Shown here: one piece after another, positions 1 to 64,000 of the stretch | Layout of the letters: every line of letters starts with the position of its first letter | How positions within the stretch are numbered: position 1 is the stretch's first letter | Source of the DNA: Tenacibaculum pacificus | Lineage (GTDB): Bacteria; Bacteroidota; Bacteroidia; Flavobacteriales; Flavobacteriaceae | Reading direction: 5' to 3' | DNA length: 64,000 nt | NCBI RefSeq assembly: GCF_027941775.1 | Contig: NZ_CP115917.1 | Coordinates: forward strand, 1,687,001 to 1,751,000 | Notes under the pieces: generated by a model | The model's input: the letters and a program-made list of their open reading frames with translations, nothing else | Database searches by the model: none | What the model was told of the DNA's origin: nothing | Position numbers and translations under genes: made by a program

Positions 1-2
1 TA

Positions 3-677
3 GTCATAAAAGGCGGATATGAAATAGATACTATTTTATTTGTTCCTGATATGTTTTCTTTTGAAGATTTAAACGCTATTAAAGTAGCTACTGCTTCTTG
101 TATAGAAATTACCAAAGAAATTTATCAAAAAATAGCTTATCGCGATACTACCGAAGGTGTAGTCGCTGTTGTAAAAACTAAAAATTTTAGTTTAGATACT
201 ATCAAATTTAAAACTACTACTCCACTTGTTTTAGTTTTAGAAGGTATTGAAAAACCTGGAAATATCGGTGCAATGCTTCGTACTGCCGATGCCGCTAATA
301 TTGATGCCGTTTTTATAGCAAATCCTAAAACTGATTTATTCAATCCGAATATTGTACGCTCTAGTGTTGGTTGTGTTTTTACAAATCAAATTGGCGTTGG
401 TACATCCGAAGAAATTATTGCTTTTTTACAAGAAAAAAACATCAATATTTATAGCGCGACTTTGCAAAATTCAAACGAATATCATAAAAATGATTACACC
501 TCAGCTACTGCGTTAGTTGTTGGTACAGAATCAACAGGTTTAACTCAAACTTGGCGTGATAAAGCAACTCAAAATATAAATATTCCTATGCAAGGAGCTA
601 TTGATTCTATGAATGTTTCGGTTGCTGCTGCAATTTTAACTTTTGAAGCTAAAAGACAACGAAATTTAACTGAAATA
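3..677 (+). CDS. TrmH/SpoU-family rRNA/tRNA 2'-O-methyltransferase, 5'-truncated by window edge
   Basis: The frame is open from base 3, so the true start lies upstream. The visible part begins in the L30e-like substrate-binding domain and then enters the SpoU knot domain. Three signatures are seen: an E-K-P-G-N-I-G-A-M-L-R-T-A-D block, N-P-x-I-V-R-S-S-V-G-C, and the SAM-binding end D-S-M-N-V-S-V-A-A-A. The family methylates ribose 2'-OH in 23S rRNA or tRNA using SAM; the target here cannot be told. The family normally ends about where A-K-R-Q-R-N occurs (near 665), but no stop is present. The frame runs straight into the next gene's signal peptide, so the end given is the base before that gene's ATG. 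Confidence 0.85.
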
Positions 678-1718
678 ATGATAAAAATAATTATTAAAAA
701 TACTTTTTATCTATTATTGTTAATTTCAAACGTTGCTCTTTTTGGTCAAAAAGATAATTTATCTGAAATTTCAGATGGTCCTTATATATTTATATCAGAA
801 AATAAACTGATTCAAAAATCAATAGAAAAAGGTAATATTTTATCTAAAGAATTAGCTACTAATACTTACGATACTATTTTTTATCCTAAAAAAGCTATTT
901 ATAAAAATGTAAAAAAAATAGCCGTTTTAAGTGATATTCATGGACAATATGATTTAGCCGTTGAATTATTAAAAAATAATAAAATAATTGATAAAAATCT
1001 AAATTGGAATTTCGGAAAAGGTCATTTAGTAATTGTTGGTGATATTTTTGATAGAGGTGATAAAGTAAATGAAACACTTTGGTTAATTTATAAACTTGAA
1101 AATGAAGCCATAAAAAAAGGCGGAAATGTTCATTTTATTTTAGGAAATCATGAATATATGGTTCTTCGTAAAGACTTAAGATATATTAGTGATAAATACA
1201 AACAAACATCTAAATTATTAAACTTAAATTACAATCAATTATATAGTAATAAAACAGTTATAGGAAAGTGGCTACGCTCTAAACCTACTATTCTTAAAAT
1301 AAATAATAATACTTTTGCTCATGGTGGTATTTCTAAATATTTTATAAATAATACTGATTTTGATATTGAAAATATAAACAATATTATGAGAGCTTCTATT
1401 GATAAAACAACAGAAGAAATGAAAACTACTAATTTTTATAATACCTATTATGGTAATAAAAGTCTAATATGGTATCGTGGTTATTTTAATGATAATTTAA
1501 AAAATACTGATGTTTCTGATATTTTAAAAGATATAAATTCCAAACATATTATTGTTGGTCATTGTTCTAATGAAACTGTTGTTGAACTGTTTAATCATAA
1601 AGTTTTTGGAGTAGATTCTAGTATCAAAAATGGTAAATACGGAGAATTATTATTGATAAAAAACAATAAGTATTTTAGAGCTACTTTAAAAGGTAAAAAA
1701 ATCCGATTTAAAAACTAA
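678..1718 (+). CDS. Secreted calcineurin-like metallophosphatase (PPP type)
   Basis: This 346-residue protein starts at ATG 678. That start is chosen because a signal peptide follows at once (K-I-I-I-K-N, a hydrophobic L-L-L-L-I-S stretch, then F-G-Q). The metallophosphatase motifs appear in order: S-D-I-H-G, G-D-I-F-D-R-G, G-N-H-E, A-H-G-G and V-G-H-C, all the metal ligands expected of the family. It resembles the Shewanella-like (SLP) branch of PPP phosphatases and probably acts outside the cytoplasm; the substrate is unknown. It is in frame with the upstream methyltransferase with no stop between, which makes no topological sense for one protein, so I treat it as a separate gene or an indel-created fusion. 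Confidence 0.8.
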   Translation: MIKIIIKNTFYLLLLISNVALFGQKDNLSEISDGPYIFISENKLIQKSIEKGNILSKELATNTYDTIFYPKKAIYKNVKKIAVLSDIHGQYDLAVELLKNNKIIDKNLNWNFGKGHLVIVGDIFDRGDKVNETLWLIYKLENEAIKKGGNVHFILGNHEYMVLRKDLRYISDKYKQTSKLLNLNYNQLYSNKTVIGKWLRSKPTILKINNNTFAHGGISKYFINNTDFDIENINNIMRASIDKTTEEMKTTNFYNTYYGNKSLIWYRGYFNDNLKNTDVSDILKDINSKHIIVGHCSNETVVELFNHKVFGVDSSIKNGKYGELLLIKNNKYFRATLKGKKIRFKN

Positions 1719-1735
1719 TAATTATCATTAAATAA

Positions 1736-2320
1736 ACGCTTATTAATAATCAATATTCTGAAATTTTATTTTTTTTAAAAAATCAATATTCTTTAAATAA
1801 TCATGGTTTAGAAGAATTTATTGATATTATTCAAACCAATAATTATAAAAAAGGAAGCATTATTTTACGTGCTAATAAAAAAGAAAAACAACTTAGATTT
1901 TTAAATAAAGGAATTGTAAGAGAATATTATGCTAGTTCTGAAAAAGAAATAAATATTAATTTTTATACTAAACCACAATTTATTTCTGATTTATTACCTT
2001 TTATTAATAATTTAGAAACTAAAAAATATCAAGAATGTCTTTCTGATTCAGAAATTTTAAGTATTGGTAAACAATCATTTTTTAATCTATTAGAAAAACA
2101 TAATTGTGCTAAATTATTAATAGAAAAATCTTTTCAAAATTTATTAAAACATAAGAACATATTAGAATTTAATAAAATAACTAAAACACCTGATGAATTA
2201 TATCAAGAATTATTTACTTATAAACCCGAGTGGATAAAAAAAGTACCTCAATATCATATTGCATCTTATTTAAATATTACTCCTGAAACATTAAGCCGAA
2301 TAAAAAAACGTACTTCTTGA
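1736..2320 (+). CDS. Crp/Fnr-family transcriptional regulator lacking an ATG start (apparent ACG start)
   Basis: A frame open from the stop at 1733-1735 to TGA 2318-2320 encodes about 194 residues. The N-terminal part has the cyclic-nucleotide-binding fold pattern (Y-K-K-G-S-I-I-L-R-A, then L-R-F-L-N-K-G-I-V-R-E-Y-Y). The end is the characteristic flavobacterial helix-turn-helix H-I-A-S-Y-L-N-I-T-P-E-T-L-S-R. No ATG, GTG or TTG is in frame near the start. The best placed codon is ACG 1736, one T-to-C change from ATG and directly after a taa stop. It precedes an MBL-fold hydrolase by 55 bases, a common pairing in this phylum, and probably regulates it. It could be a gene with a rare start, one disabled by mutation, or a sequence error. 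Confidence 0.75.
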   Translation, partial: TLINNQYSEILFFLKNQYSLNNHGLEEFIDIIQTNNYKKGSIILRANKKEKQLRFLNKGIVREYYASSEKEININFYTKPQFISDLLPFINNLETKKYQECLSDSEILSIGKQSFFNLLEKHNCAKLLIEKSFQNLLKHKNILEFNKITKTPDELYQELFTYKPEWIKKVPQYHIASYLNITPETLSRIKKRTS

Positions 2321-2375
2321 TTTGAATCAATAAAAATAGCATTTCATAACCTGACATTTGTATAAAAAATAAAGA

Positions 2376-3149
2376 ATGTTAAAAATACACCACATTAGAA
2401 ATGCTACTATGATTATAGAAACTGAAAAAGATGTTATTCTAATTGACCCTATGTTAGGTAACAAAGGGTTTATGCCTACTTTTACTCTTTTTAAATATAA
2501 AGCTAAAAGAAATCCTACGGTTTCACTACCTAATAATACAAATGAAATACTAAAAAAAGTAACACATTGTTTAATTACCCACCTTCACCCTGACCATCTA
2601 GATAGTAAAGGTATAGCCTTTTTATTAGAAAAAAATATACCTGTTACTTGCAGTATAAAAGATAAAAAAGTACTAAAAAAAAGAGGGCTAAATATTATTA
2701 ACACCTTAAAATACGGAGAAGAAAAAAGTTTTTTAAATGGTACAATAGAAGGAATACCTGCTAAACATGGATACGGATTTATATCTAAACCAATGGGAAA
2801 TGTAATTGGGTTTTATATAAAACTACCTCAACAGAAATCAATATACCTTAGTGCAGATACTGTTTATACTAAATCAGTAGATAACGTATTAAAAAATTAC
2901 AAACCAGATATTAGTGTTTTAGCTTGTGGAACAGCACAGTTTGATTTATTTAAAAAACTAATTATGGATATTAATGATATTTTAAAGTTTATTAAAAATT
3001 CATCAGGAATTGTTATAGCAAATCATATGGAAGCTATAAACCACTGTCCATTAACTAGAAATCAATTAAAAGAAATTTTGATAAATAAAAAACTAAATAA
3101 CAAAGTTTTAATTCCTGATGATGGAGAAATAATAGAACTAACAAAATAA
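2376..3149 (+). CDS. MBL-fold metal-dependent hydrolase (UlaG-like)
   Basis: This is a 257-residue cytoplasmic protein of the metallo-beta-lactamase fold. The metal site H-L-H-P-D-H is at residues 69-74, preceded by the strand I-L-I-D-P-M-L-G at 21-28. Further ligands are likely the His in P-A-K-H-G-Y-G (about 130), the Asp in S-A-D-T-V-Y and the His in A-N-H-M-E-A. Relatives hydrolyse lactones, phosphodiesters or similar substrates, and the substrate here is not predictable. It follows the Crp/Fnr-like gene on the same strand and is probably its target or co-transcribed with it. Confidence 0.8.
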   Translation: MLKIHHIRNATMIIETEKDVILIDPMLGNKGFMPTFTLFKYKAKRNPTVSLPNNTNEILKKVTHCLITHLHPDHLDSKGIAFLLEKNIPVTCSIKDKKVLKKRGLNIINTLKYGEEKSFLNGTIEGIPAKHGYGFISKPMGNVIGFYIKLPQQKSIYLSADTVYTKSVDNVLKNYKPDISVLACGTAQFDLFKKLIMDINDILKFIKNSSGIVIANHMEAINHCPLTRNQLKEILINKKLNNKVLIPDDGEIIELTK

Positions 3150-3270
3150 TAAAAAATAGTATTATTTACATTCATTTACAAACACACTATTTTTTAATTT
3201 AAAAACTAATCAAAATCATTTTTCAACATTCGTAAATATTTTAGTAATTTCGACTATCTAAATAAAACAA

Positions 3271-5583
3271 ATGAAAGTCTGTATTGCCGAAAAACCAAGT
3301 GTAGCAAGAGAAATTGCTAATATATTAGGAGCCAACACCAAACGAGATGGATATTTTGAAGGTAACGGCTATGCAGTAACCTACACTTTTGGGCATTTGT
3401 GCACACTTTTAGAGCCTAAAGATTACAAACCTCATTGGAAAAGTTGGGATTTGAATAATTTACCAATGCTTCCTGAACATTTTAATACCAAGGTAACTGG
3501 TGATGAAGGGATTCAAAAACAGTTTAAAACTGTAAAATCATTATTTGATAAAGCCGATGTTGTTATCAATTGTGGTGATGCAGGAACTGAAGGAGAATTA
3601 ATACAGCGTTGGGTAATAAATCAAGCAAATTATAAAGGTGAAGTACAACGTTTATGGATTTCTTCATTAACAGAAGAAGCTATTAGAGATGGTTTTAAAA
3701 ACTTAAAACCAGCATCGCAATACGATAATTTATATTATGCAGGGTTTTCACGTGCTATTGGTGATTGGTTATTAGGCTTAAATGCCACTCGATTATACAC
3801 CGTTAAATTTGGCGGATACAAACAAATATTATCCGTAGGAAGAGTACAAACTCCTACCCTTGCAATGTTAGTTAATCGATTTAAAGAAATTCAAAATTTT
3901 AAATCACAACCTTACTGGGAACTACAAACTTTATACAGAGAAACACTTTTTAGTTACGAAGAAGGTCGTTTTTTAAAAAAAGAAGAAGGACAAATTTTTG
4001 CTGATAAAGTAAAAGAAAGTGACTTTGAAATTACTTCAGTAACCAAGAAAAAAGGAAAAGAATACGCTCCTAAATTATTCGATTTAACAGGTTTACAAGT
4101 ATATTGTAATAATAAATTCGGATTTTCTGCCGATGAAACATTAAAAATGGTTCAAAAGCTTTATGAAATGAAAGTTGTAACATACCCAAGGGTTGATACT
4201 ACTTTTTTACCAAATGATGTCTATCCAAAAATTGCAGGAATTTTATCGAAACTAACCAATTTTAGCACCTTAACAAAACCATTATTAGGTCAGAAAATAA
4301 AGAAATCTAAAAAGGTTTTTGATGATAAAAAAGTAACAGATCACCACGCTATTATTCCTACTGGAATTCAAAATAATTTACCTTATAATCAGCAACAAGT
4401 CTACGATATTATTACCCGTCGTTTTATTGCTGTTTTTTATCCTGAAAGCGATGTTGCCAATACATCTGTAATTGGAAAAATTGGAGATATCTCTTTTAAA
4501 ACAAGCGGTAAAGAAATCTTATCAAAAGGATGGCGTATTGTTTTTGAACACGCAAATGACAGTAAAAAAACAGAAACTAATGTATTACCAACTTTTGTAA
4601 AAGGTGAAAAAGGAACACACGAACCTAGTTTTTTAGAAAAAGAAACCAAACCACCACGAAATTACACCGAAGCAAGTTTATTACGTGCTATGGAAACCGC
4701 AGGAAAACAAGTTGATGACGATGAAATGCGTGAATTAATGAAAGAAAATGGTATCGGTCGTCCATCAACTCGTGCAAGTATTATTGAAACTTTATTCCGA
4801 AGAAAATATATTGAACGTCAGAAGAAACTGGTAATTCCGACTAAAACAGGAATTGATTTAATTGATTTAATTGATAATGAATTATTAAAATCCGCAGAAC
4901 TTACAGGACTTTGGGAAAAACGTTTAAAGGAAATTGAACGTGGGGAATTTAATGCAGGAACATTTATCAAAAACATGAAAAAAATGGTGGATGAATTAGT
5001 GTATGAAGTTCGTTCAAGCACCAAAACAAAACGACTTTCTTCGGATAATGAAACTCAGAAAGTTGTAAAAAAGGCTGTTCCTCAGAAAAAAACAATCGTT
5101 GGTAAAGAATGTCCAAAATGTAAAAAAGGACAATTATTAAAAGGAAGTACCGCTTACGGATGCTCTGGCTATAAAACTGGTTGTGATTTTAAATTACCTT
5201 TTAGTTTTATGGATAAAAAAATATCTGAAAATCAATTAATTCGATTGATTGATAAAGGTTGTACGACCAATTTAAAAGGTTTCAAAAATGGAGATGATAA
5301 AATAGAAGGCTTAGTTCGTTTTGATGAAAACTTCAACTTAAAACTAGAGCCAAAACAAGCAACAGTTCAAACAGTAAATCAAATATCAACTCAAAAAAAC
5401 ACAGATATTATTCCTTGTCCGAAATGTAAAAAAGGAACAATTTTAAAAGGAAAATCTGCTTACGGATGCTCTGATTATAAAACTGGTTGTAATTTTGTAT
5501 TTACTTTTGATAACATCAAAAAAATAGCCAACGGACAAACGTTGACTAAAGATTTGGTTTTAAATATTATCAGTACTAACTAA
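3271..5583 (+). CDS. topB: DNA topoisomerase III (type IA)
   Basis: This 770-residue protein cuts and passes single DNA strands to resolve catenanes and recombination intermediates. The Toprim domain is at the N terminus (K-V-C-I-A-E-K-P-S and the acidic C-G-D-A-G-T-E-G-E-L). The nucleophile is Tyr305 in V-T-Y-P-R-V-D-T-T-F, a variant of the usual T-Y-P-R-T-D-S. The C terminus has two near-identical four-cysteine zinc modules (C-P-K-C-K-K-G ... Y-G-C-S ... T-G-C) starting near residues 614 and 716. The stop overlaps the stop of convergent trmH by four bases, with no terminator between them. Confidence 0.95.
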   Translation: MKVCIAEKPSVAREIANILGANTKRDGYFEGNGYAVTYTFGHLCTLLEPKDYKPHWKSWDLNNLPMLPEHFNTKVTGDEGIQKQFKTVKSLFDKADVVINCGDAGTEGELIQRWVINQANYKGEVQRLWISSLTEEAIRDGFKNLKPASQYDNLYYAGFSRAIGDWLLGLNATRLYTVKFGGYKQILSVGRVQTPTLAMLVNRFKEIQNFKSQPYWELQTLYRETLFSYEEGRFLKKEEGQIFADKVKESDFEITSVTKKKGKEYAPKLFDLTGLQVYCNNKFGFSADETLKMVQKLYEMKVVTYPRVDTTFLPNDVYPKIAGILSKLTNFSTLTKPLLGQKIKKSKKVFDDKKVTDHHAIIPTGIQNNLPYNQQQVYDIITRRFIAVFYPESDVANTSVIGKIGDISFKTSGKEILSKGWRIVFEHANDSKKTETNVLPTFVKGEKGTHEPSFLEKETKPPRNYTEASLLRAMETAGKQVDDDEMRELMKENGIGRPSTRASIIETLFRRKYIERQKKLVIPTKTGIDLIDLIDNELLKSAELTGLWEKRLKEIERGEFNAGTFIKNMKKMVDELVYEVRSSTKTKRLSSDNETQKVVKKAVPQKKTIVGKECPKCKKGQLLKGSTAYGCSGYKTGCDFKLPFSFMDKKISENQLIRLIDKGCTTNLKGFKNGDDKIEGLVRFDENFNLKLEPKQATVQTVNQISTQKNTDIIPCPKCKKGTILKGKSAYGCSDYKTGCNFVFTFDNIKKIANGQTLTKDLVLNIISTN

Positions 5584-6257
5584 GATTTTTCTAATTCTTT
5601 ATGATAATATTCAATTAGTTTATCAGGATTTTTTATCGTGTTTTTAATCCATTCAAAATATAAAACACGCTGTTCTTCTTTGCTTAATTGCCAGTTTAAA
5701 TCTGTTTTACGTAAACGAGCTGTAACATCATTTAAAGTAATTGCAGCTGCTACTGAAATATTTAAACTTTCTGTAAAACCAACCATCGGAATTTTTAAAA
5801 AACCGTCAGCTTCTTGTTTTATATAATCAGAAATTCCGTCTTTTTCTGCACCAAATACAAATGCCGATTTTTTAGTAACATCAAAATCAGATAATACACA
5901 AGAATCTGTGTGTGGAGTTGTTCCAATTATTTGATATCCTTTTGCACGTAAATCGTCGATACATGCTTTGGTATTATCGCCATCTTCTTTATATCTGTTG
6001 ATATTTAACCATTTTTGACTTCCTTTTGCAACGTGTCTAGACACTTTATTTGTAAATCTATTTTCAATGGCATAGACATCTTGAACACCAAAAATGTCAC
6101 AACTTCTCACCACCGCACTTGCGTTATGAGGTTGATAAATATCTTCTAAAACAACGGTAAAATGACGTGTTCTTTCATTTAAAACTCTATTAAATGTTTC
6201 TTTTCTTTTATCGGTAATAAAACCTTCTAAATATGCTAATAATCCTTCATCAATCAT
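5580..6257 (-). CDS. trmH: tRNA (guanosine-18-2'-O)-methyltransferase TrmH
   Basis: The 225-residue protein has the TrmH layout: an N-terminal R-K-E-T-F-N-R-V-L-N-E-R-T helix, then V-L-E-D-I-Y-Q-P-H-N-A-S-A-V-V-R-S as motif 1. Motif 2 is F-V-F-G-A-E-K-D-G-I-S and motif 3 is I-P-M-V-G-F-T-E-S-L-N-I-S-V-A-A-A. The family makes Gm18 in the tRNA D-loop from SAM, using a deep trefoil knot. The C-terminal tail (W-I-K-N-T-I-K-N-P) is typical. It is convergent with topB and diverges from the sirtuin gene across a 79-base gap. Confidence 0.92.
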   Translation of the reverse strand: MIDEGLLAYLEGFITDKRKETFNRVLNERTRHFTVVLEDIYQPHNASAVVRSCDIFGVQDVYAIENRFTNKVSRHVAKGSQKWLNINRYKEDGDNTKACIDDLRAKGYQIIGTTPHTDSCVLSDFDVTKKSAFVFGAEKDGISDYIKQEADGFLKIPMVGFTESLNISVAAAITLNDVTARLRKTDLNWQLSKEEQRVLYFEWIKNTIKNPDKLIEYYHKELEKS

Positions 6258-6336
6258 CTTGCAAAAATACTAAAATTTCATACTTTAGTATCATCAAAAT
6301 TGATAATGGATTTTTTTACCAGAAAAAATAATACAA

Positions 6337-7023
6337 ATGAAAAAAAGATTGGTAATATTAACAGGAGCAGGAATTAGTGCCGAAAGCGGTATTAAAACTT
6401 TTAGAGATGCTGATGGTTTATGGGAAGGTCATAATATTTATGATGTTGCCTCACCTGAAGGATTTAAAAATAATCCTGAATTAGTTCTTGATTTTTATAA
6501 TCAACGTAGAAAACAATTACTATCCGTTTCACCTAATAAAGCACATCATAATTTAACAAAGTTAGAAGAAAAGTATCAAGTTGATATCATTACTCAAAAT
6601 GTAGATGATTTACATGAACGAGCTAAAAGTTCAAGTGTTCTACATTTGCATGGCGAACTATTAAAGTCAAAAAGTACAATTGATGAAAACCTAATTTACA
6701 CCTGTACAAAAGATATTTTTTTAGGTGATTTATGTGAAAAAAACGCCCAATTAAGACCACATATTGTTTGGTTTGGAGAAGATGTTCCGATGCTTGAAAA
6801 AGCTATTGAAACAACATTAAAAGCTGATGTTTTAGTAATTATAGGAACATCAATGCAAGTATATCCTGCGGCAAGTTTAATTGATTATGTATCTGAAAAC
6901 ACACCTATTTATTTTATTGATCCAAAACCTGTAATTACTAAAAACGCCTTTACTAATTTAACCATTATTAAAGACGTTGCTAGTAGTGGAACCGATACAT
7001 TACTTACGATGTTAATCGATTAA
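6337..7023 (+). CDS. cobB: NAD-dependent protein deacylase (sirtuin, class III-like)
   Basis: This 228-residue sirtuin removes acyl groups from lysines using NAD+. The NAD-binding G-A-G-I-S-A-E-S is at residues 10-17, T-Q-N-V-D-D-L-H at 86-93, and the catalytic His105 lies in L-H-L-H-G-E. Tyr54 and Arg57 (F-Y-N-Q-R-R) match the pair that gives SIRT5 and CobB their preference for succinyl and malonyl lysine. The small domain has only two cysteines (123 and 133), so the usual four-cysteine zinc site is absent. Its 3' end overlaps the convergent downstream gene by 20 bases. Confidence 0.93.
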   Translation: MKKRLVILTGAGISAESGIKTFRDADGLWEGHNIYDVASPEGFKNNPELVLDFYNQRRKQLLSVSPNKAHHNLTKLEEKYQVDIITQNVDDLHERAKSSSVLHLHGELLKSKSTIDENLIYTCTKDIFLGDLCEKNAQLRPHIVWFGEDVPMLEKAIETTLKADVLVIIGTSMQVYPAASLIDYVSENTPIYFIDPKPVITKNAFTNLTIIKDVASSGTDTLLTMLID

Positions 7024-7471
7024 AGTATTCGTATATTTCTCCTTTTGATATTGAACTTCCTTTTTCTATTAAATCGAAAACCTCAACATTTCGTTCTTTT
7101 TTATACTTTATTGTTCCTGTAAAAAGTTCTACTTTTTCATCATTCGGGTTTTGCATTAACCACTCAAAACCTTCTTGTTCTAACAGATTTATATCTTTAT
7201 CAATAGTTATCATAATACGATGAATTTCATCTTTATCGCATTTGAATAAATTAACCATTTTTGGTGAAAAATGCTCTAAATATTCAGTTTTAGTAAGCAC
7301 ATCATCCCAAACAACATCGCTAAAAACATTCATTTCATCCTCTGCTACTGCTGGTTTTTGTTCTTTTATTTCTTTCCATTCTTTAGCATCAATACTTTGC
7401 GATGCTAAAAAACGAGCAAATTCTTCATGTAATCCTTCAAATTGCTCTTTAGTTAATTGTCTATACTTCAT
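7004..7471 (-). CDS. DUF6495-like conserved hypothetical protein
   Basis: The 155-residue soluble acidic protein begins M-K-Y-R-Q-L-T-K-E-Q-F and contains F-A-R-F-L-A-S-Q-S-I and F-S-D-V-V-W-D-D-V-L. These are features I associate with a small uncharacterised flavobacterial family, probably DUF6495. There is no signal peptide, membrane segment or recognisable catalytic motif. It is convergent with the sirtuin gene and overlaps its last 20 bases. The function is unknown, and the family assignment is from memory and only moderately sure. Confidence 0.7.
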   Translation of the reverse strand: MKYRQLTKEQFEGLHEEFARFLASQSIDAKEWKEIKEQKPAVAEDEMNVFSDVVWDDVLTKTEYLEHFSPKMVNLFKCDKDEIHRIMITIDKDINLLEQEGFEWLMQNPNDEKVELFTGTIKYKKERNVEVFDLIEKGSSISKGEIYEYFNRLTS

Positions 7472-7633
7472 TCGGCAATTTTAATACATAATTTAGATTT
7501 TAGCAATTTTAAACACTAAAAATAACCAATAAGTATGTAAGATATTCTTAAATTAAATCAATTATTAACTGATATAATTAACATTTAATAAAGACTTATT
7601 TAACATTTTAGGTGTTTGTTAATTTCAAATTTA

Positions 7634-7641
7634 TATTTTTG
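7634..7641 (+). promoter_or_regulatory. Candidate promoter -7 box for the sigma/FecR/TonB unit
   Basis: TATTTTTG fits the Bacteroidota -7 consensus TAnnTTTG and lies 23 bases before the sigma-factor ATG. A TTTG at 7615-7618 could be the -33 element, though the 15-base spacer is shorter than the usual 17-21. Confidence 0.5.
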
Positions 7642-7664
7642 TAACTATACTGAAAACGATTTAA

Positions 7665-8183
7665 ATGAAGAAAGACAATTTAAAATCTGTTTGTGAGCAA
7701 AAAAATTTTGAAGAAATATTTAACAAACACTCTAATTCGCTAAGAAACTATATTTATTACAAATGCGGAAATACACAACAAGCAGAAGATATTGTTCAAG
7801 AATCTTACATAAAGTTATGGGATAATTGCAATAAAATAATCTTTGAAAAATCAAAATCATTTTTATATACCGTAGCTAATAATCGTTTTTTAAATGAAGT
7901 TGCACATAAAAAAGTAGTATTACAACATCAAAAAACAAATGTTAATAGAGATAAAACCAACTTAACACCTGAATTTATTCTTGAAGAAAAAGAATTTTAT
8001 ATAAAATTAAAAAAAGCAATTGCTGATTTACCTGAAAAACAACGAGAAGTATTTCTTTTAAGTAGAATTGATAAAAAAAAATATATTGAAATTTCTGAAA
8101 TCGTTGGAGTATCAGTAAAAGCTATAGAAAAAAGAATGAGTAAAGCACTATTTACTTTAAAAGATAAAATAGGTAAAGTTTAA
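7665..8183 (+). CDS. ECF RNA polymerase sigma factor (FecI-like)
   Basis: The 172-residue protein has sigma region 2 (F-N-K-H-S-N-S-L-R-N-Y-I-Y, then Q-A-E-D-I-V-Q-E-S-Y-I-K-L-W) and region 4 (L-P-E-K-Q-R-E-V-F-L-L-S-R, then I-S-E-I-V-G-V-S-V-K-A-I-E-K-R). It lacks the extra domains of primary sigma factors. It is followed at once by fecR and a TonB receptor with an STN domain, so it most likely directs transcription of its own receptor operon on a surface signal relayed by FecR. Confidence 0.92.
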   Translation: MKKDNLKSVCEQKNFEEIFNKHSNSLRNYIYYKCGNTQQAEDIVQESYIKLWDNCNKIIFEKSKSFLYTVANNRFLNEVAHKKVVLQHQKTNVNRDKTNLTPEFILEEKEFYIKLKKAIADLPEKQREVFLLSRIDKKKYIEISEIVGVSVKAIEKRMSKALFTLKDKIGKV

Positions 8184-8229
8184 GTAGGGTAACTCCTATT
8201 TTAATTGTTCTTATGTAAAAAAACAAATA

Positions 8230-9152
8230 ATGAAACAGATATATACAGATGAAACTTTTTTAGCTAGATGGGTTGCAAATGACTTGTCTGCTACTGAATT
8301 GAAAGAATTTCAAAACTCTGATGTATTTCATGAGTTTAATAAAATTAATGAAGCATCACAATTTTTAACAGTCCCTGACTATGATAAATCTGGTGTTTTT
8401 AATAAAATAACAGCAAAACTACAAAAAGAAAAAAATCAAAAGTTATAAACTTAAAACCTTGGTGGCTATATAGCGGAGTAGCATCGATTATTTTATTTTT
8501 AACTGTTTTTTATTTTAATAGTAATAATGACACCACTTTTTCAACAAAATACGGAGAGCAAATAACCATTAAATTACCTGACAATTCAATAGCGTATCTT
8601 TCTGCTGATTCTAGTTTAGAATTCACCGAAAAAAATTGGAATAAAAACAGAAATTTATCATTAACAGGAAAAGCTTACTTTGAAGTTGAAAAAGGAAAGA
8701 CATTTACTGTACACACAAAAAAAGGTGATGTTGTAGTCTTAGGTACTAAGTTTACTGTAAACTCTTCAAAAAACATATTTGAAGTTCAATGTTTTGAAGG
8801 AAAAGTAAAAGCAATATCAAAAAATAAAAATGAAGTTGTTTTATCAAAAGGAAAAGCGTTTAGAGTTTATCAAAATAAAAGCGAAAATTGGAGTTTTATC
8901 AAAAAAAATCCTTCTTGGTTAAACGGAGAAAGTAGTTTTAATAACGCTCCTCTTAGCGAAGTAATTTTAAGGCTAAAAAAACAATACAATTTAAAATTTG
9001 ATATAAATAAAATAGATATCAATAAACGTTTTACAGGTACATTTACCCATGATAATGTTAATATCGCTTTAAAAACTGTTTTTGCTCCTATGAATATTTC
9101 ATTTAAATTAGCAGAAACTAATTTAGTTATACTAACATATAATAATGAATAA
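8230..9152 (+). CDS. FecR-family anti-sigma factor, frame broken at an A7 run
   Basis: The first 72 codons (8230-8448) give the N-terminal anti-sigma domain, then a premature TAA. A one-base frame change in the A7 run at 8429-8435 continues as K-V-I-N-L-K-P-W-W, a membrane segment (S-I-I-L-F-L-T-V-F-Y-F), the FecR domain (K-L-P-D-N-S-I-A-Y-L-S-A-D-S, then G-K-A-Y-F-E-V) and a C-terminal STN-interacting domain ending N-N-E. The restored length is 307 residues, normal for FecR. The last 8 bases overlap the receptor's start. The membrane-spanning protein holds the sigma factor until the receptor signals. One missing A or -1 ribosomal slippage on A-AAA-AAT would both restore it. Confidence 0.85.
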
Positions 9153-11511
9153 AATATTAAGTATAGTTTTTATCTGCTTAGTAATGTCTATTTTTTCTCA
9201 AGAAAAAATAGACATTACTTTTTCTAATACACCTATTTTAGAAGTTCTAAAAAAAACAGAAGCTAATTTTAAGGTGAAACTTTCATTTGATGCAGATATA
9301 ATTAAAGATACGATATTTTCGTTCACTAAAAAAGAATGTTTACTTGATGAATTCATTAATGAAATCGAGCATAAAACACTCCTAAAATTTAATAAAATAA
9401 ACAATATTTATTATTTTATTACACTTCAACAAAAAGAACATCATTTTAATCTTTTAAAAGAAGTATTAGTTAATAACTATGTAACTTCTGGAATTAATAA
9501 AAATAAAAATGGTAGTATTACCATAATACCTCAACAATTAGGAGTACTTCCTGGATTAACAGAACCTGATATTTTAGAAAGCTTAAAAATTATACCAGGT
9601 GTACAAAGCCCTAACGAAACTGCTTCAGGAATTTATATAAGAGGTGGAACTCCTGATCAAAATTTAATTTTTTGGGACGGAATAAAAATGTATTATTCTG
9701 GTCATTTTTTTGGAATGATTTCAGCTTTTAATCCTTACACAACTAAAAAAATAACACTTTCAAAGAGCGGTACTCAGGCAAGATATGGGAATAAAATATC
9801 TGGTGTAATAGATATTACTACAAAAGATAATATCCCTAAAAAAATAACAGGAGGTTTTGGTTTTAATATGACTCATGCTGATGCTTTTATTAGAATTCCA
9901 TTATCTAAAAAAATAGCAATTACAACTTCTTTTAGACGCTCTTTTACTGACTTTGTAAATACTTTTACTTTTAATAAACTATCAAATAGGGTATTTAAAA
10001 CTTTTAATGATGCTCAAGAAAGAAATATTATTGACAATAATATTTCTTTTAATAGAGATAATAATTTTTACTTTACAGATTACTCAGCTAAATTGATTGT
10101 AAAACCATCACAAAAAGAAACTTTTTCTTTTAACTTTTTATACACTAAAAATAAGTTATCTAATAATTTTTTAATTCCTATTTATGAAGATAAATATTTA
10201 GATAATTTAAAAATTATTAATAATGGTATTAGTTTTATTTGGAAGAAAGAAATTTCACATAAATTAAATCATGATTTTAAAATTTATTATTCAAAATTTA
10301 ATTTAAAATATTATGGAAACTATAATTATATTAATGGTTCTTTAATTAATCAATCAATTAAAAATAACTTAATTAAAGATATTGGTTTTTCTTATTTATT
10401 AAATTACAAAAAAAATAAAAATAATAATTTCTTATTTGGGTATGATTTTTCTAATAATAAAACACAGTATGAATTAACCTATATAGTAGACTTTTACAAT
10501 GAAAACATTACAAATAACCAACAAAAAGATAATGGTACTAATAATACTCACTCATTATTTACCGAATATATATACAATAGTAATAATTGGAATATAAATA
10601 GTGGAATAAGGTTTAATTATTTTAATAAAATTAATAAATCTGTTATTGAGCCTCGTTTATATATCGAAAAAGCTTTTAAAAATGGTATTAGTTTTAAAAT
10701 GTCTTTAGAGAAAAAACACCAAACTTTAGGTCAAATTGTAGAGTTTCAATCATCTAATTTAGGTTTTGACCTTGAAAATCAGGTTTGGGCACAAGTAAAT
10801 AATAACGATGTACCCCTACAAAAAAGTTTTCAAGTATCTAGCGGTTTGGTTTTAAATAAAAATAAATGGAAAATAGATATTGAAGGATATACAAGAAAAA
10901 TTAGTGGTATGACATCACAAACAAGAGGTTATAATGACCAAACTTCTGATTTTTCAAAAGGGAAAGGTAAAATATGGGGTATTGATTTATTAATAAATAA
11001 AAAAATTGGCAATTATCGTACTTGGATTAATTATTCATACACTAAAAATAAATTTATATTTTTAGATTTAGAAAACAAATTTTTTCCAGCAAACCATGAT
11101 ATTACCAATTCTTTTTCTTGGTCTCACGCCTTAAAAATTAATAAAATTGAAATATCTTTAGGTTGGAATTTTAGGTCAGGGAATCCTTATACACCTGTCT
11201 ATGAATTTATAGAAAATGATGATTATCAAACTCCTACAATAGCTTTAGATACCGATAACATAAACTCTAAACGCTTACCTAAATACCATCGTTTAGATTT
11301 ATCAGCTACGTATTCTTTCAATTTTTCTAAAAGAATGAGAGGTAAAATAGGTATTTCTTTTTTAAATATTTACAACAGAAAAAATATTTTAAATAGATAT
11401 TACACAGCAGTTACTGAATTAAAAAATAATGATTTCACTTATAAAATAGGCGAGATAGATAAAGTTTCATTAGGTTTTACACCTAACTTAGTCTTTAGAG
11501 TTTCTTTTTAA
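9145..11511 (+). CDS. TonB-dependent transducer with STN domain (FecA-like)
   Basis: The 788-residue outer-membrane receptor has a signal peptide ending near I-F-S-Q, an STN signalling domain at about residues 20-70 (F-S-N-T-P-I-L-E-V-L-K-K-T), then a plug (E-P-D-I-L-E-S-L-K-I-I-P-G-V and I-Y-I-R-G-G-T-P-D-Q-N) and a beta-barrel ending in an aromatic R-V-S-F. There is no carboxypeptidase-regulatory domain and no SusD partner follows, so this is not a glycan PUL. It probably imports and senses a siderophore, haem or similar ligand and signals through the upstream FecR and sigma genes. The substrate is unknown. Confidence 0.9.
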   Translation: MNKILSIVFICLVMSIFSQEKIDITFSNTPILEVLKKTEANFKVKLSFDADIIKDTIFSFTKKECLLDEFINEIEHKTLLKFNKINNIYYFITLQQKEHHFNLLKEVLVNNYVTSGINKNKNGSITIIPQQLGVLPGLTEPDILESLKIIPGVQSPNETASGIYIRGGTPDQNLIFWDGIKMYYSGHFFGMISAFNPYTTKKITLSKSGTQARYGNKISGVIDITTKDNIPKKITGGFGFNMTHADAFIRIPLSKKIAITTSFRRSFTDFVNTFTFNKLSNRVFKTFNDAQERNIIDNNISFNRDNNFYFTDYSAKLIVKPSQKETFSFNFLYTKNKLSNNFLIPIYEDKYLDNLKIINNGISFIWKKEISHKLNHDFKIYYSKFNLKYYGNYNYINGSLINQSIKNNLIKDIGFSYLLNYKKNKNNNFLFGYDFSNNKTQYELTYIVDFYNENITNNQQKDNGTNNTHSLFTEYIYNSNNWNINSGIRFNYFNKINKSVIEPRLYIEKAFKNGISFKMSLEKKHQTLGQIVEFQSSNLGFDLENQVWAQVNNNDVPLQKSFQVSSGLVLNKNKWKIDIEGYTRKISGMTSQTRGYNDQTSDFSKGKGKIWGIDLLINKKIGNYRTWINYSYTKNKFIFLDLENKFFPANHDITNSFSWSHALKINKIEISLGWNFRSGNPYTPVYEFIENDDYQTPTIALDTDNINSKRLPKYHRLDLSATYSFNFSKRMRGKIGISFLNIYNRKNILNRYYTAVTELKNNDFTYKIGEIDKVSLGFTPNLVFRVSF

Positions 11512-11542
11512 AAAAGCTCACAATATTATTGTGAGCTTTTTT
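11510..11542. terminator. Bidirectional hairpin terminator
   Basis: Perfect 15-bp arms (AAAAAAGCTCACAAT with its complement) around a 3-base loop lie between the TonB receptor and the convergent nucleotidyltransferase. There is a T run in both directions. Confidence 0.85.
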
Positions 11543-12717
11543 TAATAATTTCTATATGTTTTTGTTTCTTCAAAAATATGTTCAAGAATTCTCTTTTCTA
11601 CATCATCAAAATCAATATTACGCCTTTTCATTACAACATCAGCAACTTCAAAAACCTTATTTGTTTTATACTCTGTAAATCCTGATGCTCCTCCCCAACT
11701 AAAAGAAGGTACAAAATTCCTTGGAAATCCGCTTCCAAAAATATTAGCTGAAACACCAACAACAGTTCCTGTATTAAACATGGTATTAATTCCACATTTA
11801 GAGTGATCTCCCATCATTAAACCACAAAACTGTAACCCTGTTTTTGCAAAACGCCCCGTTTCGTAATTCCATAATTTTACTTCGGCATAGTTATTTTTTA
11901 GGTTAGAGTTATTAGAATCTGCTCCAATATTACACCATTCACCTAATACAGAATTTCCTAAAAAGCCTTCGTGACCTTTGCTAGAATATCCCATTAACAC
12001 CGAATTATTAACCTCACCTCCTACTTTACAATAAGGACCTAAAGTGGTTGCTCCGTATATTTTTGTTCCTAATTTTAATACCGAATTTTCACACATAGCT
12101 AATGCACCTCTTACAACTGTACCTTCCATTATTTCGGCATTTTTACCGATATAAATAGGTCCTGTACTAGCGTTTAAAGTCGCAAAAGTTAATTTAGCGC
12201 CTTCTTCAATAAATATATCTTTTTTATTGATACAATTTACTGTTTCAGGAATTGGTTCTGATGATCTTCCGTCAGTAATTAAATCAAAATCAGCACGAAT
12301 TGCTTTATCATTTAAAGAAAAAATATCCCATGTATTTTTAATTTGAATTAAATCTTCTTCATATTCGATATGTTCATAGTTCGAAAAGTCTACCTCATCT
12401 TGCTTATCATTTGTATAAAAAGCAATTACATCTTCACCTTTAAAAATAGCCTGATTTTCGGTTAAGTCTCTTACCATATCAACCAATGTGTCTGTTGGTA
12501 AAAAAGAAGCGTTTAATAATATGTTAACCTCTAACTCTACCATCGGATATTTTTCTTCTAAATATTCCTCGGTAACTGTTGTAGTGGTTGAGCCTAAATG
12601 TTTTTCCCATTTTTCTCGAATAGTTAAAATACCAACTCTAATATCTGCAACAGGTTTCGTATATGTAAATGGTAATAAAGCTGTTCTTACATCACCATCA
12701 AATAAGATATAATTCAT
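11542..12717 (-). CDS. GlmU-like sugar nucleotidyltransferase/acetyltransferase homologue
   Basis: The 391-residue protein begins M-N-Y-I-L-F-D-G-D, a degenerate nucleotidyltransferase start, with T-K-P-V-A-D-I-R-V-G-I-L-T-I. From about residue 180 it has a left-handed beta-helix of hexapeptide repeats (I-G-K-N-A-E-I, V-L-K-L-G-T-K-I-Y, T-L-G-P-Y-C-K-V-G-G). This resembles the putative GlmU-family sugar nucleotidyltransferase conserved in Bacteroidota. It may make or modify an activated sugar for the envelope, but whether both activities remain is unclear. Confidence 0.8.
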   Translation of the reverse strand: MNYILFDGDVRTALLPFTYTKPVADIRVGILTIREKWEKHLGSTTTTVTEEYLEEKYPMVELEVNILLNASFLPTDTLVDMVRDLTENQAIFKGEDVIAFYTNDKQDEVDFSNYEHIEYEEDLIQIKNTWDIFSLNDKAIRADFDLITDGRSSEPIPETVNCINKKDIFIEEGAKLTFATLNASTGPIYIGKNAEIMEGTVVRGALAMCENSVLKLGTKIYGATTLGPYCKVGGEVNNSVLMGYSSKGHEGFLGNSVLGEWCNIGADSNNSNLKNNYAEVKLWNYETGRFAKTGLQFCGLMMGDHSKCGINTMFNTGTVVGVSANIFGSGFPRNFVPSFSWGGASGFTEYKTNKVFEVADVVMKRRNIDFDDVEKRILEHIFEETKTYRNY

Positions 12718-12789
12718 TTTTATTTTATTTTTTTGAACTCATACAAAATTACTACTTTCAAATCGTTTTACAAGTTTAAATATTAAGCT

Positions 12790-12797
12790 TACTTTTG
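12790..12797 (+). promoter_or_regulatory. Candidate -7 box (TACTTTTG)
   Basis: The box fits TAnnTTTG and lies 23 bases before the ATG of the membrane-anchored protein gene. No clear -33 TTTG is seen. Confidence 0.4.
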
Positions 12798-12820
12798 TTA
12801 CCTAAACTTAAAATATTACC

Positions 12821-13195
12821 ATGAAAAAAATAGTAGCTTTAATTATTCTTATTATCACATTAGTTGCGCTAACTTATTATGCTTTTATCTATTTTGTACC
12901 TTATAGTCAGGGTGTACGATCTGGAGAACTTATAAAAATAAGTTATAAAGGAGTTGGTATTAAAACTTGGGAAGGTGAAATTAGTCAAGGTATTTCTGGA
13001 GCTCAAATTTTCTCATTCTCTGTACAAGATAACGAAAAACAAGTTATTGAAGATTTACAAAAATTTCAAGGTCGTTATGTAAAAGTTACTTATAAGGAAC
13101 TTTATGCTACCTATTTTTGGCTAGGAGATTCTAAATATTTTGTAACAAAAGTTGAACAAGAGAATTCTCCTCACTTTAGAAGTTTAGAAAATTAA
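12821..13195 (+). CDS. Small membrane-anchored protein of unknown function
   Basis: The 124-residue protein has one N-terminal hydrophobic segment (about residues 4-27) and an extracytoplasmic domain containing Y-S-Q-G-V-R-S-G-E-L-I-K-I-S-Y-K-G-V and V-K-V-T-Y-K-E. Flavobacterial homologues are sometimes labelled 6-phosphogluconate dehydrogenase, but nothing here supports that: there is no Rossmann fold and the protein is far too short. It ends one base before the thioesterase ATG, so the two are probably co-transcribed. The function is unknown. Confidence 0.75.
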   Translation: MKKIVALIILIITLVALTYYAFIYFVPYSQGVRSGELIKISYKGVGIKTWEGEISQGISGAQIFSFSVQDNEKQVIEDLQKFQGRYVKVTYKELYATYFWLGDSKYFVTKVEQENSPHFRSLEN

Positions 13196-13196
13196 A

Positions 13197-13745
13197 ATGA
13201 CAAACAAAAAATACAAACACGTAGAAGATACAGGTATTGTAATTTCTGAATTAATGCTACCATCTCACGCTAATTTTAGTGGTAAAATTCATGGAGGCTA
13301 TATTTTATCTTTATTAGATCAAATTGCTTTTGCTTGTGCCTCTAAACATTCAGGTGAATATTGTGTTACAGCATCAGTTGATACAGTTGATTTTTTAAAC
13401 CCGATTGAAGTTGGCGAGTTAGTAACTATGAAAGCTTCTGTAAATTATACAGGTAGAACCTCTATGGTTGTTGGTATACGTGTAGAAGCTGAAAATATTA
13501 GAACAGGTAAAATGAAACACTGTAATTCATCCTATTTTACAATGGTTGCTAAAGATGATGACGGTAAAAGTGTTGCTGTTCCTGGTTTAATTGTAAATGA
13601 TGATATTGAAGTAAGACGTTTTTTAAAAGCTATAAAACGTATTGAAATGAAAAAAAATCGTCAAAATGAATTTGATAGCGATGATTTTGTACACCATGAT
13701 TATGTTAAAGATTTAGAAAAATACAATGTAAAAGTTGAGTTATAA
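13197..13745 (+). CDS. Acyl-CoA thioesterase, hotdog fold (YciA/BACH type)
   Basis: The 182-residue protein has the hotdog signature N-F-S-G-K-I-H-G-G-Y-I-L-S-L-L-D-Q-I-A, then S-V-D-T-V-D-F-L-N-P-I and the second strand region T-G-R-T-S-M-V-V-G-I. The family hydrolyses acyl-CoA thioesters in the cytoplasm. A C-terminal charged tail (residues about 140-182) extends beyond the core. It follows the membrane-anchored gene by a single base and is closed by the 13744-13779 terminator. Confidence 0.88.
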   Translation: MTNKKYKHVEDTGIVISELMLPSHANFSGKIHGGYILSLLDQIAFACASKHSGEYCVTASVDTVDFLNPIEVGELVTMKASVNYTGRTSMVVGIRVEAENIRTGKMKHCNSSYFTMVAKDDDGKSVAVPGLIVNDDIEVRRFLKAIKRIEMKKNRQNEFDSDDFVHHDYVKDLEKYNVKVEL

Positions 13746-13779
13746 AAAAATCCGAAGTTAACTAACTTCGGATTTTTTT
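13744..13779. terminator. Bidirectional hairpin terminator
   Basis: Seventeen-base arms containing TCCGAAGTTA and its complement around a 2-base loop separate the thioesterase gene from the convergent efflux operon. There are A/T runs on both sides. Confidence 0.85.
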
Positions 13780-13782
13780 GTT

Positions 13783-15105
13783 TTAAAAATTATTATTCTC
13801 TAATAATATTCCTGCTAATTTTAATAATTGCAATTCAGCATTTTTTGCAGTGTACTTTGCATTACTTACACTTAATGATGCATTTATTAAATTAACTTGT
13901 GCTTGACGAAAATCAATAGATGTTACTTGTCCTAATTTATATCGTTCATTAGTACGTTTAAAATTTAACTGAGTAGTTACTACATTCTTTTCTTGTACTT
14001 GTAATGAAAACAATGCATTTTGATAAATTTCCCAGGTATTATTAACATTTCTTTCTAATAATTCTTCTTGTTGTAACTTTTTAATTCCTTGAGTTTCTAA
14101 AGCTATTTTTGCATTCGTTACATTCGTTTTGGTTTTTCCTCCATCAAAAATATTCCAAGACATATTTAAACCTGCATTTATACCTTTTCTTGTATTAGAA
14201 ATTGGACTAAAATCATTAACAGCATCATTATTACTTTTAGTCCAAGCATATGAACTAGTTAAACTTACATTTGGCATCCAACCTGATTGGCGAATTTTTA
14301 CATCTAACTCACCTAATTTTATATTTTTGTTTGCTTGTAATAAAATTGCATTGTTATTTTTTGCTTTTTCTAAAAGGGTATTTAATTTTAAATCAATAGC
14401 ATAAGTAACATCCGTATTTACTTTTACAGGTGTATTTACTTTTCTACCTAAAACGATATTCAAATCTCTTTTAGAATTTGCTAATTCCCTTTTTACTGCT
14501 ATGTAAGTAATACTATCGTTATTCACATCAACCTCAGCATTTAAAACTGCTAACTTTGTATTTTGTCCATATTCAAAACTATACTCAGCTCTTTGCAATC
14601 TTTTTTTAGAAATTTCTAATGTTGCCTTTTGTGTTGCTTCATTTTCAGTTAACCTTCCTACTTCATAATAAGCCAAAAATAACGTAGTTAATGTATTTTC
14701 CATTACTTGACGCACCTGTAGTTCGGTTAAATTATAATTTTCTTTTAATCGTTTAAAAGTATATTTTCTATTAAAACCATTAAAAATAGTATAATTTAAT
14801 CCTACTGAAGCATTATAAGCTTTAGATTCTGCTCCATTTACAGGGTTTACATTACCATTTTGAAATTCACTATCAGTATCATTATTACTATAATTAGTTC
14901 CCGCATTTGCTGTTATTGTAGGTAAATATCCACTATTATAAATTCCTTTATTATTTTTAGCTGTTTCTAAATTATTTTTTATAATTCTTATATCGTAATT
15001 ATTTTCTAATGTAAGCGTTACTGCTTTTTCTTTTGATAAAATATCTTGTCCGTAAAAAGAAATACTTATCAATAAAAACGCTATACTTAAATATGTTTTT
15101 TTCAT
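13783..15105 (-). CDS. TolC-family outer-membrane efflux channel
   Basis: The 440-residue protein starts with a signal peptide (S-I-A-F-L-L-I-S-I-S-F-Y-G-Q). It shows the two internally repeated OEP domains with long helices (A-L-E-T-Q-G-I-K-K-L-Q and F-R-Q-A-Q-V-N-L-I-N-A-S-L). It forms the outer-membrane exit duct for the RND pump encoded just upstream. The gene is third of four in the marR operon, 14 bases after the pump gene. The substrate range cannot be inferred. Confidence 0.9.
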   Translation of the reverse strand: MKKTYLSIAFLLISISFYGQDILSKEKAVTLTLENNYDIRIIKNNLETAKNNKGIYNSGYLPTITANAGTNYSNNDTDSEFQNGNVNPVNGAESKAYNASVGLNYTIFNGFNRKYTFKRLKENYNLTELQVRQVMENTLTTLFLAYYEVGRLTENEATQKATLEISKKRLQRAEYSFEYGQNTKLAVLNAEVDVNNDSITYIAVKRELANSKRDLNIVLGRKVNTPVKVNTDVTYAIDLKLNTLLEKAKNNNAILLQANKNIKLGELDVKIRQSGWMPNVSLTSSYAWTKSNNDAVNDFSPISNTRKGINAGLNMSWNIFDGGKTKTNVTNAKIALETQGIKKLQQEELLERNVNNTWEIYQNALFSLQVQEKNVVTTQLNFKRTNERYKLGQVTSIDFRQAQVNLINASLSVSNAKYTAKNAELQLLKLAGILLENNNF

Positions 15106-15119
15106 TTTATGATCTTTTA

Positions 15120-18100
15120 CTATGCTGATTCTTCTTTTTCTGATGCTAACTCTTTAATAGCTCTTTCAACTGCTTCTCTTTTTGGTTTCTTACCTTCCCA
15201 AAACCATTGTACATACACTTTAAAATGATTAGAAATTGATAATAAAACAGGTAATGTTAGTAAAGTTAAAAAAGTAGCAATCATAATTCCGTAAGCAATT
15301 GATATTGCCATAGGTATTAAAAATTGTGCTTGTCTACTTGTTTCAAAAATTAACGGAGCTAAACCTGCTACAGTGGTAATTGTTGTTAAAAATATAGCTC
15401 TAAATCTTGATTTACCCGCAGCAAATAAGGCTTCTTCATACTCCATACCTTCTTTTAGGTAACTATTAAATTTACTGATTAAAACCAAGCCATCATTCAC
15501 CATAATTCCTATTAAAGCGATAATCCCTAAAAGGGATAATATATTTACCGCAAAACCATGAATCCAATGCCCCCAAGCAACACCAATCAAACTGAATGGC
15601 ACCATTATTAATAACATTAAAGGCTGACTATAAGACCTAAATGTAAATACAATAACAATATAAATCAATAATAAAATTACAGGACCTACTAAAGCTGCAG
15701 AACTAGATACTTTTGATGCTTCTCTATTTTGCCCTTCATATAAAGCTGTTACAGATGGATATTTAGCTACAATTAAAGGCATAATTCTAGTTTTAATATC
15801 AGTTAAAATATCAGTAGCACTTCCTTGTGCTTCTTTTAAATCAGCATCAATTTTTATTTCTCTTTGTCCATCTAAATGATTTATTGCTATTTCACCTCTT
15901 TCAATAGTGTAGGTAGCTATTTCAGATAACGGAACTCTACTTCCTGTTGGTGTTGAAATTCGCATATCATCTAAATTTTTAATTGATGATCGTTCGTTTT
16001 TATCATAACGAACCCATACTTTTATTTCATCCTGTCCTCGTTGAAATCGTTGTGCTTGTTTCCCGAAAAAACCACTTCTTATTTGAGACATTACTGCGTT
16101 TAAATTTAAACCTAACAAATAAGCATTGTCTTTTAAATTTATATTGATTTCTTTTATTCCTTGCGGATCATTATCGGTAACATCTTTTAAATCTTGATTT
16201 TTATTTAGTGCTGATTTTAATTCGGTTTTAGCAGCTTTTAACTCACTTATATTATTACTTAATAACGAAACAGATACAGGACTTCCTCCAAAATTACCTC
16301 CTGAACCAAAAGTTAATGCTTCAACACCATAAATAGTACCTACTCTTTCTCGTATTGCATTGGTAATTTCTCTAGAACTAAACATTCTGGTTTCTCCTGG
16401 TAATAAATTAATTCGTAAAGATGCTTTAGCAGAACCTCTACCGATTTGCTTTAAAATATTTTCTATTACAGGTTTACCATCTAAAGCATATTTTTGGGTA
16501 AATTCTTTTTCAACTTCCCAAGTTTTTGCTTCAATTACAGAAATAATACTATCCGTAATTTTTTCATTTGTTCCTTGTGGCATTGTTAAATTTACAGAAA
16601 CACGATCACTTGCTATAGACGGAAAAAAAGTTCCTTTTATAATTCCTCCTTTAAAAGCACCGATAGTTATCATTAATAAAGCAATTGGAATTACTAAGCC
16701 AAAAAACTTATTATCTAACACAAATTTTAATGCTGGTGCGTATAATTTATCACGCATAAAATCCATTAAATTTTCAGCATATTTATTAAATGCATATACT
16801 TTCTGATCTCTATGTAATGCTTTTGAATGTGCAACGTGTGCTGGTAAAATAATTAAAGCTTCGACCAAAGATAAAACCAATGTTAATGCTACAACTGTAG
16901 CTACTTCACCAAAAAATTCTCCAATATTTCCATCTAAAAAGAAAAACATTGAAAACGCTAAAACAGTAGTTGTAATTGCCGAAATAATTGGCGGAACAAC
17001 CTCCATAGTACCATCAATAGCGGCTCTTATAGGGTTTTTACCTTTTTCATAATGATGATAAATGTTTTCAGAAATTACAATTCCATCATCCACTAAAATA
17101 CCAATAACGATAATCATTCCAAACAACGATAAAACATTGATAGTAATATTAAAATATCCTGCTAACATAAACATTCCAAAAAATGCTACAGGCAAACCTG
17201 CTGCTACCCAAAATGCTAATCTAGGACGTAAAAACAACGATAAAAACAAGAGTACTAATAACATTCCTTGCCATGCGTTTTTAAATAATAATTCGGTACG
17301 TTGATTTAATGTAATAGATGAATCTCGTGTTACAGCTATTTCAACATTATCACGCTGTTTATTAAATTTTTCAATGTATTCATTAATATTTTTTGCTGAT
17401 GAAATTAAATCTTCACTATTTGTATTACTAACCTGCATTCTAACGGCTAAATTTCCGTTATAAAAATTTCTATTTGGCGTTTCGTTCCAAATATCTTTTA
17501 CAATCGCAACATCTTTTAATCTAATAATTATTCCTGAAGCATCAGCTTTAACTACTAAATTATCTAATTCATCACCATAATAAGAACGATTATTTGCTCT
17601 AATTAAATACTCTTCTGCAATTGTTTTTACAGAACCACCTGTCGTTAAAATATTTGCCGAAGAAACAGCTTTTGCAACTTCATTAAAAGTTAAATTATAC
17701 GCAATTAAATCGCTTTCTCTTACTGCTATTTCAATTTCTTCATCAGGATAACCCGAAACAGTAATTTGTGATATTCCTTTTATTCTACGGATATCATTTT
17801 CAATATCTCTAGCAATATTTTTTAATGATTTAAGCGGGATATTAGTACCTGTAACGACAAAACTAATTGTTTCCGCTATTTTTTCTATTTTAGAAACCAC
17901 GGCAGGTTCCATTCCTGAAGGAAAATTAGGAACTTTATCAACTGCATTTTTAACATCTGCTAAAACAACATTAATATCATATCCTTTTAATATTTCTACA
18001 GAAATACTTGCTGTATTTTCTGATGATGTTGACGTAACTCTATCTACACCAACTAATCCTTTTAAATTATCTTCAATTTTTAAAACAACTCCTTCTTCCA

Positions 18101-18278
18101 TTTCTTGTGGAGAAGCACCAGGATATGCAATATTTATATTGATAAATTTAGCATCTGTTAAAGGAAAAAAAGATGATTTTAAAGATGAATAACCAACCAT
18201 TCCTAAAAGAACGAAAGCGATAATAATAATATTTACGGCTACTGGATATTTTATAAAATATGCGATTATTTTTTTCAT
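15120..18278 (-). CDS. RND-family efflux transporter permease
   Basis: The 1052-residue inner-membrane pump has the first transmembrane segment at residues 12-28, a periplasmic porter domain, then a bundle with the RND signature G-I-L-V-D-D-G-I-V-I-S-E-N-I. The second half repeats it with G-I-M-V-N-D-G-L-V-L-I. The paired Asp residues in the first signature are the usual proton-relay positions. It exchanges protons for export of drugs or other small molecules and works with the adjacent adaptor and TolC proteins. It ends with a short charged cytoplasmic tail. Confidence 0.93.
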   Translation of the reverse strand: MKKIIAYFIKYPVAVNIIIIAFVLLGMVGYSSLKSSFFPLTDAKFININIAYPGASPQEMEEGVVLKIEDNLKGLVGVDRVTSTSSENTASISVEILKGYDINVVLADVKNAVDKVPNFPSGMEPAVVSKIEKIAETISFVVTGTNIPLKSLKNIARDIENDIRRIKGISQITVSGYPDEEIEIAVRESDLIAYNLTFNEVAKAVSSANILTTGGSVKTIAEEYLIRANNRSYYGDELDNLVVKADASGIIIRLKDVAIVKDIWNETPNRNFYNGNLAVRMQVSNTNSEDLISSAKNINEYIEKFNKQRDNVEIAVTRDSSITLNQRTELLFKNAWQGMLLVLLFLSLFLRPRLAFWVAAGLPVAFFGMFMLAGYFNITINVLSLFGMIIVIGILVDDGIVISENIYHHYEKGKNPIRAAIDGTMEVVPPIISAITTTVLAFSMFFFLDGNIGEFFGEVATVVALTLVLSLVEALIILPAHVAHSKALHRDQKVYAFNKYAENLMDFMRDKLYAPALKFVLDNKFFGLVIPIALLMITIGAFKGGIIKGTFFPSIASDRVSVNLTMPQGTNEKITDSIISVIEAKTWEVEKEFTQKYALDGKPVIENILKQIGRGSAKASLRINLLPGETRMFSSREITNAIRERVGTIYGVEALTFGSGGNFGGSPVSVSLLSNNISELKAAKTELKSALNKNQDLKDVTDNDPQGIKEININLKDNAYLLGLNLNAVMSQIRSGFFGKQAQRFQRGQDEIKVWVRYDKNERSSIKNLDDMRISTPTGSRVPLSEIATYTIERGEIAINHLDGQREIKIDADLKEAQGSATDILTDIKTRIMPLIVAKYPSVTALYEGQNREASKVSSSAALVGPVILLLIYIVIVFTFRSYSQPLMLLIMVPFSLIGVAWGHWIHGFAVNILSLLGIIALIGIMVNDGLVLISKFNSYLKEGMEYEEALFAAGKSRFRAIFLTTITTVAGLAPLIFETSRQAQFLIPMAISIAYGIMIATFLTLLTLPVLLSISNHFKVYVQWFWEGKKPKREAVERAIKELASEKEESA

Positions 18279-18281
18279 ATC

Positions 18282-19412
18282 CTATTTTTTTGAAGAGTTT
18301 GTAACTTCTGAAAAAATCTTAACAGGCATACCTATATAGGCTCCTGCAATAGGTTTTGAGACTAATTGAGCACCATTTTTTAATCCCTTAACTATCACGG
18401 TATTTTCATTAAAGTGTACTGGATTTACTAGTACTAAATCTAATACATTATTTTTAACAACATAAACAGATTTATTTTCAACCAATAACTTTCTATTAAT
18501 TTCAATAACATTCGTTGCTTCTTTTGCGAATACATTTGCCATAGCATACATTCCTTCTCGTAAATTTTTACCTTTTACTTCAATAAATACTTGAACCGTT
18601 TGTGAAGCTTGTTCTATTTTACTATTAATTCTAGCAACTTTACCTTCCCATTTTTTAGTTTTTTCTAAATTATAAAGTGCTACTATTTTTCCAACTTTTA
18701 AAATATCTGCAAATGCACCATTAACAGACAATGGTAATTCAAAAACAGAAGTATCTATAAACTCTCCCATTTTTTGACCAGACCTAACCAACGTACCATT
18801 TGTAACTAACACCTCTGTTAAAACACCTTTAAAAGGAGCTTTAACATTATATTTATTTAATCGTGCTTCTAAATTTTTTAAATTATAAAATGTAGTGTAT
18901 ATATTTTTACCTGTAACAAAGTATTTTTCTTTATCAGAACTAGATATTGGAAGTTTTTGTGTCGTTTTATTGATGTCAAAATTTTTCAAATAAGAATTCC
19001 ATTTTTCAAAAGATTGAGGATAATCTAATCTCATATCAGGCATAATTGAAGCTACTAAGTTTTGTAACGAACTTCTTTGAGCTTGTATAGAGGCATAAAA
19101 TTCTTGACTATTTATACGTAATAATGTTTGCCCTTTTTGATATGATACTCCTGCTCTAAAATCTTTTCCAGTAGCTTGTAAAATTCCTTGTACTTCAGAA
19201 TAAATAACTACTTTATTTTTAGCCACTAAATTTCCATTTGCAGATATTATTATAGGAATATCTCCATTTTTAACTTCATCAACAAAAACAGTTTTTTCAA
19301 TTTTCACATCTTTTTGTTTTGGAATTTTTTTACTATTTTTAAAATAGTTCGATATTAAAAATGATATCCCAAGTAATGCAACTCCTGCTACTACTATAAT
19401 TAATTTTCTCAT
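18282..19412 (-). CDS. HlyD/MFP-family efflux adaptor
   Basis: The 376-residue periplasmic adaptor has an N-terminal membrane anchor (V-A-L-L-G-I-S-F-L-I) without a lipobox. A split biotinyl-lipoyl domain follows (V-I-Y-S-E-V-Q-G-I-L-Q-A-T, and Y-N-V-K-A-P-F-K-G-V-L-T-E-V), then a beta-barrel domain. It bridges the RND pump and the TolC channel. The gene is second in the marR operon, 3 bases before the pump gene. Confidence 0.9.
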   Translation of the reverse strand: MRKLIIVVAGVALLGISFLISNYFKNSKKIPKQKDVKIEKTVFVDEVKNGDIPIIISANGNLVAKNKVVIYSEVQGILQATGKDFRAGVSYQKGQTLLRINSQEFYASIQAQRSSLQNLVASIMPDMRLDYPQSFEKWNSYLKNFDINKTTQKLPISSSDKEKYFVTGKNIYTTFYNLKNLEARLNKYNVKAPFKGVLTEVLVTNGTLVRSGQKMGEFIDTSVFELPLSVNGAFADILKVGKIVALYNLEKTKKWEGKVARINSKIEQASQTVQVFIEVKGKNLREGMYAMANVFAKEATNVIEINRKLLVENKSVYVVKNNVLDLVLVNPVHFNENTVIVKGLKNGAQLVSKPIAGAYIGMPVKIFSEVTNSSKK

Positions 19413-19425
19413 ACTTATATATTAT

Positions 19426-19881
19426 TTAGCTGTTGATACAACCTTTTACTGATTTTGTATTTAAATTATCTTGTACTTTTTTTATAACATTAATTACTTG
19501 TGCTATTTCTTCTTCTGATATATTTTCTTGTAAACATTTTGCAAAACTTTTCATAATAGGAAATGTTTCATCAAATAATTCAATTCCTTTTTTGGTTAAA
19601 TGAATATTATTAATTCGTTTATCTGATTCTGAAGGAACTCTTGCAACAAGATTTTTCTTTTGCATTGTATTAATTAAACGAGTTAAAGATGTTTTATCTC
19701 TACCTGTTAAAAAAGCCAACTCTTGTTGTGGTACTCCATTTTTATGTCTTAATCTTTTTAGTACGATAAACTGTATTTTTGTAAGATGTATATTTTTTTC
19801 AAAAAAAAGATCTTGAATATGATTATCTATCATTTTCATTGTTTTTCCTAACCAAGGAGCTAATGTATTTTCGAAATCCAT
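19426..19881 (-). CDS. MarR-family transcriptional regulator of the efflux operon
   Basis: The protein has 151 residues from ATG 19881. An in-frame GTG at 19902 would be longer but overlaps the apparent -7 promoter box, so I prefer the ATG, which also gives the usual M-D-F-E-N-T-L-A-P-W-L-G start. The winged helix is clear (P-Q-Q-E-L-A-F-L-T-G-R-D-K-T-S-L-T-R-L-I, then S-D-K-R-I-N-N-I-H-L-T). It heads the adaptor, pump and channel genes. A long perfect palindrome just upstream is its likely operator, so it is probably an autorepressor relieved by a small ligand. Confidence 0.9.
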   Translation of the reverse strand: MDFENTLAPWLGKTMKMIDNHIQDLFFEKNIHLTKIQFIVLKRLRHKNGVPQQELAFLTGRDKTSLTRLINTMQKKNLVARVPSESDKRINNIHLTKKGIELFDETFPIMKSFAKCLQENISEEEIAQVINVIKKVQDNLNTKSVKGCINS

Positions 19882-19901
19882 TTTAATTTTAATATTAGAC
19901 A

Positions 19902-19909
19902 CAAAAATA
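19902..19909 (-). promoter_or_regulatory. -7 box of the marR-efflux operon
   Basis: On the minus strand this reads TATTTTTG, matching TAnnTTTG, 20 bases before the ATG at 19881. Confidence 0.55.
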
Positions 19910-19922
19910 GTACAAAAGACTA

Positions 19923-19946
19923 AAATAGTTGCATATGCAACTATTT
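19923..19946. promoter_or_regulatory. Palindromic MarR-type operator
   Basis: A perfect 24-bp palindrome centred on GTTGCATATGCAAC lies 14 bases upstream of the marR -7 box, where bound protein would cover the -33 region. The size and TTGC/GCAA half-sites suit MarR dimers. Confidence 0.7.
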
Positions 19947-19954
19947 ATTTTTAA

Positions 19955-19988
19955 GAAAAAAAAGCCTATCATTTCTGATAGACTTTTA
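19955..19988 (-). terminator. Terminator of carB
   Basis: On the minus strand AAAGTCTATCA pairs with TGATAGGCTTT (one wobble), followed by a T-rich tract, just after the carB stop codon. Confidence 0.7.
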
Positions 19989-20009
19989 ATTTTGTATTAA
20001 AATTTTATA

Positions 20010-22862
20010 TTACTTAGTTAAGTACATTTTACGTCTTGAATATAAGTCATAAAATTGATCATCTTTTAAATCATCAATAAATAAAATACTTTCACCTGTC
20101 GATTTCATTTCAGGTCCTAATTGTTTGTTTACATTCGGGAACTTATTGAATGAAAATACTGGTTGCTTTATTGCATAACCATCTAATTGAGGGTTAAAAT
20201 CAAAATCTGTAACTTTCTTTTCACCTAACATTACCTTAGTTGCATAGTTTACATAAGGTTGTTTGTAAGCTTTTGCAATAAAAGGAACTGTACGTGATGC
20301 TCTTGGATTTGCTTCAATAATATAAACGATATCATCTTTAATAGCAAACTGAACATTTATTAAACCAACTGTTTTTAACTCTAAAGCAATTGTTTTAGTA
20401 TGATCTTTTATTTGTTGGATAACTAAATCACCTAAATTAAAGGCTGGTAATGTTGCATTTGAATCTCCAGAGTGAACTCCACAAGGCTCAATATGTTCCA
20501 TAATACCAATTATTTGAACATTTTCACCGTCACAAATTGCATCAGCTTCCGCTTCAATTGCTCCGTCTAAATAATGATCTAATAATAATTTATTACCAGG
20601 CATTCTTCTTAATAAATCAACAACGTGTTCTATTAATTCTTCTTTATTGATAACAATTTTCATTCCTTGCCCTCCTAATACATAAGAAGGTCTTACTAAA
20701 ATTGGGAAATCTAATTTATCAGCTAAAACTAAAGCTTCGTCAGCAGTTTCAGCAATTCCAAATTCAGGAAATGGAATTTTATTTCTCACTAAAAGATCAG
20801 AAAAACTTCCTCTATCTTCTGCTAAATCTAAGGCTTCAAAACTAGTACCTAAAATTTTGATTCCGTATTTAGTTAATTTTTCAGCTAACTTTAAAGCAGT
20901 TTGTCCACCTAACTGAACAATAACTCCTTCTGGTTTTTCATGCTTGATGATGTCATAAATATGTTCCCAAAAAACAGGCTCAAAATATAATTTATCAGCA
21001 GTATCAAAATCTGTAGAAACCGTTTCAGGATTACAGTTAATCATAATAGTTTCGTAACCACATTCCGCAGCTGCTAAAATACCATGAACACAACAGTAAT
21101 CAAATTCAATTCCTTGCCCAATACGGTTTGGTCCTGAACCTAAAACTATAATTTTCTTTTTTGCTGTAACTTCACTTTCGTTTGCAATAACTGTAACACC
21201 TTCTTTAGTTACAATATCACTTTCAAAAGTTGAATAATAATAAGGAGTTTTTGCTTTAAATTCAGCAGCACAAGTATCAACTAACTTGTAAACTCTGTTG
21301 ATATTTAATTCCTCTCTTTTGCTATATACTTCACTTTCTAAACAACCTAACATATGAGCAATCTGACGATCTCCATATCCTTTTTGTTTTGCTTCAAGTA
21401 ATAAATCTCTATCAAGATTTGCTACTGTATTCTTAGAAATTTCTTTTTCTATTTCGTGTAATTCTTCATATTGCTTTAAGAACCACATATCAATTTGAGT
21501 AATTTCGTGGATTTTACTCAACGGAATTCCCATTTTAATAGCATCATAAATAATAAAAACTCTATCCCAAGAAGCGTATGTTAACTTCTCAATAATTTCA
21601 TCGTAGTTTTTATTTTCTTTTCCATCAGCTCCTAAACCGTTACGTTTAATTTCTAATGATTGTGTTGCCTTGTGTAATGCTTCTTGGAATGAACGTCCAA
21701 TACCCATAACCTCACCAACAGATTTCATTTGTAAACCTAAAGTTCTGTCAGAACCTTCAAATTTATCAAAGTTCCATCTAGGGATTTTCACGATTACATA
21801 ATCTAACGTTGGCTCAAATAAAGCTGATGTAGATTTTGTAATTTGATTATCTAATTCATCTAAATGATACCCTAAGGCTAATTTAGCAGCAATTTTTGCA
21901 ATAGGATACCCTGTTGCTTTACTTGCTAATGCTGATGAACGAGATACACGAGGATTAATTTCAATAGCAATGATGTCTTCTTTTTCATCTGGAGAAATAG
22001 CAAACTGTACATTACATCCTCCTGCAAAATCACCAATATTACGCATCATATGGATTGCCATATCACGCATTTTTTGGAATGTTTTATCAGAAAGTGTCAT
22101 TGCTGGAGCTACTGTAATAGAATCTCCTGTATGAATTCCAATAGGATCCATATTTTCAATAGAACAAATAATAACTACATTATCATTTGCATCTCTAAGT
22201 AATTCTAATTCATATTCTTTCCAGCCAATAAGAGCTTTATCAATCATCACCTCATGAATAGGAGAAACCTCTAATCCACGAGTTAATAAATCATCAAAAT
22301 CTTCTTCTTTATAAACAAAAGAAGCTCCTTCTCCACCCAAAGTAAATGAAGCTCTAATAATTAAAGGAAAACCAAATTCTTGTGCAATTTCTTTACCTTT
22401 TAAGAAAGAAGTCGCTGTTGCTTGAGGCGCCATTGGAATACCAATATCTAACATCAAGTTTCTAAACTTTTCACGGTCTTCGGTAATATTAATAGCGTCG
22501 ATATTAACACCAATAATTTCTACACCAAAATCTTTCCAAATACCTTTTTCATCAGCTTCAATACATAAATTTAATGCAGTTTGCCCACCCATTGTTGGTA
22601 AAACAGCATCAATTTGAGGATGATCTTTTAATATCTGAATTAACGACTTTGTATTTAAAGGTAAAAGATATACATGATCAGCCATTGAAGGATCTGTCAT
22701 GATTGTTGCCGGATTTGAATTGATTAAAACAGTTTCAATTCCGTCTTCACGTAAAGAACGCAAAGCTTGAGTTCCAGAATAATCAAATTCACAGGCTTGT
22801 CCAATAACAATTGGTCCTGATCCGATTATTAAAATAGATTTAAGGTTTTGATTTTTAGGCAT
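20010..22862 (-). CDS. carB: Carbamoyl-phosphate synthase large subunit, no MGS domain
   Basis: The 950-residue protein makes carbamoyl phosphate for pyrimidines and arginine with CarA. Two ATP-grasp halves are seen: the first starts I-L-I-I-G-S-G-P-I-V-I-G-Q-A-C-E-F-D-Y-S-G and the second I-V-L-G-S-G-P-N-R-I-G-Q-G-I-E-F-D-Y-C. Substrate blocks include I-A-I-E-I-N-P-R-V-S-R-S-S-A-L-A and Y-I-I-E-A-N-P-R-A-S-R-T. It stops at S-R-R-K-M-Y-L-T-K, about 120 residues short of the E. coli enzyme, so the allosteric MGS-like domain that binds UMP and ornithine is missing. carA is not in the window. rpmH lies upstream on the same strand. Confidence 0.95.
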   Translation of the reverse strand: MPKNQNLKSILIIGSGPIVIGQACEFDYSGTQALRSLREDGIETVLINSNPATIMTDPSMADHVYLLPLNTKSLIQILKDHPQIDAVLPTMGGQTALNLCIEADEKGIWKDFGVEIIGVNIDAINITEDREKFRNLMLDIGIPMAPQATATSFLKGKEIAQEFGFPLIIRASFTLGGEGASFVYKEEDFDDLLTRGLEVSPIHEVMIDKALIGWKEYELELLRDANDNVVIICSIENMDPIGIHTGDSITVAPAMTLSDKTFQKMRDMAIHMMRNIGDFAGGCNVQFAISPDEKEDIIAIEINPRVSRSSALASKATGYPIAKIAAKLALGYHLDELDNQITKSTSALFEPTLDYVIVKIPRWNFDKFEGSDRTLGLQMKSVGEVMGIGRSFQEALHKATQSLEIKRNGLGADGKENKNYDEIIEKLTYASWDRVFIIYDAIKMGIPLSKIHEITQIDMWFLKQYEELHEIEKEISKNTVANLDRDLLLEAKQKGYGDRQIAHMLGCLESEVYSKREELNINRVYKLVDTCAAEFKAKTPYYYSTFESDIVTKEGVTVIANESEVTAKKKIIVLGSGPNRIGQGIEFDYCCVHGILAAAECGYETIMINCNPETVSTDFDTADKLYFEPVFWEHIYDIIKHEKPEGVIVQLGGQTALKLAEKLTKYGIKILGTSFEALDLAEDRGSFSDLLVRNKIPFPEFGIAETADEALVLADKLDFPILVRPSYVLGGQGMKIVINKEELIEHVVDLLRRMPGNKLLLDHYLDGAIEAEADAICDGENVQIIGIMEHIEPCGVHSGDSNATLPAFNLGDLVIQQIKDHTKTIALELKTVGLINVQFAIKDDIVYIIEANPRASRTVPFIAKAYKQPYVNYATKVMLGEKKVTDFDFNPQLDGYAIKQPVFSFNKFPNVNKQLGPEMKSTGESILFIDDLKDDQFYDLYSRRKMYLTK

Positions 22863-22924
22863 TTTCAGTAGGTATTGTATGTTGTTGTATCGTTTTATCT
22901 CTAAAACATAATTTTTTTATGCAT

Positions 22925-22956
22925 AAAAAAAGTGTTACTAAAAAAATAGTAACACC
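22925..22956 (-). terminator. Terminator of rpmH
   Basis: On the minus strand GTGTTACTA and TAGTAACAC form a 9-bp hairpin followed by a T7 run, 25 bases after the rpmH stop codon. Confidence 0.8.
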
Positions 22957-22980
22957 TAATATATTAACAGTTGTTAATCA

Positions 22981-23142
22981 TTATTTCTTTGGTCTTGGAG
23001 CAGAAGATACACTTAAATTCTTTCTTCCTTTAGCTCTTCTTCTAGCTAATACTTTACGTCCATTAGCAGATGCCATTCTTTCTCTGAAACCGTGTTTGTT
23101 TCTTCTTTTTCTCTTCGATGGTTGGTAAGTTCTTTTCGGCAT
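22981..23142 (-). CDS. rpmH: 50S ribosomal protein L34
   Basis: The small gene encodes 53 residues: [23 protein letters not shown], then [15 protein letters not shown]. This is the full invariant L34 core, a highly basic large-subunit protein. The C-terminal [10 protein letters not shown] tail is common in this phylum. It is not next to rnpA/yidD/yidC or dnaA as in many other bacteria. It has its own terminator before carB. Confidence 0.97.
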
Positions 23143-23321
23143 TATGTATGTTTTTAAAAATGGTCTTTAATTCAATGTTGCTTTTGTGAAATTCCGTCTG
23201 CTAAAAGCGTGGGCAAATATACAATAGTTTTTTTGTATTACAAATACTCCTATGTTTTTTTTGAAATATTTTTCAACTTTACAAAAATACGCATTTTTTA
23301 TGTATTTTTTTCACTTTTTTA

Positions 23322-24984
<1,663 letters not shown>

Positions 24985-24988
24985 ATTT

Positions 24989-25023
24989 AAAATCCTGTAA
25001 TTTTTAATTACAGGATTTTTTTT
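24989..25023 (+). terminator. Terminator of pyrG
   Basis: AAAATCCTGTAATT pairs perfectly with its complement around a 3-base loop, followed by a T run, directly after the pyrG stop. Confidence 0.88.
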
Positions 25024-25171
25024 CAACAAGTTGGAATACTATTTGAACTATTAGATTTATAAAAATTAACAATCGTAAAACCATATAAAACAAATTGGTT
25101 TTACTTAATTTGGCTACTTTTTTATCTTAAGTAATAAAAAAAATGACAAATTGACATTATAACACATATCA

Positions 25172-27041
25172 ATGGAAGAAAAAAAATTTGATATAAAATC
25201 ATTCGTAGGAATGCTTTTATTAGGAGGAATACTACTTTGGTGGATGAACACTCGTAAACCTGAAGTTACTCCTGAAACAACAACTCAAACAGCACAGGTT
25301 TCTGATGCTTTAACAAGTCAAAACAATATTTCTCGAACAATTTTAAATGATTCATTACAGAAAATTGCTTTAAAAAATCAATTAGGGGCTTTTGCTTATG
25401 GTGCTTCAACGGCTAAAACTGGAGTTACTTCTATAGAAAATGACCTTGTTAAATTAACAATTGATAATAAAGGTGGACAAATTACTGAAGCTTTACTTAA
25501 AAACTTCAAAACCTACGATTCACTTCCTTTATTTTTGATAAAAGATAAAAATGCTTCTTTTAATATTAACTTCGGAACTACTGATAATCGTATTTTAAAT
25601 ACGAAAGATTTATTATTTGTGCCTACTTTAACTAAAAATGGAGATACGCAAATACTTTCTATGAAATTGAAAGTATCAGAAAATCAATTTTTAGAATATC
25701 GTTACGAAATCAAAAAAGATGATTACCGTGTTGATTTTGCTGTTCGTTCACAAGGATTAAGCACTGTAATAAACAGCTCTCAAACAGTTAATTTAGATTG
25801 GAATTTAAAAGGTTTTAGACATTGAAAAAAGTTTAAAAACTGAAAATCAATATTCATCTTATTATTACAAAGCTGATAATGAAGTTGATTATTTACAAAT
25901 GAATGATGATGAAATTGTAAATGATGTAAATTGGGTTGCTTATAAACAACACTTTTTCTCAACTATTTTATCTTCAGATACTCCTTTTAAAGATGCTACA
26001 TTAAAATCTGTTGATTTTACTGGTGAAGAAAAAGATAAAATTTTCACTAAAACATACGGTTTAAAAACGCCTTTAGCTTTAACAAATGGAGAATTAAATT
26101 ATAATATGCAATGGTTTTACGGACCTACAAACTATAATTTATTAAAAACATATGAAGGAACTAGTTTAAATGAAATTGCCGATTTAGGTTGGGGGATTTT
26201 TGGTTTCTTAAACCGTACTGTATTTTACCCTGTTTTTAACTTATTAAAAGGTTTTATTGGTAATTTTGGATTGATTATTATTCTAATGACAATAGTTGTT
26301 CGTATTATTATGTCGCCAGTACTTTATAAGTCATATTTATCGAGTGCAAAAATGAAGGTAATTCGTCCAGAAATGGAAGAAATCAACAAGAAATTCCCAG
26401 GAAAAGAAAACGCAATGAAACGCCAACAAGAAACCATGGCGGTACAACGAAAAGCTGGTGTAAGTATGATGTCTGGTTGTATTCCTGCATTATTACAAAT
26501 GCCTGTATTCTTTGCGTTATTTAAGTTTTTCCCTACAAATATAGATTTTAGACAAAAAACATTCTTATGGGCAAATGATTTATCATCATATGACATGATT
26601 TATCAATTACCTTTTAGTATTCCTTTTTATGGAGATCATATTAGTTTATTCCCAATTTTAGCATCTGTTGCTATTTTCTTTTACATGAGAATGAACCAAA
26701 ATCAGCAAGCAAATATGCAAGCTCCAACGCAAGAAGGAATGCCTGATATGCAAAAAATGATGAAGTATATGATTTACTTCTCTCCTCTTATGATGTTATT
26801 TTTCTTTAATAACTATGCTAGTGGATTAAGTTTATATTACTTTATATCAAACTTACTTACTATTGTAATTATGTTAGTTATTAAAAACTTTGTAATTGAT
26901 GAAGATAAAATTCATGCAAAAATTCAAGAGAATAAAAAGAAGCCAGAAAAAGCTAAGAGTAAATTCCGTGAGCGTTTAGATAGCGCTATGAAACAAGCTC
27001 AAGAGCAACAAGCAGCTCAACAAAAAGCTAAGAAAAAATAA
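25172..27041 (+). CDS. yidC: Membrane protein insertase YidC, frame broken by one inserted base
   Basis: Two frames together encode the whole 622-residue insertase. The first (25172-25825) holds the N-terminal membrane anchor and the periplasmic beta domain, and ends C-A-T then TGA at 25823. Removing one T at 25822-25823 gives R-H-E-K-S-L-K and continues through Y-Y-Y-K-A-D-N-E. The second part has the five-helix core, including G-L-I-I-I-L-M-T-I-V-V-R, M-K-V-I-R-P-E-M and C-I-P-A-L-L-Q-M-P-V-F, with a basic tail. YidC is normally essential, so the break is more likely a sequence error or recoded than a real loss. The site is CATTGAA. Confidence 0.92.
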
Positions 27042-27070
27042 TATTTTTTCCTATTATAATTACAATACTT

Positions 27071-27097
27071 AAAAGGTCGCTAAATGCGACCTTTTTT
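27071..27097 (+). terminator. Terminator of yidC
   Basis: AAAAGGTCGC and GCGACCTTTT flank TAAAT, followed by T residues, 29 bases after the yidC stop. Confidence 0.85.
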
Positions 27098-27179
27098 ATT
27101 TAACATTTTTTTAACAAACTACTTTTAAACCTTTAAATAATTTAGTTGTCTTATCAAAATCTAATCAATTAAATACGCA

Positions 27180-29639
27180 ATGAAAAAACTTATTCTAATT
27201 GTTATTTTTATGCTTTCAGTTTCAATTCAAGCACAAAGACCAACAAGAAATCGAGGTAATATCCCCAAAATAACCTTAACAGGAAAAATTATAGAATCTA
27301 ATACTAAGCAACCTTTAGAATACGCAACTTTAGTACTCACACATAAACGAAGCAAACGTATTTCTGGAGGAATAACAGATGCAAAAGGAAACTTTTCTAT
27401 TGAAGTTCCTAAAGGATTTTATGAAATTAAAGTAGAATTTATTGGATTTAAAACTAAAAATCTATCAAACAAAAAACTAATAAAAAACACCAACTTAGGT
27501 ACTATTACGCTTTCTGAAGATGCTGAAAAATTAAATGAAGTTGAAATTATTGCTGAAAAATCAACAGTAGAAATGCGTTTAGACAAAAAGATTTATAACG
27601 TTGGTAAAGATATGACCGTAAAAGGCGGAACTGCTTCGGATGTTTTAGACAATGTACCATCAGTAAATGTAGATGCTGAAGGTGCTGTTAGCTTACGTGG
27701 AAACGAAAACGTTCGTATTTTAATTGATGGAAAACCCTCTGCTTTAGTTGGATTAACAGGTACAGATGCCTTGCGTAATTTACCTGCTGATGCAATAGAA
27801 AAAGTAGAAGTAATAACAGCGCCGTCTGCACGTTATGATGCTGAAGGAACTGCGGGTATTTTAAATATCATCCTTAGAAAAGGAAAAATTACAGGTTTTA
27901 ACGGTTCATTAAATATTACGGCAGGTAATCCTGATTTACTACGAATTGCACCAAACTTAAATTATCGCACCAAAAAATTCAACTTATTTTCTAATTTTGG
28001 TTATTCTTACCGAAAAGGTCCAGGAAATTCAAAAACAACATTTTCTTATTTAAAAAATGGTATTTTAGATAGCACACAAATAGAAGATAGAACTTTTGAT
28101 AGAAAAAACAAAAACTTCAATGCCTCTATTGGTTTAGAATATTATATCAACAAAAAAAGTTCTATAACAGGTAATTTTGTCTATCGAAAATCTGATGGAG
28201 ATGATGTTGCTACTAATTTGACAGACAGGTTTTTATTTAATGATTTTTCACAGCCTTTATTAAACGAAACTCGTATAGAAAATGAACAAGAAGATGGTAC
28301 TGACAAGCAATACTCAATAAATTACACAAATAAATTAAATGATGACGGGCAAAAACTAACCATCGATTTACAATATGGAGATAGCCAAGAAACTGAAAAA
28401 TCACCAGTTACTGTAAATGGTGTTTTATCTGAATTAAATTCACAAATAACAAGCTCTAAAGAAAAATTACTTCAAATAGATTATGTCTTACCTATCGGAG
28501 AAAACAGTCAGTTTGAAATTGGACACAAAGCAACTTATCAAGATTTAAGTTCTGATTTTAAAGTAAATATTTTAGATTCAGAAGATGATTTTGACCCATC
28601 AAATGCCATAACTTTTAAACAAAATGTATTTGCTTTTTATTCGCAATATGGGAGTAAAATAAATAAATTCTCGTATCTTTTAGGCTTACGTACCGAAATT
28701 ACAGATATTGATTTAAACGTATTAACTACAAATCAAGAATCAACAAAAAAATACACAGAATGGTTTCCAACAGTAAATCTTGGCTACGAATTAAACGACA
28801 ATGAAAACCTAACTTTAGGCTATAGCAAACGTTTAAGAAGACCACGTCATTGGCTATTAAATCCGTTTGAAACCAGAAGTTCTGCAACTAGTGTATTTAG
28901 AGGAAACCCCGATTTAAACCCAACATTTACAAACTCTTTGGATTTAGGTTATAACACCAAAATCAGAAAATTTAATTTAGGAGCTTCTATATATTATCAA
29001 CATTCAACGGATATTGTTCAAGCGGTATCAGTTATAGAAGAAAGAGATGGAAATAATGTTTTTGTACGTCAGCCAGTAAATTTAAATGACGAAAAACGCT
29101 ACGGATTCGAATTTACAAGTAATTATAATCCTACAAAAAAAGTACGTTTATCAGCAAGTTTTAATTATTATAAATTTAATACCGATGCTTTTTCACATAC
29201 TTACACCTCGCAAGATGGCTCAAAAATTGTTACAAATTTAGCCGAAGTAAACGAAAATAGTTGGTTTGCTCGTTTTAATTCACAAATCACACTTCCTGGA
29301 AAAATAGGTTGGCAAACACGCCTTATCTATCGTGGTCCAAGAAATAGTGCGCAAAGCGATAGAGAAGGAATGTTTATGACAAACCTATCTTTTAGTAAAG
29401 ATATTTTAAAAGATAAAGCTTCTTTAGTTTTAAATGTCAGTGATTTATTCAATTCTCGTAAACGTGAAAGTATTACGTATTATGGCAATAGAGAAAATCC
29501 ATCAACAATAGCAGACGGAACTTTTCAATGGCGTGAACGTCAAATATCATTAAGTTTTACGTATCGTTTTAATCAAAAGAAAAAAAGAGAAAAACCATCT
29601 GGTCAAAATAATGGAGGTGGCTCAGAATTTAGCGGATAA
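27180..29639 (+). CDS. Outer-membrane beta-barrel protein with CarboxypepD-like domain (TonB-receptor-like)
   Basis: The 819-residue protein has a signal peptide ending S-I-Q-A-Q and a carboxypeptidase-regulatory-like domain at about residues 32-115 (L-T-G-K-I-I-E-S-N-T-K-Q-P-L-E-Y-A-T). A plug-like region follows (G-G-T-A-S-D-V-L-D-N-V-P-S-V and N-V-R-I-L-I-D-G-K-P-S-A-L-V-G), then a barrel. This is the OMP_b-brl_3 family of Bacteroidota. The last 20 residues (K-K-K-R-E-K-P-S-G-Q-N-N-G-G-G) are an unusual hydrophilic tail. The ligand is unknown. A small secreted protein gene follows. Confidence 0.88.
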   Translation: MKKLILIVIFMLSVSIQAQRPTRNRGNIPKITLTGKIIESNTKQPLEYATLVLTHKRSKRISGGITDAKGNFSIEVPKGFYEIKVEFIGFKTKNLSNKKLIKNTNLGTITLSEDAEKLNEVEIIAEKSTVEMRLDKKIYNVGKDMTVKGGTASDVLDNVPSVNVDAEGAVSLRGNENVRILIDGKPSALVGLTGTDALRNLPADAIEKVEVITAPSARYDAEGTAGILNIILRKGKITGFNGSLNITAGNPDLLRIAPNLNYRTKKFNLFSNFGYSYRKGPGNSKTTFSYLKNGILDSTQIEDRTFDRKNKNFNASIGLEYYINKKSSITGNFVYRKSDGDDVATNLTDRFLFNDFSQPLLNETRIENEQEDGTDKQYSINYTNKLNDDGQKLTIDLQYGDSQETEKSPVTVNGVLSELNSQITSSKEKLLQIDYVLPIGENSQFEIGHKATYQDLSSDFKVNILDSEDDFDPSNAITFKQNVFAFYSQYGSKINKFSYLLGLRTEITDIDLNVLTTNQESTKKYTEWFPTVNLGYELNDNENLTLGYSKRLRRPRHWLLNPFETRSSATSVFRGNPDLNPTFTNSLDLGYNTKIRKFNLGASIYYQHSTDIVQAVSVIEERDGNNVFVRQPVNLNDEKRYGFEFTSNYNPTKKVRLSASFNYYKFNTDAFSHTYTSQDGSKIVTNLAEVNENSWFARFNSQITLPGKIGWQTRLIYRGPRNSAQSDREGMFMTNLSFSKDILKDKASLVLNVSDLFNSRKRESITYYGNRENPSTIADGTFQWRERQISLSFTYRFNQKKKREKPSGQNNGGGSEFSG

Positions 29640-29645
29640 TTATTT

Positions 29646-29743
29646 GGGCGTTCGAGCGGGCTTTCATTACTCGCTTTTTAGTTTCGGTGCAAAAAAAGCA
29701 CCGAAACTAAAAGAGCTCAAACATGCCATTCAATCCCTAACGC
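29646..29743. repeat. Nested palindromic intergenic element
   Basis: The 98-base element begins GGGCGTT and ends CTAACGC, so GCGTT and AACGC can pair as an outer stem. Inside is a perfect 15-bp stem (TTTTAGTTTCGGTGC, 29676-29690) with an A7 loop and its complement (29698-29712). Its composition is much more GC-rich than the surroundings. It resembles a palindromic repeat I recall as widespread between genes in Flavobacteriia (GGGCGTT ... AATCCCTAACGC). It may be a REP-like element or form an RNA structure; which is not settled here. Confidence 0.6.
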
Positions 29744-29768
29744 AATTACATCTTAGAATTAAAATTTT

Positions 29769-30161
29769 ATGTATAAATTAATAATTATAAGTTTATTAAT
29801 AATAAGCTTTACAGGAAATATAGTAGCACAAAAAAATAATGAAAAAATAATTGATAAAAAATTAGAAAAAGTTCAAGAAAAACTAAAAATCGATAATATT
29901 CAATTATTAATAATAAAAGAAGTTGTTTTAAAATATAACAATCAAAAAACAGCACTTCATCAGCAAGAAATACCTGATCAAGAAAAAAGAATTCAAATTA
30001 AAGAGTTAAATTTAAAGCAAGAAAAAGAACTACAAGCCTTTTTAGATAAAGAACAACTTGTTGAGTTTAATAAAATAATGAAAGAACAAAAAAAAGAACG
30101 CAAAAAAAGTCGTCCTTCAAAAGGTTCAGGAAATAGAAGAGGAAAACGAAACTCTTTTTAA
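29769..30161 (+). CDS. Small secreted basic protein of unknown function
   Basis: The 130-residue protein has a signal peptide (I-I-I-S-L-L-I-I-S-F-T-G-N-I-V-A-Q). It continues as one highly charged, probably helical region rich in Lys, Glu and Gln, and ends in a basic tail (S-R-P-S-K-G-S-G-N-R-R-G-K-R-N-S-F). The layout recalls small periplasmic helical proteins such as the Spy/CpxP group, but no L-T-x-x-Q motif is seen and I do not assign a family. It follows the outer-membrane protein gene and has its own terminator. Confidence 0.7.
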   Translation: MYKLIIISLLIISFTGNIVAQKNNEKIIDKKLEKVQEKLKIDNIQLLIIKEVVLKYNNQKTALHQQEIPDQEKRIQIKELNLKQEKELQAFLDKEQLVEFNKIMKEQKKERKKSRPSKGSGNRRGKRNSF

Positions 30162-30166
30162 AACAG

Positions 30167-30193
30167 AAAGGCTCGCTAAATGCGAGCCTTTTG
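30167..30193 (+). terminator. Hairpin terminator
   Basis: AAAGGCTCGC and GCGAGCCTTT flank TAAAT. It can serve the secreted-protein gene and, in reverse, the small membrane-protein gene. Confidence 0.8.
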
Positions 30194-30209
30194 TATGTTT
30201 TATAAAAGC

Positions 30210-30383
30210 CTAGTTACCTTGAGCGGCTTTTTTAGCGTCTCTTTTTAATTTCAAGTTTTCTAAAATTGTTCCACCAATCCAATAAGGAACAACAAATGTT
30301 AATAAGAAAATTAACAACCAAAAACCAGTTGTAAAAATAAACATGAATAATACTAATCCTGAAAATTGTGAAAAATCTAACAT
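30210..30383 (-). CDS. 57-residue single-pass membrane protein
   Basis: This short gene runs from ATG 30383 to TAG 30210: M-L-D-F-S-Q-F-S-G-L, a hydrophobic stretch (residues about 10-40, including F-W-L-L-I-F-L-L-T-F-V-V-P-Y-W-I-G), then a charged tail L-K-R-D-A-K-K-A-A-Q-G-N. The clean membrane-plus-basic-tail layout, own strand and terminator support a real gene. No family is recognised. It is divergent from fumC. Confidence 0.6.
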   Translation of the reverse strand: MLDFSQFSGLVLFMFIFTTGFWLLIFLLTFVVPYWIGGTILENLKLKRDAKKAAQGN

Positions 30384-30484
30384 TTGTTTTCTGTTAATAA
30401 TTGTTATAATGCAAAATTAGAACTATTTTTCTTTTCATCCAATAAAATCTCCTAAAAATCGCTACTAAAACCTATAAGAATTTG

Positions 30485-30492
30485 TAATTTTG
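30485..30492 (+). promoter_or_regulatory. Candidate -7 box of fumC (TAATTTTG)
   Basis: The box matches TAnnTTTG and lies 37 bases before the fumC ATG. No clear -33 element is seen. Confidence 0.45.
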
Positions 30493-30529
30493 ACTTTAGT
30501 TAACTTATATTCTTTTAAATCATTTTAAA

Positions 30530-31931
30530 ATGACAAAGTACAGAATCGAAAAAGACACCATGGGAAATGTTGAAGTTCCTGCGGATAAATATTGGGGAGC
30601 ACAAACAGAACGCTCTCGTAACAACTTTAAAATAGGTCCTGCTGGCTCAATGCCTTTAGAGATTGTATATGGTTTTGCTTATCTTAAAAAAGCAGCCGCT
30701 TATACAAATGCTGAATTAGGTGTTTTAGCCGAAGAAAAAAGAGATTTAATTGCACAAGTTTGTGATGAAATTTTAGCAAGTAAACATGATGATCAATTTC
30801 CATTAGTAATCTGGCAAACAGGTTCGGGAACGCAATCGAACATTGAACTGTAACGAAGTAATTGCCAACAGAGCGCACGAAATTGCTGGTAAAGTTATTG
30901 GTGAAGGTGAAAAAACTATTCAACCAAATGATGATGTAAACAAATCGCAATCATCAAACGATACTTTTCCTACAGGAATGCACATTGCAGCTTATAAGAA
31001 AATTGTAGAAGTTACAATTCCTGGAGTTGAGCAATTACGTGATACTTTACAAGCAAAATCAGAAGCATTTAAAGACGTTGTAAAAATTGGACGTACGCAT
31101 TTAATGGATGCTACTCCCCTAACTTTAGGACAAGAATTTTCTGGTTATGTAGCACAATTAAACTTCGGATTAAAAGCTTTAAAAAATTCTTTAGAGCATT
31201 TATCTCAATTAGCTTTAGGTGGAACTGCTGTTGGTACAGGGTTAAACACTCCAGCTGGTTATGATGTTTTAGTAGCAAAATATATTGCTGAATTTACAGG
31301 ATTACCTTTTATTACTGCCGAAAACAAATTTGAAGCTTTAGCGGCTCACGATGCTTTTGTTGAAACTCACGGTTCTTTAAAGCAATTAGCAGTTTCTATC
31401 AATAAAATAGCCAACGATATTCGTATGATGGCTTCAGGACCTCGTTCTGGTATTGGTGAATTAATTATTCCTGCAAACGAGCCAGGTTCTTCTATTATGC
31501 CAGGAAAAGTAAATCCTACGCAAGCAGAAGCAATCACTATGGTTTGTGCGCAAGTTATGGGTAATGACGTTGCTGTTACTATTGGTGGTACTCAAGGACA
31601 TTACGAATTAAACGTTTTTAAACCAATGATGGCGAAAAACGTATTAGAATCTGCTCAATTAATTGGAGATGCTTGTGTATCTTTCGATGTAAATTGTGCG
31701 GCTGGTATTGAGCCAAATCATACTAGAATTACTGAATTAGTAAACAATTCTTTAATGTTAGTTACTGCTTTAAATACAAAAATCGGATATTATAAAGCTG
31801 CTGAAATTGCAAATACGGCACACGAAAATGGAACTACTTTAAAAACTGAAGCTGTTCGTTTAGGGTATGTAACCGAAGCTGAATATGACGAATGGGTAAA
31901 ACCTGAAGAAATGATTGGTGCTTTAAAATAA
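30530..31931 (+). CDS. fumC: Class II fumarate hydratase, frame broken by one inserted base
   Basis: Two overlapping frames make one 466-residue fumarase, which interconverts fumarate and malate in the TCA cycle. The first ends [13 protein letters not shown] and TAA. Removing one T at 30843-30844 turns it into the universal [13 protein letters not shown]. The signature [13 protein letters not shown] and the active-site [10 protein letters not shown] are intact. The broken site reads CATTGAA where CATGAA is expected. The exact recovery of the motif says the gene is otherwise functional. Confidence 0.93.
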
Positions 31932-31957
31932 GCCTTCATTTTTAAATTTTATATATT

Positions 31958-31998
31958 AAAATCCCTGCAATTTATAATTGTAGGGATTTTTGTTTTTT
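31958..31998 (+). terminator. Terminator of fumC
   Basis: AAAATCCCTGCAATT pairs with AATTGTAGGGATTTT (one G-T wobble), followed by a T run. Confidence 0.85.
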
Positions 31999-32075
31999 AA
32001 TCTTATTTTTGCCTTCGCTATAAAAACAGCGATTACTTATCTCAACTATTCATTTTCAAAAATAAAACATACAAA

Positions 32076-32942
32076 ATGCAAGTAACAAAACTAAATTCTG
32101 AAAGTATATTACCACTTACCTGCTCTCGATCTGGATCATGTTGTTTTGGAAAAGATGTAATGCTGAATCCGTGGGAATTATTTAGTTTTAGTCAAGAGAA
32201 AAAAATTAGTATTCGTGATTTTCGTGATCTTTATAGTGAGTTCGGAGGTATTCAATTACTTTTTGATGGAAAAACCGATAAAAAAGGACAAAAAGCATGC
32301 AGTCAATATCTAGAAAATGCTGGTTGTAGCGTTCATATTGGTCGTCCGTTAGCGTGTCGTTTATATCCGTTAGGTCGTCAAGTTCAATTTGAAAAAGCCG
32401 AATATATTTACGAAGGAAACGCTTTTCCATGTTTAACAGATTGTTCTGAAGTGTTAGATTTACCTAAACTTAGTGTTGGTGAATATTTAAAAGGACAAAA
32501 AGCGCATCAATATGAAAAAGCATTAGATGCTTATTTAATGATAATGCAAAACATTGCTGATATTGGTTTTGAATTGCTTTTAGATTCGGGCTTATCTGCC
32601 TCTGGAGACATAAAAACACTTGCAATTTGGAGAATAATAGGTAAAGAAACACACCAAGAATCTGCAAAAAGAATAGGAAAAGAATGGATGGATTATTTAA
32701 TGATTCCAAACATAAAAAACCATGAAAACAACCCTGTTATTTTTGCTCAAAAACACAGTGATTTATTACTTTTAAAAGCACAAGAAAAATTCGGAAATTT
32801 ACAAACATTTGAAGAACTTCATAAAGCTTCGGTTTTAATAATTGCTGTTGCGCTTCATTTATCAAGAGGTTTAAGAGCCGATACAAAAGGACTTTCAGAA
32901 CATTGGATAGAAACTGCAAAAAGCCACGGTGCTAAAGAATAA
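32076..32942 (+). CDS. YkgJ-family cysteine-cluster protein
   Basis: The 288-residue cytoplasmic protein has the YkgJ (CxxCxxCC-type) cluster: C-S-R-S-G-S-C-C-F-G-K-D-V near the N terminus, then G-C-S-V-H and R-P-L-A-C-R-L-Y-P-L-G. The clustered cysteines suggest a zinc or iron-sulphur site, but the family's function is unknown. The region after residue 150 is helical and not recognised. It is monocistronic between two terminators. Confidence 0.85.
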   Translation: MQVTKLNSESILPLTCSRSGSCCFGKDVMLNPWELFSFSQEKKISIRDFRDLYSEFGGIQLLFDGKTDKKGQKACSQYLENAGCSVHIGRPLACRLYPLGRQVQFEKAEYIYEGNAFPCLTDCSEVLDLPKLSVGEYLKGQKAHQYEKALDAYLMIMQNIADIGFELLLDSGLSASGDIKTLAIWRIIGKETHQESAKRIGKEWMDYLMIPNIKNHENNPVIFAQKHSDLLLLKAQEKFGNLQTFEELHKASVLIIAVALHLSRGLRADTKGLSEHWIETAKSHGAKE

Positions 32943-32976
32943 TAACTTTTTATAAATTTTATTAACTATTTATAAA

Positions 32977-33012
32977 TAAAAAATCCGAAGTAATATTATT
33001 TCGGATTTTTTT
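32977..33012. terminator. Bidirectional hairpin terminator
   Basis: AAAATCCGAAGTAAT and ATTATTTCGGATTTT form an imperfect hairpin with A/T runs, between two convergent genes. Confidence 0.8.
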
Positions 33013-33026
33013 ATAATTAATTAGAT

Positions 33027-33767
33027 TTACAAAACACTAACTTTTTCAATAAGTACATCAAAAAGATAACCTGCACCAAAATCTTTATTCAAAATAACAG
33101 TTCCTTTTATAGTAATAATATCGCCAACTTTCACTTTTTCATTCGTTGTAATTGTAATATCATATTCACCATTTCCTGTTGTTCCATCTTGTAAATGAAT
33201 AAAATTAACACCCATAATTCCGTTATTTACTTTTACCACTTCTCCTTTTATGATAACTTCTTTATTCTGATATACCTTTGGATTTTCAAAAAGTTCTGAA
33301 ATTCGTATTCCGTTAATAGCTTTTTCAATATTAACGACTTTCGTTTTTCTTTTATTAATATTTTTTTTAACAGTTCTATTGTTGATTTTATTCTTAGTTT
33401 TATTTTCTTCATCTCGAACACCTTGTGCAAAAATAACAGTATCAAAAGTTCGTTTTAAAATTTTACTTTCAAAATTTTTCATTTCCATTCCTTCATCATA
33501 ATAATAGGTCGCTCCTATTTTTATTTGTCTTCCTGGAACTGCTATCCAATATTTTTTATCATTTTCTAAAACTTTCAAATAAATATATCCTCCAGCAGGT
33601 ATTTTTTCGATTACAACAATTTTATGCGAATTTGAAGATGCTACTTTTTTTACAGATTTTTTTTCTGTCGTTGATTTTGTTGATTTTGTCATTTTTGATT
33701 TTTCAGAATCTTTACAACTTGTTATAAATCCTAAAATCATTAAAAAAATTACTGTAAAATATTTCAT
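33027..33767 (-). CDS. Lipoprotein with C-terminal OB-fold domain
   Basis: The 246-residue protein has a lipobox (G-F-I-T-S-C at residues 13-18) and so is a lipid-anchored envelope protein. A Lys/Ser/Thr-rich linker follows, then a domain with I-P-A-G-G-Y-I-Y-L-K-V and W-I-A-V-P-G. The C-terminal part (I-I-K-G-E-V-V-K-V-N, F-I-H-L-Q-D-G-T and V-G-D-I-I-T-I-K-G-T-V) looks like an OB fold as in NrfJ-type or BOF proteins. A second basic linker (about residues 120-145) separates the halves. The ligand is unknown. Confidence 0.75.
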   Translation of the reverse strand: MKYFTVIFLMILGFITSCKDSEKSKMTKSTKSTTEKKSVKKVASSNSHKIVVIEKIPAGGYIYLKVLENDKKYWIAVPGRQIKIGATYYYDEGMEMKNFESKILKRTFDTVIFAQGVRDEENKTKNKINNRTVKKNINKRKTKVVNIEKAINGIRISELFENPKVYQNKEVIIKGEVVKVNNGIMGVNFIHLQDGTTGNGEYDITITTNEKVKVGDIITIKGTVILNKDFGAGYLFDVLIEKVSVL

Positions 33768-33841
33768 TATTGTTCTTTTATTTTGGGCGAAAATTACATT
33801 TTTTATTTCTAATTTAGGGAAAAAATTAAAATGAAAAAATA

Positions 33842-33883
33842 ATGCAAACAGAAGCAGTTTTTGAAAATATAGCAGAAAGATAA
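33842..33883 (+). pseudogene. Possible 13-codon remnant of a PLD-like gene
   Basis: ATG followed by Q-T-E-A-V-F-E-N-I-A-E-R and TAA is very like the conserved start of a family of phospholipase-D-like nuclease proteins in Bacteroidota. Nothing recognisable follows in any frame before the next gene at 34025. It may be the residue of a deletion; the match is short and from memory. Confidence 0.3.
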
Positions 33884-34024
33884 AATCTCTTTTTACAGAT
33901 TTAATACTTTTTTTAAGAAGGAATTTAAACCCCTTGTTTTTTTATAAATCATTCTGATATTTAGAATATAAAAAAAGCTAGTATCTTTATCTTTTTAAAC
34001 ACAAATTTTCAAGCAAAACAACAA

Positions 34025-34951
34025 ATGACATCAGAAAAAAACATAAAATCATATCAATCAGGATATTTACCTGTTTCTCACGGACACGAACTTTATTTTG
34101 AATTATATGGAAATCCAAAAGGGATTCCTGTAATCTATTTACACGGTGGTCCTGGAGCTGGTTTTGGAGATAAAGACAAACAATATTTTGACCCTAAACG
34201 ATATAATGTACTTTTTTTTGACCAGCGAGGAACTTCTAGAAGTAAACCTTTCGGAAGTATTGAAAATAATACAACTCAACACCTTTTAGAAGATATAAAT
34301 ACATTACTTGATTATGTAAATTTTGATAAAGTCTATGTTTTTGGAGGTTCTTGGGGAAGTACGCTTTCGCTAGTGTATGCTATTCATAATCCTGAAAGAG
34401 TATCTGGATTAATTGTCAGAGGTATTTGGTTGGCAAATAAATACGCTTTTGACCATTATATTAGAGGTGGAATTAAAGAATTTTTTCCTGATGTTTGGAA
34501 TCGTTTTAATAAATTAGTTCCTAAAGGTGAAAATCCTGTGGATTATTATTTAAAAATGATGACCTCTGATGATGTAGAAATCAGTAATAAATATGCTTAT
34601 GAATGGGCGTATTACGAAATGTCTTTTTACACTATCAATAAAATTACCGATACCGAAGAGGTGTTAAAAACCTTTTCATATAAATCAATGGCTATTTTAG
34701 AAGCACACTATATCAAAAATAATTGTTTTATTCCTGAAGATTTTATCATGAATAATATTGATAAAATAAAAGATATTAAAACAGCAATTGTTCACGGAAG
34801 ATATGATTTTATTTGTACGCCAATTCAAGCTTTCAGATTGCATGAAGGTTTAAATAATTCAACATTAAATATTGAAAACGCAGGACATTCTTCTTCGGAT
34901 GAAGAAAATAAAATTGCTTTAATTTCTGAATTGAAAAGAATTACTTCTTAA
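34025..34951 (+). CDS. pip: Proline iminopeptidase-like alpha/beta hydrolase (S33)
   Basis: The 308-residue cytoplasmic hydrolase has the oxyanion-hole H-G-G-P-G-A-G-F-G, D-Q-R-G-T-S-R-S, and the nucleophile elbow G-G-S-W-G-S-T-L with the catalytic Ser. The acid is likely the Asp in H-G-R-Y-D-F-I and the His in N-A-G-H-S-S near the C terminus. The family removes N-terminal proline from peptides, but substrates of individual members vary, so the activity is inferred from the family. No signal peptide is present. Confidence 0.88.
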   Translation: MTSEKNIKSYQSGYLPVSHGHELYFELYGNPKGIPVIYLHGGPGAGFGDKDKQYFDPKRYNVLFFDQRGTSRSKPFGSIENNTTQHLLEDINTLLDYVNFDKVYVFGGSWGSTLSLVYAIHNPERVSGLIVRGIWLANKYAFDHYIRGGIKEFFPDVWNRFNKLVPKGENPVDYYLKMMTSDDVEISNKYAYEWAYYEMSFYTINKITDTEEVLKTFSYKSMAILEAHYIKNNCFIPEDFIMNNIDKIKDIKTAIVHGRYDFICTPIQAFRLHEGLNNSTLNIENAGHSSSDEENKIALISELKRITS

Positions 34952-34963
34952 AGTAAAAAACTA

Positions 34964-35049
34964 TCAGTTCGAGTGATTTTTGAATAAAAATAAAATAATT
35001 ATCGATATAATTTTAAATTCCTTTTAGTCATTAAAATCACTCGAATTGA
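34964..35049. repeat. Long inverted repeat, flavobacterial intergenic palindrome
   Basis: Arms at 34964-34980 and 35033-35049 pair over 17 bases with one G-T wobble. The core TTCGAGTGATTTTT-like arm is perfectly complementary over 13 bases around a 52-base AT-rich loop. The CAGTTCGAGTG...CACTCGAA theme is one I recall in many Flavobacteriaceae intergenic regions. It precedes a separate terminator hairpin. Confidence 0.6.
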
Positions 35050-35056
35050 CAAAAAC

Positions 35057-35089
35057 AAAAAAACCTCCAATTAAATTGGAGGTTTTTTT
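35057..35089. terminator. Bidirectional hairpin terminator
   Basis: AACCTCCAATT pairs perfectly with its complement, with A7 and T7 flanks, between the convergent hydrolase gene and lgt. Confidence 0.88.
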
Positions 35090-35110
35090 ATAAATTAAAT
35101 TTATTTTTGA

Positions 35111-35938
35111 TTATTTCGATTTTCTAAACATCAACCAAAAACCAATTAAAACAAGTGGAATACTTAATACTTGTCCTGTATTTAATGAGTTGAAAACCCA
35201 ATCTTCTCTACTATCTACTTGTGCTTTTTTCAAAAATTCGATAAAGAAACGTAACGACCATAAAACAACCATAAACAAACCAAATAAAAATCCTTCTTGA
35301 TTTTTTTTATCTGTTTTCCAATAGAAATGCCAAAGTGCAAAAAACAACGCTAAATAACTAAAAGCTTCATACAATTGTGTTGGATGACTAGCTACTGTTT
35401 CTCCTGCTCTTTTAAAAATAACACCAAAACTAGTTCCTGTTGGTTTTCCGTATATTTCAGAATTAAAAAAGTTTCCTAAACGGATAAAAAATCCTGCCAA
35501 TGCAACTATAATCCCTACTCTATCTAAAATAAATAACCATGATTTTTCTAAATGTTTTTTAGCATAAAAATATAATGCTATTGGAATACCAATTGCTGCT
35601 CCGTGACTTGCAAAACCTGTAAATCCTGTAAACTTCCAAGAACCATCAGCCAATTGTTTCATTGGTAAAAATATTTCTAATAAATGGTTTTGATAATAAT
35701 CCCAACTATAAAAGAAAACATCTCCTAAACGCATTCCTACTAACATAGAAACGAATACGTACATAAATAACGGATCTAACTTTTCAGCAGGAATTTTATC
35801 ATTTAGATATATTTTCTTCATCAAATGAAGCCCTAATACAAAAGCAGCTACAAACATTAAACTGTACCAACGGATACCAAAACTACCTATTTTTATAAGT
35901 TCAGGATCTAAATCCCATACAATGGATAAAAAATTCAT
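35111..35938 (-). CDS. lgt: Prolipoprotein diacylglyceryl transferase
   Basis: The 275-residue polytopic membrane enzyme moves diacylglycerol from phosphatidylglycerol to the lipobox cysteine of lipoproteins. Family blocks are seen: G-I-R-W-Y-S-L-M-F near the start, F-A-S-H-G-A-A-I-G, R-L-G-N-F-F-N-S-E-I-Y-G and H-P-T-Q-L-Y-E-A. At least six hydrophobic segments are present. Several lipoprotein genes in the window depend on this activity. It lies just downstream of yidD and cysS on the same strand. Confidence 0.95.
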   Translation of the reverse strand: MNFLSIVWDLDPELIKIGSFGIRWYSLMFVAAFVLGLHLMKKIYLNDKIPAEKLDPLFMYVFVSMLVGMRLGDVFFYSWDYYQNHLLEIFLPMKQLADGSWKFTGFTGFASHGAAIGIPIALYFYAKKHLEKSWLFILDRVGIIVALAGFFIRLGNFFNSEIYGKPTGTSFGVIFKRAGETVASHPTQLYEAFSYLALFFALWHFYWKTDKKNQEGFLFGLFMVVLWSLRFFIEFLKKAQVDSREDWVFNSLNTGQVLSIPLVLIGFWLMFRKSK

Positions 35939-35975
35939 GTATTATTTATTTTACGCCATTAAATTAAAATGACTA

Positions 35976-36212
35976 TTATTTATTTTTCTTTTCTGGCACA
36001 GGATCATATCCACTACCACCCCACGGATGACAACTAAAAATTCTTTTTATCGCTAACCAACCACCATAAAATAAGCCGTGTTTTTGCAAAGCTTGTATTG
36101 TATAACTAGAGCATGTTGGCGAATATCGACAAGTTGCTGGTGTAAATGGCGAAATAGCAGTTTGATAAAATCGAACCAATAATATAAACGGATATGTTAA
36201 AATTTTTTTCAA
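35976..36212 (-). CDS. yidD: Membrane protein insertion efficiency factor YidD
   Basis: The 78-residue protein shows the YidD core: [37 protein letters not shown] and [13 protein letters not shown]. It assists YidC in inserting membrane proteins. Here it sits between cysS (6 bases upstream) and lgt, apart from rnpA and yidC. Confidence 0.95.
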
Positions 36213-36217
36213 CTTTT

Positions 36218-37696
36218 TTAATTAATTGAAAAACTAGTTCCTTCTTTTCCGTCTTTTAATTGAACGCCTAAAACTAATAATTCATCACGAATTTGGTCAG
36301 ATAATGCCCAATCTTTATTTTCACGAGCTTCTTTACGTAACTTAATTAATAACTCAACTACGCCATTAACTTTGTCTGAACTATCTTTTACAGCTTCGTT
36401 CATCAATCCTAAAACATCAAAAACAAAAGCGTTTATAGTTGTTGTAAATTCTGATAAATCTGCTTCGGTTAAACTTGCTTTACCTTCTTTTATTTGATTG
36501 ATTGTTTTTACAGCTTCAAATAAATGAGAAATTAATACAGGCGTATTAAAATCATCATTCATAGCTGCGTAACAATCTTTTTTCCATTTCTGAACATCAA
36601 AAGTAGAAGTATTTCCTGCTTCTATTTTATCTAAGAAACTTACAGCTTCCATTAATTTTGAATGCCCTTTTTCTGAAGCTTCTAAAGCTTCACCTGAAAA
36701 ATCTAAAATACTTCTGTAATTGGCTTGCATGTTAAAAAAACGAACCACACTTGCTGAAAATGCTTTTGGTAAAATGTCATTTTCTCCAGATAAAATCTCG
36801 TTAGGTAAAATAAAATTACCTGTTGATTTTGCCATTTTCTGACTATTTAACAACAACATATTGGTGTGCATCCAATAATTTACAGGCGAAACACCGCTAC
36901 AAGTTTGAGATTGAGCTATTTCACACTCATGATGTGGAAATTTTAAATCCATTCCACCACCGTGAATATCGAATTTTTCACCTAAATATTTTGTACTCAT
37001 TACTGAACATTCTAAATGCCAACCAGGAAAACCATCGCTCCAAGGCGAAGGCCAACGCATAATATGACGTTCATCTGCTTTTTTCCAAAGTGCAAAATCT
37101 TGTGGATTTTTCTTATCAGATTGTCCATCTAAAACTCGTGTATTATGAATTGCATCTTCTATTTTTCGTCCAGAAAGAATTCCATAATTACCAGTTTCGT
37201 TATATTTTAATACATCAAAATACACCGAACCATTTACTTCATAAGCAAATCCTTTTTCCATGATTTCTTTAATCATTTCAATTTGCTCAACAATATGACC
37301 TGTTGCAGTTGGTTCAATACTTGGAGGTAAAAAATTATAGTTTTTTAAAACATCATGAAAATCAACGGTGTACTTTTGTACCACTTCCATTGGTTCAATT
37401 TCTTCTAAACGTGCTTTTTTAGAAATTCTATCTTCACCTTCATCAGCATCATTTTCTAAATGCCCAGCATCGGTAATATTACGCACATAACGCACTTTAT
37501 ATCCTAAATGTAATAAGTAACGATACACCACATCAAAAAACATAAATGTTCTTACGTTTCCTAAATGAGCGTTGCTATATACGGTAGGTCCGCAAACGTA
37601 CATACCTACACGTCCGTCGTTTACAGTTTTGAAAAGCTCTTTACTTTTTGATAAAGAGTTGTATACTTTTAATTGGTTTTCCTGATATAATTTCAT
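36218..37696 (-). CDS. cysS: Cysteinyl-tRNA synthetase
   Basis: The 492-residue class I synthetase charges tRNA-Cys. The HIGH-equivalent is in [12 protein letters not shown] and the KMSKS loop is K-M-A-K-S-T-G-N-F. Zinc ligands include the Cys in V-C-G-P-T-V and E-C-S-V-M-S with H-H-E-C-E. An anticodon-binding helical end follows. It is the first of a cysS-yidD-lgt transcription unit on the minus strand. Confidence 0.96.
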
Positions 37697-37860
37697 ACAA
37701 AAAATGACTATTAATAGATGCTAAAGATAGGCACTTTATAAAGAATAATGAAATGGAATTTTAGTGAAGTTTCTGTTAAAAAATAATACTTTTTCTGCTT
37801 CGTTGCATTTTGCTTTATATTTATGTATAAATTTACTTTATTATTCCGTTTTTACTTTAT

Positions 37861-38949
37861 ATGACTCATAAAAAAAAGGCTACTATTACTGAAACAGCAG
37901 GAGTTTCTCAATCAGAAACAACTAGTAAATCATCAGCAGAAAAAATAAAACTTAGTCGAAAAAAAATAATTAGCACACAAGAGTCTGTTTATCAAATACT
38001 TTCAGGAAATATTTCTTTTTTAAGTAGAGCAATTACTTTGGTAGAAAGTACTAATTTAAAACATCAAAAACAGGCTAATGAAATTTTAGAAGCTTGTTTA
38101 AAACATACAAATAATTCGGTTAGAATAGGAATAACAGGTGTTCCTGGCGTTGGAAAAAGCACTTTTATTGAAGCTTTTGGTAAACATTTGACAAGTATCG
38201 GGAAAAAAGTAGCCATTTTAGCCGTAGATCCTAGTAGTTCTGTTCATAAAGGAAGTATTTTAGGTGATAAAACAAGAATGGAAAAATTGGTTACCGATAA
38301 AAATGCTTTTATCAGACCTTCGCCAGCTGGAAATTCATTAGGTGGAGTTGCCAAAAAAACACGAGAAAGTATTATTCTATGTGAAGCAGCTGGTTTTGAT
38401 ATCATAATTATTGAAACCGTTGGTGTTGGTCAATCAGAAACTGCGGTACATTCTATGACAGATTTCTTTTTATTACTTAAATTAGCGGGTGCTGGCGATG
38501 AATTACAAGGTATAAAAAGAGGAATTGTTGAAATGGCAGATGCAATTGTTATTAATAAATCTGATAGCGGTAACGAGAAAAATGCAAAAATCGCAAAAGT
38601 GGAATTTAATAAAGCTCTCCATTTATATCCACCGAAAGATAACGGATGGCAACCAAGTGTTTTATTAGCTAGCGCACTACACCAAAAAGGTATTGTAGAA
38701 ATTTATACAATGATTAATGAGTATATTACCTCAGCAATTGACACTAATTATTTTGAGCAAAAAAGAAATTATCAGAATAAATATTGGTTGTTAGAAACTA
38801 TAAATCAGCAATTAAAAAATGATTTTTATAATAATGAAACTATTAAAAAAGCTCTAAAAGAAGAATTAAAAGAGTTAGAAAACAATAAAACAACTCCGTT
38901 TACGGCTGCTAAACGATTACTTGACATAAATTATAAAAGTCAAAAATAA
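37861..38949 (+). CDS. meaB: Methylmalonyl-CoA mutase-associated GTPase MeaB
   Basis: The 362-residue G3E-like GTPase has Walker A G-V-P-G-V-G-K-S-T, D-P-S-S-S-V-H-K-G-S-I-L-G-D-K-T-R, the E-T-V-G-V-G-Q-S-E switch and N-K-S-D base recognition. It protects and reactivates B12-dependent methylmalonyl-CoA mutase. An extra Ser/Thr-rich N-terminal arm of about 35 residues precedes the core. The mutase subunits are not in this window, and the next gene is a CsaA-like protein. Confidence 0.93.
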   Translation: MTHKKKATITETAGVSQSETTSKSSAEKIKLSRKKIISTQESVYQILSGNISFLSRAITLVESTNLKHQKQANEILEACLKHTNNSVRIGITGVPGVGKSTFIEAFGKHLTSIGKKVAILAVDPSSSVHKGSILGDKTRMEKLVTDKNAFIRPSPAGNSLGGVAKKTRESIILCEAAGFDIIIIETVGVGQSETAVHSMTDFFLLLKLAGAGDELQGIKRGIVEMADAIVINKSDSGNEKNAKIAKVEFNKALHLYPPKDNGWQPSVLLASALHQKGIVEIYTMINEYITSAIDTNYFEQKRNYQNKYWLLETINQQLKNDFYNNETIKKALKEELKELENNKTTPFTAAKRLLDINYKSQK

Positions 38950-39006
38950 GTGTTTTATAAAAATATCTTCTTAAAAAATAAATAGAAATTACTTAAATTA
39001 AAAAAA

Positions 39007-39348
39007 ATGGAAAACAATACTTTAACTTGGGATGATTTTACCAAAGTAGAAATGCGTATTGGAACGATTATTTCTGCTGAAATATTTAAAGAAGTAAAAA
39101 ATCCTGCTTATAAAATGCAAATTGATTTTGGTGAATTTGGCATCAAAAAAACCTCTGCTCAAATTACAAAATTATATACATCAGAAGAATTAATAGGAAA
39201 TCAAATTGTAGCAGTTACAAACTTTCCTAAAAAACAAATAGCAAATATTATGAGCGAATGTTTAGTACTAGGTGCTGTTGGAAATCATAAAGAAGTTACA
39301 TTAATATCTCCTGAAAGAAACATTAAAAATGGTACAAGAATTGGATAA
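39007..39348 (+). CDS. CsaA-like tRNA-binding-domain protein
   Basis: The 113-residue protein is almost wholly a tRNA-binding (EMAP/Trbp111) OB fold: V-E-M-R-I-G-T-I-I-S-A-E, Q-I-D-F-G-E-F-G-I-K-K-T-S-A-Q-I and I-M-S-E-C-L-V-L-G-A. This is the CsaA family, described as a secretion chaperone in Bacillus and as a structure-specific tRNA binder; the role here is uncertain. It is a stand-alone gene. Confidence 0.88.
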   Translation: MENNTLTWDDFTKVEMRIGTIISAEIFKEVKNPAYKMQIDFGEFGIKKTSAQITKLYTSEELIGNQIVAVTNFPKKQIANIMSECLVLGAVGNHKEVTLISPERNIKNGTRIG

Positions 39349-39452
39349 AATACTTATCCTCGATTAATCCCCCAAATTTTAGTTTTAAATAATTCAACCG
39401 CAACTGCTCTTGATTGTTTAAAATGAATATTAATTATAACAAATAATATTAA

Positions 39453-40235
39453 ATGTTTATTAATAATGCCAATTGTGATATTTACATAGGTAAAGCCGCA
39501 GGAAAACACTTAATTAGTGACATCCGAAATGCGAGAAAATCTATAAAAATTGTTTCTCCTTATTTATCTGCTTCTTTAGTAAAAGAACTGATAAAATTAA
39601 AGTCTAAAAAATTAAATATTGAATTAATTACCTCTGATGATATTGAAGATTTTACAGGAGATAAAGAAAAAAACATTCATAAATTAATTATTCAAAATAA
39701 AACACCAAATAGTTTTGCTAAAAAATGGATTGCTTTTTCACTAATAACAATATTTAGTATTATTGGTGTTTTAGCAACAATGCTATTTGCTTTTTACGAA
39801 ACTGAAGATATTAGAATTTCCTTCGGGTTTATTGCTGTAATAATACTTTGTTTTGTGTATCGATTTTTTAATAAAAAAAGTAAAAGTAGCAAACACAATT
39901 ACTATAAATACTCGCAGTTATTTCCTTTTAAAGTATATATGTCTCCATATAAATCAAAATTAAGTGACTCTTTTATCCATAGTAAAATTTATTTAATTGA
40001 TGATAAAATAGCTTATTTAGGCTCGTTAAACTTTACCGTTAGTGGTTTAAAAAATAATTACGAAACAAGTATTAGAACAAAAGAGTCTAAGGCTATAAAA
40101 GAAATTAAAAAAGAAATAAATCAATTATTTCATCATTCTAATTTACATGAAAGAGATATTCAACTTTGGGGTGCTGAATTATATGAACAATCTTCTGAAA
40201 AAAATAAAACCATATTTATTAAAAAAATCGTTTAA
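39453..40235 (+). CDS. Membrane-embedded phospholipase-D-like protein with one HKD motif
   Basis: The 260-residue protein has an N-terminal PLD-like half (A-R-K-S-I-K-I-V-S-P-Y-L-S) without the catalytic His-Lys pair. Two adjacent hydrophobic segments lie at about residues 92-112 and 122-140. The C-terminal half has a complete HKD motif: H-S-K-I-Y-L-I-D-D-K-I-A-Y-L-G-S-L-N-F-T. PLD enzymes need two HKD motifs per active site, so this would have to dimerise. Nuclease or lipase activity cannot be told apart. Confidence 0.78.
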   Translation: MFINNANCDIYIGKAAGKHLISDIRNARKSIKIVSPYLSASLVKELIKLKSKKLNIELITSDDIEDFTGDKEKNIHKLIIQNKTPNSFAKKWIAFSLITIFSIIGVLATMLFAFYETEDIRISFGFIAVIILCFVYRFFNKKSKSSKHNYYKYSQLFPFKVYMSPYKSKLSDSFIHSKIYLIDDKIAYLGSLNFTVSGLKNNYETSIRTKESKAIKEIKKEINQLFHHSNLHERDIQLWGAELYEQSSEKNKTIFIKKIV

Positions 40236-40248
40236 ATATAAACGACTT

Positions 40249-40256
40249 TATTTTTG
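40249..40256 (+). promoter_or_regulatory. Candidate -7 box before the DUF885 gene (TATTTTTG)
   Basis: The box matches TAnnTTTG, 31 bases before the proposed start at 40287, and supports translation beginning there rather than at the later ATG 40388. Confidence 0.45.
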
Positions 40257-40286
40257 GTATATTTGGTTGCAATAAAAACACTATCA

Positions 40287-42082
40287 TTGAAAAAAACACT
40301 TTTAGCCGTACTAACAGTTAGTACATTATTTCTTTCTTGTAAGCAAGAAAAAAAGAAACTATTACAACTACTGTTGTATCAAAAAATATGGCTTTTGATA
40401 AATTACTGAAAAATTATAATGAAGGTAAATTTAAATTAAATCCGATTAATGCTACGTACGCTGGTGATAATAGATTTAATGATAAATTTCCTAATACTTT
40501 GTCTGAAGCTTATCAAAATAAAAGTAATGAATTTTACAATAGTTTTAAAGCTAAACTTACAACTTTTAAAGATGCTAACTTAACCGAAAGTGAGCAAATG
40601 AGTAAAGCTGTTTTAGCTTGGGATTGTGATATGGCACTTGCACAAAGTAGCTTTAAAAATGATGTGTTGATGCCTATTAATCAAATGTGGACTATCAATT
40701 TAACTATGGGAACTTTAGCTAGTGGTAGCAGTGCTCAACCTTTTAAAACTGTTAAAGATTATAAAAACTGGTTAAGTAGATTAGATGGTTATTATGACTG
40801 GATGCAAACTGCCATTGAAAATATGCGTGCAGGTACTAAAAATGGTTTTGTTTTACCTAAATCTTTAATCAAAAAAATAATTCCTCAGTTTAAATCATTA
40901 GCCGAAGATAAAACTACAGCGCATTTATTTTATACACCAATAAAAAATTTACCTGAAAGTTTTAATGATGATGATAAAAAAATATTAACAGAAGCATATA
41001 CTAAAATATTGGACAATAAATTGATTCCGATTTTTAATAAAATGTACACTTTTTTACAAACAGATTATTTAAAAGCTGGTAGAGATAGTAGTGGTATTGA
41101 TGCCGTACCAAATGGAAAAGCATATTATGCACATGCTATAAGAAATTATACAACTACAGAAATGACTGCAGATGAAATTCATCAACTTGGTTTAAATGAA
41201 GTTGCTCGTATTTTATCTGAAATGGAAAAAGTTAAAGAAGAAGTAGGTTTTAAAGGTGATTTAAAAGCATTTTTTGATGATGTTCGTGTAAATAAAAAAT
41301 TAATGCCTTACACTAACCCAAAACAAATTATTGATAATTTTAATGCAATTCATACTAAAATGAAACCGCAATTAGATAAATTATTTGGTAATAAACCTAA
41401 AACAAAATTTGTTGTAAAACAAACTGAAAAATTTAGAGAAGCTTCTGCTAGTGCAGAATATAACGCTGGTTCTTTAGACGGAACTAGACCTGGAATTTTT
41501 TACACACCAATTCCTGATGCTACAAAATATAATGTTTTTATGGATGAAGCTTTATTTTTACATGAAGCCATTCCTGGACATCATTATCAAGTTTCATTAA
41601 CACAAGAAAATCAAGATTTACCTGCTTTCAGAAAAACTTTATGGTACAGTGCTTACGGTGAAGGTTGGGCTTTATATACCGAAAATTTAGGAAAAGAATT
41701 AGGTTTATATACTGATCCTTATCAATATTTTGGAATGTTAGGAATGGAAATGCACAGAGCAATCCGTTTAGTTGTTGATACTGGAATTCATACAAAAGGT
41801 TGGAGTCGTGAAAAAGCTATTCAATATTCTTTAGATAATGAAGCCGAACCAAAAGCTAGTATTATTTCGGAAATTGAACGTTACATGGCTAATCCAGGAC
41901 AAGCTTTATCTTATAAAATTGGTCAATTAAAAATAAGAGAATTAAGAGCCAAAGCAAAACAAAAATTAGGTGAAAAATTTGATATTCGTGAATTTCATAA
42001 TCAAGTTTTAGAAACTGGCTGTATTCCATTAGCTTTATTAGAAAATAAAGTTAATAAGTGGATTTCCAGTAAAAAAATCTAG
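40287..42082 (+). CDS. DUF885-family lipoprotein peptidase, frame broken at an A7 run
   Basis: From TTG 40287 the frame gives K-K-T-L-L-A-V-L-T-V-S, a lipobox L-F-L-S-C, and K-Q-E-K-K. A one-base loss in the A7 run 40348-40354 then shifts it; the rest (from 40388 on) continues as N-M-A-F-D-K-L-L. The restored length is 598 residues. The metallopeptidase-like core has H-E-A-I-P-G-H-H-Y-Q and E-G-W-A-L-Y, as in DUF885 proteins. The start could be a true TTG or an ATG with one inserted T (CATTGAA). The run in frame is A-AAA-AAG, the dnaX-type slippery heptamer. Confidence 0.85.
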
Positions 42083-42090
42083 ATAATACA

Positions 42091-42139
42091 TAAAGGATAA
42101 TAAAAAAAACATAAAAACACCCTTTTTTATTATCCTTTA
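42091..42139 (+). terminator. Long perfect hairpin, probable terminator
   Basis: A 17-bp perfect stem (TAAAGGATAATAAAAAA at 42091-42107, complement at 42123-42139) sits just after the DUF885 stop. There is no strong T run beyond the stem, but its right arm begins with six Ts. Confidence 0.6.
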
Positions 42140-42167
42140 TCCTTTTACTTAACTAGTGAACTTTATA

Positions 42168-42175
42168 TAGTTTTG
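42168..42175 (+). promoter_or_regulatory. Candidate -7 box (TAGTTTTG)
   Basis: The box matches TAnnTTTG, 22 bases before the ATG of the T9SS cargo gene. Confidence 0.45.
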
Positions 42176-42197
42176 CCAACTAACCAAAACTTATATC

Positions 42198-43619
42198 ATG
42201 AAAAAAAGTAAACTATGGATTCTTTCAGGAATCCTTTTCTTATCACAACTTGTAAATGCTCAAATAGTAAACATACCTGATATTAACTTTAAAAATACCT
42301 TATTAACGGGTCCTAATTCAGGAATTGACACTAATAATGATGGGCAAATTCAAGTAACTGAAGCTACTGCATATACATCTCCTATTGATGTTACTTCTAA
42401 AAACATTAACAATCTTACGGGTATTGAAGCTTTTGTTAATATTCCTATTTTAGCTTGTGGAGGTAACAATTTAACAACTCTTAATCTTACTCAAAATATT
42501 AATTTAGAAAGATTATTCTGTATGAATAATCAAATAAAAAAATTAGTATTAAGTAATAATACTAAACTAACATTACTTTACGCTTATAATAATAATTTAA
42601 ACACTTTAAATATAGCGAATAGTAATAATAATAACGTGAGTACTTTTCATATTATTAATAATCCTGATTTAAAATGTATTAAAATTGATAGTAACTTTAC
42701 CCCACCTAGTTCTTGGGTTAAAGATGCAGTTGCTAGTTATAGTCTTTATCCTTGTCCGCTTACAGCTACTCCTATAAAATATCTTTATACTCCAATGTTA
42801 ACTGTTCTTGATGGATTTCAAAAAATAACCTCAGCTACAAATGTTAATATACCCGATGCTAATTTTAAAAATGCTTTATTAAACAACAATCCTGTTATTG
42901 ATATCAATAATGATGGAGAAATTCAAGTAAGTGAAGCAAATGCTTACGGACCTTATTTAAACGTAGGAAATAAAAACATTAGTAATTTAACTGGTATTGA
43001 AGCTTTTGTAAACTTAACAACCTTAGCATATGCAGGTAATAATTTAACATCATTAAATGTTAATCAGAATACAAACCTTGAGTTTTTATTTTGTGCTTAT
43101 AATCCTCTTAAAAAGTTATCATTAAAATACAATACTAAATTAGAAAACTTAAGTAGCTGGAATTGTAATAATCTTGAATCTATTGATATAGCAAATGGAA
43201 ATAATAATATTATAACTAACTTTAATGTTATTAATAATCCGAAGCTAAAATGTATTAAAATTGATAACGGTTTTGTTCCTTCAAATAGTACATGGTCTAA
43301 AGATACAATGGCTCGTTATAGTTTTTATACTTGTCCGCTTACGGCTGCAACTCCTGATAAAACTATTTTATCAAATATAGAACCTTTAGGAGGATATAAA
43401 ATAAATATACACCCTAATCCTACTACTGATTACTTAAATATTACTAGTAATGAAAAAAGTGATATTAAAACAGTTGAAGTATATACAACAACAGGAAATA
43501 AGGTGATAGAATCTAATTTAAATGAAATAAATGTTTCTAAATTAGAAAAAGGAATTTATCATTTAAAAATGACTGATAGTAATAATCAAACTACATTTAA
43601 AAAATTTATAAAAAACTAA
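42198..43619 (+). CDS. Secreted two-repeat leucine-rich protein with T9SS sorting tail
   Basis: The 473-residue protein has a signal peptide (I-L-F-L-S-Q-L-V-N-A-Q) and two homologous halves beginning near residues 24 and 216. Each starts N-I-P-D-(I/A)-N-F-K-N and a calcium-loop-like D-x-N-x-D-G-x-I-Q-V-x-E-A. Each continues with short leucine-rich repeats (L-T-G-I-E-A-F-V-N, N-N-L-T-x-L-N) and ends K-C-I-K-I-D. The last 80 residues are a type A T9SS sorting domain (I-H-P-N-P-T-T-D-Y-L-N-I, then L-E-K-G-I-Y-H-L-K). It is exported to the surface or medium, probably for binding or adhesion. Confidence 0.85.
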   Translation: MKKSKLWILSGILFLSQLVNAQIVNIPDINFKNTLLTGPNSGIDTNNDGQIQVTEATAYTSPIDVTSKNINNLTGIEAFVNIPILACGGNNLTTLNLTQNINLERLFCMNNQIKKLVLSNNTKLTLLYAYNNNLNTLNIANSNNNNVSTFHIINNPDLKCIKIDSNFTPPSSWVKDAVASYSLYPCPLTATPIKYLYTPMLTVLDGFQKITSATNVNIPDANFKNALLNNNPVIDINNDGEIQVSEANAYGPYLNVGNKNISNLTGIEAFVNLTTLAYAGNNLTSLNVNQNTNLEFLFCAYNPLKKLSLKYNTKLENLSSWNCNNLESIDIANGNNNIITNFNVINNPKLKCIKIDNGFVPSNSTWSKDTMARYSFYTCPLTAATPDKTILSNIEPLGGYKINIHPNPTTDYLNITSNEKSDIKTVEVYTTTGNKVIESNLNEINVSKLEKGIYHLKMTDSNNQTTFKKFIKN

Positions 43620-43640
43620 TATAAATTTACAATGCCAAAT

Positions 43641-43675
43641 AAAACCATAATATTTTATATTATGGTTTTATTTTT
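43641..43675 (+). terminator. Hairpin terminator
   Basis: AAAACCATAATAT and its complement flank TTT, followed by a T-rich tract, 21 bases after the T9SS cargo gene. Confidence 0.8.
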
Positions 43676-43709
43676 GTTCTATATTTACATCAAATTTAAA
43701 TAAATAATT

Positions 43710-44834
43710 ATGAAAAAGTATTATTCAATTTTATTAACATTTTTATGTTTTACTATTATTACATCGTGTAATGATGAAGAGGTTATCTCTGATAAAAATC
43801 CTGATGATGAAATTAACCAAACAGAAGAAACTGTTTTAAAAGCTGATACAGTAACTAAAAACTTATTAATAGAAGGTGCTGAATTAAAAGCTGGAACTCC
43901 ACCTGCTTCAAATGGTAATATTTCTTTTTCAGTAAAAGAAACTGAACAATCTGCTTTTTTAAATAAAGGTTTTAAGATTGGTATAACTACCAATGATAAT
44001 TTTGACGGAGCTTATATATTAGTAAAATCTACTGATAATGAAAAAGCTGATAGTTATTTTGATATTCCTAATACACCACCTTCTTACAACAAAAAAAACA
44101 CAAAAACTAAAAGTAGATTTTCTTCTAAAAAAATAAAAACCAATTTTGAAGATAATGAAATTGAAGTAAATTTCACTAATAATATACAGCCTGGTAAATT
44201 CTGTTATTTTGTTTGTATTTATAACAACCAAGGTTATGTTAGTGCTCCTACCGAAGTTTGTGTAGAAGTTGAAGCTTGGGGTGGTAATACGGCATTAGTT
44301 GGAACATGGAATTTCAGTAAAGAAATAAAAACAATAGAAAACAAAACAAAAACTATTCTTTTAAATCAAGAAGACTGTGATGAAGGGTATATTTATTGTG
44401 GTAATCAAAAGGAACTAGTAGTAGATAATGCTTATTGTCATACAATAAAATCTCTACCACTTACTTTTAATGCAGATGGAACTTACGAGTTTGAAAATAA
44501 AGTTAATAGCAAAAATTTAGATTACAATGCTTCAATGGAAGCATGTAGTGCTATTATCAAAAATGAAGAAACTACGTATCAATCAAAAGGAAATTGGGCT
44601 TATAACGAAGATGAAGATAAACTAACATTAGTTGAATTTGAATATATAGAAGATATAAACGGTACTATAAACAAAAAAACATATGTAAATGGAGAACTTT
44701 CTATTGTCGGTCTTACAACATTTACTAACTCTGAATTAATTATTACTGATGAATATACTGATGAAAATTATAATGAAGAAGGTAATATAGAAGTTATAAC
44801 TGAAAAATTAGAATACTTTTTTACTAAACAGTAA
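43710..44834 (+). CDS. Lipoprotein with C-terminal lipocalin-like domain
   Basis: The 374-residue protein has a lipobox (I-I-T-S-C at about residue 20) and an acidic N-terminal linker. The middle beta-rich domain (residues 60-190) has unknown identity. From V-G-T-W-N-F-S-K-E onward it resembles a lipocalin-like domain found in many flavobacterial lipoproteins, with G-T-Y-E-F and G-N-W-A-Y as inner strands. It is likely displayed on the outer membrane. The ligand is unknown. Confidence 0.75.
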   Translation: MKKYYSILLTFLCFTIITSCNDEEVISDKNPDDEINQTEETVLKADTVTKNLLIEGAELKAGTPPASNGNISFSVKETEQSAFLNKGFKIGITTNDNFDGAYILVKSTDNEKADSYFDIPNTPPSYNKKNTKTKSRFSSKKIKTNFEDNEIEVNFTNNIQPGKFCYFVCIYNNQGYVSAPTEVCVEVEAWGGNTALVGTWNFSKEIKTIENKTKTILLNQEDCDEGYIYCGNQKELVVDNAYCHTIKSLPLTFNADGTYEFENKVNSKNLDYNASMEACSAIIKNEETTYQSKGNWAYNEDEDKLTLVEFEYIEDINGTINKKTYVNGELSIVGLTTFTNSELIITDEYTDENYNEEGNIEVITEKLEYFFTKQ

Positions 44835-44855
44835 TTAACATTTAAAATATAATTT

Positions 44856-44888
44856 AAAACCATGGTGTAAATACATCATGGTTTTTTT
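44856..44888 (+). terminator. Hairpin terminator
   Basis: AAAACCATGGTGTA pairs with TACATCATGGTTTT (one wobble), followed by a T7 run, after the lipoprotein gene. Confidence 0.8.
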
Positions 44889-44899
44889 ATTTTTACAAT

Positions 44900-45790
44900 A
44901 TGACAAAAATTCTTATTACTGGTGGTACAGGTTTAGTTGGAAAACAACTACAACAAGTTTTTAAAAAACAAAATATTGAAGTTGTAATATTAACAAGAAA
45001 TCCTAAACAAGAAAATGAATTTAAATGGGATATCAATCAAAAGTATATTGATGAAAAAGCTTTTGAAAACATTACACATATTATTCATTTAGCAGGTGCA
45101 GGAATTGCAGATAAGCGTTGGACAATTACACGTAAAAAAGAACTAATTAATAGTCGAGTAGATTCTGCAAACTTACTATTTGAAAAAATAAAAGAATATA
45201 AAATACCTTTACAAGGGTTTATATCAGCTTCAGGAATTGGATATTATGGAGCTATTACTTCGGATAAAATATATTCTGAAAATGATACACCACATAATGA
45301 TTTTATTGCTAAAATTTGTATTGAATGGGAAAAGTCAGCAAATCAATTTAAACAATTAAATATTCCTGTAACTATTTTACGAACAGGTATAGTACTTACT
45401 AAATTTGGTGGTGCATTACCAAAAATAAACACTCCATTGTTTTTAGCAGCTTTAGGTGATGGAAAACAATATATGCCATGGGTTCATATTGATGATTTAT
45501 CTAATTTATATTTCAAAGCTATAACAGATAACAATTTTACAGGAATTTATAACGCAGTAGCACCAGAACATCAAACAAATAAAAACTTCACTAAAATACT
45601 ATCTAAATCAATACATAAACCTATATTTCCACTTAATGCTCCTGCTTTTGTATTAAATATCGTTTTAGGTGAAATGTCTGATATACTACTAAAAGGTAGT
45701 CGAATTTCTTCAGAAAAAACAAAAAATGTTTATAAATTTCAATATCCTGATTTAAAAACAGCTTTAAAAAATATTTACAATGATAAATAA
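44900..45790 (+). CDS. TIGR01777-family SDR epimerase
   Basis: The 296-residue protein has the extended SDR Rossmann start I-L-I-T-G-G-T-G-L-V-G, H-L-A-G-A-G-I-A-D-K-R-W and the S-A-S-G-I-G-Y-Y-G region that carries the catalytic Tyr in a modified form. The C-terminal DUF1731-like end is present (A-P-A-F-V-L-N-I-V-L-G-E-M-S). The substrate is unknown in this family (YfcH/SDR39U1-like). Its last 11 bases overlap the next gene, so the two are co-translated. Confidence 0.9.
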   Translation: MTKILITGGTGLVGKQLQQVFKKQNIEVVILTRNPKQENEFKWDINQKYIDEKAFENITHIIHLAGAGIADKRWTITRKKELINSRVDSANLLFEKIKEYKIPLQGFISASGIGYYGAITSDKIYSENDTPHNDFIAKICIEWEKSANQFKQLNIPVTILRTGIVLTKFGGALPKINTPLFLAALGDGKQYMPWVHIDDLSNLYFKAITDNNFTGIYNAVAPEHQTNKNFTKILSKSIHKPIFPLNAPAFVLNIVLGEMSDILLKGSRISSEKTKNVYKFQYPDLKTALKNIYNDK

Positions 45791-46460
45791 TCAATTAAAA
45801 AATCCAGTTTGGTTTGCTTTAAATGAAACTCATAAAAAATACACTATTAATTATGATGGTCTACAATTTTATGATCCTAATATTTGCCCTTTCGGAGCTT
45901 TTATTGATAATAATAAAACTAAAAATGCTTTAAATAAGTATGCTAAATTAACAGATAGTTTTTTTTTAGTTTCAGAAAATGAAACTCCATTATTTGATGA
46001 AAATATTATTTCTTTAGATAAAAAAATTGAATGCTGTCAAATGATTTTAGACACTTTAATTGAAGTAGAAATTACTGAAGAAATTATACTTTTATCAGAA
46101 AAACATATTGATCAAATATATAATTTAGTTTGGTTAGTTATGCCTGGATACTTCAGGAAAAGAACTTTTGAAATGGGTAAATACTTTGGTGTTTTTAAAG
46201 ATAATAAACTTGTTTCAATAGCTGGTCAGCGAATGCAAACTAATCATTTCATAGAAGTTAGTGCAGTAGTTACGCATCCAGAATATACTCGAAAAGGATT
46301 TTCAAAACAATTAACATATCATGTAACTAAAGATATTATAGCTCAAGAAAAACTACCTATTTTACATACTAATAAAGGTAATATTGCTATAAAAATGTAT
46401 GAAAATTTAGGTTTTAAAATTACTCGAGATATGAATTGGTGGCATTTTACTAAAAAATAA
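45780..46460 (+). CDS. GNAT-family N-acetyltransferase (FR47-like)
   Basis: The 226-residue protein has an unrecognised N-terminal half and a C-terminal GNAT domain: E-V-S-A-V-V-T-H-P-E-Y-T-R-K-G-F-S-K-Q-L-T contains the acetyl-CoA pyrophosphate loop, and A-I-K-M-Y-E-N-L-G-F-K is motif B. The family acetylates small molecules or amino termini; the acceptor is unknown. The ATG lies 11 bases inside the end of the SDR gene. Confidence 0.85.
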   Translation: MINNQLKNPVWFALNETHKKYTINYDGLQFYDPNICPFGAFIDNNKTKNALNKYAKLTDSFFLVSENETPLFDENIISLDKKIECCQMILDTLIEVEITEEIILLSEKHIDQIYNLVWLVMPGYFRKRTFEMGKYFGVFKDNKLVSIAGQRMQTNHFIEVSAVVTHPEYTRKGFSKQLTYHVTKDIIAQEKLPILHTNKGNIAIKMYENLGFKITRDMNWWHFTKK

Positions 46461-46487
46461 AAGCTCGCAAATTGCGAGCTTTTAGAT
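46459..46487. terminator. Hairpin terminator
   Basis: AAAAGCTCGCAA pairs with TTGCGAGCTTTT around a 1-base loop, between two convergent genes. Confidence 0.8.
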
Positions 46488-46505
46488 AAAAATTAATATT
46501 ATTTT

Positions 46506-47801
46506 TTAAAAATCTTGATTTACATCCCAAGCTTCTAATATTTCTTTTAATGTTTTTATAAACATTCCACCTAATGCTCCGTTTACAACTCTATGGTCAT
46601 AAGAATGTGCTACAATCATTCTTTGACGAATTCCTATAAAATCTCCTTCAGGAGTTTCAATAACAGCTGGTTTTTTAACGATAGCTCCTAAAGCTAAAAT
46701 TGCTACCTGTGGTTGATTAATAATTGGTGTTCCTGTAATACTTCCAAAACTACCTACATTTGTTACCGTGTAAGTACCTCCTTGAATATCATCTGGCTTT
46801 AATTTATTTCCACGAGAACGATTTGCTAAATCATTTACTTGCTTTGTCATACCTACCAAACTCAATTGATCTGCGTTCTTAATTACTGGAACAATTAAAT
46901 TCCCATCAGGTAAAGCTGCTGCCATTCCTAAATTAATGTTTCCTCTTTTGATAATTTTATCGCCATCAATAGCAATATTAATCATCGGATGTTTTTTAAT
47001 TGTTTGCGCAACTGCTTGCATAAAAATTGGCGTAAAAGTTAACTTTTCACCTTCTCTTTGTTGATACGAATTTTTAACTTTATTTCTCCAGTTAACAATA
47101 TTTGTTACATCTATTTCAATAAAAGACTGTACATGTGCTGATGTTTGTATAGAATCAACCATATGTTTAGCTACTAATTTCCCCATACGAGTCATTTCAA
47201 TAACTTCATCTTGTCCTCCTAAAGTAATTGGTGCTGCTTTTATTTTTGGTTTTTCAACTTTAACACTTACAGGTGTTGCAATAACTTCTGGTTGATTTTC
47301 TCTATTTTTTATATAAGATAAAATATCTGTTTTAGTAACTCTTCCTTCTTTTCCTGTTCCTTTTACAGTTTCTAATTCTTCAAAAGAAATTCCTTCTGAT
47401 TTCGCTATATTTTTTACTAAAGGCGAATAAAAACGATCACTAGATGATGTATCAATAACACCTGAAACTACTTCATTTTTGATTGATTTAGCATCTTCAA
47501 TTGTTTTTTCTACGGCAACAACAGCTTCTTTTATTTCTGATTTATCAGCAACAGATCCTTCTTCAGTTTCAATAATAGCCATCGTTTGCCCTACTTGAAT
47601 AACGGCATCTTTATCGAATAAAATTTCCACTAAGGTTCCTTCAACTTCACTAGGCACTTCACTATCTACTTTATCTGTAGCTACTTCAACAACAGTATCA
47701 TCAATATCAATAGTATCTCCAATTTGTTTAACCCAAGATGTAATCGTTGCTTCAGTAACACTTTCTCCCATTTTAGGTAACTTCAATTCGTATCTTGCCA
47801 T
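46506..47801 (-). CDS. 2-oxoacid dehydrogenase E2 (dihydrolipoamide acyltransferase)
   Basis: The 431-residue subunit has a lipoyl domain with the modified lysine in V-A-T-D-K-V-D-S-E. A linker, an E1/E3-binding domain (F-Y-S-P-L-V-K-N-I-A-K-S-E-G-I) and the catalytic domain follow. The catalytic motif reads D-H-R-V-V-N-G-A, with Asn where most E2 proteins have Asp (HRxxDG). It is probably the branched-chain 2-oxoacid dehydrogenase E2. E1 and E3 are not adjacent. A 221-base gap upstream holds no recognisable gene. Confidence 0.9.
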   Translation of the reverse strand: MARYELKLPKMGESVTEATITSWVKQIGDTIDIDDTVVEVATDKVDSEVPSEVEGTLVEILFDKDAVIQVGQTMAIIETEEGSVADKSEIKEAVVAVEKTIEDAKSIKNEVVSGVIDTSSSDRFYSPLVKNIAKSEGISFEELETVKGTGKEGRVTKTDILSYIKNRENQPEVIATPVSVKVEKPKIKAAPITLGGQDEVIEMTRMGKLVAKHMVDSIQTSAHVQSFIEIDVTNIVNWRNKVKNSYQQREGEKLTFTPIFMQAVAQTIKKHPMINIAIDGDKIIKRGNINLGMAAALPDGNLIVPVIKNADQLSLVGMTKQVNDLANRSRGNKLKPDDIQGGTYTVTNVGSFGSITGTPIINQPQVAILALGAIVKKPAVIETPEGDFIGIRQRMIVAHSYDHRVVNGALGGMFIKTLKEILEAWDVNQDF

Positions 47802-48022
47802 AGTATAAATTTTTAAACGTTTGCGAAGTTACTAAAAACCTATCGCTTTTTATATTTTATAAGGTTAAAAAAATCTAAAAAAAATATTACAATTTGATTA
47901 ATTCACAATTATAATACTTAAAAAATGATTTTAATCCAATAGTAAAGATCAAAATAGTATTTAATATATGAATTCATCAAAATTAAATCATTAAGTTACT
48001 CTGTTTTAAAATACTAATTTAC

Positions 48023-48927
48023 TTATACCCAATCTTTAGGATTTGCTAAAACAGCCAATAATTTAGCTTCTTCACTTCCTTCTTCTGGATGATGATTATA
48101 TTTCCATTGAACAACAGGAGGCAAACTCATTAAAATACTTTCTATACGTCCGTTTGTTTTTAATCCAAATAATGTACCTCTATCGTGTACTAAATTAAAC
48201 TCAACATAACGACCTCTTCTAACTTCTTGCCAGTCTTTCTGTTCTTTATTATAGGTAATATCTTTTCTTTTTTCTACAATTGGCACATACGATTCTAAAA
48301 AGCTATTTCCAACTTCAGTTACAAAGTTGTATCTATCTTCAATTGAAAACTCTGGAGTTTCTTTTAAATAATCAAAAAACAAACCTCCTATTCCACGAGC
48401 TTCATCTCTGTGATTATTCCAAAAATAGGTATCACAAGTTTCTTTAAACTTCGGATAAAACTCACCATTATGAGTATCACATGCTTTTTTACAAACAGTA
48501 TGAAAATGAGTAGCATCTTCATCAAATAAATAATAAGGTGTTAAATCTTGACCACCACCAAACCATTGTGTAACAATATTTCCTTCGCCGTCATACATTT
48601 CAAAATAACGCCAATTAGCGTGTACTGTTGGCACAAACGGATTTGTAGGATGTAAGACTAAGCTTAAACCACGTACAAAAAAATCGCCATTATCAACACC
48701 AAATTGTTTTCTTAAAGCTTCTGGTAACTCACCAAAAACTTTAGAAATATTAACACCACCTTTTTCAAAAATGGCACCATTTTCTATAACACGAGTTCTA
48801 CCTCCACCACCTTCAGTTCTTTCCCATAAATCTTCAGCTGAAACTTTGCTTTTCCATCTACTGCTTCTAAATTAGTAGTAATCGTGTCTTGTAATTTCTG
48901 TATGTATGCGTAAAATTTATCTTTCAT
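48023..48927 (-). CDS. hemF: Oxygen-dependent coproporphyrinogen III oxidase, frame broken by one lost base
   Basis: From ATG 48927 the frame reads M-K-D-K-F-Y-A-Y-I-Q-K-L-Q and is right up to V-D-G-K. One base is missing in the run at 48850-48853; restoring it gives K-V-S-A-E-D-L-W-E-R-T-E-G-G-G-G-R-T-R-V, the invariant start of HemF. The rest is intact (W-F-G-G-G-Q-D-L-T-P-Y-Y, V-E-F-N-L-V-H-D-R-G-T). Length is 301 residues after repair. The enzyme makes protoporphyrinogen IX using oxygen. It is the last gene of the minus-strand haem cluster. Confidence 0.93.
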
Positions 48928-48954
48928 TTCTTTCTTATTCTATTACAAAAATAC

Positions 48955-49701
48955 TTATTTTGATAGTTCTTTTAACTGAATTTTTTTAATAGTTTCGGTA
49001 GTTGCTGCTGTTACCGATAAAGGTAAAACTAAAATAACACCAATAAATGGCACTAATAAAAACAACATAAATACAATTCCGTTTCCTATTGTAATTCCTT
49101 TATTATCATTTACAAACTGAACACTTTCTTTGTACTTAAAATGACGTTCTAAAGTATAATCCATGTTTCCAAAACCTGCGTAATATGCTTGTACAATAAA
49201 TAATAAAAATGTCGAAAAGATACCTATTACAGGTATTAAACTTAATAATAAAAGAGGGATTGTGTATAATAATTCTCGTGATAAATTTCGAATATTTATT
49301 CGAATTCCTCTAATTAATTGTTCTTGAAAAGATGTTTCTCTATGTGTATGATTTTCTCCTGTCATATAATCTTCTATTTTTTCTGAAACAGGACTCATAA
49401 AAGGAGCAGATAAAGCCATGATAATATGTTTATATAAAAGCAAACCAACTACAACAATTAATAAACCGCTAAAAAAAGTACTAATCATTTCAAATACATT
49501 TTTACCAAATTCCCACTTCCACATATTAGAAATAGTATGTCCTATTGTATCAGATAAACTATATGCTAATCCTCCAATTGCTATTGCTGTAAAAACACTT
49601 ATTAATATCGGAATTCTAAAATATTTCCATAACTTAAGTTTAGATATTAATTTAAATGCTCCAAAATAAGCACGTATTCCTTTTAAGATATTCTTAATCA
49701 T
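48955..49701 (-). CDS. EI24/CysZ-like membrane protein
   Basis: The 248-residue protein has four or five hydrophobic segments and the EI24-domain pattern (Y-F-G-A-F-K-L-I, M-A-L-S-A-P-F-M-S-P-V-S-E-K-I-E, G-F-G-N-M-D-Y-T-L-E-R). Family members include CysZ, a sulphate transporter, and etoposide-induced 2.4; the substrate here is unknown. It lies between a thioredoxin gene and hemF in the haem cluster, a placement I recall as common in flavobacteria. Confidence 0.85.
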   Translation of the reverse strand: MIKNILKGIRAYFGAFKLISKLKLWKYFRIPILISVFTAIAIGGLAYSLSDTIGHTISNMWKWEFGKNVFEMISTFFSGLLIVVVGLLLYKHIIMALSAPFMSPVSEKIEDYMTGENHTHRETSFQEQLIRGIRINIRNLSRELLYTIPLLLLSLIPVIGIFSTFLLFIVQAYYAGFGNMDYTLERHFKYKESVQFVNDNKGITIGNGIVFMLFLLVPFIGVILVLPLSVTAATTETIKKIQLKELSK

Positions 49702-49718
49702 ATTATTATTTTTTAACT

Positions 49719-49754
49719 AAAAAAACCTCTTTCCGATAAGAAAGAGGTTTTTTT
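49719..49754 (-). terminator. Hairpin terminator inside the haem cluster
   Basis: AAAAAACCTCTTTC pairs with GAAAGAGGTTTTTT, giving a strong hairpin with a U tract on the minus strand, after the thioredoxin gene and before the EI24 gene. The EI24-hemF part may therefore be a separate transcript or read-through. Confidence 0.8.
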
Positions 49755-49772
49755 TATACTTTTATGAAAAAA

Positions 49773-50390
49773 TTATTTAATTACAGCTTTAATAAAACTA
49801 TCTAATTCTTCTTCGTTTACTTTATTTACTTCATCCCATCCAATACTTTTGGTTGGTGATAAAGCACCTCTTTTAAAGTCTAAAATTCGTTTATTATCAG
49901 TAATTAAATATGCTGATGGATAATCTAATTTATGAATAAAACCTGCTACTTTTAAAGAAGATTTATTTGGCATTTTTTCTTTAGAAGGAACTAAGAAAAT
50001 TCTTTTATCAAGTTTCTCTGCCATTCTTTTTACACCTTTATCTAAATCCCAAAAAAGCGTGATAAATTTCACTTTTCCATCGTACTTTTCTACCATTTTA
50101 TTCAATGCTGGTATTTCCCCCCAACAAGGTGCGCACCATGTAGCTGCGGCAAGTAAAACAATAGGAGTTTCTATATCTTTAGTACTAATTGTTTCTCCAT
50201 TTATTGAAGTAAAATCATAATTAGAAATATACTTATCTTTAATACAATTGTACACTACATCATCTAACATTGATGCATCGCCGCTTGCATTTGTAATACA
50301 ATCATCAACAATATCTTTATAATATATTCTCTTCTGAGAAAAACTTTTAGTGACTAACAACAGTGTTAAAAAAAGCAATAATTTATTCAT
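49773..50390 (-). CDS. TlpA/ResA-like periplasmic thioredoxin
   Basis: The 205-residue protein has a signal peptide (L-F-L-T-L-L-L-V-T-K-S-F-S-Q) and a thioredoxin fold with the redox pair W-C-A-P-C at the start of helix 1, followed by W-G-E-I-P-A-L-N. The cis-proline region is D-Y-P-S-A-Y-L-I. Such proteins reduce disulphides outside the cytoplasm, for example in cytochrome c maturation. Its place after hemE fits a haem link, but that is inference. Confidence 0.85.
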   Translation of the reverse strand: MNKLLLFLTLLLVTKSFSQKRIYYKDIVDDCITNASGDASMLDDVVYNCIKDKYISNYDFTSINGETISTKDIETPIVLLAAATWCAPCWGEIPALNKMVEKYDGKVKFITLFWDLDKGVKRMAEKLDKRIFLVPSKEKMPNKSSLKVAGFIHKLDYPSAYLITDNKRILDFKRGALSPTKSIGWDEVNKVNEEELDSFIKAVIK

Positions 50391-50417
50391 TTTTCAATAA
50401 TTTAAGGGGGGATTAAA

Positions 50418-51445
50418 TTAATACTTATACTCCTTTACCGCATCTATAAATGCTTTTGCATTTTCGACGGGAATGTTTGGCAAAATCCCATGCCCCAAGT
50501 TAACAATATATTTATCTTTACCAAAATCATTTATCATTTGGTGTACCATTTTTTTAATTTCAGCTGGTGGAGACAATAATCTAGACGGGTCAAAGTTACC
50601 TTGTAGTGTAATATTACCACCTGTTAAATAACGTGCATTTCTTGCTGAACAAGTCCAATCCACTCCTAAAGCTGATGCATTTGATTTTGCCATTTTATCT
50701 AAAGCAAACCAACATCCTTTACCAAAAGCAATAACTGGTGCATCATCTTTTAACGCTTCAATTATTTCGTTGATATATTGCCAGTGAAAATTCACTGATA
50801 ATCTGTTGGCGATAACATACCTCCCCACGAATCAAAAATTTGAACAGCATCTACACCTGCTTTTACTTTTGCTTTTAAATAAGCAATGGTAGTCTCTGTT
50901 ATCTTACTAAGCAATTGGTGTGCCAAAACTGGTTTTGTAAAACAAAATTCTTTTGCTTTATCAAAATTCTTAGACCCCTGACCTTGTACAACATAACATA
51001 AAATAGTCCATGGAGAACCTGCAAAACCAATTAAAGGAACTTCATCATTCAACTTTTCTTTGGTCGCTTTAATAGCCTGCATTACATAGTCTAATTCTAT
51101 GTTTACATCAGGAACAACAACTGTATCTAATCCTTTTTGATCTCTAATCGGATTTGGTAAATAAGGACCAAAATCAGGTTTCATTTGCACCTCAATATTC
51201 ATTGCCTGTGGAATCACTAAAATATCAGAAAATAAAATAGCTGCATCCATTCCAAACCTACGAATAGGCTGTACTGTAATTTCTGATGCTAATTCTGGAG
51301 TTTGGCAACGTGTAAAAAAATCGTATTTCTTTTTTATTACTTGAAATTCTGGTAAATAACGCCCAGCTTGACGCATCATCCATACTGGAGGACGTTCTAC
51401 AGTTTCTCCTTTTAATGCTCTTAAAAATAAATCGTTTTTTATCAT
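50418..51445 (-). CDS. hemE: Uroporphyrinogen decarboxylase, frame broken by two inserted bases
   Basis: The first frame (from 51445) has the family start [13 protein letters not shown] and ends [13 protein letters not shown] then TGA at 50794. The second frame resumes [11 protein letters not shown] and runs to 50418 with G-N-F-D-P and N-L-G-H-G-I-L-P. Removing two bases gives 341 residues, the usual length, with an E-F-S-W or similar junction. The break is a perfect palindrome, CAGTGAA-TT-TTCACTG, whose two halves each read CANTGAA. The enzyme converts uroporphyrinogen III to coproporphyrinogen III. Confidence 0.92.
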
Positions 51446-51502
51446 TTTATAACTTTTTACTATTCTTAATATTTTAAAAATTAACGAATAGCTATTTTTT
51501 AT

Positions 51503-52792
51503 TTACATTTTAGAAACAGCTTCCATTCCTTTATCAATGGCTTTTGAAATCTTTTCAATGTCTTTTTTTGTTAAAGCTGATGTTAAAAACCATGCTTCAA
51601 ACTGTGATGGTGGTAAAAATACACCGTTTTTCATCATTGCCCAAAAGAAGGTTGCAAATTTCTTTGTATCTGATGTTTGTGCTTCTTTAAAATTAGTTAC
51701 AGTAACATTTGTAAAAAATGGATTTACCATAGAACCAAATCTATTTACAGTAATATCTACTCCGTATTTTTTAGCTGATGCTAATAAAAATTCTTCAATA
51801 GTCTGAGCTATTTTATCAAATTTATCATACGGATTTTGCTTTTTTAATTCTTTTAAAGTAGCAATACCACCTGCCATAGCAACAGGATTACCACTTAAAG
51901 TTCCTGCCTGATACATTCCTCCTAAAGGCGCAACTTCTTGCATAATTTCATTACGAGCTCCGTAAGCTCCTACTGGAAAACCTCCTCCAATCACTTTTCC
52001 TAAACAAGTAATATCAGCTTCTACACCTAATAATTCTTGCGCTCCTCCAAATTTAGAACGGAAACCTGTCATAACCTCATCAACAATTAATAAAGCTCCT
52101 TTAGATTCTAAATATGATTTTAATTCCTTTAAAAAATTATTTTGAGGAATAACAACTCCCATATTACCTGCAATAGGCTCTAAAATAACTCCAGCAATAT
52201 CATCATATTCTTCAAAATGTGCTTTTACACTTTCTAAATCATTATAATTAGCTATTAAAGTATTTTTTACAGCACCTTCAGGTACTCCTTTACTTCCTGG
52301 TAAACTTAAAGTTGCTAAACCAGAACCCGCTGCAACCAATAAAGCATCTTGATGCCCATGATAACAACCTGCAAATTTTATAATTTTATCTTTTCCTGTA
52401 AAAGCTCTTGCCAAACGGATTCCACTTAAAACAGCTTCTGTTCCTGAATTTACAAAACGAACTTTATCCATTCCAGGAAAAGCATCACAAACTATTTTAG
52501 CTAATTTAATTTCATTTTCAGTTGATGCTCCAAAAGAATACCCATTTTTCAATGCTTTTATAATAGCTTTTTGCACGTTTTTATGACGATGACCTAAAAT
52601 CATTGGTCCGTAAGACAATACTAAATCTACATAAGTATTATTATCTACATCGGTAATTTTACTTCCTTTTGCTTTTTTGATAAATAAAGGATTTCCTCCT
52701 ACTGAAGAAAATGCTCTTACTGGAGAATTTACAGCTCCAACAAGGTTTACCAATCCTTTTTTATATAATTTTTGTGATTTTTTAAATTCCAT
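51503..52792 (-). CDS. hemL: Glutamate-1-semialdehyde 2,1-aminomutase
   Basis: The 429-residue PLP enzyme makes 5-aminolevulinate from glutamate-1-semialdehyde. The motifs are N-S-G-T-E-A-V-L-S-G-I-R-L-A-R, G-C-Y-H-G-H-Q-D, V-D-E-V-M-T-G-F-R, and the PLP lysine in C-L-G-K-V-I-G-G-G-F-P-V-G-A-Y-G. With hemA in the cluster it shows the C5 pathway to ALA. It follows hemB across a 128-base structured gap. Confidence 0.96.
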   Translation of the reverse strand: MEFKKSQKLYKKGLVNLVGAVNSPVRAFSSVGGNPLFIKKAKGSKITDVDNNTYVDLVLSYGPMILGHRHKNVQKAIIKALKNGYSFGASTENEIKLAKIVCDAFPGMDKVRFVNSGTEAVLSGIRLARAFTGKDKIIKFAGCYHGHQDALLVAAGSGLATLSLPGSKGVPEGAVKNTLIANYNDLESVKAHFEEYDDIAGVILEPIAGNMGVVIPQNNFLKELKSYLESKGALLIVDEVMTGFRSKFGGAQELLGVEADITCLGKVIGGGFPVGAYGARNEIMQEVAPLGGMYQAGTLSGNPVAMAGGIATLKELKKQNPYDKFDKIAQTIEEFLLASAKKYGVDITVNRFGSMVNPFFTNVTVTNFKEAQTSDTKKFATFFWAMMKNGVFLPPSQFEAWFLTSALTKKDIEKISKAIDKGMEAVSKM

Positions 52793-52813
52793 TTTTAATT
52801 ATTTAAAAAGTGT

Positions 52814-52908
52814 ATTCAAGTAGCTTTTATCATACAAAAATGTATCGAATTGTTTTTTAATTAACATTCCGATACATTTTTATTTATAGTTTACAATTTT
52901 ACTTGAAT
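52814..52908. promoter_or_regulatory. Nested inverted repeats between hemB and hemL
   Basis: An inner 12-bp stem (AAAAATGTATCG, 52836-52847, complement 52870-52881) lies inside an outer 8-bp pair (ATTCAAGT with ACTTGAAT). It could be a terminator of hemB or an attenuator-like RNA fold; nothing more can be said from sequence. Confidence 0.4.
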
Positions 52909-52920
52909 CAACAATATATA

Positions 52921-53886
52921 TTATTTTCTATTCAATACTCTTGCTGCTTCTTTGGCAAAATAAGTAATTATAATATCTGCTCCTGCTCTTTTCATCGACA
53001 ATAAACTTTCCATCATTACTTTTTCGCCATCAATCCAACCTTTTTCAGCTGCTGCTTTTACCATAGAATATTCTCCACTTACATTATAACATGCAATTGG
53101 TCTATCAAAATTATTTTTTAAATCTCTAATAACATCTAAATAAGATAAAGCTGGTTTTACCATTAAAATATCTGCTCCTTCTTGATCATCAAAAGTAGCT
53201 TCACGCATACCTTCATCTCTGTTGGCAGCATCCATTTGATACGTTCTTCTATCACCAAAAGAAGGTGCAGAATCTACAGCTTCTCTAAAAGGTCCATAAA
53301 ATGCTGATGCATATTTTACAGAGTATCCCATAATTGGTAAATTAGCAAAGCCTGTATTATCAAGAGATTCTCTCATCATGGCAATTGTTCCATCCATCAT
53401 TCCTGAAGGCGCAACCATATCTGCTCCTGCTCTTGCATGCGAAACAGTTTGTTTTGCTATATTTACTAAAGTTGCATCATTATCAACATCATTATTATGA
53501 ATAACGCCACAATGACCGTGTGATGTATATTCACAAAAACAAACATCAGTAATTACATATAAATCAGGATAATTCTTTTTGATAAAACGGATTGCTTGTT
53601 GCATAATTCCGTTATCATTCCATGTTTCTGTTCCTTCATCATCTTTCTTAGAAGGTATTCCGAATAATAAAACAGCAGGAATATTTAATTCGACAACCTC
53701 ATCCAATTCTTTCGAAATTCTATCCAAAGAAAAACGTTTAATTCCAGGCATAGAACTTATTTCTGTTTCAATATTTTCACCTTCTTCAATAAATAAAGGG
53801 TAAATAAAATCATCCACAGATACTTTTGTTTCTCTAACTAATCTTCTGATTCCTTCTGTTTTCCTAAGTCTTCTTGTACGAAACAT
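52921..53886 (-). CDS. hemB: Delta-aminolevulinic acid dehydratase (porphobilinogen synthase)
   Basis: The 321-residue enzyme joins two ALA molecules into porphobilinogen. It has the metal-site cysteines in [14 protein letters not shown] and the Schiff-base lysine in L-M-V-K-P-A-L-S-Y. The other conserved lysine is in [16 protein letters not shown]. The cysteine triad implies a zinc enzyme. It lies between the hemCD fusion and hemL on the minus strand. Confidence 0.96.
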
Positions 53887-53965
53887 AAAATTATATTTTT
53901 ATATAATAAAATACAGTCGAAAAGGTTTCTTAAAAAAACTATCGACTGCGTTTTATTTTATTTTT

Positions 53966-55552
53966 TTATTCTTGTATAAAATGTGAGTTCACTAATTGAA
54001 GAACACTTTCTACAGTTGGTAATTTAGCAACTTGTACATTTTCAAAATGTTTTCTTGCTTCTTTTGCGGTACTTTCACCAATACAAAAAGCCACTTTATC
54101 AGTGGTGTTTTCTTGCATATAACTTTCAACTGTCGATGGACTATAAAATAAAACACCATTTATAGTATCATCAACTTTAGATGAACTAAGTGTTGTTTTA
54201 TAAGCCTCTACTTCGTTTACTGTAATTCCGTTTTCGTTTAAAGTATTTGGTAAAGTATCTAAACGTAAATCACTACAAAAATAAGTAGCTGATTGTCCTT
54301 TTATTTCAGTAGATAAATAAGCAGCTAATTTTGTAGCATTTCTTTCAGACTTTACTACTTTCCCGATTCTTTGCTCAATTAACTTTTTGGTTCTACGCCC
54401 AACACAATAAATATTTTTGAAATTTAATTCTTCCGAAGTAAATGAATTTGTAATTGCTTCTACACCATTTTGACTAGTGATAATTACATTTTCGATTTCA
54501 TTTTTAACCACTTTAGGCGCTATTCTATTAAAACGAATTTTAATAAAATCACTATCTGCTACATCAATAGATGAATCAACTAATTCCTTTTGAATTTCAG
54601 ATAATTTTTTGGTAGAATAAATAGCGAAATCTTTCTTTTCAACTACATTCTTTTCCATTAATTCTTTACCTCCTCTGTTGATTACATAATCAGCACAATC
54701 TTTTGCTAAAAAACGATGACGTCCTACTTTCGCATTTTTTGTTACTGATATTTTCTTTTTACCATCTTCACTTAATAATAAACCTTTAAAGTTTATTTCT
54801 TCAGTTTTAGGATCAACATAAGCTATAGCTCCTATTGGCGCAGTACAACCACCTTCTAATAAGTTTAAAAACTCACGTTCAATACCTACACAAAGTTGTG
54901 TTTCGTAATGATTTAATTGCTCACAAGCATCTTTAGAAAAGTCATTATCTCCTAAAACAGTAATCATAATAGCACCTTGAGCTGGTGCAGGAATCATCCA
55001 AGAAAGATTAATTGCTCCTTCTGGTCTTTTTCCTAATCTTTCTAATCCTGCGGCAGCGAAAATAGCACCGTCCCAATCATTTTCTTCTAATTTCTCTAAA
55101 CGCGTATTTACGTTTCCTCGTAAACCAACTACTTCACGCGTAGGATAACGATTTAACCACTGTGCTCTTCTACGTAAACTACCCGTTGCAATAACACCAT
55201 TTGGCTGTCCAAAAAACTCTTCGTTGTCTTTTAACACTAAAATATCATTGTAATTAGCACGTTTTAAAACAGCTCCTTGAATAATTCCTTCAGGTAAAAC
55301 AGTAGGAACATCTTTTAAAGAATGTACTGCAATATCAATCTCACCACTTAACATGGCAAGATCTAAATTTTTAGTAAAAACGCCTGTAATTCCTAATTCA
55401 CGCAAAGGCGTATCTAAATCAATATCTCCTGTCGATTTAATTGGAACTATCTCACATTCATATTCTAATTCCTCTAATTCTTTACGAACTTTGTTTGCTT
55501 GCCACATAGCCAATTGGCTATCTCGTGTACCTATTTTAATTGTCTTCTGCAT
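53966..55552 (-). CDS. hemCD: Porphobilinogen deaminase fused to uroporphyrinogen-III synthase
   Basis: The 528-residue protein is about 220 residues longer than a normal HemC. Residues 1-300 are the deaminase: I-G-T-R-D-S-Q-L-A-M-W-Q-A, A-T-G-S-L-R-R-R-A-Q-W, and the dipyrromethane cysteine in L-E-G-G-C-T-A-P-I-G. From about residue 310 the sequence is HemD-like (I-I-T-S-Q-N-G-V-E-A-I, and V-L-F-Y-S-P-S-T-V-E-S-Y). The frame is continuous, so this looks like a true bifunctional enzyme giving uroporphyrinogen III from porphobilinogen. It overlaps hemA by 17 bases. Confidence 0.93.
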   Translation of the reverse strand: MQKTIKIGTRDSQLAMWQANKVRKELEELEYECEIVPIKSTGDIDLDTPLRELGITGVFTKNLDLAMLSGEIDIAVHSLKDVPTVLPEGIIQGAVLKRANYNDILVLKDNEEFFGQPNGVIATGSLRRRAQWLNRYPTREVVGLRGNVNTRLEKLEENDWDGAIFAAAGLERLGKRPEGAINLSWMIPAPAQGAIMITVLGDNDFSKDACEQLNHYETQLCVGIEREFLNLLEGGCTAPIGAIAYVDPKTEEINFKGLLLSEDGKKKISVTKNAKVGRHRFLAKDCADYVINRGGKELMEKNVVEKKDFAIYSTKKLSEIQKELVDSSIDVADSDFIKIRFNRIAPKVVKNEIENVIITSQNGVEAITNSFTSEELNFKNIYCVGRRTKKLIEQRIGKVVKSERNATKLAAYLSTEIKGQSATYFCSDLRLDTLPNTLNENGITVNEVEAYKTTLSSSKVDDTINGVLFYSPSTVESYMQENTTDKVAFCIGESTAKEARKHFENVQVAKLPTVESVLQLVNSHFIQE

Positions 55553-56804
55553 GGATAGTTTCTAAATTTGACCCAAACACCTTTGCCATTACTTCTATAC
55601 TATTATTGATAGAAGTTTCTTCAGCTTTTAAGTGTTTTACAAATTGTGTGGTTATTTTTTGAATAAATCTTGATGTGATTACTTCTGCCTGAGATTCGTC
55701 AAAATCTTTTATTTTCTTCTTATGAAAAGCAATTTCGTCGTGTTGAATTGTTAGTAGCGATTCTTTTAAAGCCATTATTGCAGGTGTAAACTTTCTATGG
55801 TTTAACCACTCTTTAAATTCGTCTTTATGTGTTTGTATAATTTTTTCGGCAGCGGGTATTTCTTGCTGACGAATAGCTAAAGTTTCATCTGTAATTTTTG
55901 ATAATTCATCTACGTTAATCAAAGTTACGTTTGGTAAATCTGCAACTTCTTTCGATACATTAGCTGGCATTGATAAATCTAAAATTAAAAGTTCATTATT
56001 TGTTAAAACATGTTCTTTTTTAATAGTTGCTTCTGAAGCTCCTGTAGAAACAATTAATACATCTGTATTAGCTATTTCTTTATTTAAGTTTTCGTATTTT
56101 GCTTTTTTAATAGAAGGATGTTCTTTTACAAACTCCACAGCTTTTTCTTCGGTTCTATTAATTAAGCTTACCGATTTATTCTGAGTATATTCCGCTAAGT
56201 TCTTACAAGTATGTTTCCCCATTTTACCTAATCCAAAAACCAACATGTTTTTAGAATTATAACTAGGTAAATTTTTAATAAGATATTGAACCGCAGCATA
56301 AGAAACAGATGTTGTTCCTGAACTTAACTTTGTTTCATTTTTTACACGCTTACTAGCCTGCATTACATGATTTAGTAATCGCTCGAAATAAGCATTTACA
56401 GTTCCTACTTCTTTAGCTAATTTAAAAGCTTGTCGCAATTGACCTACAATTTCGTAATCGCCTAATATTTGGCTATCCAAACCTGTTCCCATTCTAAAGA
56501 GATGACGAATTGCTTCGTTATTCTTGTAAACGTTAGATACTTCTGCAAACTCTTGAATTGTTCCGTTAGAATATTTACATAACATGCTTATTAATTGAAA
56601 AGGATGGTCTGCAAAACCTGTAATTTCGGTTCTGTTACATGTTGATAATACAAAAATACCTTCAACTCCATTCAACTTAGCTTCTTCTAAAAGAGCCACT
56701 TGGTTTTCTTTAGAAATACTAAACTTCCCTCTAATAGTTGCATCAGCTTTTTTATAGCTAACTCCAATGTTATATAAATTCTGATTATGTTTATCCGCTG
56801 TCAT
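55536..56804 (-). CDS. hemA: Glutamyl-tRNA reductase
   Basis: The 422-residue enzyme takes the first committed step of haem synthesis, reducing glutamyl-tRNA to glutamate-1-semialdehyde. It has the catalytic cysteine in L-S-T-C-N-R-T-E-I, the G-D-Y-E-I-V-G-Q-L-R-Q-A substrate block, a Rossmann fold (M-L-V-F-G-L-G-K-M-G-K-H) and a dimerisation tail. It is the first gene of the minus-strand haem cluster. The 210-base divergent gap before it holds an iron-box-like palindrome. Confidence 0.95.
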   Translation of the reverse strand: MTADKHNQNLYNIGVSYKKADATIRGKFSISKENQVALLEEAKLNGVEGIFVLSTCNRTEITGFADHPFQLISMLCKYSNGTIQEFAEVSNVYKNNEAIRHLFRMGTGLDSQILGDYEIVGQLRQAFKLAKEVGTVNAYFERLLNHVMQASKRVKNETKLSSGTTSVSYAAVQYLIKNLPSYNSKNMLVFGLGKMGKHTCKNLAEYTQNKSVSLINRTEEKAVEFVKEHPSIKKAKYENLNKEIANTDVLIVSTGASEATIKKEHVLTNNELLILDLSMPANVSKEVADLPNVTLINVDELSKITDETLAIRQQEIPAAEKIIQTHKDEFKEWLNHRKFTPAIMALKESLLTIQHDEIAFHKKKIKDFDESQAEVITSRFIQKITTQFVKHLKAEETSINNSIEVMAKVFGSNLETIHAEDN

Positions 56805-56931
56805 TCAGTCTTCTTCAAATAAGGAGCTACAAAAATATAAAGATTAAATATAAAAAAATATCGCTCAAAGAACTTTTAATGTCGCTATCAGTTTTTTAAC
56901 CTAAAAACATCTATAAAACACAGATAAAGTG

Positions 56932-56939
56932 TATTTTTG
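56932..56939 (+). promoter_or_regulatory. Candidate -7 box (TATTTTTG) before the AraC gene
   Basis: The box fits TAnnTTTG. A ten-codon reading frame starts four bases later (ATG 56942) and ends just before the iron-box palindrome; this may be chance. Confidence 0.45.
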
Positions 56940-56968
56940 CAATGAAATCAGCTATGGAAGCTACTTTA

Positions 56969-56987
56969 ATTTAGAGTCGTTCTAAAT
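56969..56987. promoter_or_regulatory. Candidate iron/haem-responsive operator (TTTAGA-n5-TCTAAA palindrome)
   Basis: TTTAGAGTCGTTCTAAA within A...T is a 7-3-7 palindrome with one mismatch from TTTAGAA-N3-TTCTAAA, the iron control element recognised by the Fur-family regulator Irr in alphaproteobacteria. It lies 28 bases before the AraC gene and within the divergent region of the haem locus. The regulator in this organism is unknown. Confidence 0.5.
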
Positions 56988-57014
56988 AAATTATTTTAAT
57001 TTATATTTTAGTTT

Positions 57015-57902
57015 ATGTCTAAAAACATCGCAGAAAGTACATTTAGAGAAGTCGTCTTAGAAAAAGGTTTTTTTGTCTTGAAATTTCAAAATAACACCAA
57101 CGAAATTGAGTACTATAAAAGAGACATTGACAACTCTTATATACAGCTACATTATTGTGTAAAAGGAAATTGCAAGTTTCATTTTAATAACAACAGTTAC
57201 ACTTTTAATGTACTAGACAAGCATGTTATTTTCCTATATAACTCACAACAAAACTTACCAATAAATTTAGAAATACTACCAAAAACAGCCGTAGTTTCTG
57301 TTTTAATATCTATTGAAAAATTTCATGCGTTATTTTCAAAAGAAGCGAGTTACATTCCTTTTTTAAGCGATGATAACAAAAATAAAAAATATTACGACGA
57401 TACCGAAATTGGTTCAAATACCTTAATGGCTTTGCAACAAATTTTAACAGCAAAAAATCATAGTTCGATGAAAGACCTTTATATTAAAGGAAAAACATAC
57501 GAATTATTAAGTCTTCATTTTGATACTGGTGAAAATACCGAAAACGAATATTGTCCCTTTTTAGTAGATGATCGTGATATTCAAAAAATTAGACACGCCA
57601 AAGATATTATTATCGCCAGAATGAGCGAACCACCAACTTTGCAAGAACTAGCAACCGAAGTAGGTTTGAATTTAAAAAAATTAAAAGAAGGTTTTAAACA
57701 AATATATGGCGACACGGTTTACAGTTTTCTTTTTGATTATAAAATGGAACACGCTCGTAAACTTTTAGAAAGTAATAAATTTAATGTAAATGAAGTTGGT
57801 TTACAGGTTGGATACAGTACTTCTAGTCATTTTATCGCAGCTTTTAAAAAGAAATTTGGCACAACTCCAAAACAATATGTAATCTCTTTATTAGGAAATT
57901 AA
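57015..57902 (+). CDS. AraC-family transcriptional regulator
   Basis: The 295-residue protein has an N-terminal cupin-like sensor half and a C-terminal double helix-turn-helix (T-L-Q-E-L-A-T-E-V-G-L-N-L-K-K-L-K-E-G-F, then V-N-E-V-G-L-Q-V-G-Y-S-T-S-S-H-F-I-A-A-F-K-K-K-F-G). Members next to hemA in flavobacteria are common in my memory and suggest control of iron or haem genes. The upstream palindrome and -7 box fit iron-linked expression. The effector is unknown. Confidence 0.9.
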   Translation: MSKNIAESTFREVVLEKGFFVLKFQNNTNEIEYYKRDIDNSYIQLHYCVKGNCKFHFNNNSYTFNVLDKHVIFLYNSQQNLPINLEILPKTAVVSVLISIEKFHALFSKEASYIPFLSDDNKNKKYYDDTEIGSNTLMALQQILTAKNHSSMKDLYIKGKTYELLSLHFDTGENTENEYCPFLVDDRDIQKIRHAKDIIIARMSEPPTLQELATEVGLNLKKLKEGFKQIYGDTVYSFLFDYKMEHARKLLESNKFNVNEVGLQVGYSTSSHFIAAFKKKFGTTPKQYVISLLGN

Positions 57903-58416
57903 ATGAAACAATTAACTCATTACGACATCGAAAATAAGCAACAAACATTCCCAATAACTATTGTTTGTGATGCTATAAGAACTCCTGAAAATATTGGAAT
58001 GTGTTTTCGCATTGCTGAAAGTTTTGGTGTTCAGAAAATATTTTTACACTGAAAACTCGCCTAGCATCGAAAATAGAAATGTAAAACGTACAGCTAGAAA
58101 TACCATTACCCAAATTGAACACGAAGTTTATACTGATTTCAATGAAGTTATTAATCGATTAAAAAAAGAAGGAAATACTATTATAGGTATTGAAGTTGCT
58201 GATAAAAGTGTCGCACTTCAGAATTTCGATTTTTCATCAAAAGAAAAAATAGTACTACTTTTAGGAAGTGAAAGAAACGGCATAGAAAACATTAATAGTG
58301 TTGATGCCACTGTTGCTATACCAATGTACGGACGCAACTCATCAATGAATGTAATTCATAGTTTAAGCATTGCTTTATACGAAACAACAAATCAATTAAA
58401 TAAAAATTATAAATAG
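57903..58416 (+). CDS. SpoU-family RNA methyltransferase, frame broken by one inserted base
   Basis: ATG 57903 follows the AraC stop codon directly. The first frame has the SpoU motif 1 (V-C-D-A-I-R-T-P-E-N-I-G-M-C-F-R-I-A-E-S-F-G) and ends F-L-H then TGA at 58050. Removing one base continues E-N-S-P-S-I-E-N-R-N-V-K-R-T-A-R-N-T. Motif 2 (L-L-L-G-S-E-R-N-G-I) and motif 3 (I-P-M-Y-G-R-N-S-S-M-N-V-I-H-S-L-S-I-A) follow. The repaired length is 170 residues. The site reads CACTGAA. The family methylates ribose in tRNA or rRNA; the target is unknown. Confidence 0.85.
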
Positions 58417-58482
58417 CGTGATTTAATCTTTTCAAAAAAGATAAAAAACTCAATATATAATAATGACCAAATAAATAAAAAG

Positions 58483-59490
58483 ATGAAAGGAGCTTTATTA
58501 GTAAACTTAGGATCACCTGAAAGTACAGATCCAAAGGATGTTAAAAAATATTTAGGTGAATTTTTAATGGACGAACGTGTAATTGATGTTCCTTATTGGT
58601 TTCGTTCATTTTTAGTCAAAGGAATTATTTTAAACACACGTCCTAAAAAATCGGCGGCAGCTTACAAAAAGATCTGGTGGAAAGACGGTTCTCCTTTAAT
58701 TGTATTATCAGAAAGATTACAAAAAAAGGTTCAAGAAAAAACTGAATTACCTGTTGCTTTAGCTATGCGATACGGTACAATGACCATCAAAAAAGGATTA
58801 CAAGAATTACATGATAAAGGTGTTACCGAAGTTATGTTAATTCCTTTATATCCTCAATTTGCAATGGCTACTACTGAAACTATCGTTGTTTTAGCCGAAG
58901 AATTAAGAAAAGAGTTTTTTCCTGATATGAAAATTACCGATGTTCCTGCTTTTTATCAAAAACCAGAATACATCAAAGCTTTATCAAATAGTATTAAAGA
59001 TTATTTAGCGGATAAAGATTATGACCATATATTATTCTCTTATCACGGAGTTCCTGAGCGTCATATTCGTAAATCTGACATTACAAAAAGCCATTGTAAA
59101 ATAGATGGAAGTTGTTGTAATACGCCATCAAAAGCACATGAATTTTGTTATCGTCATCAATGTTTTCAAACAACAAAAAATGTAATATCAGAATTAGGTT
59201 TAGATGAAAATACGGTTTCAACCTCTTTTCAATCTCGTTTAGGAGTTGATCCTTGGCTACAACCTTACACAGACAGAACTATTGTTAGTAAAGCTGAAAA
59301 AGATGGTATTAAAAAACTTGCTATTGTAACACCTGCTTTTGTTTCTGATTGTTTAGAAACTTTAGAAGAAATTGCAATGGAAGGTAAAGAAGAATTTTTA
59401 GAAGCTGGTGGTGAAGAATTCTATACAGTACCTTGCATTAACGATAATGAAGAATGGGTTGCTGTTTTAGCAGGATGGATTAACAACTGA
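58483..59490 (+). CDS. hemH: Ferrochelatase
   Basis: The 335-residue enzyme inserts ferrous iron into protoporphyrin IX. It starts G-A-L-L-V-N-L-G-S-P and has the active-site His in F-S-Y-H-G-V-P-E-R-H. It also has a cysteine-containing stretch D-G-S-C-C-N-T and F-C-Y-R-H-Q-C-F, and the C-terminal V-S-D-C-L-E-T-L-E-E-I. It lies in the plus arm of the haem locus between the SpoU gene and the LipL32-like gene. Confidence 0.96.
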   Translation: MKGALLVNLGSPESTDPKDVKKYLGEFLMDERVIDVPYWFRSFLVKGIILNTRPKKSAAAYKKIWWKDGSPLIVLSERLQKKVQEKTELPVALAMRYGTMTIKKGLQELHDKGVTEVMLIPLYPQFAMATTETIVVLAEELRKEFFPDMKITDVPAFYQKPEYIKALSNSIKDYLADKDYDHILFSYHGVPERHIRKSDITKSHCKIDGSCCNTPSKAHEFCYRHQCFQTTKNVISELGLDENTVSTSFQSRLGVDPWLQPYTDRTIVSKAEKDGIKKLAIVTPAFVSDCLETLEEIAMEGKEEFLEAGGEEFYTVPCINDNEEWVAVLAGWINN

Positions 59491-59530
59491 AAATAAGCAT
59501 AATAAGCCTAGGTTATTCTATTTTATTGTG

Positions 59531-59538
59531 TATATTCG
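59531..59538 (+). promoter_or_regulatory. Candidate -7 box (TATATTCG)
   Basis: This near match to TAnnTTTG lies 25 bases before ATG 59564 and over the upstream GTG 59528, which argues for the later start of the LipL32-like gene. Confidence 0.4.
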
Positions 59539-59563
59539 CTTGAAATTATATCAAAAGAAAACA

Positions 59564-60253
59564 ATGAAAAATTTAAAAAAAATTGCTGCAGTAGTTGCTA
59601 TTGCTGCTGTATCTGTAGGAAGTATTAGTGCTCAAAAGAAAGTTGGAACTTTTGGAGGTTTAACTCAAAAAGATCTTGGTTTCAAAAAAATTAGAGTACC
59701 TTATACTGATGTAGTTTCTTACAAAGGTTTTGTAAAGCCAGGTAACGAAGACGAAGTTAAAGACGGAAAGAAATTCTATTATTTATATGTTTGGGTTCCT
59801 GCTGTTGCTCCTGAATTAGGTGTAAGAATGGTTTCTCCTATAGGAAAAAACAAACCTAAAAATGCAATTGTATCTTCTGATTTTGAAGCAAACAAAAAAT
59901 CTAAAGATTATTTTGACACTTACATTACTTTAGAACGTTCAGATATTTTTACTAAAGGATCTGTTACTGAAGGTAAAGTTAAAAATGCAAACTGGCATAC
60001 CCTTGCTAAAAATGATGATAGTAGTGAAATGCCTAAATTACCTAGTGGATCTAAGTATAACTCATTATTAAGATATAAAAGTGAAACTGGAAATCCTTTA
60101 AAAGCTATTACTACTGGTTTATACAGAATAGGTTTTACAACTTATAAAAAAGGAGAAGTAAAAGGTACATTTTTAGCTCAAATTGCAGCGCCTGTAAAAT
60201 TACCAGGAGTTCTTGTTGCTAAGTCTATTGCTGAATTAAAAAAGCAAATGTAA
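59564..60253 (+). CDS. LipL32-family secreted surface protein
   Basis: The 229-residue protein has a signal peptide (A-V-V-A-I-A-A-V-S-V-G-S-I-S-A-Q) but no lipobox cysteine. The mature part closely follows LipL32, the major outer-membrane lipoprotein of pathogenic Leptospira: G-F-V-K-P-G, Y-Y-L-Y-V-W-V-P-A-V, L-G-V-R-M-V-S-P-I-G, Y-F-D-T-Y-I, K-Y-N-S-L-L-R, and G-L-Y-R-I-G-F-T-T-Y-K-K-G-E-V-K-G. The Asp-rich calcium loop is shortened to K-N-D-D-S-S-E. ATG 59564 is preferred to GTG 59528, which overlaps the -7 box. The role is unknown. It sits between hemH and hemJ. Confidence 0.85.
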   Translation: MKNLKKIAAVVAIAAVSVGSISAQKKVGTFGGLTQKDLGFKKIRVPYTDVVSYKGFVKPGNEDEVKDGKKFYYLYVWVPAVAPELGVRMVSPIGKNKPKNAIVSSDFEANKKSKDYFDTYITLERSDIFTKGSVTEGKVKNANWHTLAKNDDSSEMPKLPSGSKYNSLLRYKSETGNPLKAITTGLYRIGFTTYKKGEVKGTFLAQIAAPVKLPGVLVAKSIAELKKQM

Positions 60254-60279
60254 TTTTTTATTTTAAAAGCATTAAATTT

Positions 60280-60319
60280 GAGGTCTTAAAACATAAAATT
60301 TTAAGACCTCATTTTTTTT
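60280..60319 (+). terminator. Terminator of the LipL32-like gene
   Basis: GAGGTCTTAAAA and its complement flank a 7-base loop, followed by a T8 run. Confidence 0.85.
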
Positions 60320-60322
60320 ATT

Positions 60323-60952
60323 ATGGATTTTTTATACATTAAAGCTTTACATATTATTTTTATTGTCACTTGGTTTGCTGGCTTATTTTATATTGGTCGT
60401 TTATTTATTTATCACGTAGAGGCAGAAAAAAAAGACGAACCTGCCAAATCAATTTTACAAACACAATATAAGTTAATGTCAAAACGTTTATGGTATATAA
60501 TTACCTGGCCGTCATTATTTTTAGCTAGTTTTTTTGCCTTTTGGATGCTTTGGATAAATCCTATCTATTTAGAAATGCCTTGGATGCATATTAAATTATC
60601 ATTTGTTTTAGCCTTGTATTTTTATCACGGATTTTGTCATAAAATATATAAAGAATTACAACGTGATGAAATTAATTACACACCAACAAAGTTGAGGATT
60701 TTTAATGAAGCTCCAACAGTTATTTTATTTGCAGTTGTTTTTTTAGTTGTTTTAAAAGACAGTCTTAATTGGATTTGGGGAGTTGTAGGTATTATACTTT
60801 TTGGAGTATTACTTATGATTGGTATTCGTTTCTACAAAAAATTAAGAGCCAAAAAATCTTGGGATAAACAAGAAAAAGACTTAACGAAAGAAGATAAAAA
60901 ATTAGATAATAAATTCTACTTTCGCAACTATAAAACCCCGATTATATTATGA
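60323..60952 (+). CDS. hemJ: Protoporphyrinogen oxidase HemJ
   Basis: The 209-residue protein has four or five transmembrane segments and the HemJ (UPF0093) residues: the His in K-A-L-H-I-I-F-I-V-T-W-F-A-G near the N terminus and the Lys in W-M-H-I-K-L-S-F. It oxidises protoporphyrinogen IX, completing the pathway between HemF and HemH. It ends in an unusual highly charged tail (K-K-S-W-D-K-Q-E-K-D-L-T-K-E-D). Its stop codon overlaps the next ATG (ATGA). Confidence 0.92.
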   Translation: MDFLYIKALHIIFIVTWFAGLFYIGRLFIYHVEAEKKDEPAKSILQTQYKLMSKRLWYIITWPSLFLASFFAFWMLWINPIYLEMPWMHIKLSFVLALYFYHGFCHKIYKELQRDEINYTPTKLRIFNEAPTVILFAVVFLVVLKDSLNWIWGVVGIILFGVLLMIGIRFYKKLRAKKSWDKQEKDLTKEDKKLDNKFYFRNYKTPIIL

Positions 60953-61368
60953 AAAAATTATTCTTATTAATTATTACAGCTATTTTAGTAATTTCACGCG
61001 AATCTAAAAGCGATGAATTACCAAATAATCCTGAAGAACCAGAAAATACTAAAGATTTAATTATAGGTACTTGGAAACTTATTCAAAAAAATGGAGAAAA
61101 AATAACTGATAGTTGTGAAAAGAAAGATACGTATATCTTTAACGAAGATACCTCTTATACTTTTGATGATTACAATACAATAGATGGTTCTTGTAGTAAA
61201 AACGAATCAAAATCATTCAAAGGTATTTGGCTTAACAACAATAATAAAACATACAATATCAGAATACATGGATATACTGGTAATGGTGCAGACTATAATA
61301 TAACCTTTACTCAAAGTAACCAATACTTAACCTTTGAAAACAACGGTTTAACCTACGAAAGACAATAA
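60949..61368 (+). CDS. Lipocalin-like small secreted protein with mutated lipobox
   Basis: The 139-residue protein has an N-terminal hydrophobic segment (L-F-L-L-I-I-T-A-I-L-V-I-S) followed by Arg-Glu-Ser where a lipoprotein would have Cys. Arg is CGC, one T-to-C change from TGC. The remaining domain (I-I-G-T-W-K-L-I-Q-K-N-G, F-N-E-D-T-S-Y-T-F, and L-T-F-E-N-N-G) is the lipocalin-like fold common in flavobacterial lipoproteins. It overlaps hemJ by four bases. The ligand is unknown. Confidence 0.78.
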   Translation: MKKLFLLIITAILVISRESKSDELPNNPEEPENTKDLIIGTWKLIQKNGEKITDSCEKKDTYIFNEDTSYTFDDYNTIDGSCSKNESKSFKGIWLNNNNKTYNIRIHGYTGNGADYNITFTQSNQYLTFENNGLTYERQ

Positions 61369-61370
61369 AT

Positions 61371-61404
61371 AAAAAAAGCGAAGTTTTTAAACTTCACTTT
61401 TTTT
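61371..61404. terminator. Bidirectional hairpin terminator
   Basis: AAAAAGCGAAGTTT and AAACTTCACTTTTT form a hairpin with one mismatch between the convergent genes. Confidence 0.8.
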
Positions 61405-61418
61405 ATTATGTTTTAATA

Positions 61419-62036
61419 CTACCCTTTTATTGATTGCTCAAAAGGAATACGGTTTACAATACTTCTACCTAATGTAACCTCATCAGCATATTCTAACTCA
61501 TCACCAACAGAAATTCCACGAGCAATTGTAGATGTTGTTATATTACAGTTTTCAATTTGCTTATAAATATAAAAATTAGTGGTATCTCCTTCCATTGTTG
61601 AACTTAATGCAAAAATCAACTCTTTTATTTCACATTTTTTCACTTTAGTTACTAAAGATTCTATCTGTAAATTTTGAGGTCCAACACCTTCAATAGGTGA
61701 AATTTTACCTCCTAACACATGATAAACCCCTCTAAATTGTGCTGTATTTTCAATAGCCATAACATCACGAATATCTTCAACAACACATACAATGTCAGAA
61801 TTTCTATTCGGATTATTACATATTTCACACAAAGTCGTATCTGAAATATTATGACATTTAGTACATGATTTTACATCATTTCGCAAACCTGTTAAAGCAG
61901 CTGTTAAATAACCTGTATTTTCAATCGGTTGTTTTAATAAATGTAATACCAAACGAAGCGCAGTTCGCTTACCAATACCAGGTAATCGGCTAACCTCATT
62001 TACTGCGTTCTCTAATAATTTTGAAGAAAAATCCAT
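61419..62036 (-). CDS. recR: Recombination protein RecR
   Basis: The 205-residue protein begins with a helix-hairpin-helix ([12 protein letters not shown]), followed by a four-cysteine zinc finger (C-T-K-C-H-N-I-S and C-E-I-C-N-N) and a Toprim domain ([10 protein letters not shown]). RecR loads RecA at gaps with RecO and RecF. The gene is divergent from pepD. Confidence 0.96.
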
Positions 62037-62128
62037 GCCGCGAATTTACAATTTTTCAAGTAGCTATCAATATACTGTTTCATATAAAAAAAGTATCTTC
62101 GTAGCACTAACAAAATATACAATTCATA

Positions 62129-63592
62129 ATGAGTTCAGAAATAAGAAACTTAGAACCTAAAGCTGTTTGGAATAATTTTGCAGATTTAAACGCTGTACCA
62201 CGTCCATCAAAAAAAGAAGAAAGAGTAATTCAATTTATGGTAGATTTTGGTAAAAACCTAAATTTAGAAACTATAGTTGACAAAGTTGGTAACGTAATTA
62301 TTCGTAAACCTGCTTCTTCAGGGATGGAAAACCGTAAAGCTATTGTGATGCAAAGTCACTTAGATATGGTACATCAAAAAAATTCTGATACTGTTTTTGA
62401 TTTTGATACAGAAGGAATTAAAATGTTTGTTGATGGAGATTGGGTAAGAGCTGAAGGAACTACTTTAGGTGCCGATAACGGTTTAGGTGTAGCATCAATT
62501 ATGGCTGTTTTAGAAGCTAACGATATTCCACATCCTGCTATTGAAGCTTTATTTACTATTGATGAAGAAACTGGTATGACTGGTGCAATGGGTTTAGAAG
62601 GTGATATCTTAAATGGTGAAATCTTATTAAATTTAGATACCGAAGATGATGACGAAATTAGTATGGGTTGTGCTGGTGGTGTAGATGTTACTGCTACAAG
62701 AACATATACTGAAGAAGTTACTCCTGAAAATACAACTGCTTTTAAAATTGCTATTACAGGTTTAAAAGGAGGTCATTCAGGAATGGATATTATTAAAGGA
62801 TTAGGTAATGCCAACAAAATAATGAATCGTTTATTATTTGATGGTTTTACAAACTTTGGTTTACGTGTTTCCGATATAAACGGAGGTAGTTTACGTAATG
62901 CTATTCCTCGTGAAAGTTTTTCAACTGTAGTTGTTGATAGTATTTCTAAAGAAGTTTTCTTATTTGAAACTCAACAATTAATAAATACGATTAAAGCTGA
63001 ATTTTCAAAAATAGAAGTTAATTTATCAATTAAATTAGAAGAAGTTGAAGCTCCTAAACACGTTATGGACTTAGGTGTTCAAGAAGGATTTATCAAATCA
63101 ATGTACACAGCTTTAAATGGTGTATATCGTATGAGTCCTGATATTGAAGGATTAGTAGAAACATCTAACAATATTGCTCGTGTTACCGCTAAAGAAGGAA
63201 AAATAAGAATCGCTTGTTTAACTCGTTCTTCTTCTGAAAGTAATAAATGGGATTTAGCAAACTCAATGCGTTCTGCTTATGAATTAGCAGGTTTTGATGT
63301 TGAATTTTCTGGTTCATATCCTGGTTGGTTACCTAACTTAGATTCTGAAATTTTAAAAATAGTTGAAAAATTATATGTAGAATTACATAATGAACAGCCA
63401 AATGTAGCAGCTTGTCATGCTGGTTTAGAATGTGGACTTTTAGGACAGAATTATCCTGAAATGGACATGATTTCTTTCGGACCAAACATTAGAGGACCAC
63501 ACTCTCCTGATGAATGTGCACAAATTTCATCAACACAAAAATATTGGAAATTTTTATTAGAAATTTTAAAGAATATTCCTAGTAAAAATTAA
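62129..63592 (+). CDS. pepD: Aminoacyl-histidine dipeptidase (M20 family)
   Basis: The 487-residue zinc peptidase cleaves Xaa-His and related dipeptides in the cytoplasm. The metal ligands are in Q-S-H-L-D-M-V, the bridging Asp in G-A-D-N-G-L-G-V-A, and the catalytic Glu pair in T-I-D-E-E-T-G-M. The C-terminal H-A-G-L-E-C-G and F-G-P-N-I-R-G-P-H-S-P-D-E are complete. It is monocistronic with a terminator. Confidence 0.94.
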   Translation: MSSEIRNLEPKAVWNNFADLNAVPRPSKKEERVIQFMVDFGKNLNLETIVDKVGNVIIRKPASSGMENRKAIVMQSHLDMVHQKNSDTVFDFDTEGIKMFVDGDWVRAEGTTLGADNGLGVASIMAVLEANDIPHPAIEALFTIDEETGMTGAMGLEGDILNGEILLNLDTEDDDEISMGCAGGVDVTATRTYTEEVTPENTTAFKIAITGLKGGHSGMDIIKGLGNANKIMNRLLFDGFTNFGLRVSDINGGSLRNAIPRESFSTVVVDSISKEVFLFETQQLINTIKAEFSKIEVNLSIKLEEVEAPKHVMDLGVQEGFIKSMYTALNGVYRMSPDIEGLVETSNNIARVTAKEGKIRIACLTRSSSESNKWDLANSMRSAYELAGFDVEFSGSYPGWLPNLDSEILKIVEKLYVELHNEQPNVAACHAGLECGLLGQNYPEMDMISFGPNIRGPHSPDECAQISSTQKYWKFLLEILKNIPSKN

Positions 63593-63609
63593 TTATCAAT
63601 AAAAAAATA

Positions 63610-63643
63610 AAAAACCACAACAAGTAAAGTTGTGGTTTTTTTT
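63610..63643 (+). terminator. Terminator of pepD
   Basis: AAAAACCACAAC pairs with GTTGTGGTTTTT, followed by a T run. Confidence 0.85.
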
Positions 63644-63687
63644 ATAAATTAGCTTGCTATAAATAATTTATTTAAACTGATAATTAA

Positions 63688-64000
63688 ATGAAATACAAAT
63701 TATTACACTTAATTTTTATTCCTTATTTAATCTTTTCTCAAGAATTACCAGAAAAAGAACATTATACTTATTTTGATGAAATAATAAATTTACAAAATAC
63801 AGATTTAAGTAACGGAGTATTCCATAAGGAAAAATACAGAACCATAAACGGAAATCATCACTATTATAAAGTAAATAAATTTTTCTTAGGTAAAGTACAC
63901 TATAATAATGATGTTTTCTCCAATACTTTAATAAAATACGATCTAAATAATGATAATATTATTATTAAAATAAGTAACTCAAGCTATTTAATTTTTATTT
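63688..64000 (+). CDS. Secreted protein of unknown function, cut by the window end
   Basis: The frame starts at ATG 63688 and remains open to the end of the window (104 codons seen). It has a signal peptide (L-L-H-L-I-F-I-P-Y-L-I-F-S-Q), then E-L-P-E-K-E-H-Y-T-Y-F-D-E and a beta-rich hydrophilic region with Y-R-T-I-N-G-N-H-H-Y-Y-K-V-N. I do not recognise the family. Confidence 0.65.
   Translation, partial: MKYKLLHLIFIPYLIFSQELPEKEHYTYFDEIINLQNTDLSNGVFHKEKYRTINGNHHYYKVNKFFLGKVHYNNDVFSNTLIKYDLNNDNIIIKISNSSYLIFI

Follow-up and report, generated by a model that had tools for sequence, protein, structure and literature searches.

A LipL32-family gene between hemH and hemJ of Tenacibaculum pacificus, predicted to encode an exported protein with the LipL32 calcium residues and no lipid anchor

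A stretch of 64,000 nucleotides of Tenacibaculum pacificus DNA (contig NZ_CP115917.1, positions 1,687,001 to 1,751,000, forward strand; the window) carries, between hemH and hemJ, a gene whose product is well supported, by sequence and by predicted fold, as a true member of the family of LipL32, the best-known surface protein of Leptospira. Taken as a whole, the best explanation is an exported, calcium-held envelope binding protein encoded between these two haem genes, a reading to which we give a rough probability of 0.5. The features on which it draws, in window coordinates, are as follows.

58483..59490, + strand: hemH, ferrochelatase, upstream neighbour (profile match)
59531..59538, + strand: TATATTCG, candidate -7 box (alignment with relatives)
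59564..60253, + strand: LipL32-family protein, 229 aa (profile match, predicted fold)
59564..59632, + strand: predicted signal peptide, residues 1-23, ending in ..SISA before QKK, signal peptidase I type, without a lipobox Cys (by eye, and from the A-Q-K pattern of relatives)
59915..59920, + strand: codons D118 and T119, aligned to the LipL32 calcium ligands D132 and T133 (ligands as given in the available text of PMC8951592)
60014..60019, + strand: codons D151 and D152, aligned to calcium ligands D164 and D165 (same source)
60056..60058, + strand: codon Y165, aligned to calcium ligand Y178 (same source)
60279..60311, + strand: intrinsic terminator, stem-loop and T run, directly before hemJ (scan and comparison with relatives)
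60323..60952, + strand: hemJ-type protoporphyrinogen oxidase (UPF0093), downstream neighbour (profile match)

The Pfam profile PF12103 matched the window protein with 262.7 bits (cut-off, 25) over profile positions 1-178 of 179. The structure predicted from an alignment of 85 sequences reproduces the LipL32 jelly roll along nearly all of the mature chain; this model superseded an earlier one built from 12 sequences (pLDDT, 77.5; TM score to LipL32, 0.64). Homology to LipL32 over almost the full mature length, which the first-pass annotation had read from the letters and for which it had proposed structure prediction as a check, is upheld by both the profile and the fold. The equivalog model for LipL32 proper (NF038394) gave 123.4 bits, under its cut-off of 300. 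The predicted mature part, from Q24 on, comprises 206 aa (22.9 kDa; pI, 9.7). The whole genome holds one LipL32-family gene, and the closest named records by protein identity are from T. finnmarkense (94% and 92%), T. dicentrarchi (93%), and T. piscium (83%).

Proteins of this kind were already known, since LipL32 relatives have previously been described from marine bacteria. In the available text of PMC4080168, Gardiner and colleagues tabulated eleven non-Leptospira carriers in 2014, including Pseudoalteromonas tunicata and four Bacteroidetes, and argued for horizontal transfer of LipL32 relatives. A literature search that covered few subscription journals found LipL32 mentioned along with Bacteroidetes and flavobacteria in this text and in PMC2536512, and no paper joining LipL32 with Tenacibaculum. 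The rarity of homologues outside Leptospira stated in the first-pass annotation was rejected: 1255 homologues were found, and carriers made up 7 of the 97 genomes of the genus, 16/397 of the family, and 1/395 of a phylum sample, with the window genome counted in each.

The window protein contains no cysteine anywhere in its sequence and hence no lipobox Cys for acylation, in keeping with the earlier statement that an ordinary signal peptide, here read by eye, replaces the lipobox. A Q followed by K, L, F, or S, and preceded by A, S, F, or V, stands near the cleavage site in 115/117 and 86/100 rows of two larger Bacteroidota sets. When family proteins picked by shared words and score (the P set) were searched with a regular expression, all 14 Leptospira-type proteins showed the lipobox pattern, as did 4/120, 2/20, and 2/18 proteins of the other groups (8/158), the labels "Leptospira-type" and "gamma-like" being based on rank ranges of the match list and a few source names. 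The same expression matched 6 of 109 rows from gene loci. Inspected by eye, most of the non-Leptospira matches have their Cys within the hydrophobic segment, upstream of a signal peptidase I site, while two (P0156 and P0167) look like true lipoboxes. The lipid anchor, as judged from these patterns, is therefore a mark of the Leptospira branch plus a few others. Export by Sec with cleavage by signal peptidase I has good support, and it would leave the window protein soluble in the periplasm or released.

In contrast to the anchor, the calcium site is a constant feature of the LipL32 family as sampled. The available text of PMC8951592 gives the LipL32 calcium cluster as Asp132, Thr133, Asp164, Asp165, and Tyr178, a numbering that fits the 272-residue Leptospira protein used as alignment reference (P0121), and all five residues are aligned identically in the window protein. 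They are kept in 172 of the 172 P-set proteins of at least 200 residues; three shorter proteins were excluded. This count is quoted from the P set only, which was not picked by calcium motifs, because other rows (L002-L025) were picked by motifs containing calcium residues and the search pattern behind the 74 loci described below contained two such residues. Of 206 core columns, 27 show no departure from P0121 in any of the 158 non-Leptospira rows; these 27 include the five calcium columns. The calcium-binding Asp cluster had earlier been called short; this stands for the neighbouring acidic residues, which are lost, but not for the ligands, which are all present. Acidic residues in the loop average 3.0 in the window clade, compared with a mean of 7.1 for Leptospira-type proteins and of 8.6 for gamma-like ones. 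The core pI of the window protein is 9.6, compared with a median of 8.6 for Bacteroidota proteins of the P set and of 6.2 for the Leptospira type (range, 5.5 to 9.55). By analogy with LipL32, a calcium ion would stabilise the jelly roll, for which there is good support.

The gene also has the appearance of a unit of its own. Its candidate -7 box is close in sequence to the Bacteroidota consensus TAnnTTTG, and relatives read TATATTCG, TACATTTG, or TATATTTG at the aligned position; no -33 element was established upstream of it, and a sigma-70 promoter scan returned 19 sites where 16.6 were expected. For the possible promoter of the first-pass annotation there is an aligned candidate with a predicted function; the terminator proposed there is borne out by a conserved stem-loop with pair changes on both sides. 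Ahead of the hemJ start codon, 13 pairs are followed by a T run. The terminator scan is weak by itself (2 sites versus 1.0 expected), but across seven sequences including the window (six distinct, all close relatives) 98.7% of cells pair and three pairs are changed on both sides. Of 500 shuffles, none attained the covariation score or the paired cells, 32 attained the number of two-sided pair changes, and all 500 attained that of further pair types; the structure also scores above slid versions of itself. The codon index of the gene ranks second of 53 window ORFs. As a sign of high expression this index was rejected: it does not discriminate, because the reference genes, from a stretch that held several frames other than ribosomal protein genes, two of them on the opposite strand, average 0.725, below the window mean of 0.737.

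Several features of the surrounding genes were recorded alongside. A single 528-aa frame with Porphobil_deam and HEM4 domains encodes a HemC-HemD fusion (53966-55552, - strand). An RNA methyltransferase-like gene, named by eye, is split into overlapping frames (57903-58052 and 57979-58416, together 57903-58416, + strand), whereas four relatives (L026-L029) have it as an unbroken frame of 169-173 aa. A small lipocalin-like protein follows hemJ (60949-61368, + strand), and one metagenome locus (L030) holds three copies of this family in a row.

The function proposed for the exported protein is modelled on a single relative. In the available text of PMC4080168, removal of the gene from P. tunicata lowered attachment to Matrigel tenfold and left fewer cells on Ulva, with attachment to polystyrene unchanged; the phenotype is cited again in the accessible text of PMC12153261, and it was the only gene-removal phenotype outside Leptospira found in our literature search. 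By analogy, the window protein could be a calcium-dependent envelope binding protein that helps hold biological polymers, such as host or algal matrix, a role that we put forward tentatively and at somewhat less than even chances. Attachment would then be the most likely benefit of such a calcium-held binding protein, a suggestion made with equal reserve. Two points speak against a simple adhesin: the missing anchor, and the available text of PMC3544172, in which LipL32 lies beneath the surface and its mutant adheres normally.

The same subsurface placement favours the main rival reading, in which the protein is not an adhesin but a periplasmic envelope-maintenance or stress protein that protects or organises the envelope when a two-component system fires. 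A signal peptidase I product without a sorting signal would, moreover, most simply be periplasmic. Further evidence for this rival comes from gene neighbourhoods in relatives, surveyed in 74 loci (drawn from the 80 best-ranking of 243 matches, which a search with two conserved peptide patterns had given; 34 loci are from Aquimarina, some genomes give two, and neighbouring genes were called mechanically). A recurring order was seen there: a TPR histidine kinase, a LuxR-type regulator, a 139-residue membrane-like protein with no Pfam or NCBIfam match (f1), sometimes a zinc-ribbon protein, a SIMPL protein, and the LipL32-family gene; Aquimarina loci often add a Band 7 protein and DUF6620. The f1 gene lies on the same strand within three genes upstream in 43/74 loci (26 from the 34 Aquimarina loci, with 9 further named genera represented). 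SIMPL is the immediately preceding gene in 22/74, and 28/74 loci include both two-component genes. At the level of genomes, f1 occurs in 10 of 16 carriers versus 33 of 381 noncarriers (Fisher P value, 4e-7, with kinship ignored, on the assumption from matching handles that both searches drew the same 397 genomes; 3 of the 43 f1 matches are weak, with E above 1e-4), and the two genes lie within 0.9 kb of each other in 5/16 carrier genomes.

The window copy itself stands apart from this neighbourhood. Neither f1 nor SIMPL adjoins it; a genome search did not find f1 in the window genome, and a Pfam search did not detect SIMPL. The misses of the latter search are soft because one genome with a weak match in the survey of f1 loci (G497) was missed; 4 of 10 genomes were positive (G072, G090, G807, and G624), where a first search, made without a positive control, had given 0/10. 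Among Tenacibaculum carriers, 4 of 7 hold f1 (G012, G018, G061, and G090), never beside the LipL32-family gene and on other contigs, except for a G012 copy about 46 kb from the second LipL32-family gene on contig C27. Furthermore, of 30 f1 loci, each about 3.4 kb long, 5 include the LipL32-family gene. In Flavobacteriaceae (loci L130-L159 and loci of the neighbourhood survey), the two-component system, f1, and SIMPL form a recurring module with or without it. As the members of this module are also found side by side in its absence, the gene is at most accessory to the module; relatives do show a real link, but it does not extend to the window copy. No phenotype is known for an envelope-maintenance role, and on balance we lean against it for the window protein.

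Patchy carriage, at the frequencies given above, raises the alternative of a horizontally moving accessory gene without a strong function in its Tenacibaculum host. In the hemH-hemJ tree, two metagenome-assembled carriers stand apart from the rest of the carriers at this site, and a single clade for all carriers was rejected in the joined hemH and hemJ set (p-AU, 0.0017), whereas the LipL32-family genes at this site form one clade (support, 88) with a homologous terminator; all of these trees come from short searches. The hemH tree by itself does not force a second origin of the carriers; the hemJ tree and that of both genes joined do force one. Either transfer through recombination in the flanking genes or a single ancient gain with repeated losses would explain the conflict, and we lean towards transfer. 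A second, separate clade of the family is present in four Tenacibaculum genomes, and in two of these both clades occur together. In T. finnmarkense, one locus (L028, 8001-8690) matches over all 229 codons with an ORF of only 141 residues and so seems interrupted, which suggests that some strains can do without the gene. Against this alternative stand dN/dS values of 0.03-0.05 against T. dicentrarchi and T. finnmarkense, like those of hemH (one aligned codon was dropped for L028); values were 0.23 against T. piscium and 0.07-0.14 against the metagenome genomes, all of them rough because many synonymous distances are near 1. The gene is under purifying selection, strongly so among near relatives. 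Searches of plasmid and phage collections also gave no match, and we consider a gene carried without strong function improbable.

The position between hemH and hemJ had first been taken as a hint of a haem or iron role. This arrangement recurs in 5 of the 7 carriers within Tenacibaculum; across relatives, it is found in 5 of the 74 loci, all of them Tenacibaculum, as the neighbourhood survey proposed with that hint revealed. Among the best 30 hemJ loci in the genus, from matches in 89/97 genomes, 26 have hemH near without a LipL32-family gene, 3 have the gene, and 1 (L111) showed no hemH; the five carriers with this arrangement therefore have the gene as an insert at the hemH-hemJ junction. 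Where it is absent, the aligned ends of hemH and hemJ lie 17 to 357 bases apart (L102, L105, L110, L113, L115, L116, L119, and L123; minus-strand gaps were worked out by hand from coordinates), and because this length varies so among gene-less genomes, the junction may be a tolerant insertion place. With linkage this local, the family missing from 90/97 genomes of the genus, a terminator and a candidate promoter of the gene's own, no Cys, a single His that is not conserved in aligned relatives, and LipL32 described as a calcium protein in the available text of PMC8951592, a part in haem or iron handling rests on position and is very improbable, and the link should be dropped for this window. 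For the exported binding protein that we prefer, the haem genes would be a neutral landing place and not a functional partner.

A wider history can be sketched, although we rate it as unlikely: LipL32 may be neither a lipoprotein in essence nor an invention of Leptospira, but the lipidated branch of an old family of exported, calcium-held envelope proteins of marine bacteria. In flavobacteria these would often be accessory to the two-component, f1, and SIMPL envelope module, and Leptospira would have added the anchor later; the Tenacibaculum gene may have left the module and spread between lineages as a promoter-gene-terminator cassette through recombination at hemH and hemJ. The points worth keeping are that the anchor is absent and that the calcium site does not change. 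Should this site be what is constant in the family, rather than the lipid anchor, the core function of the family can be sought in harmless marine flavobacteria, where the conserved gene neighbourhood gives a handle on it.

Three known systems bear comparison with the window protein. LipL32 of Leptospira interrogans (PDB 2wfk, 3frl, and 2zz8; NF038394) has the jelly roll in common with it over nearly the whole mature length, the strongest motifs, and the same five calcium-ligand residues; it differs in having a lipobox Cys, and the window clade has a less acidic loop and a more basic core. PtlL32, from the surface-living P. tunicata (available text of PMC4080168), is likewise a LipL32-family member of a marine bacterium, but it probably belongs to another branch, as Pseudoalteromonas and gamma-like proteins group with the Leptospira type and away from Bacteroidota. 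The third comparison is with other Bacteroidota members, from Aquimarina, Formosa, Cellulophaga, Winogradskyella, Reichenbachiella, and Labilibaculum, which are 61-70% identical to the window protein and have the same calcium residues and an A-Q-K type of signal-peptide end. Their NCBI name, "Lipl32 family lipoprotein," should not be taken as a lipoprotein call in Bacteroidota, where most are without the lipobox pattern. In many of these genera, the gene stands behind f1, SIMPL, and a two-component system, whereas the window copy sits by itself, with hemH on one side and hemJ on the other.
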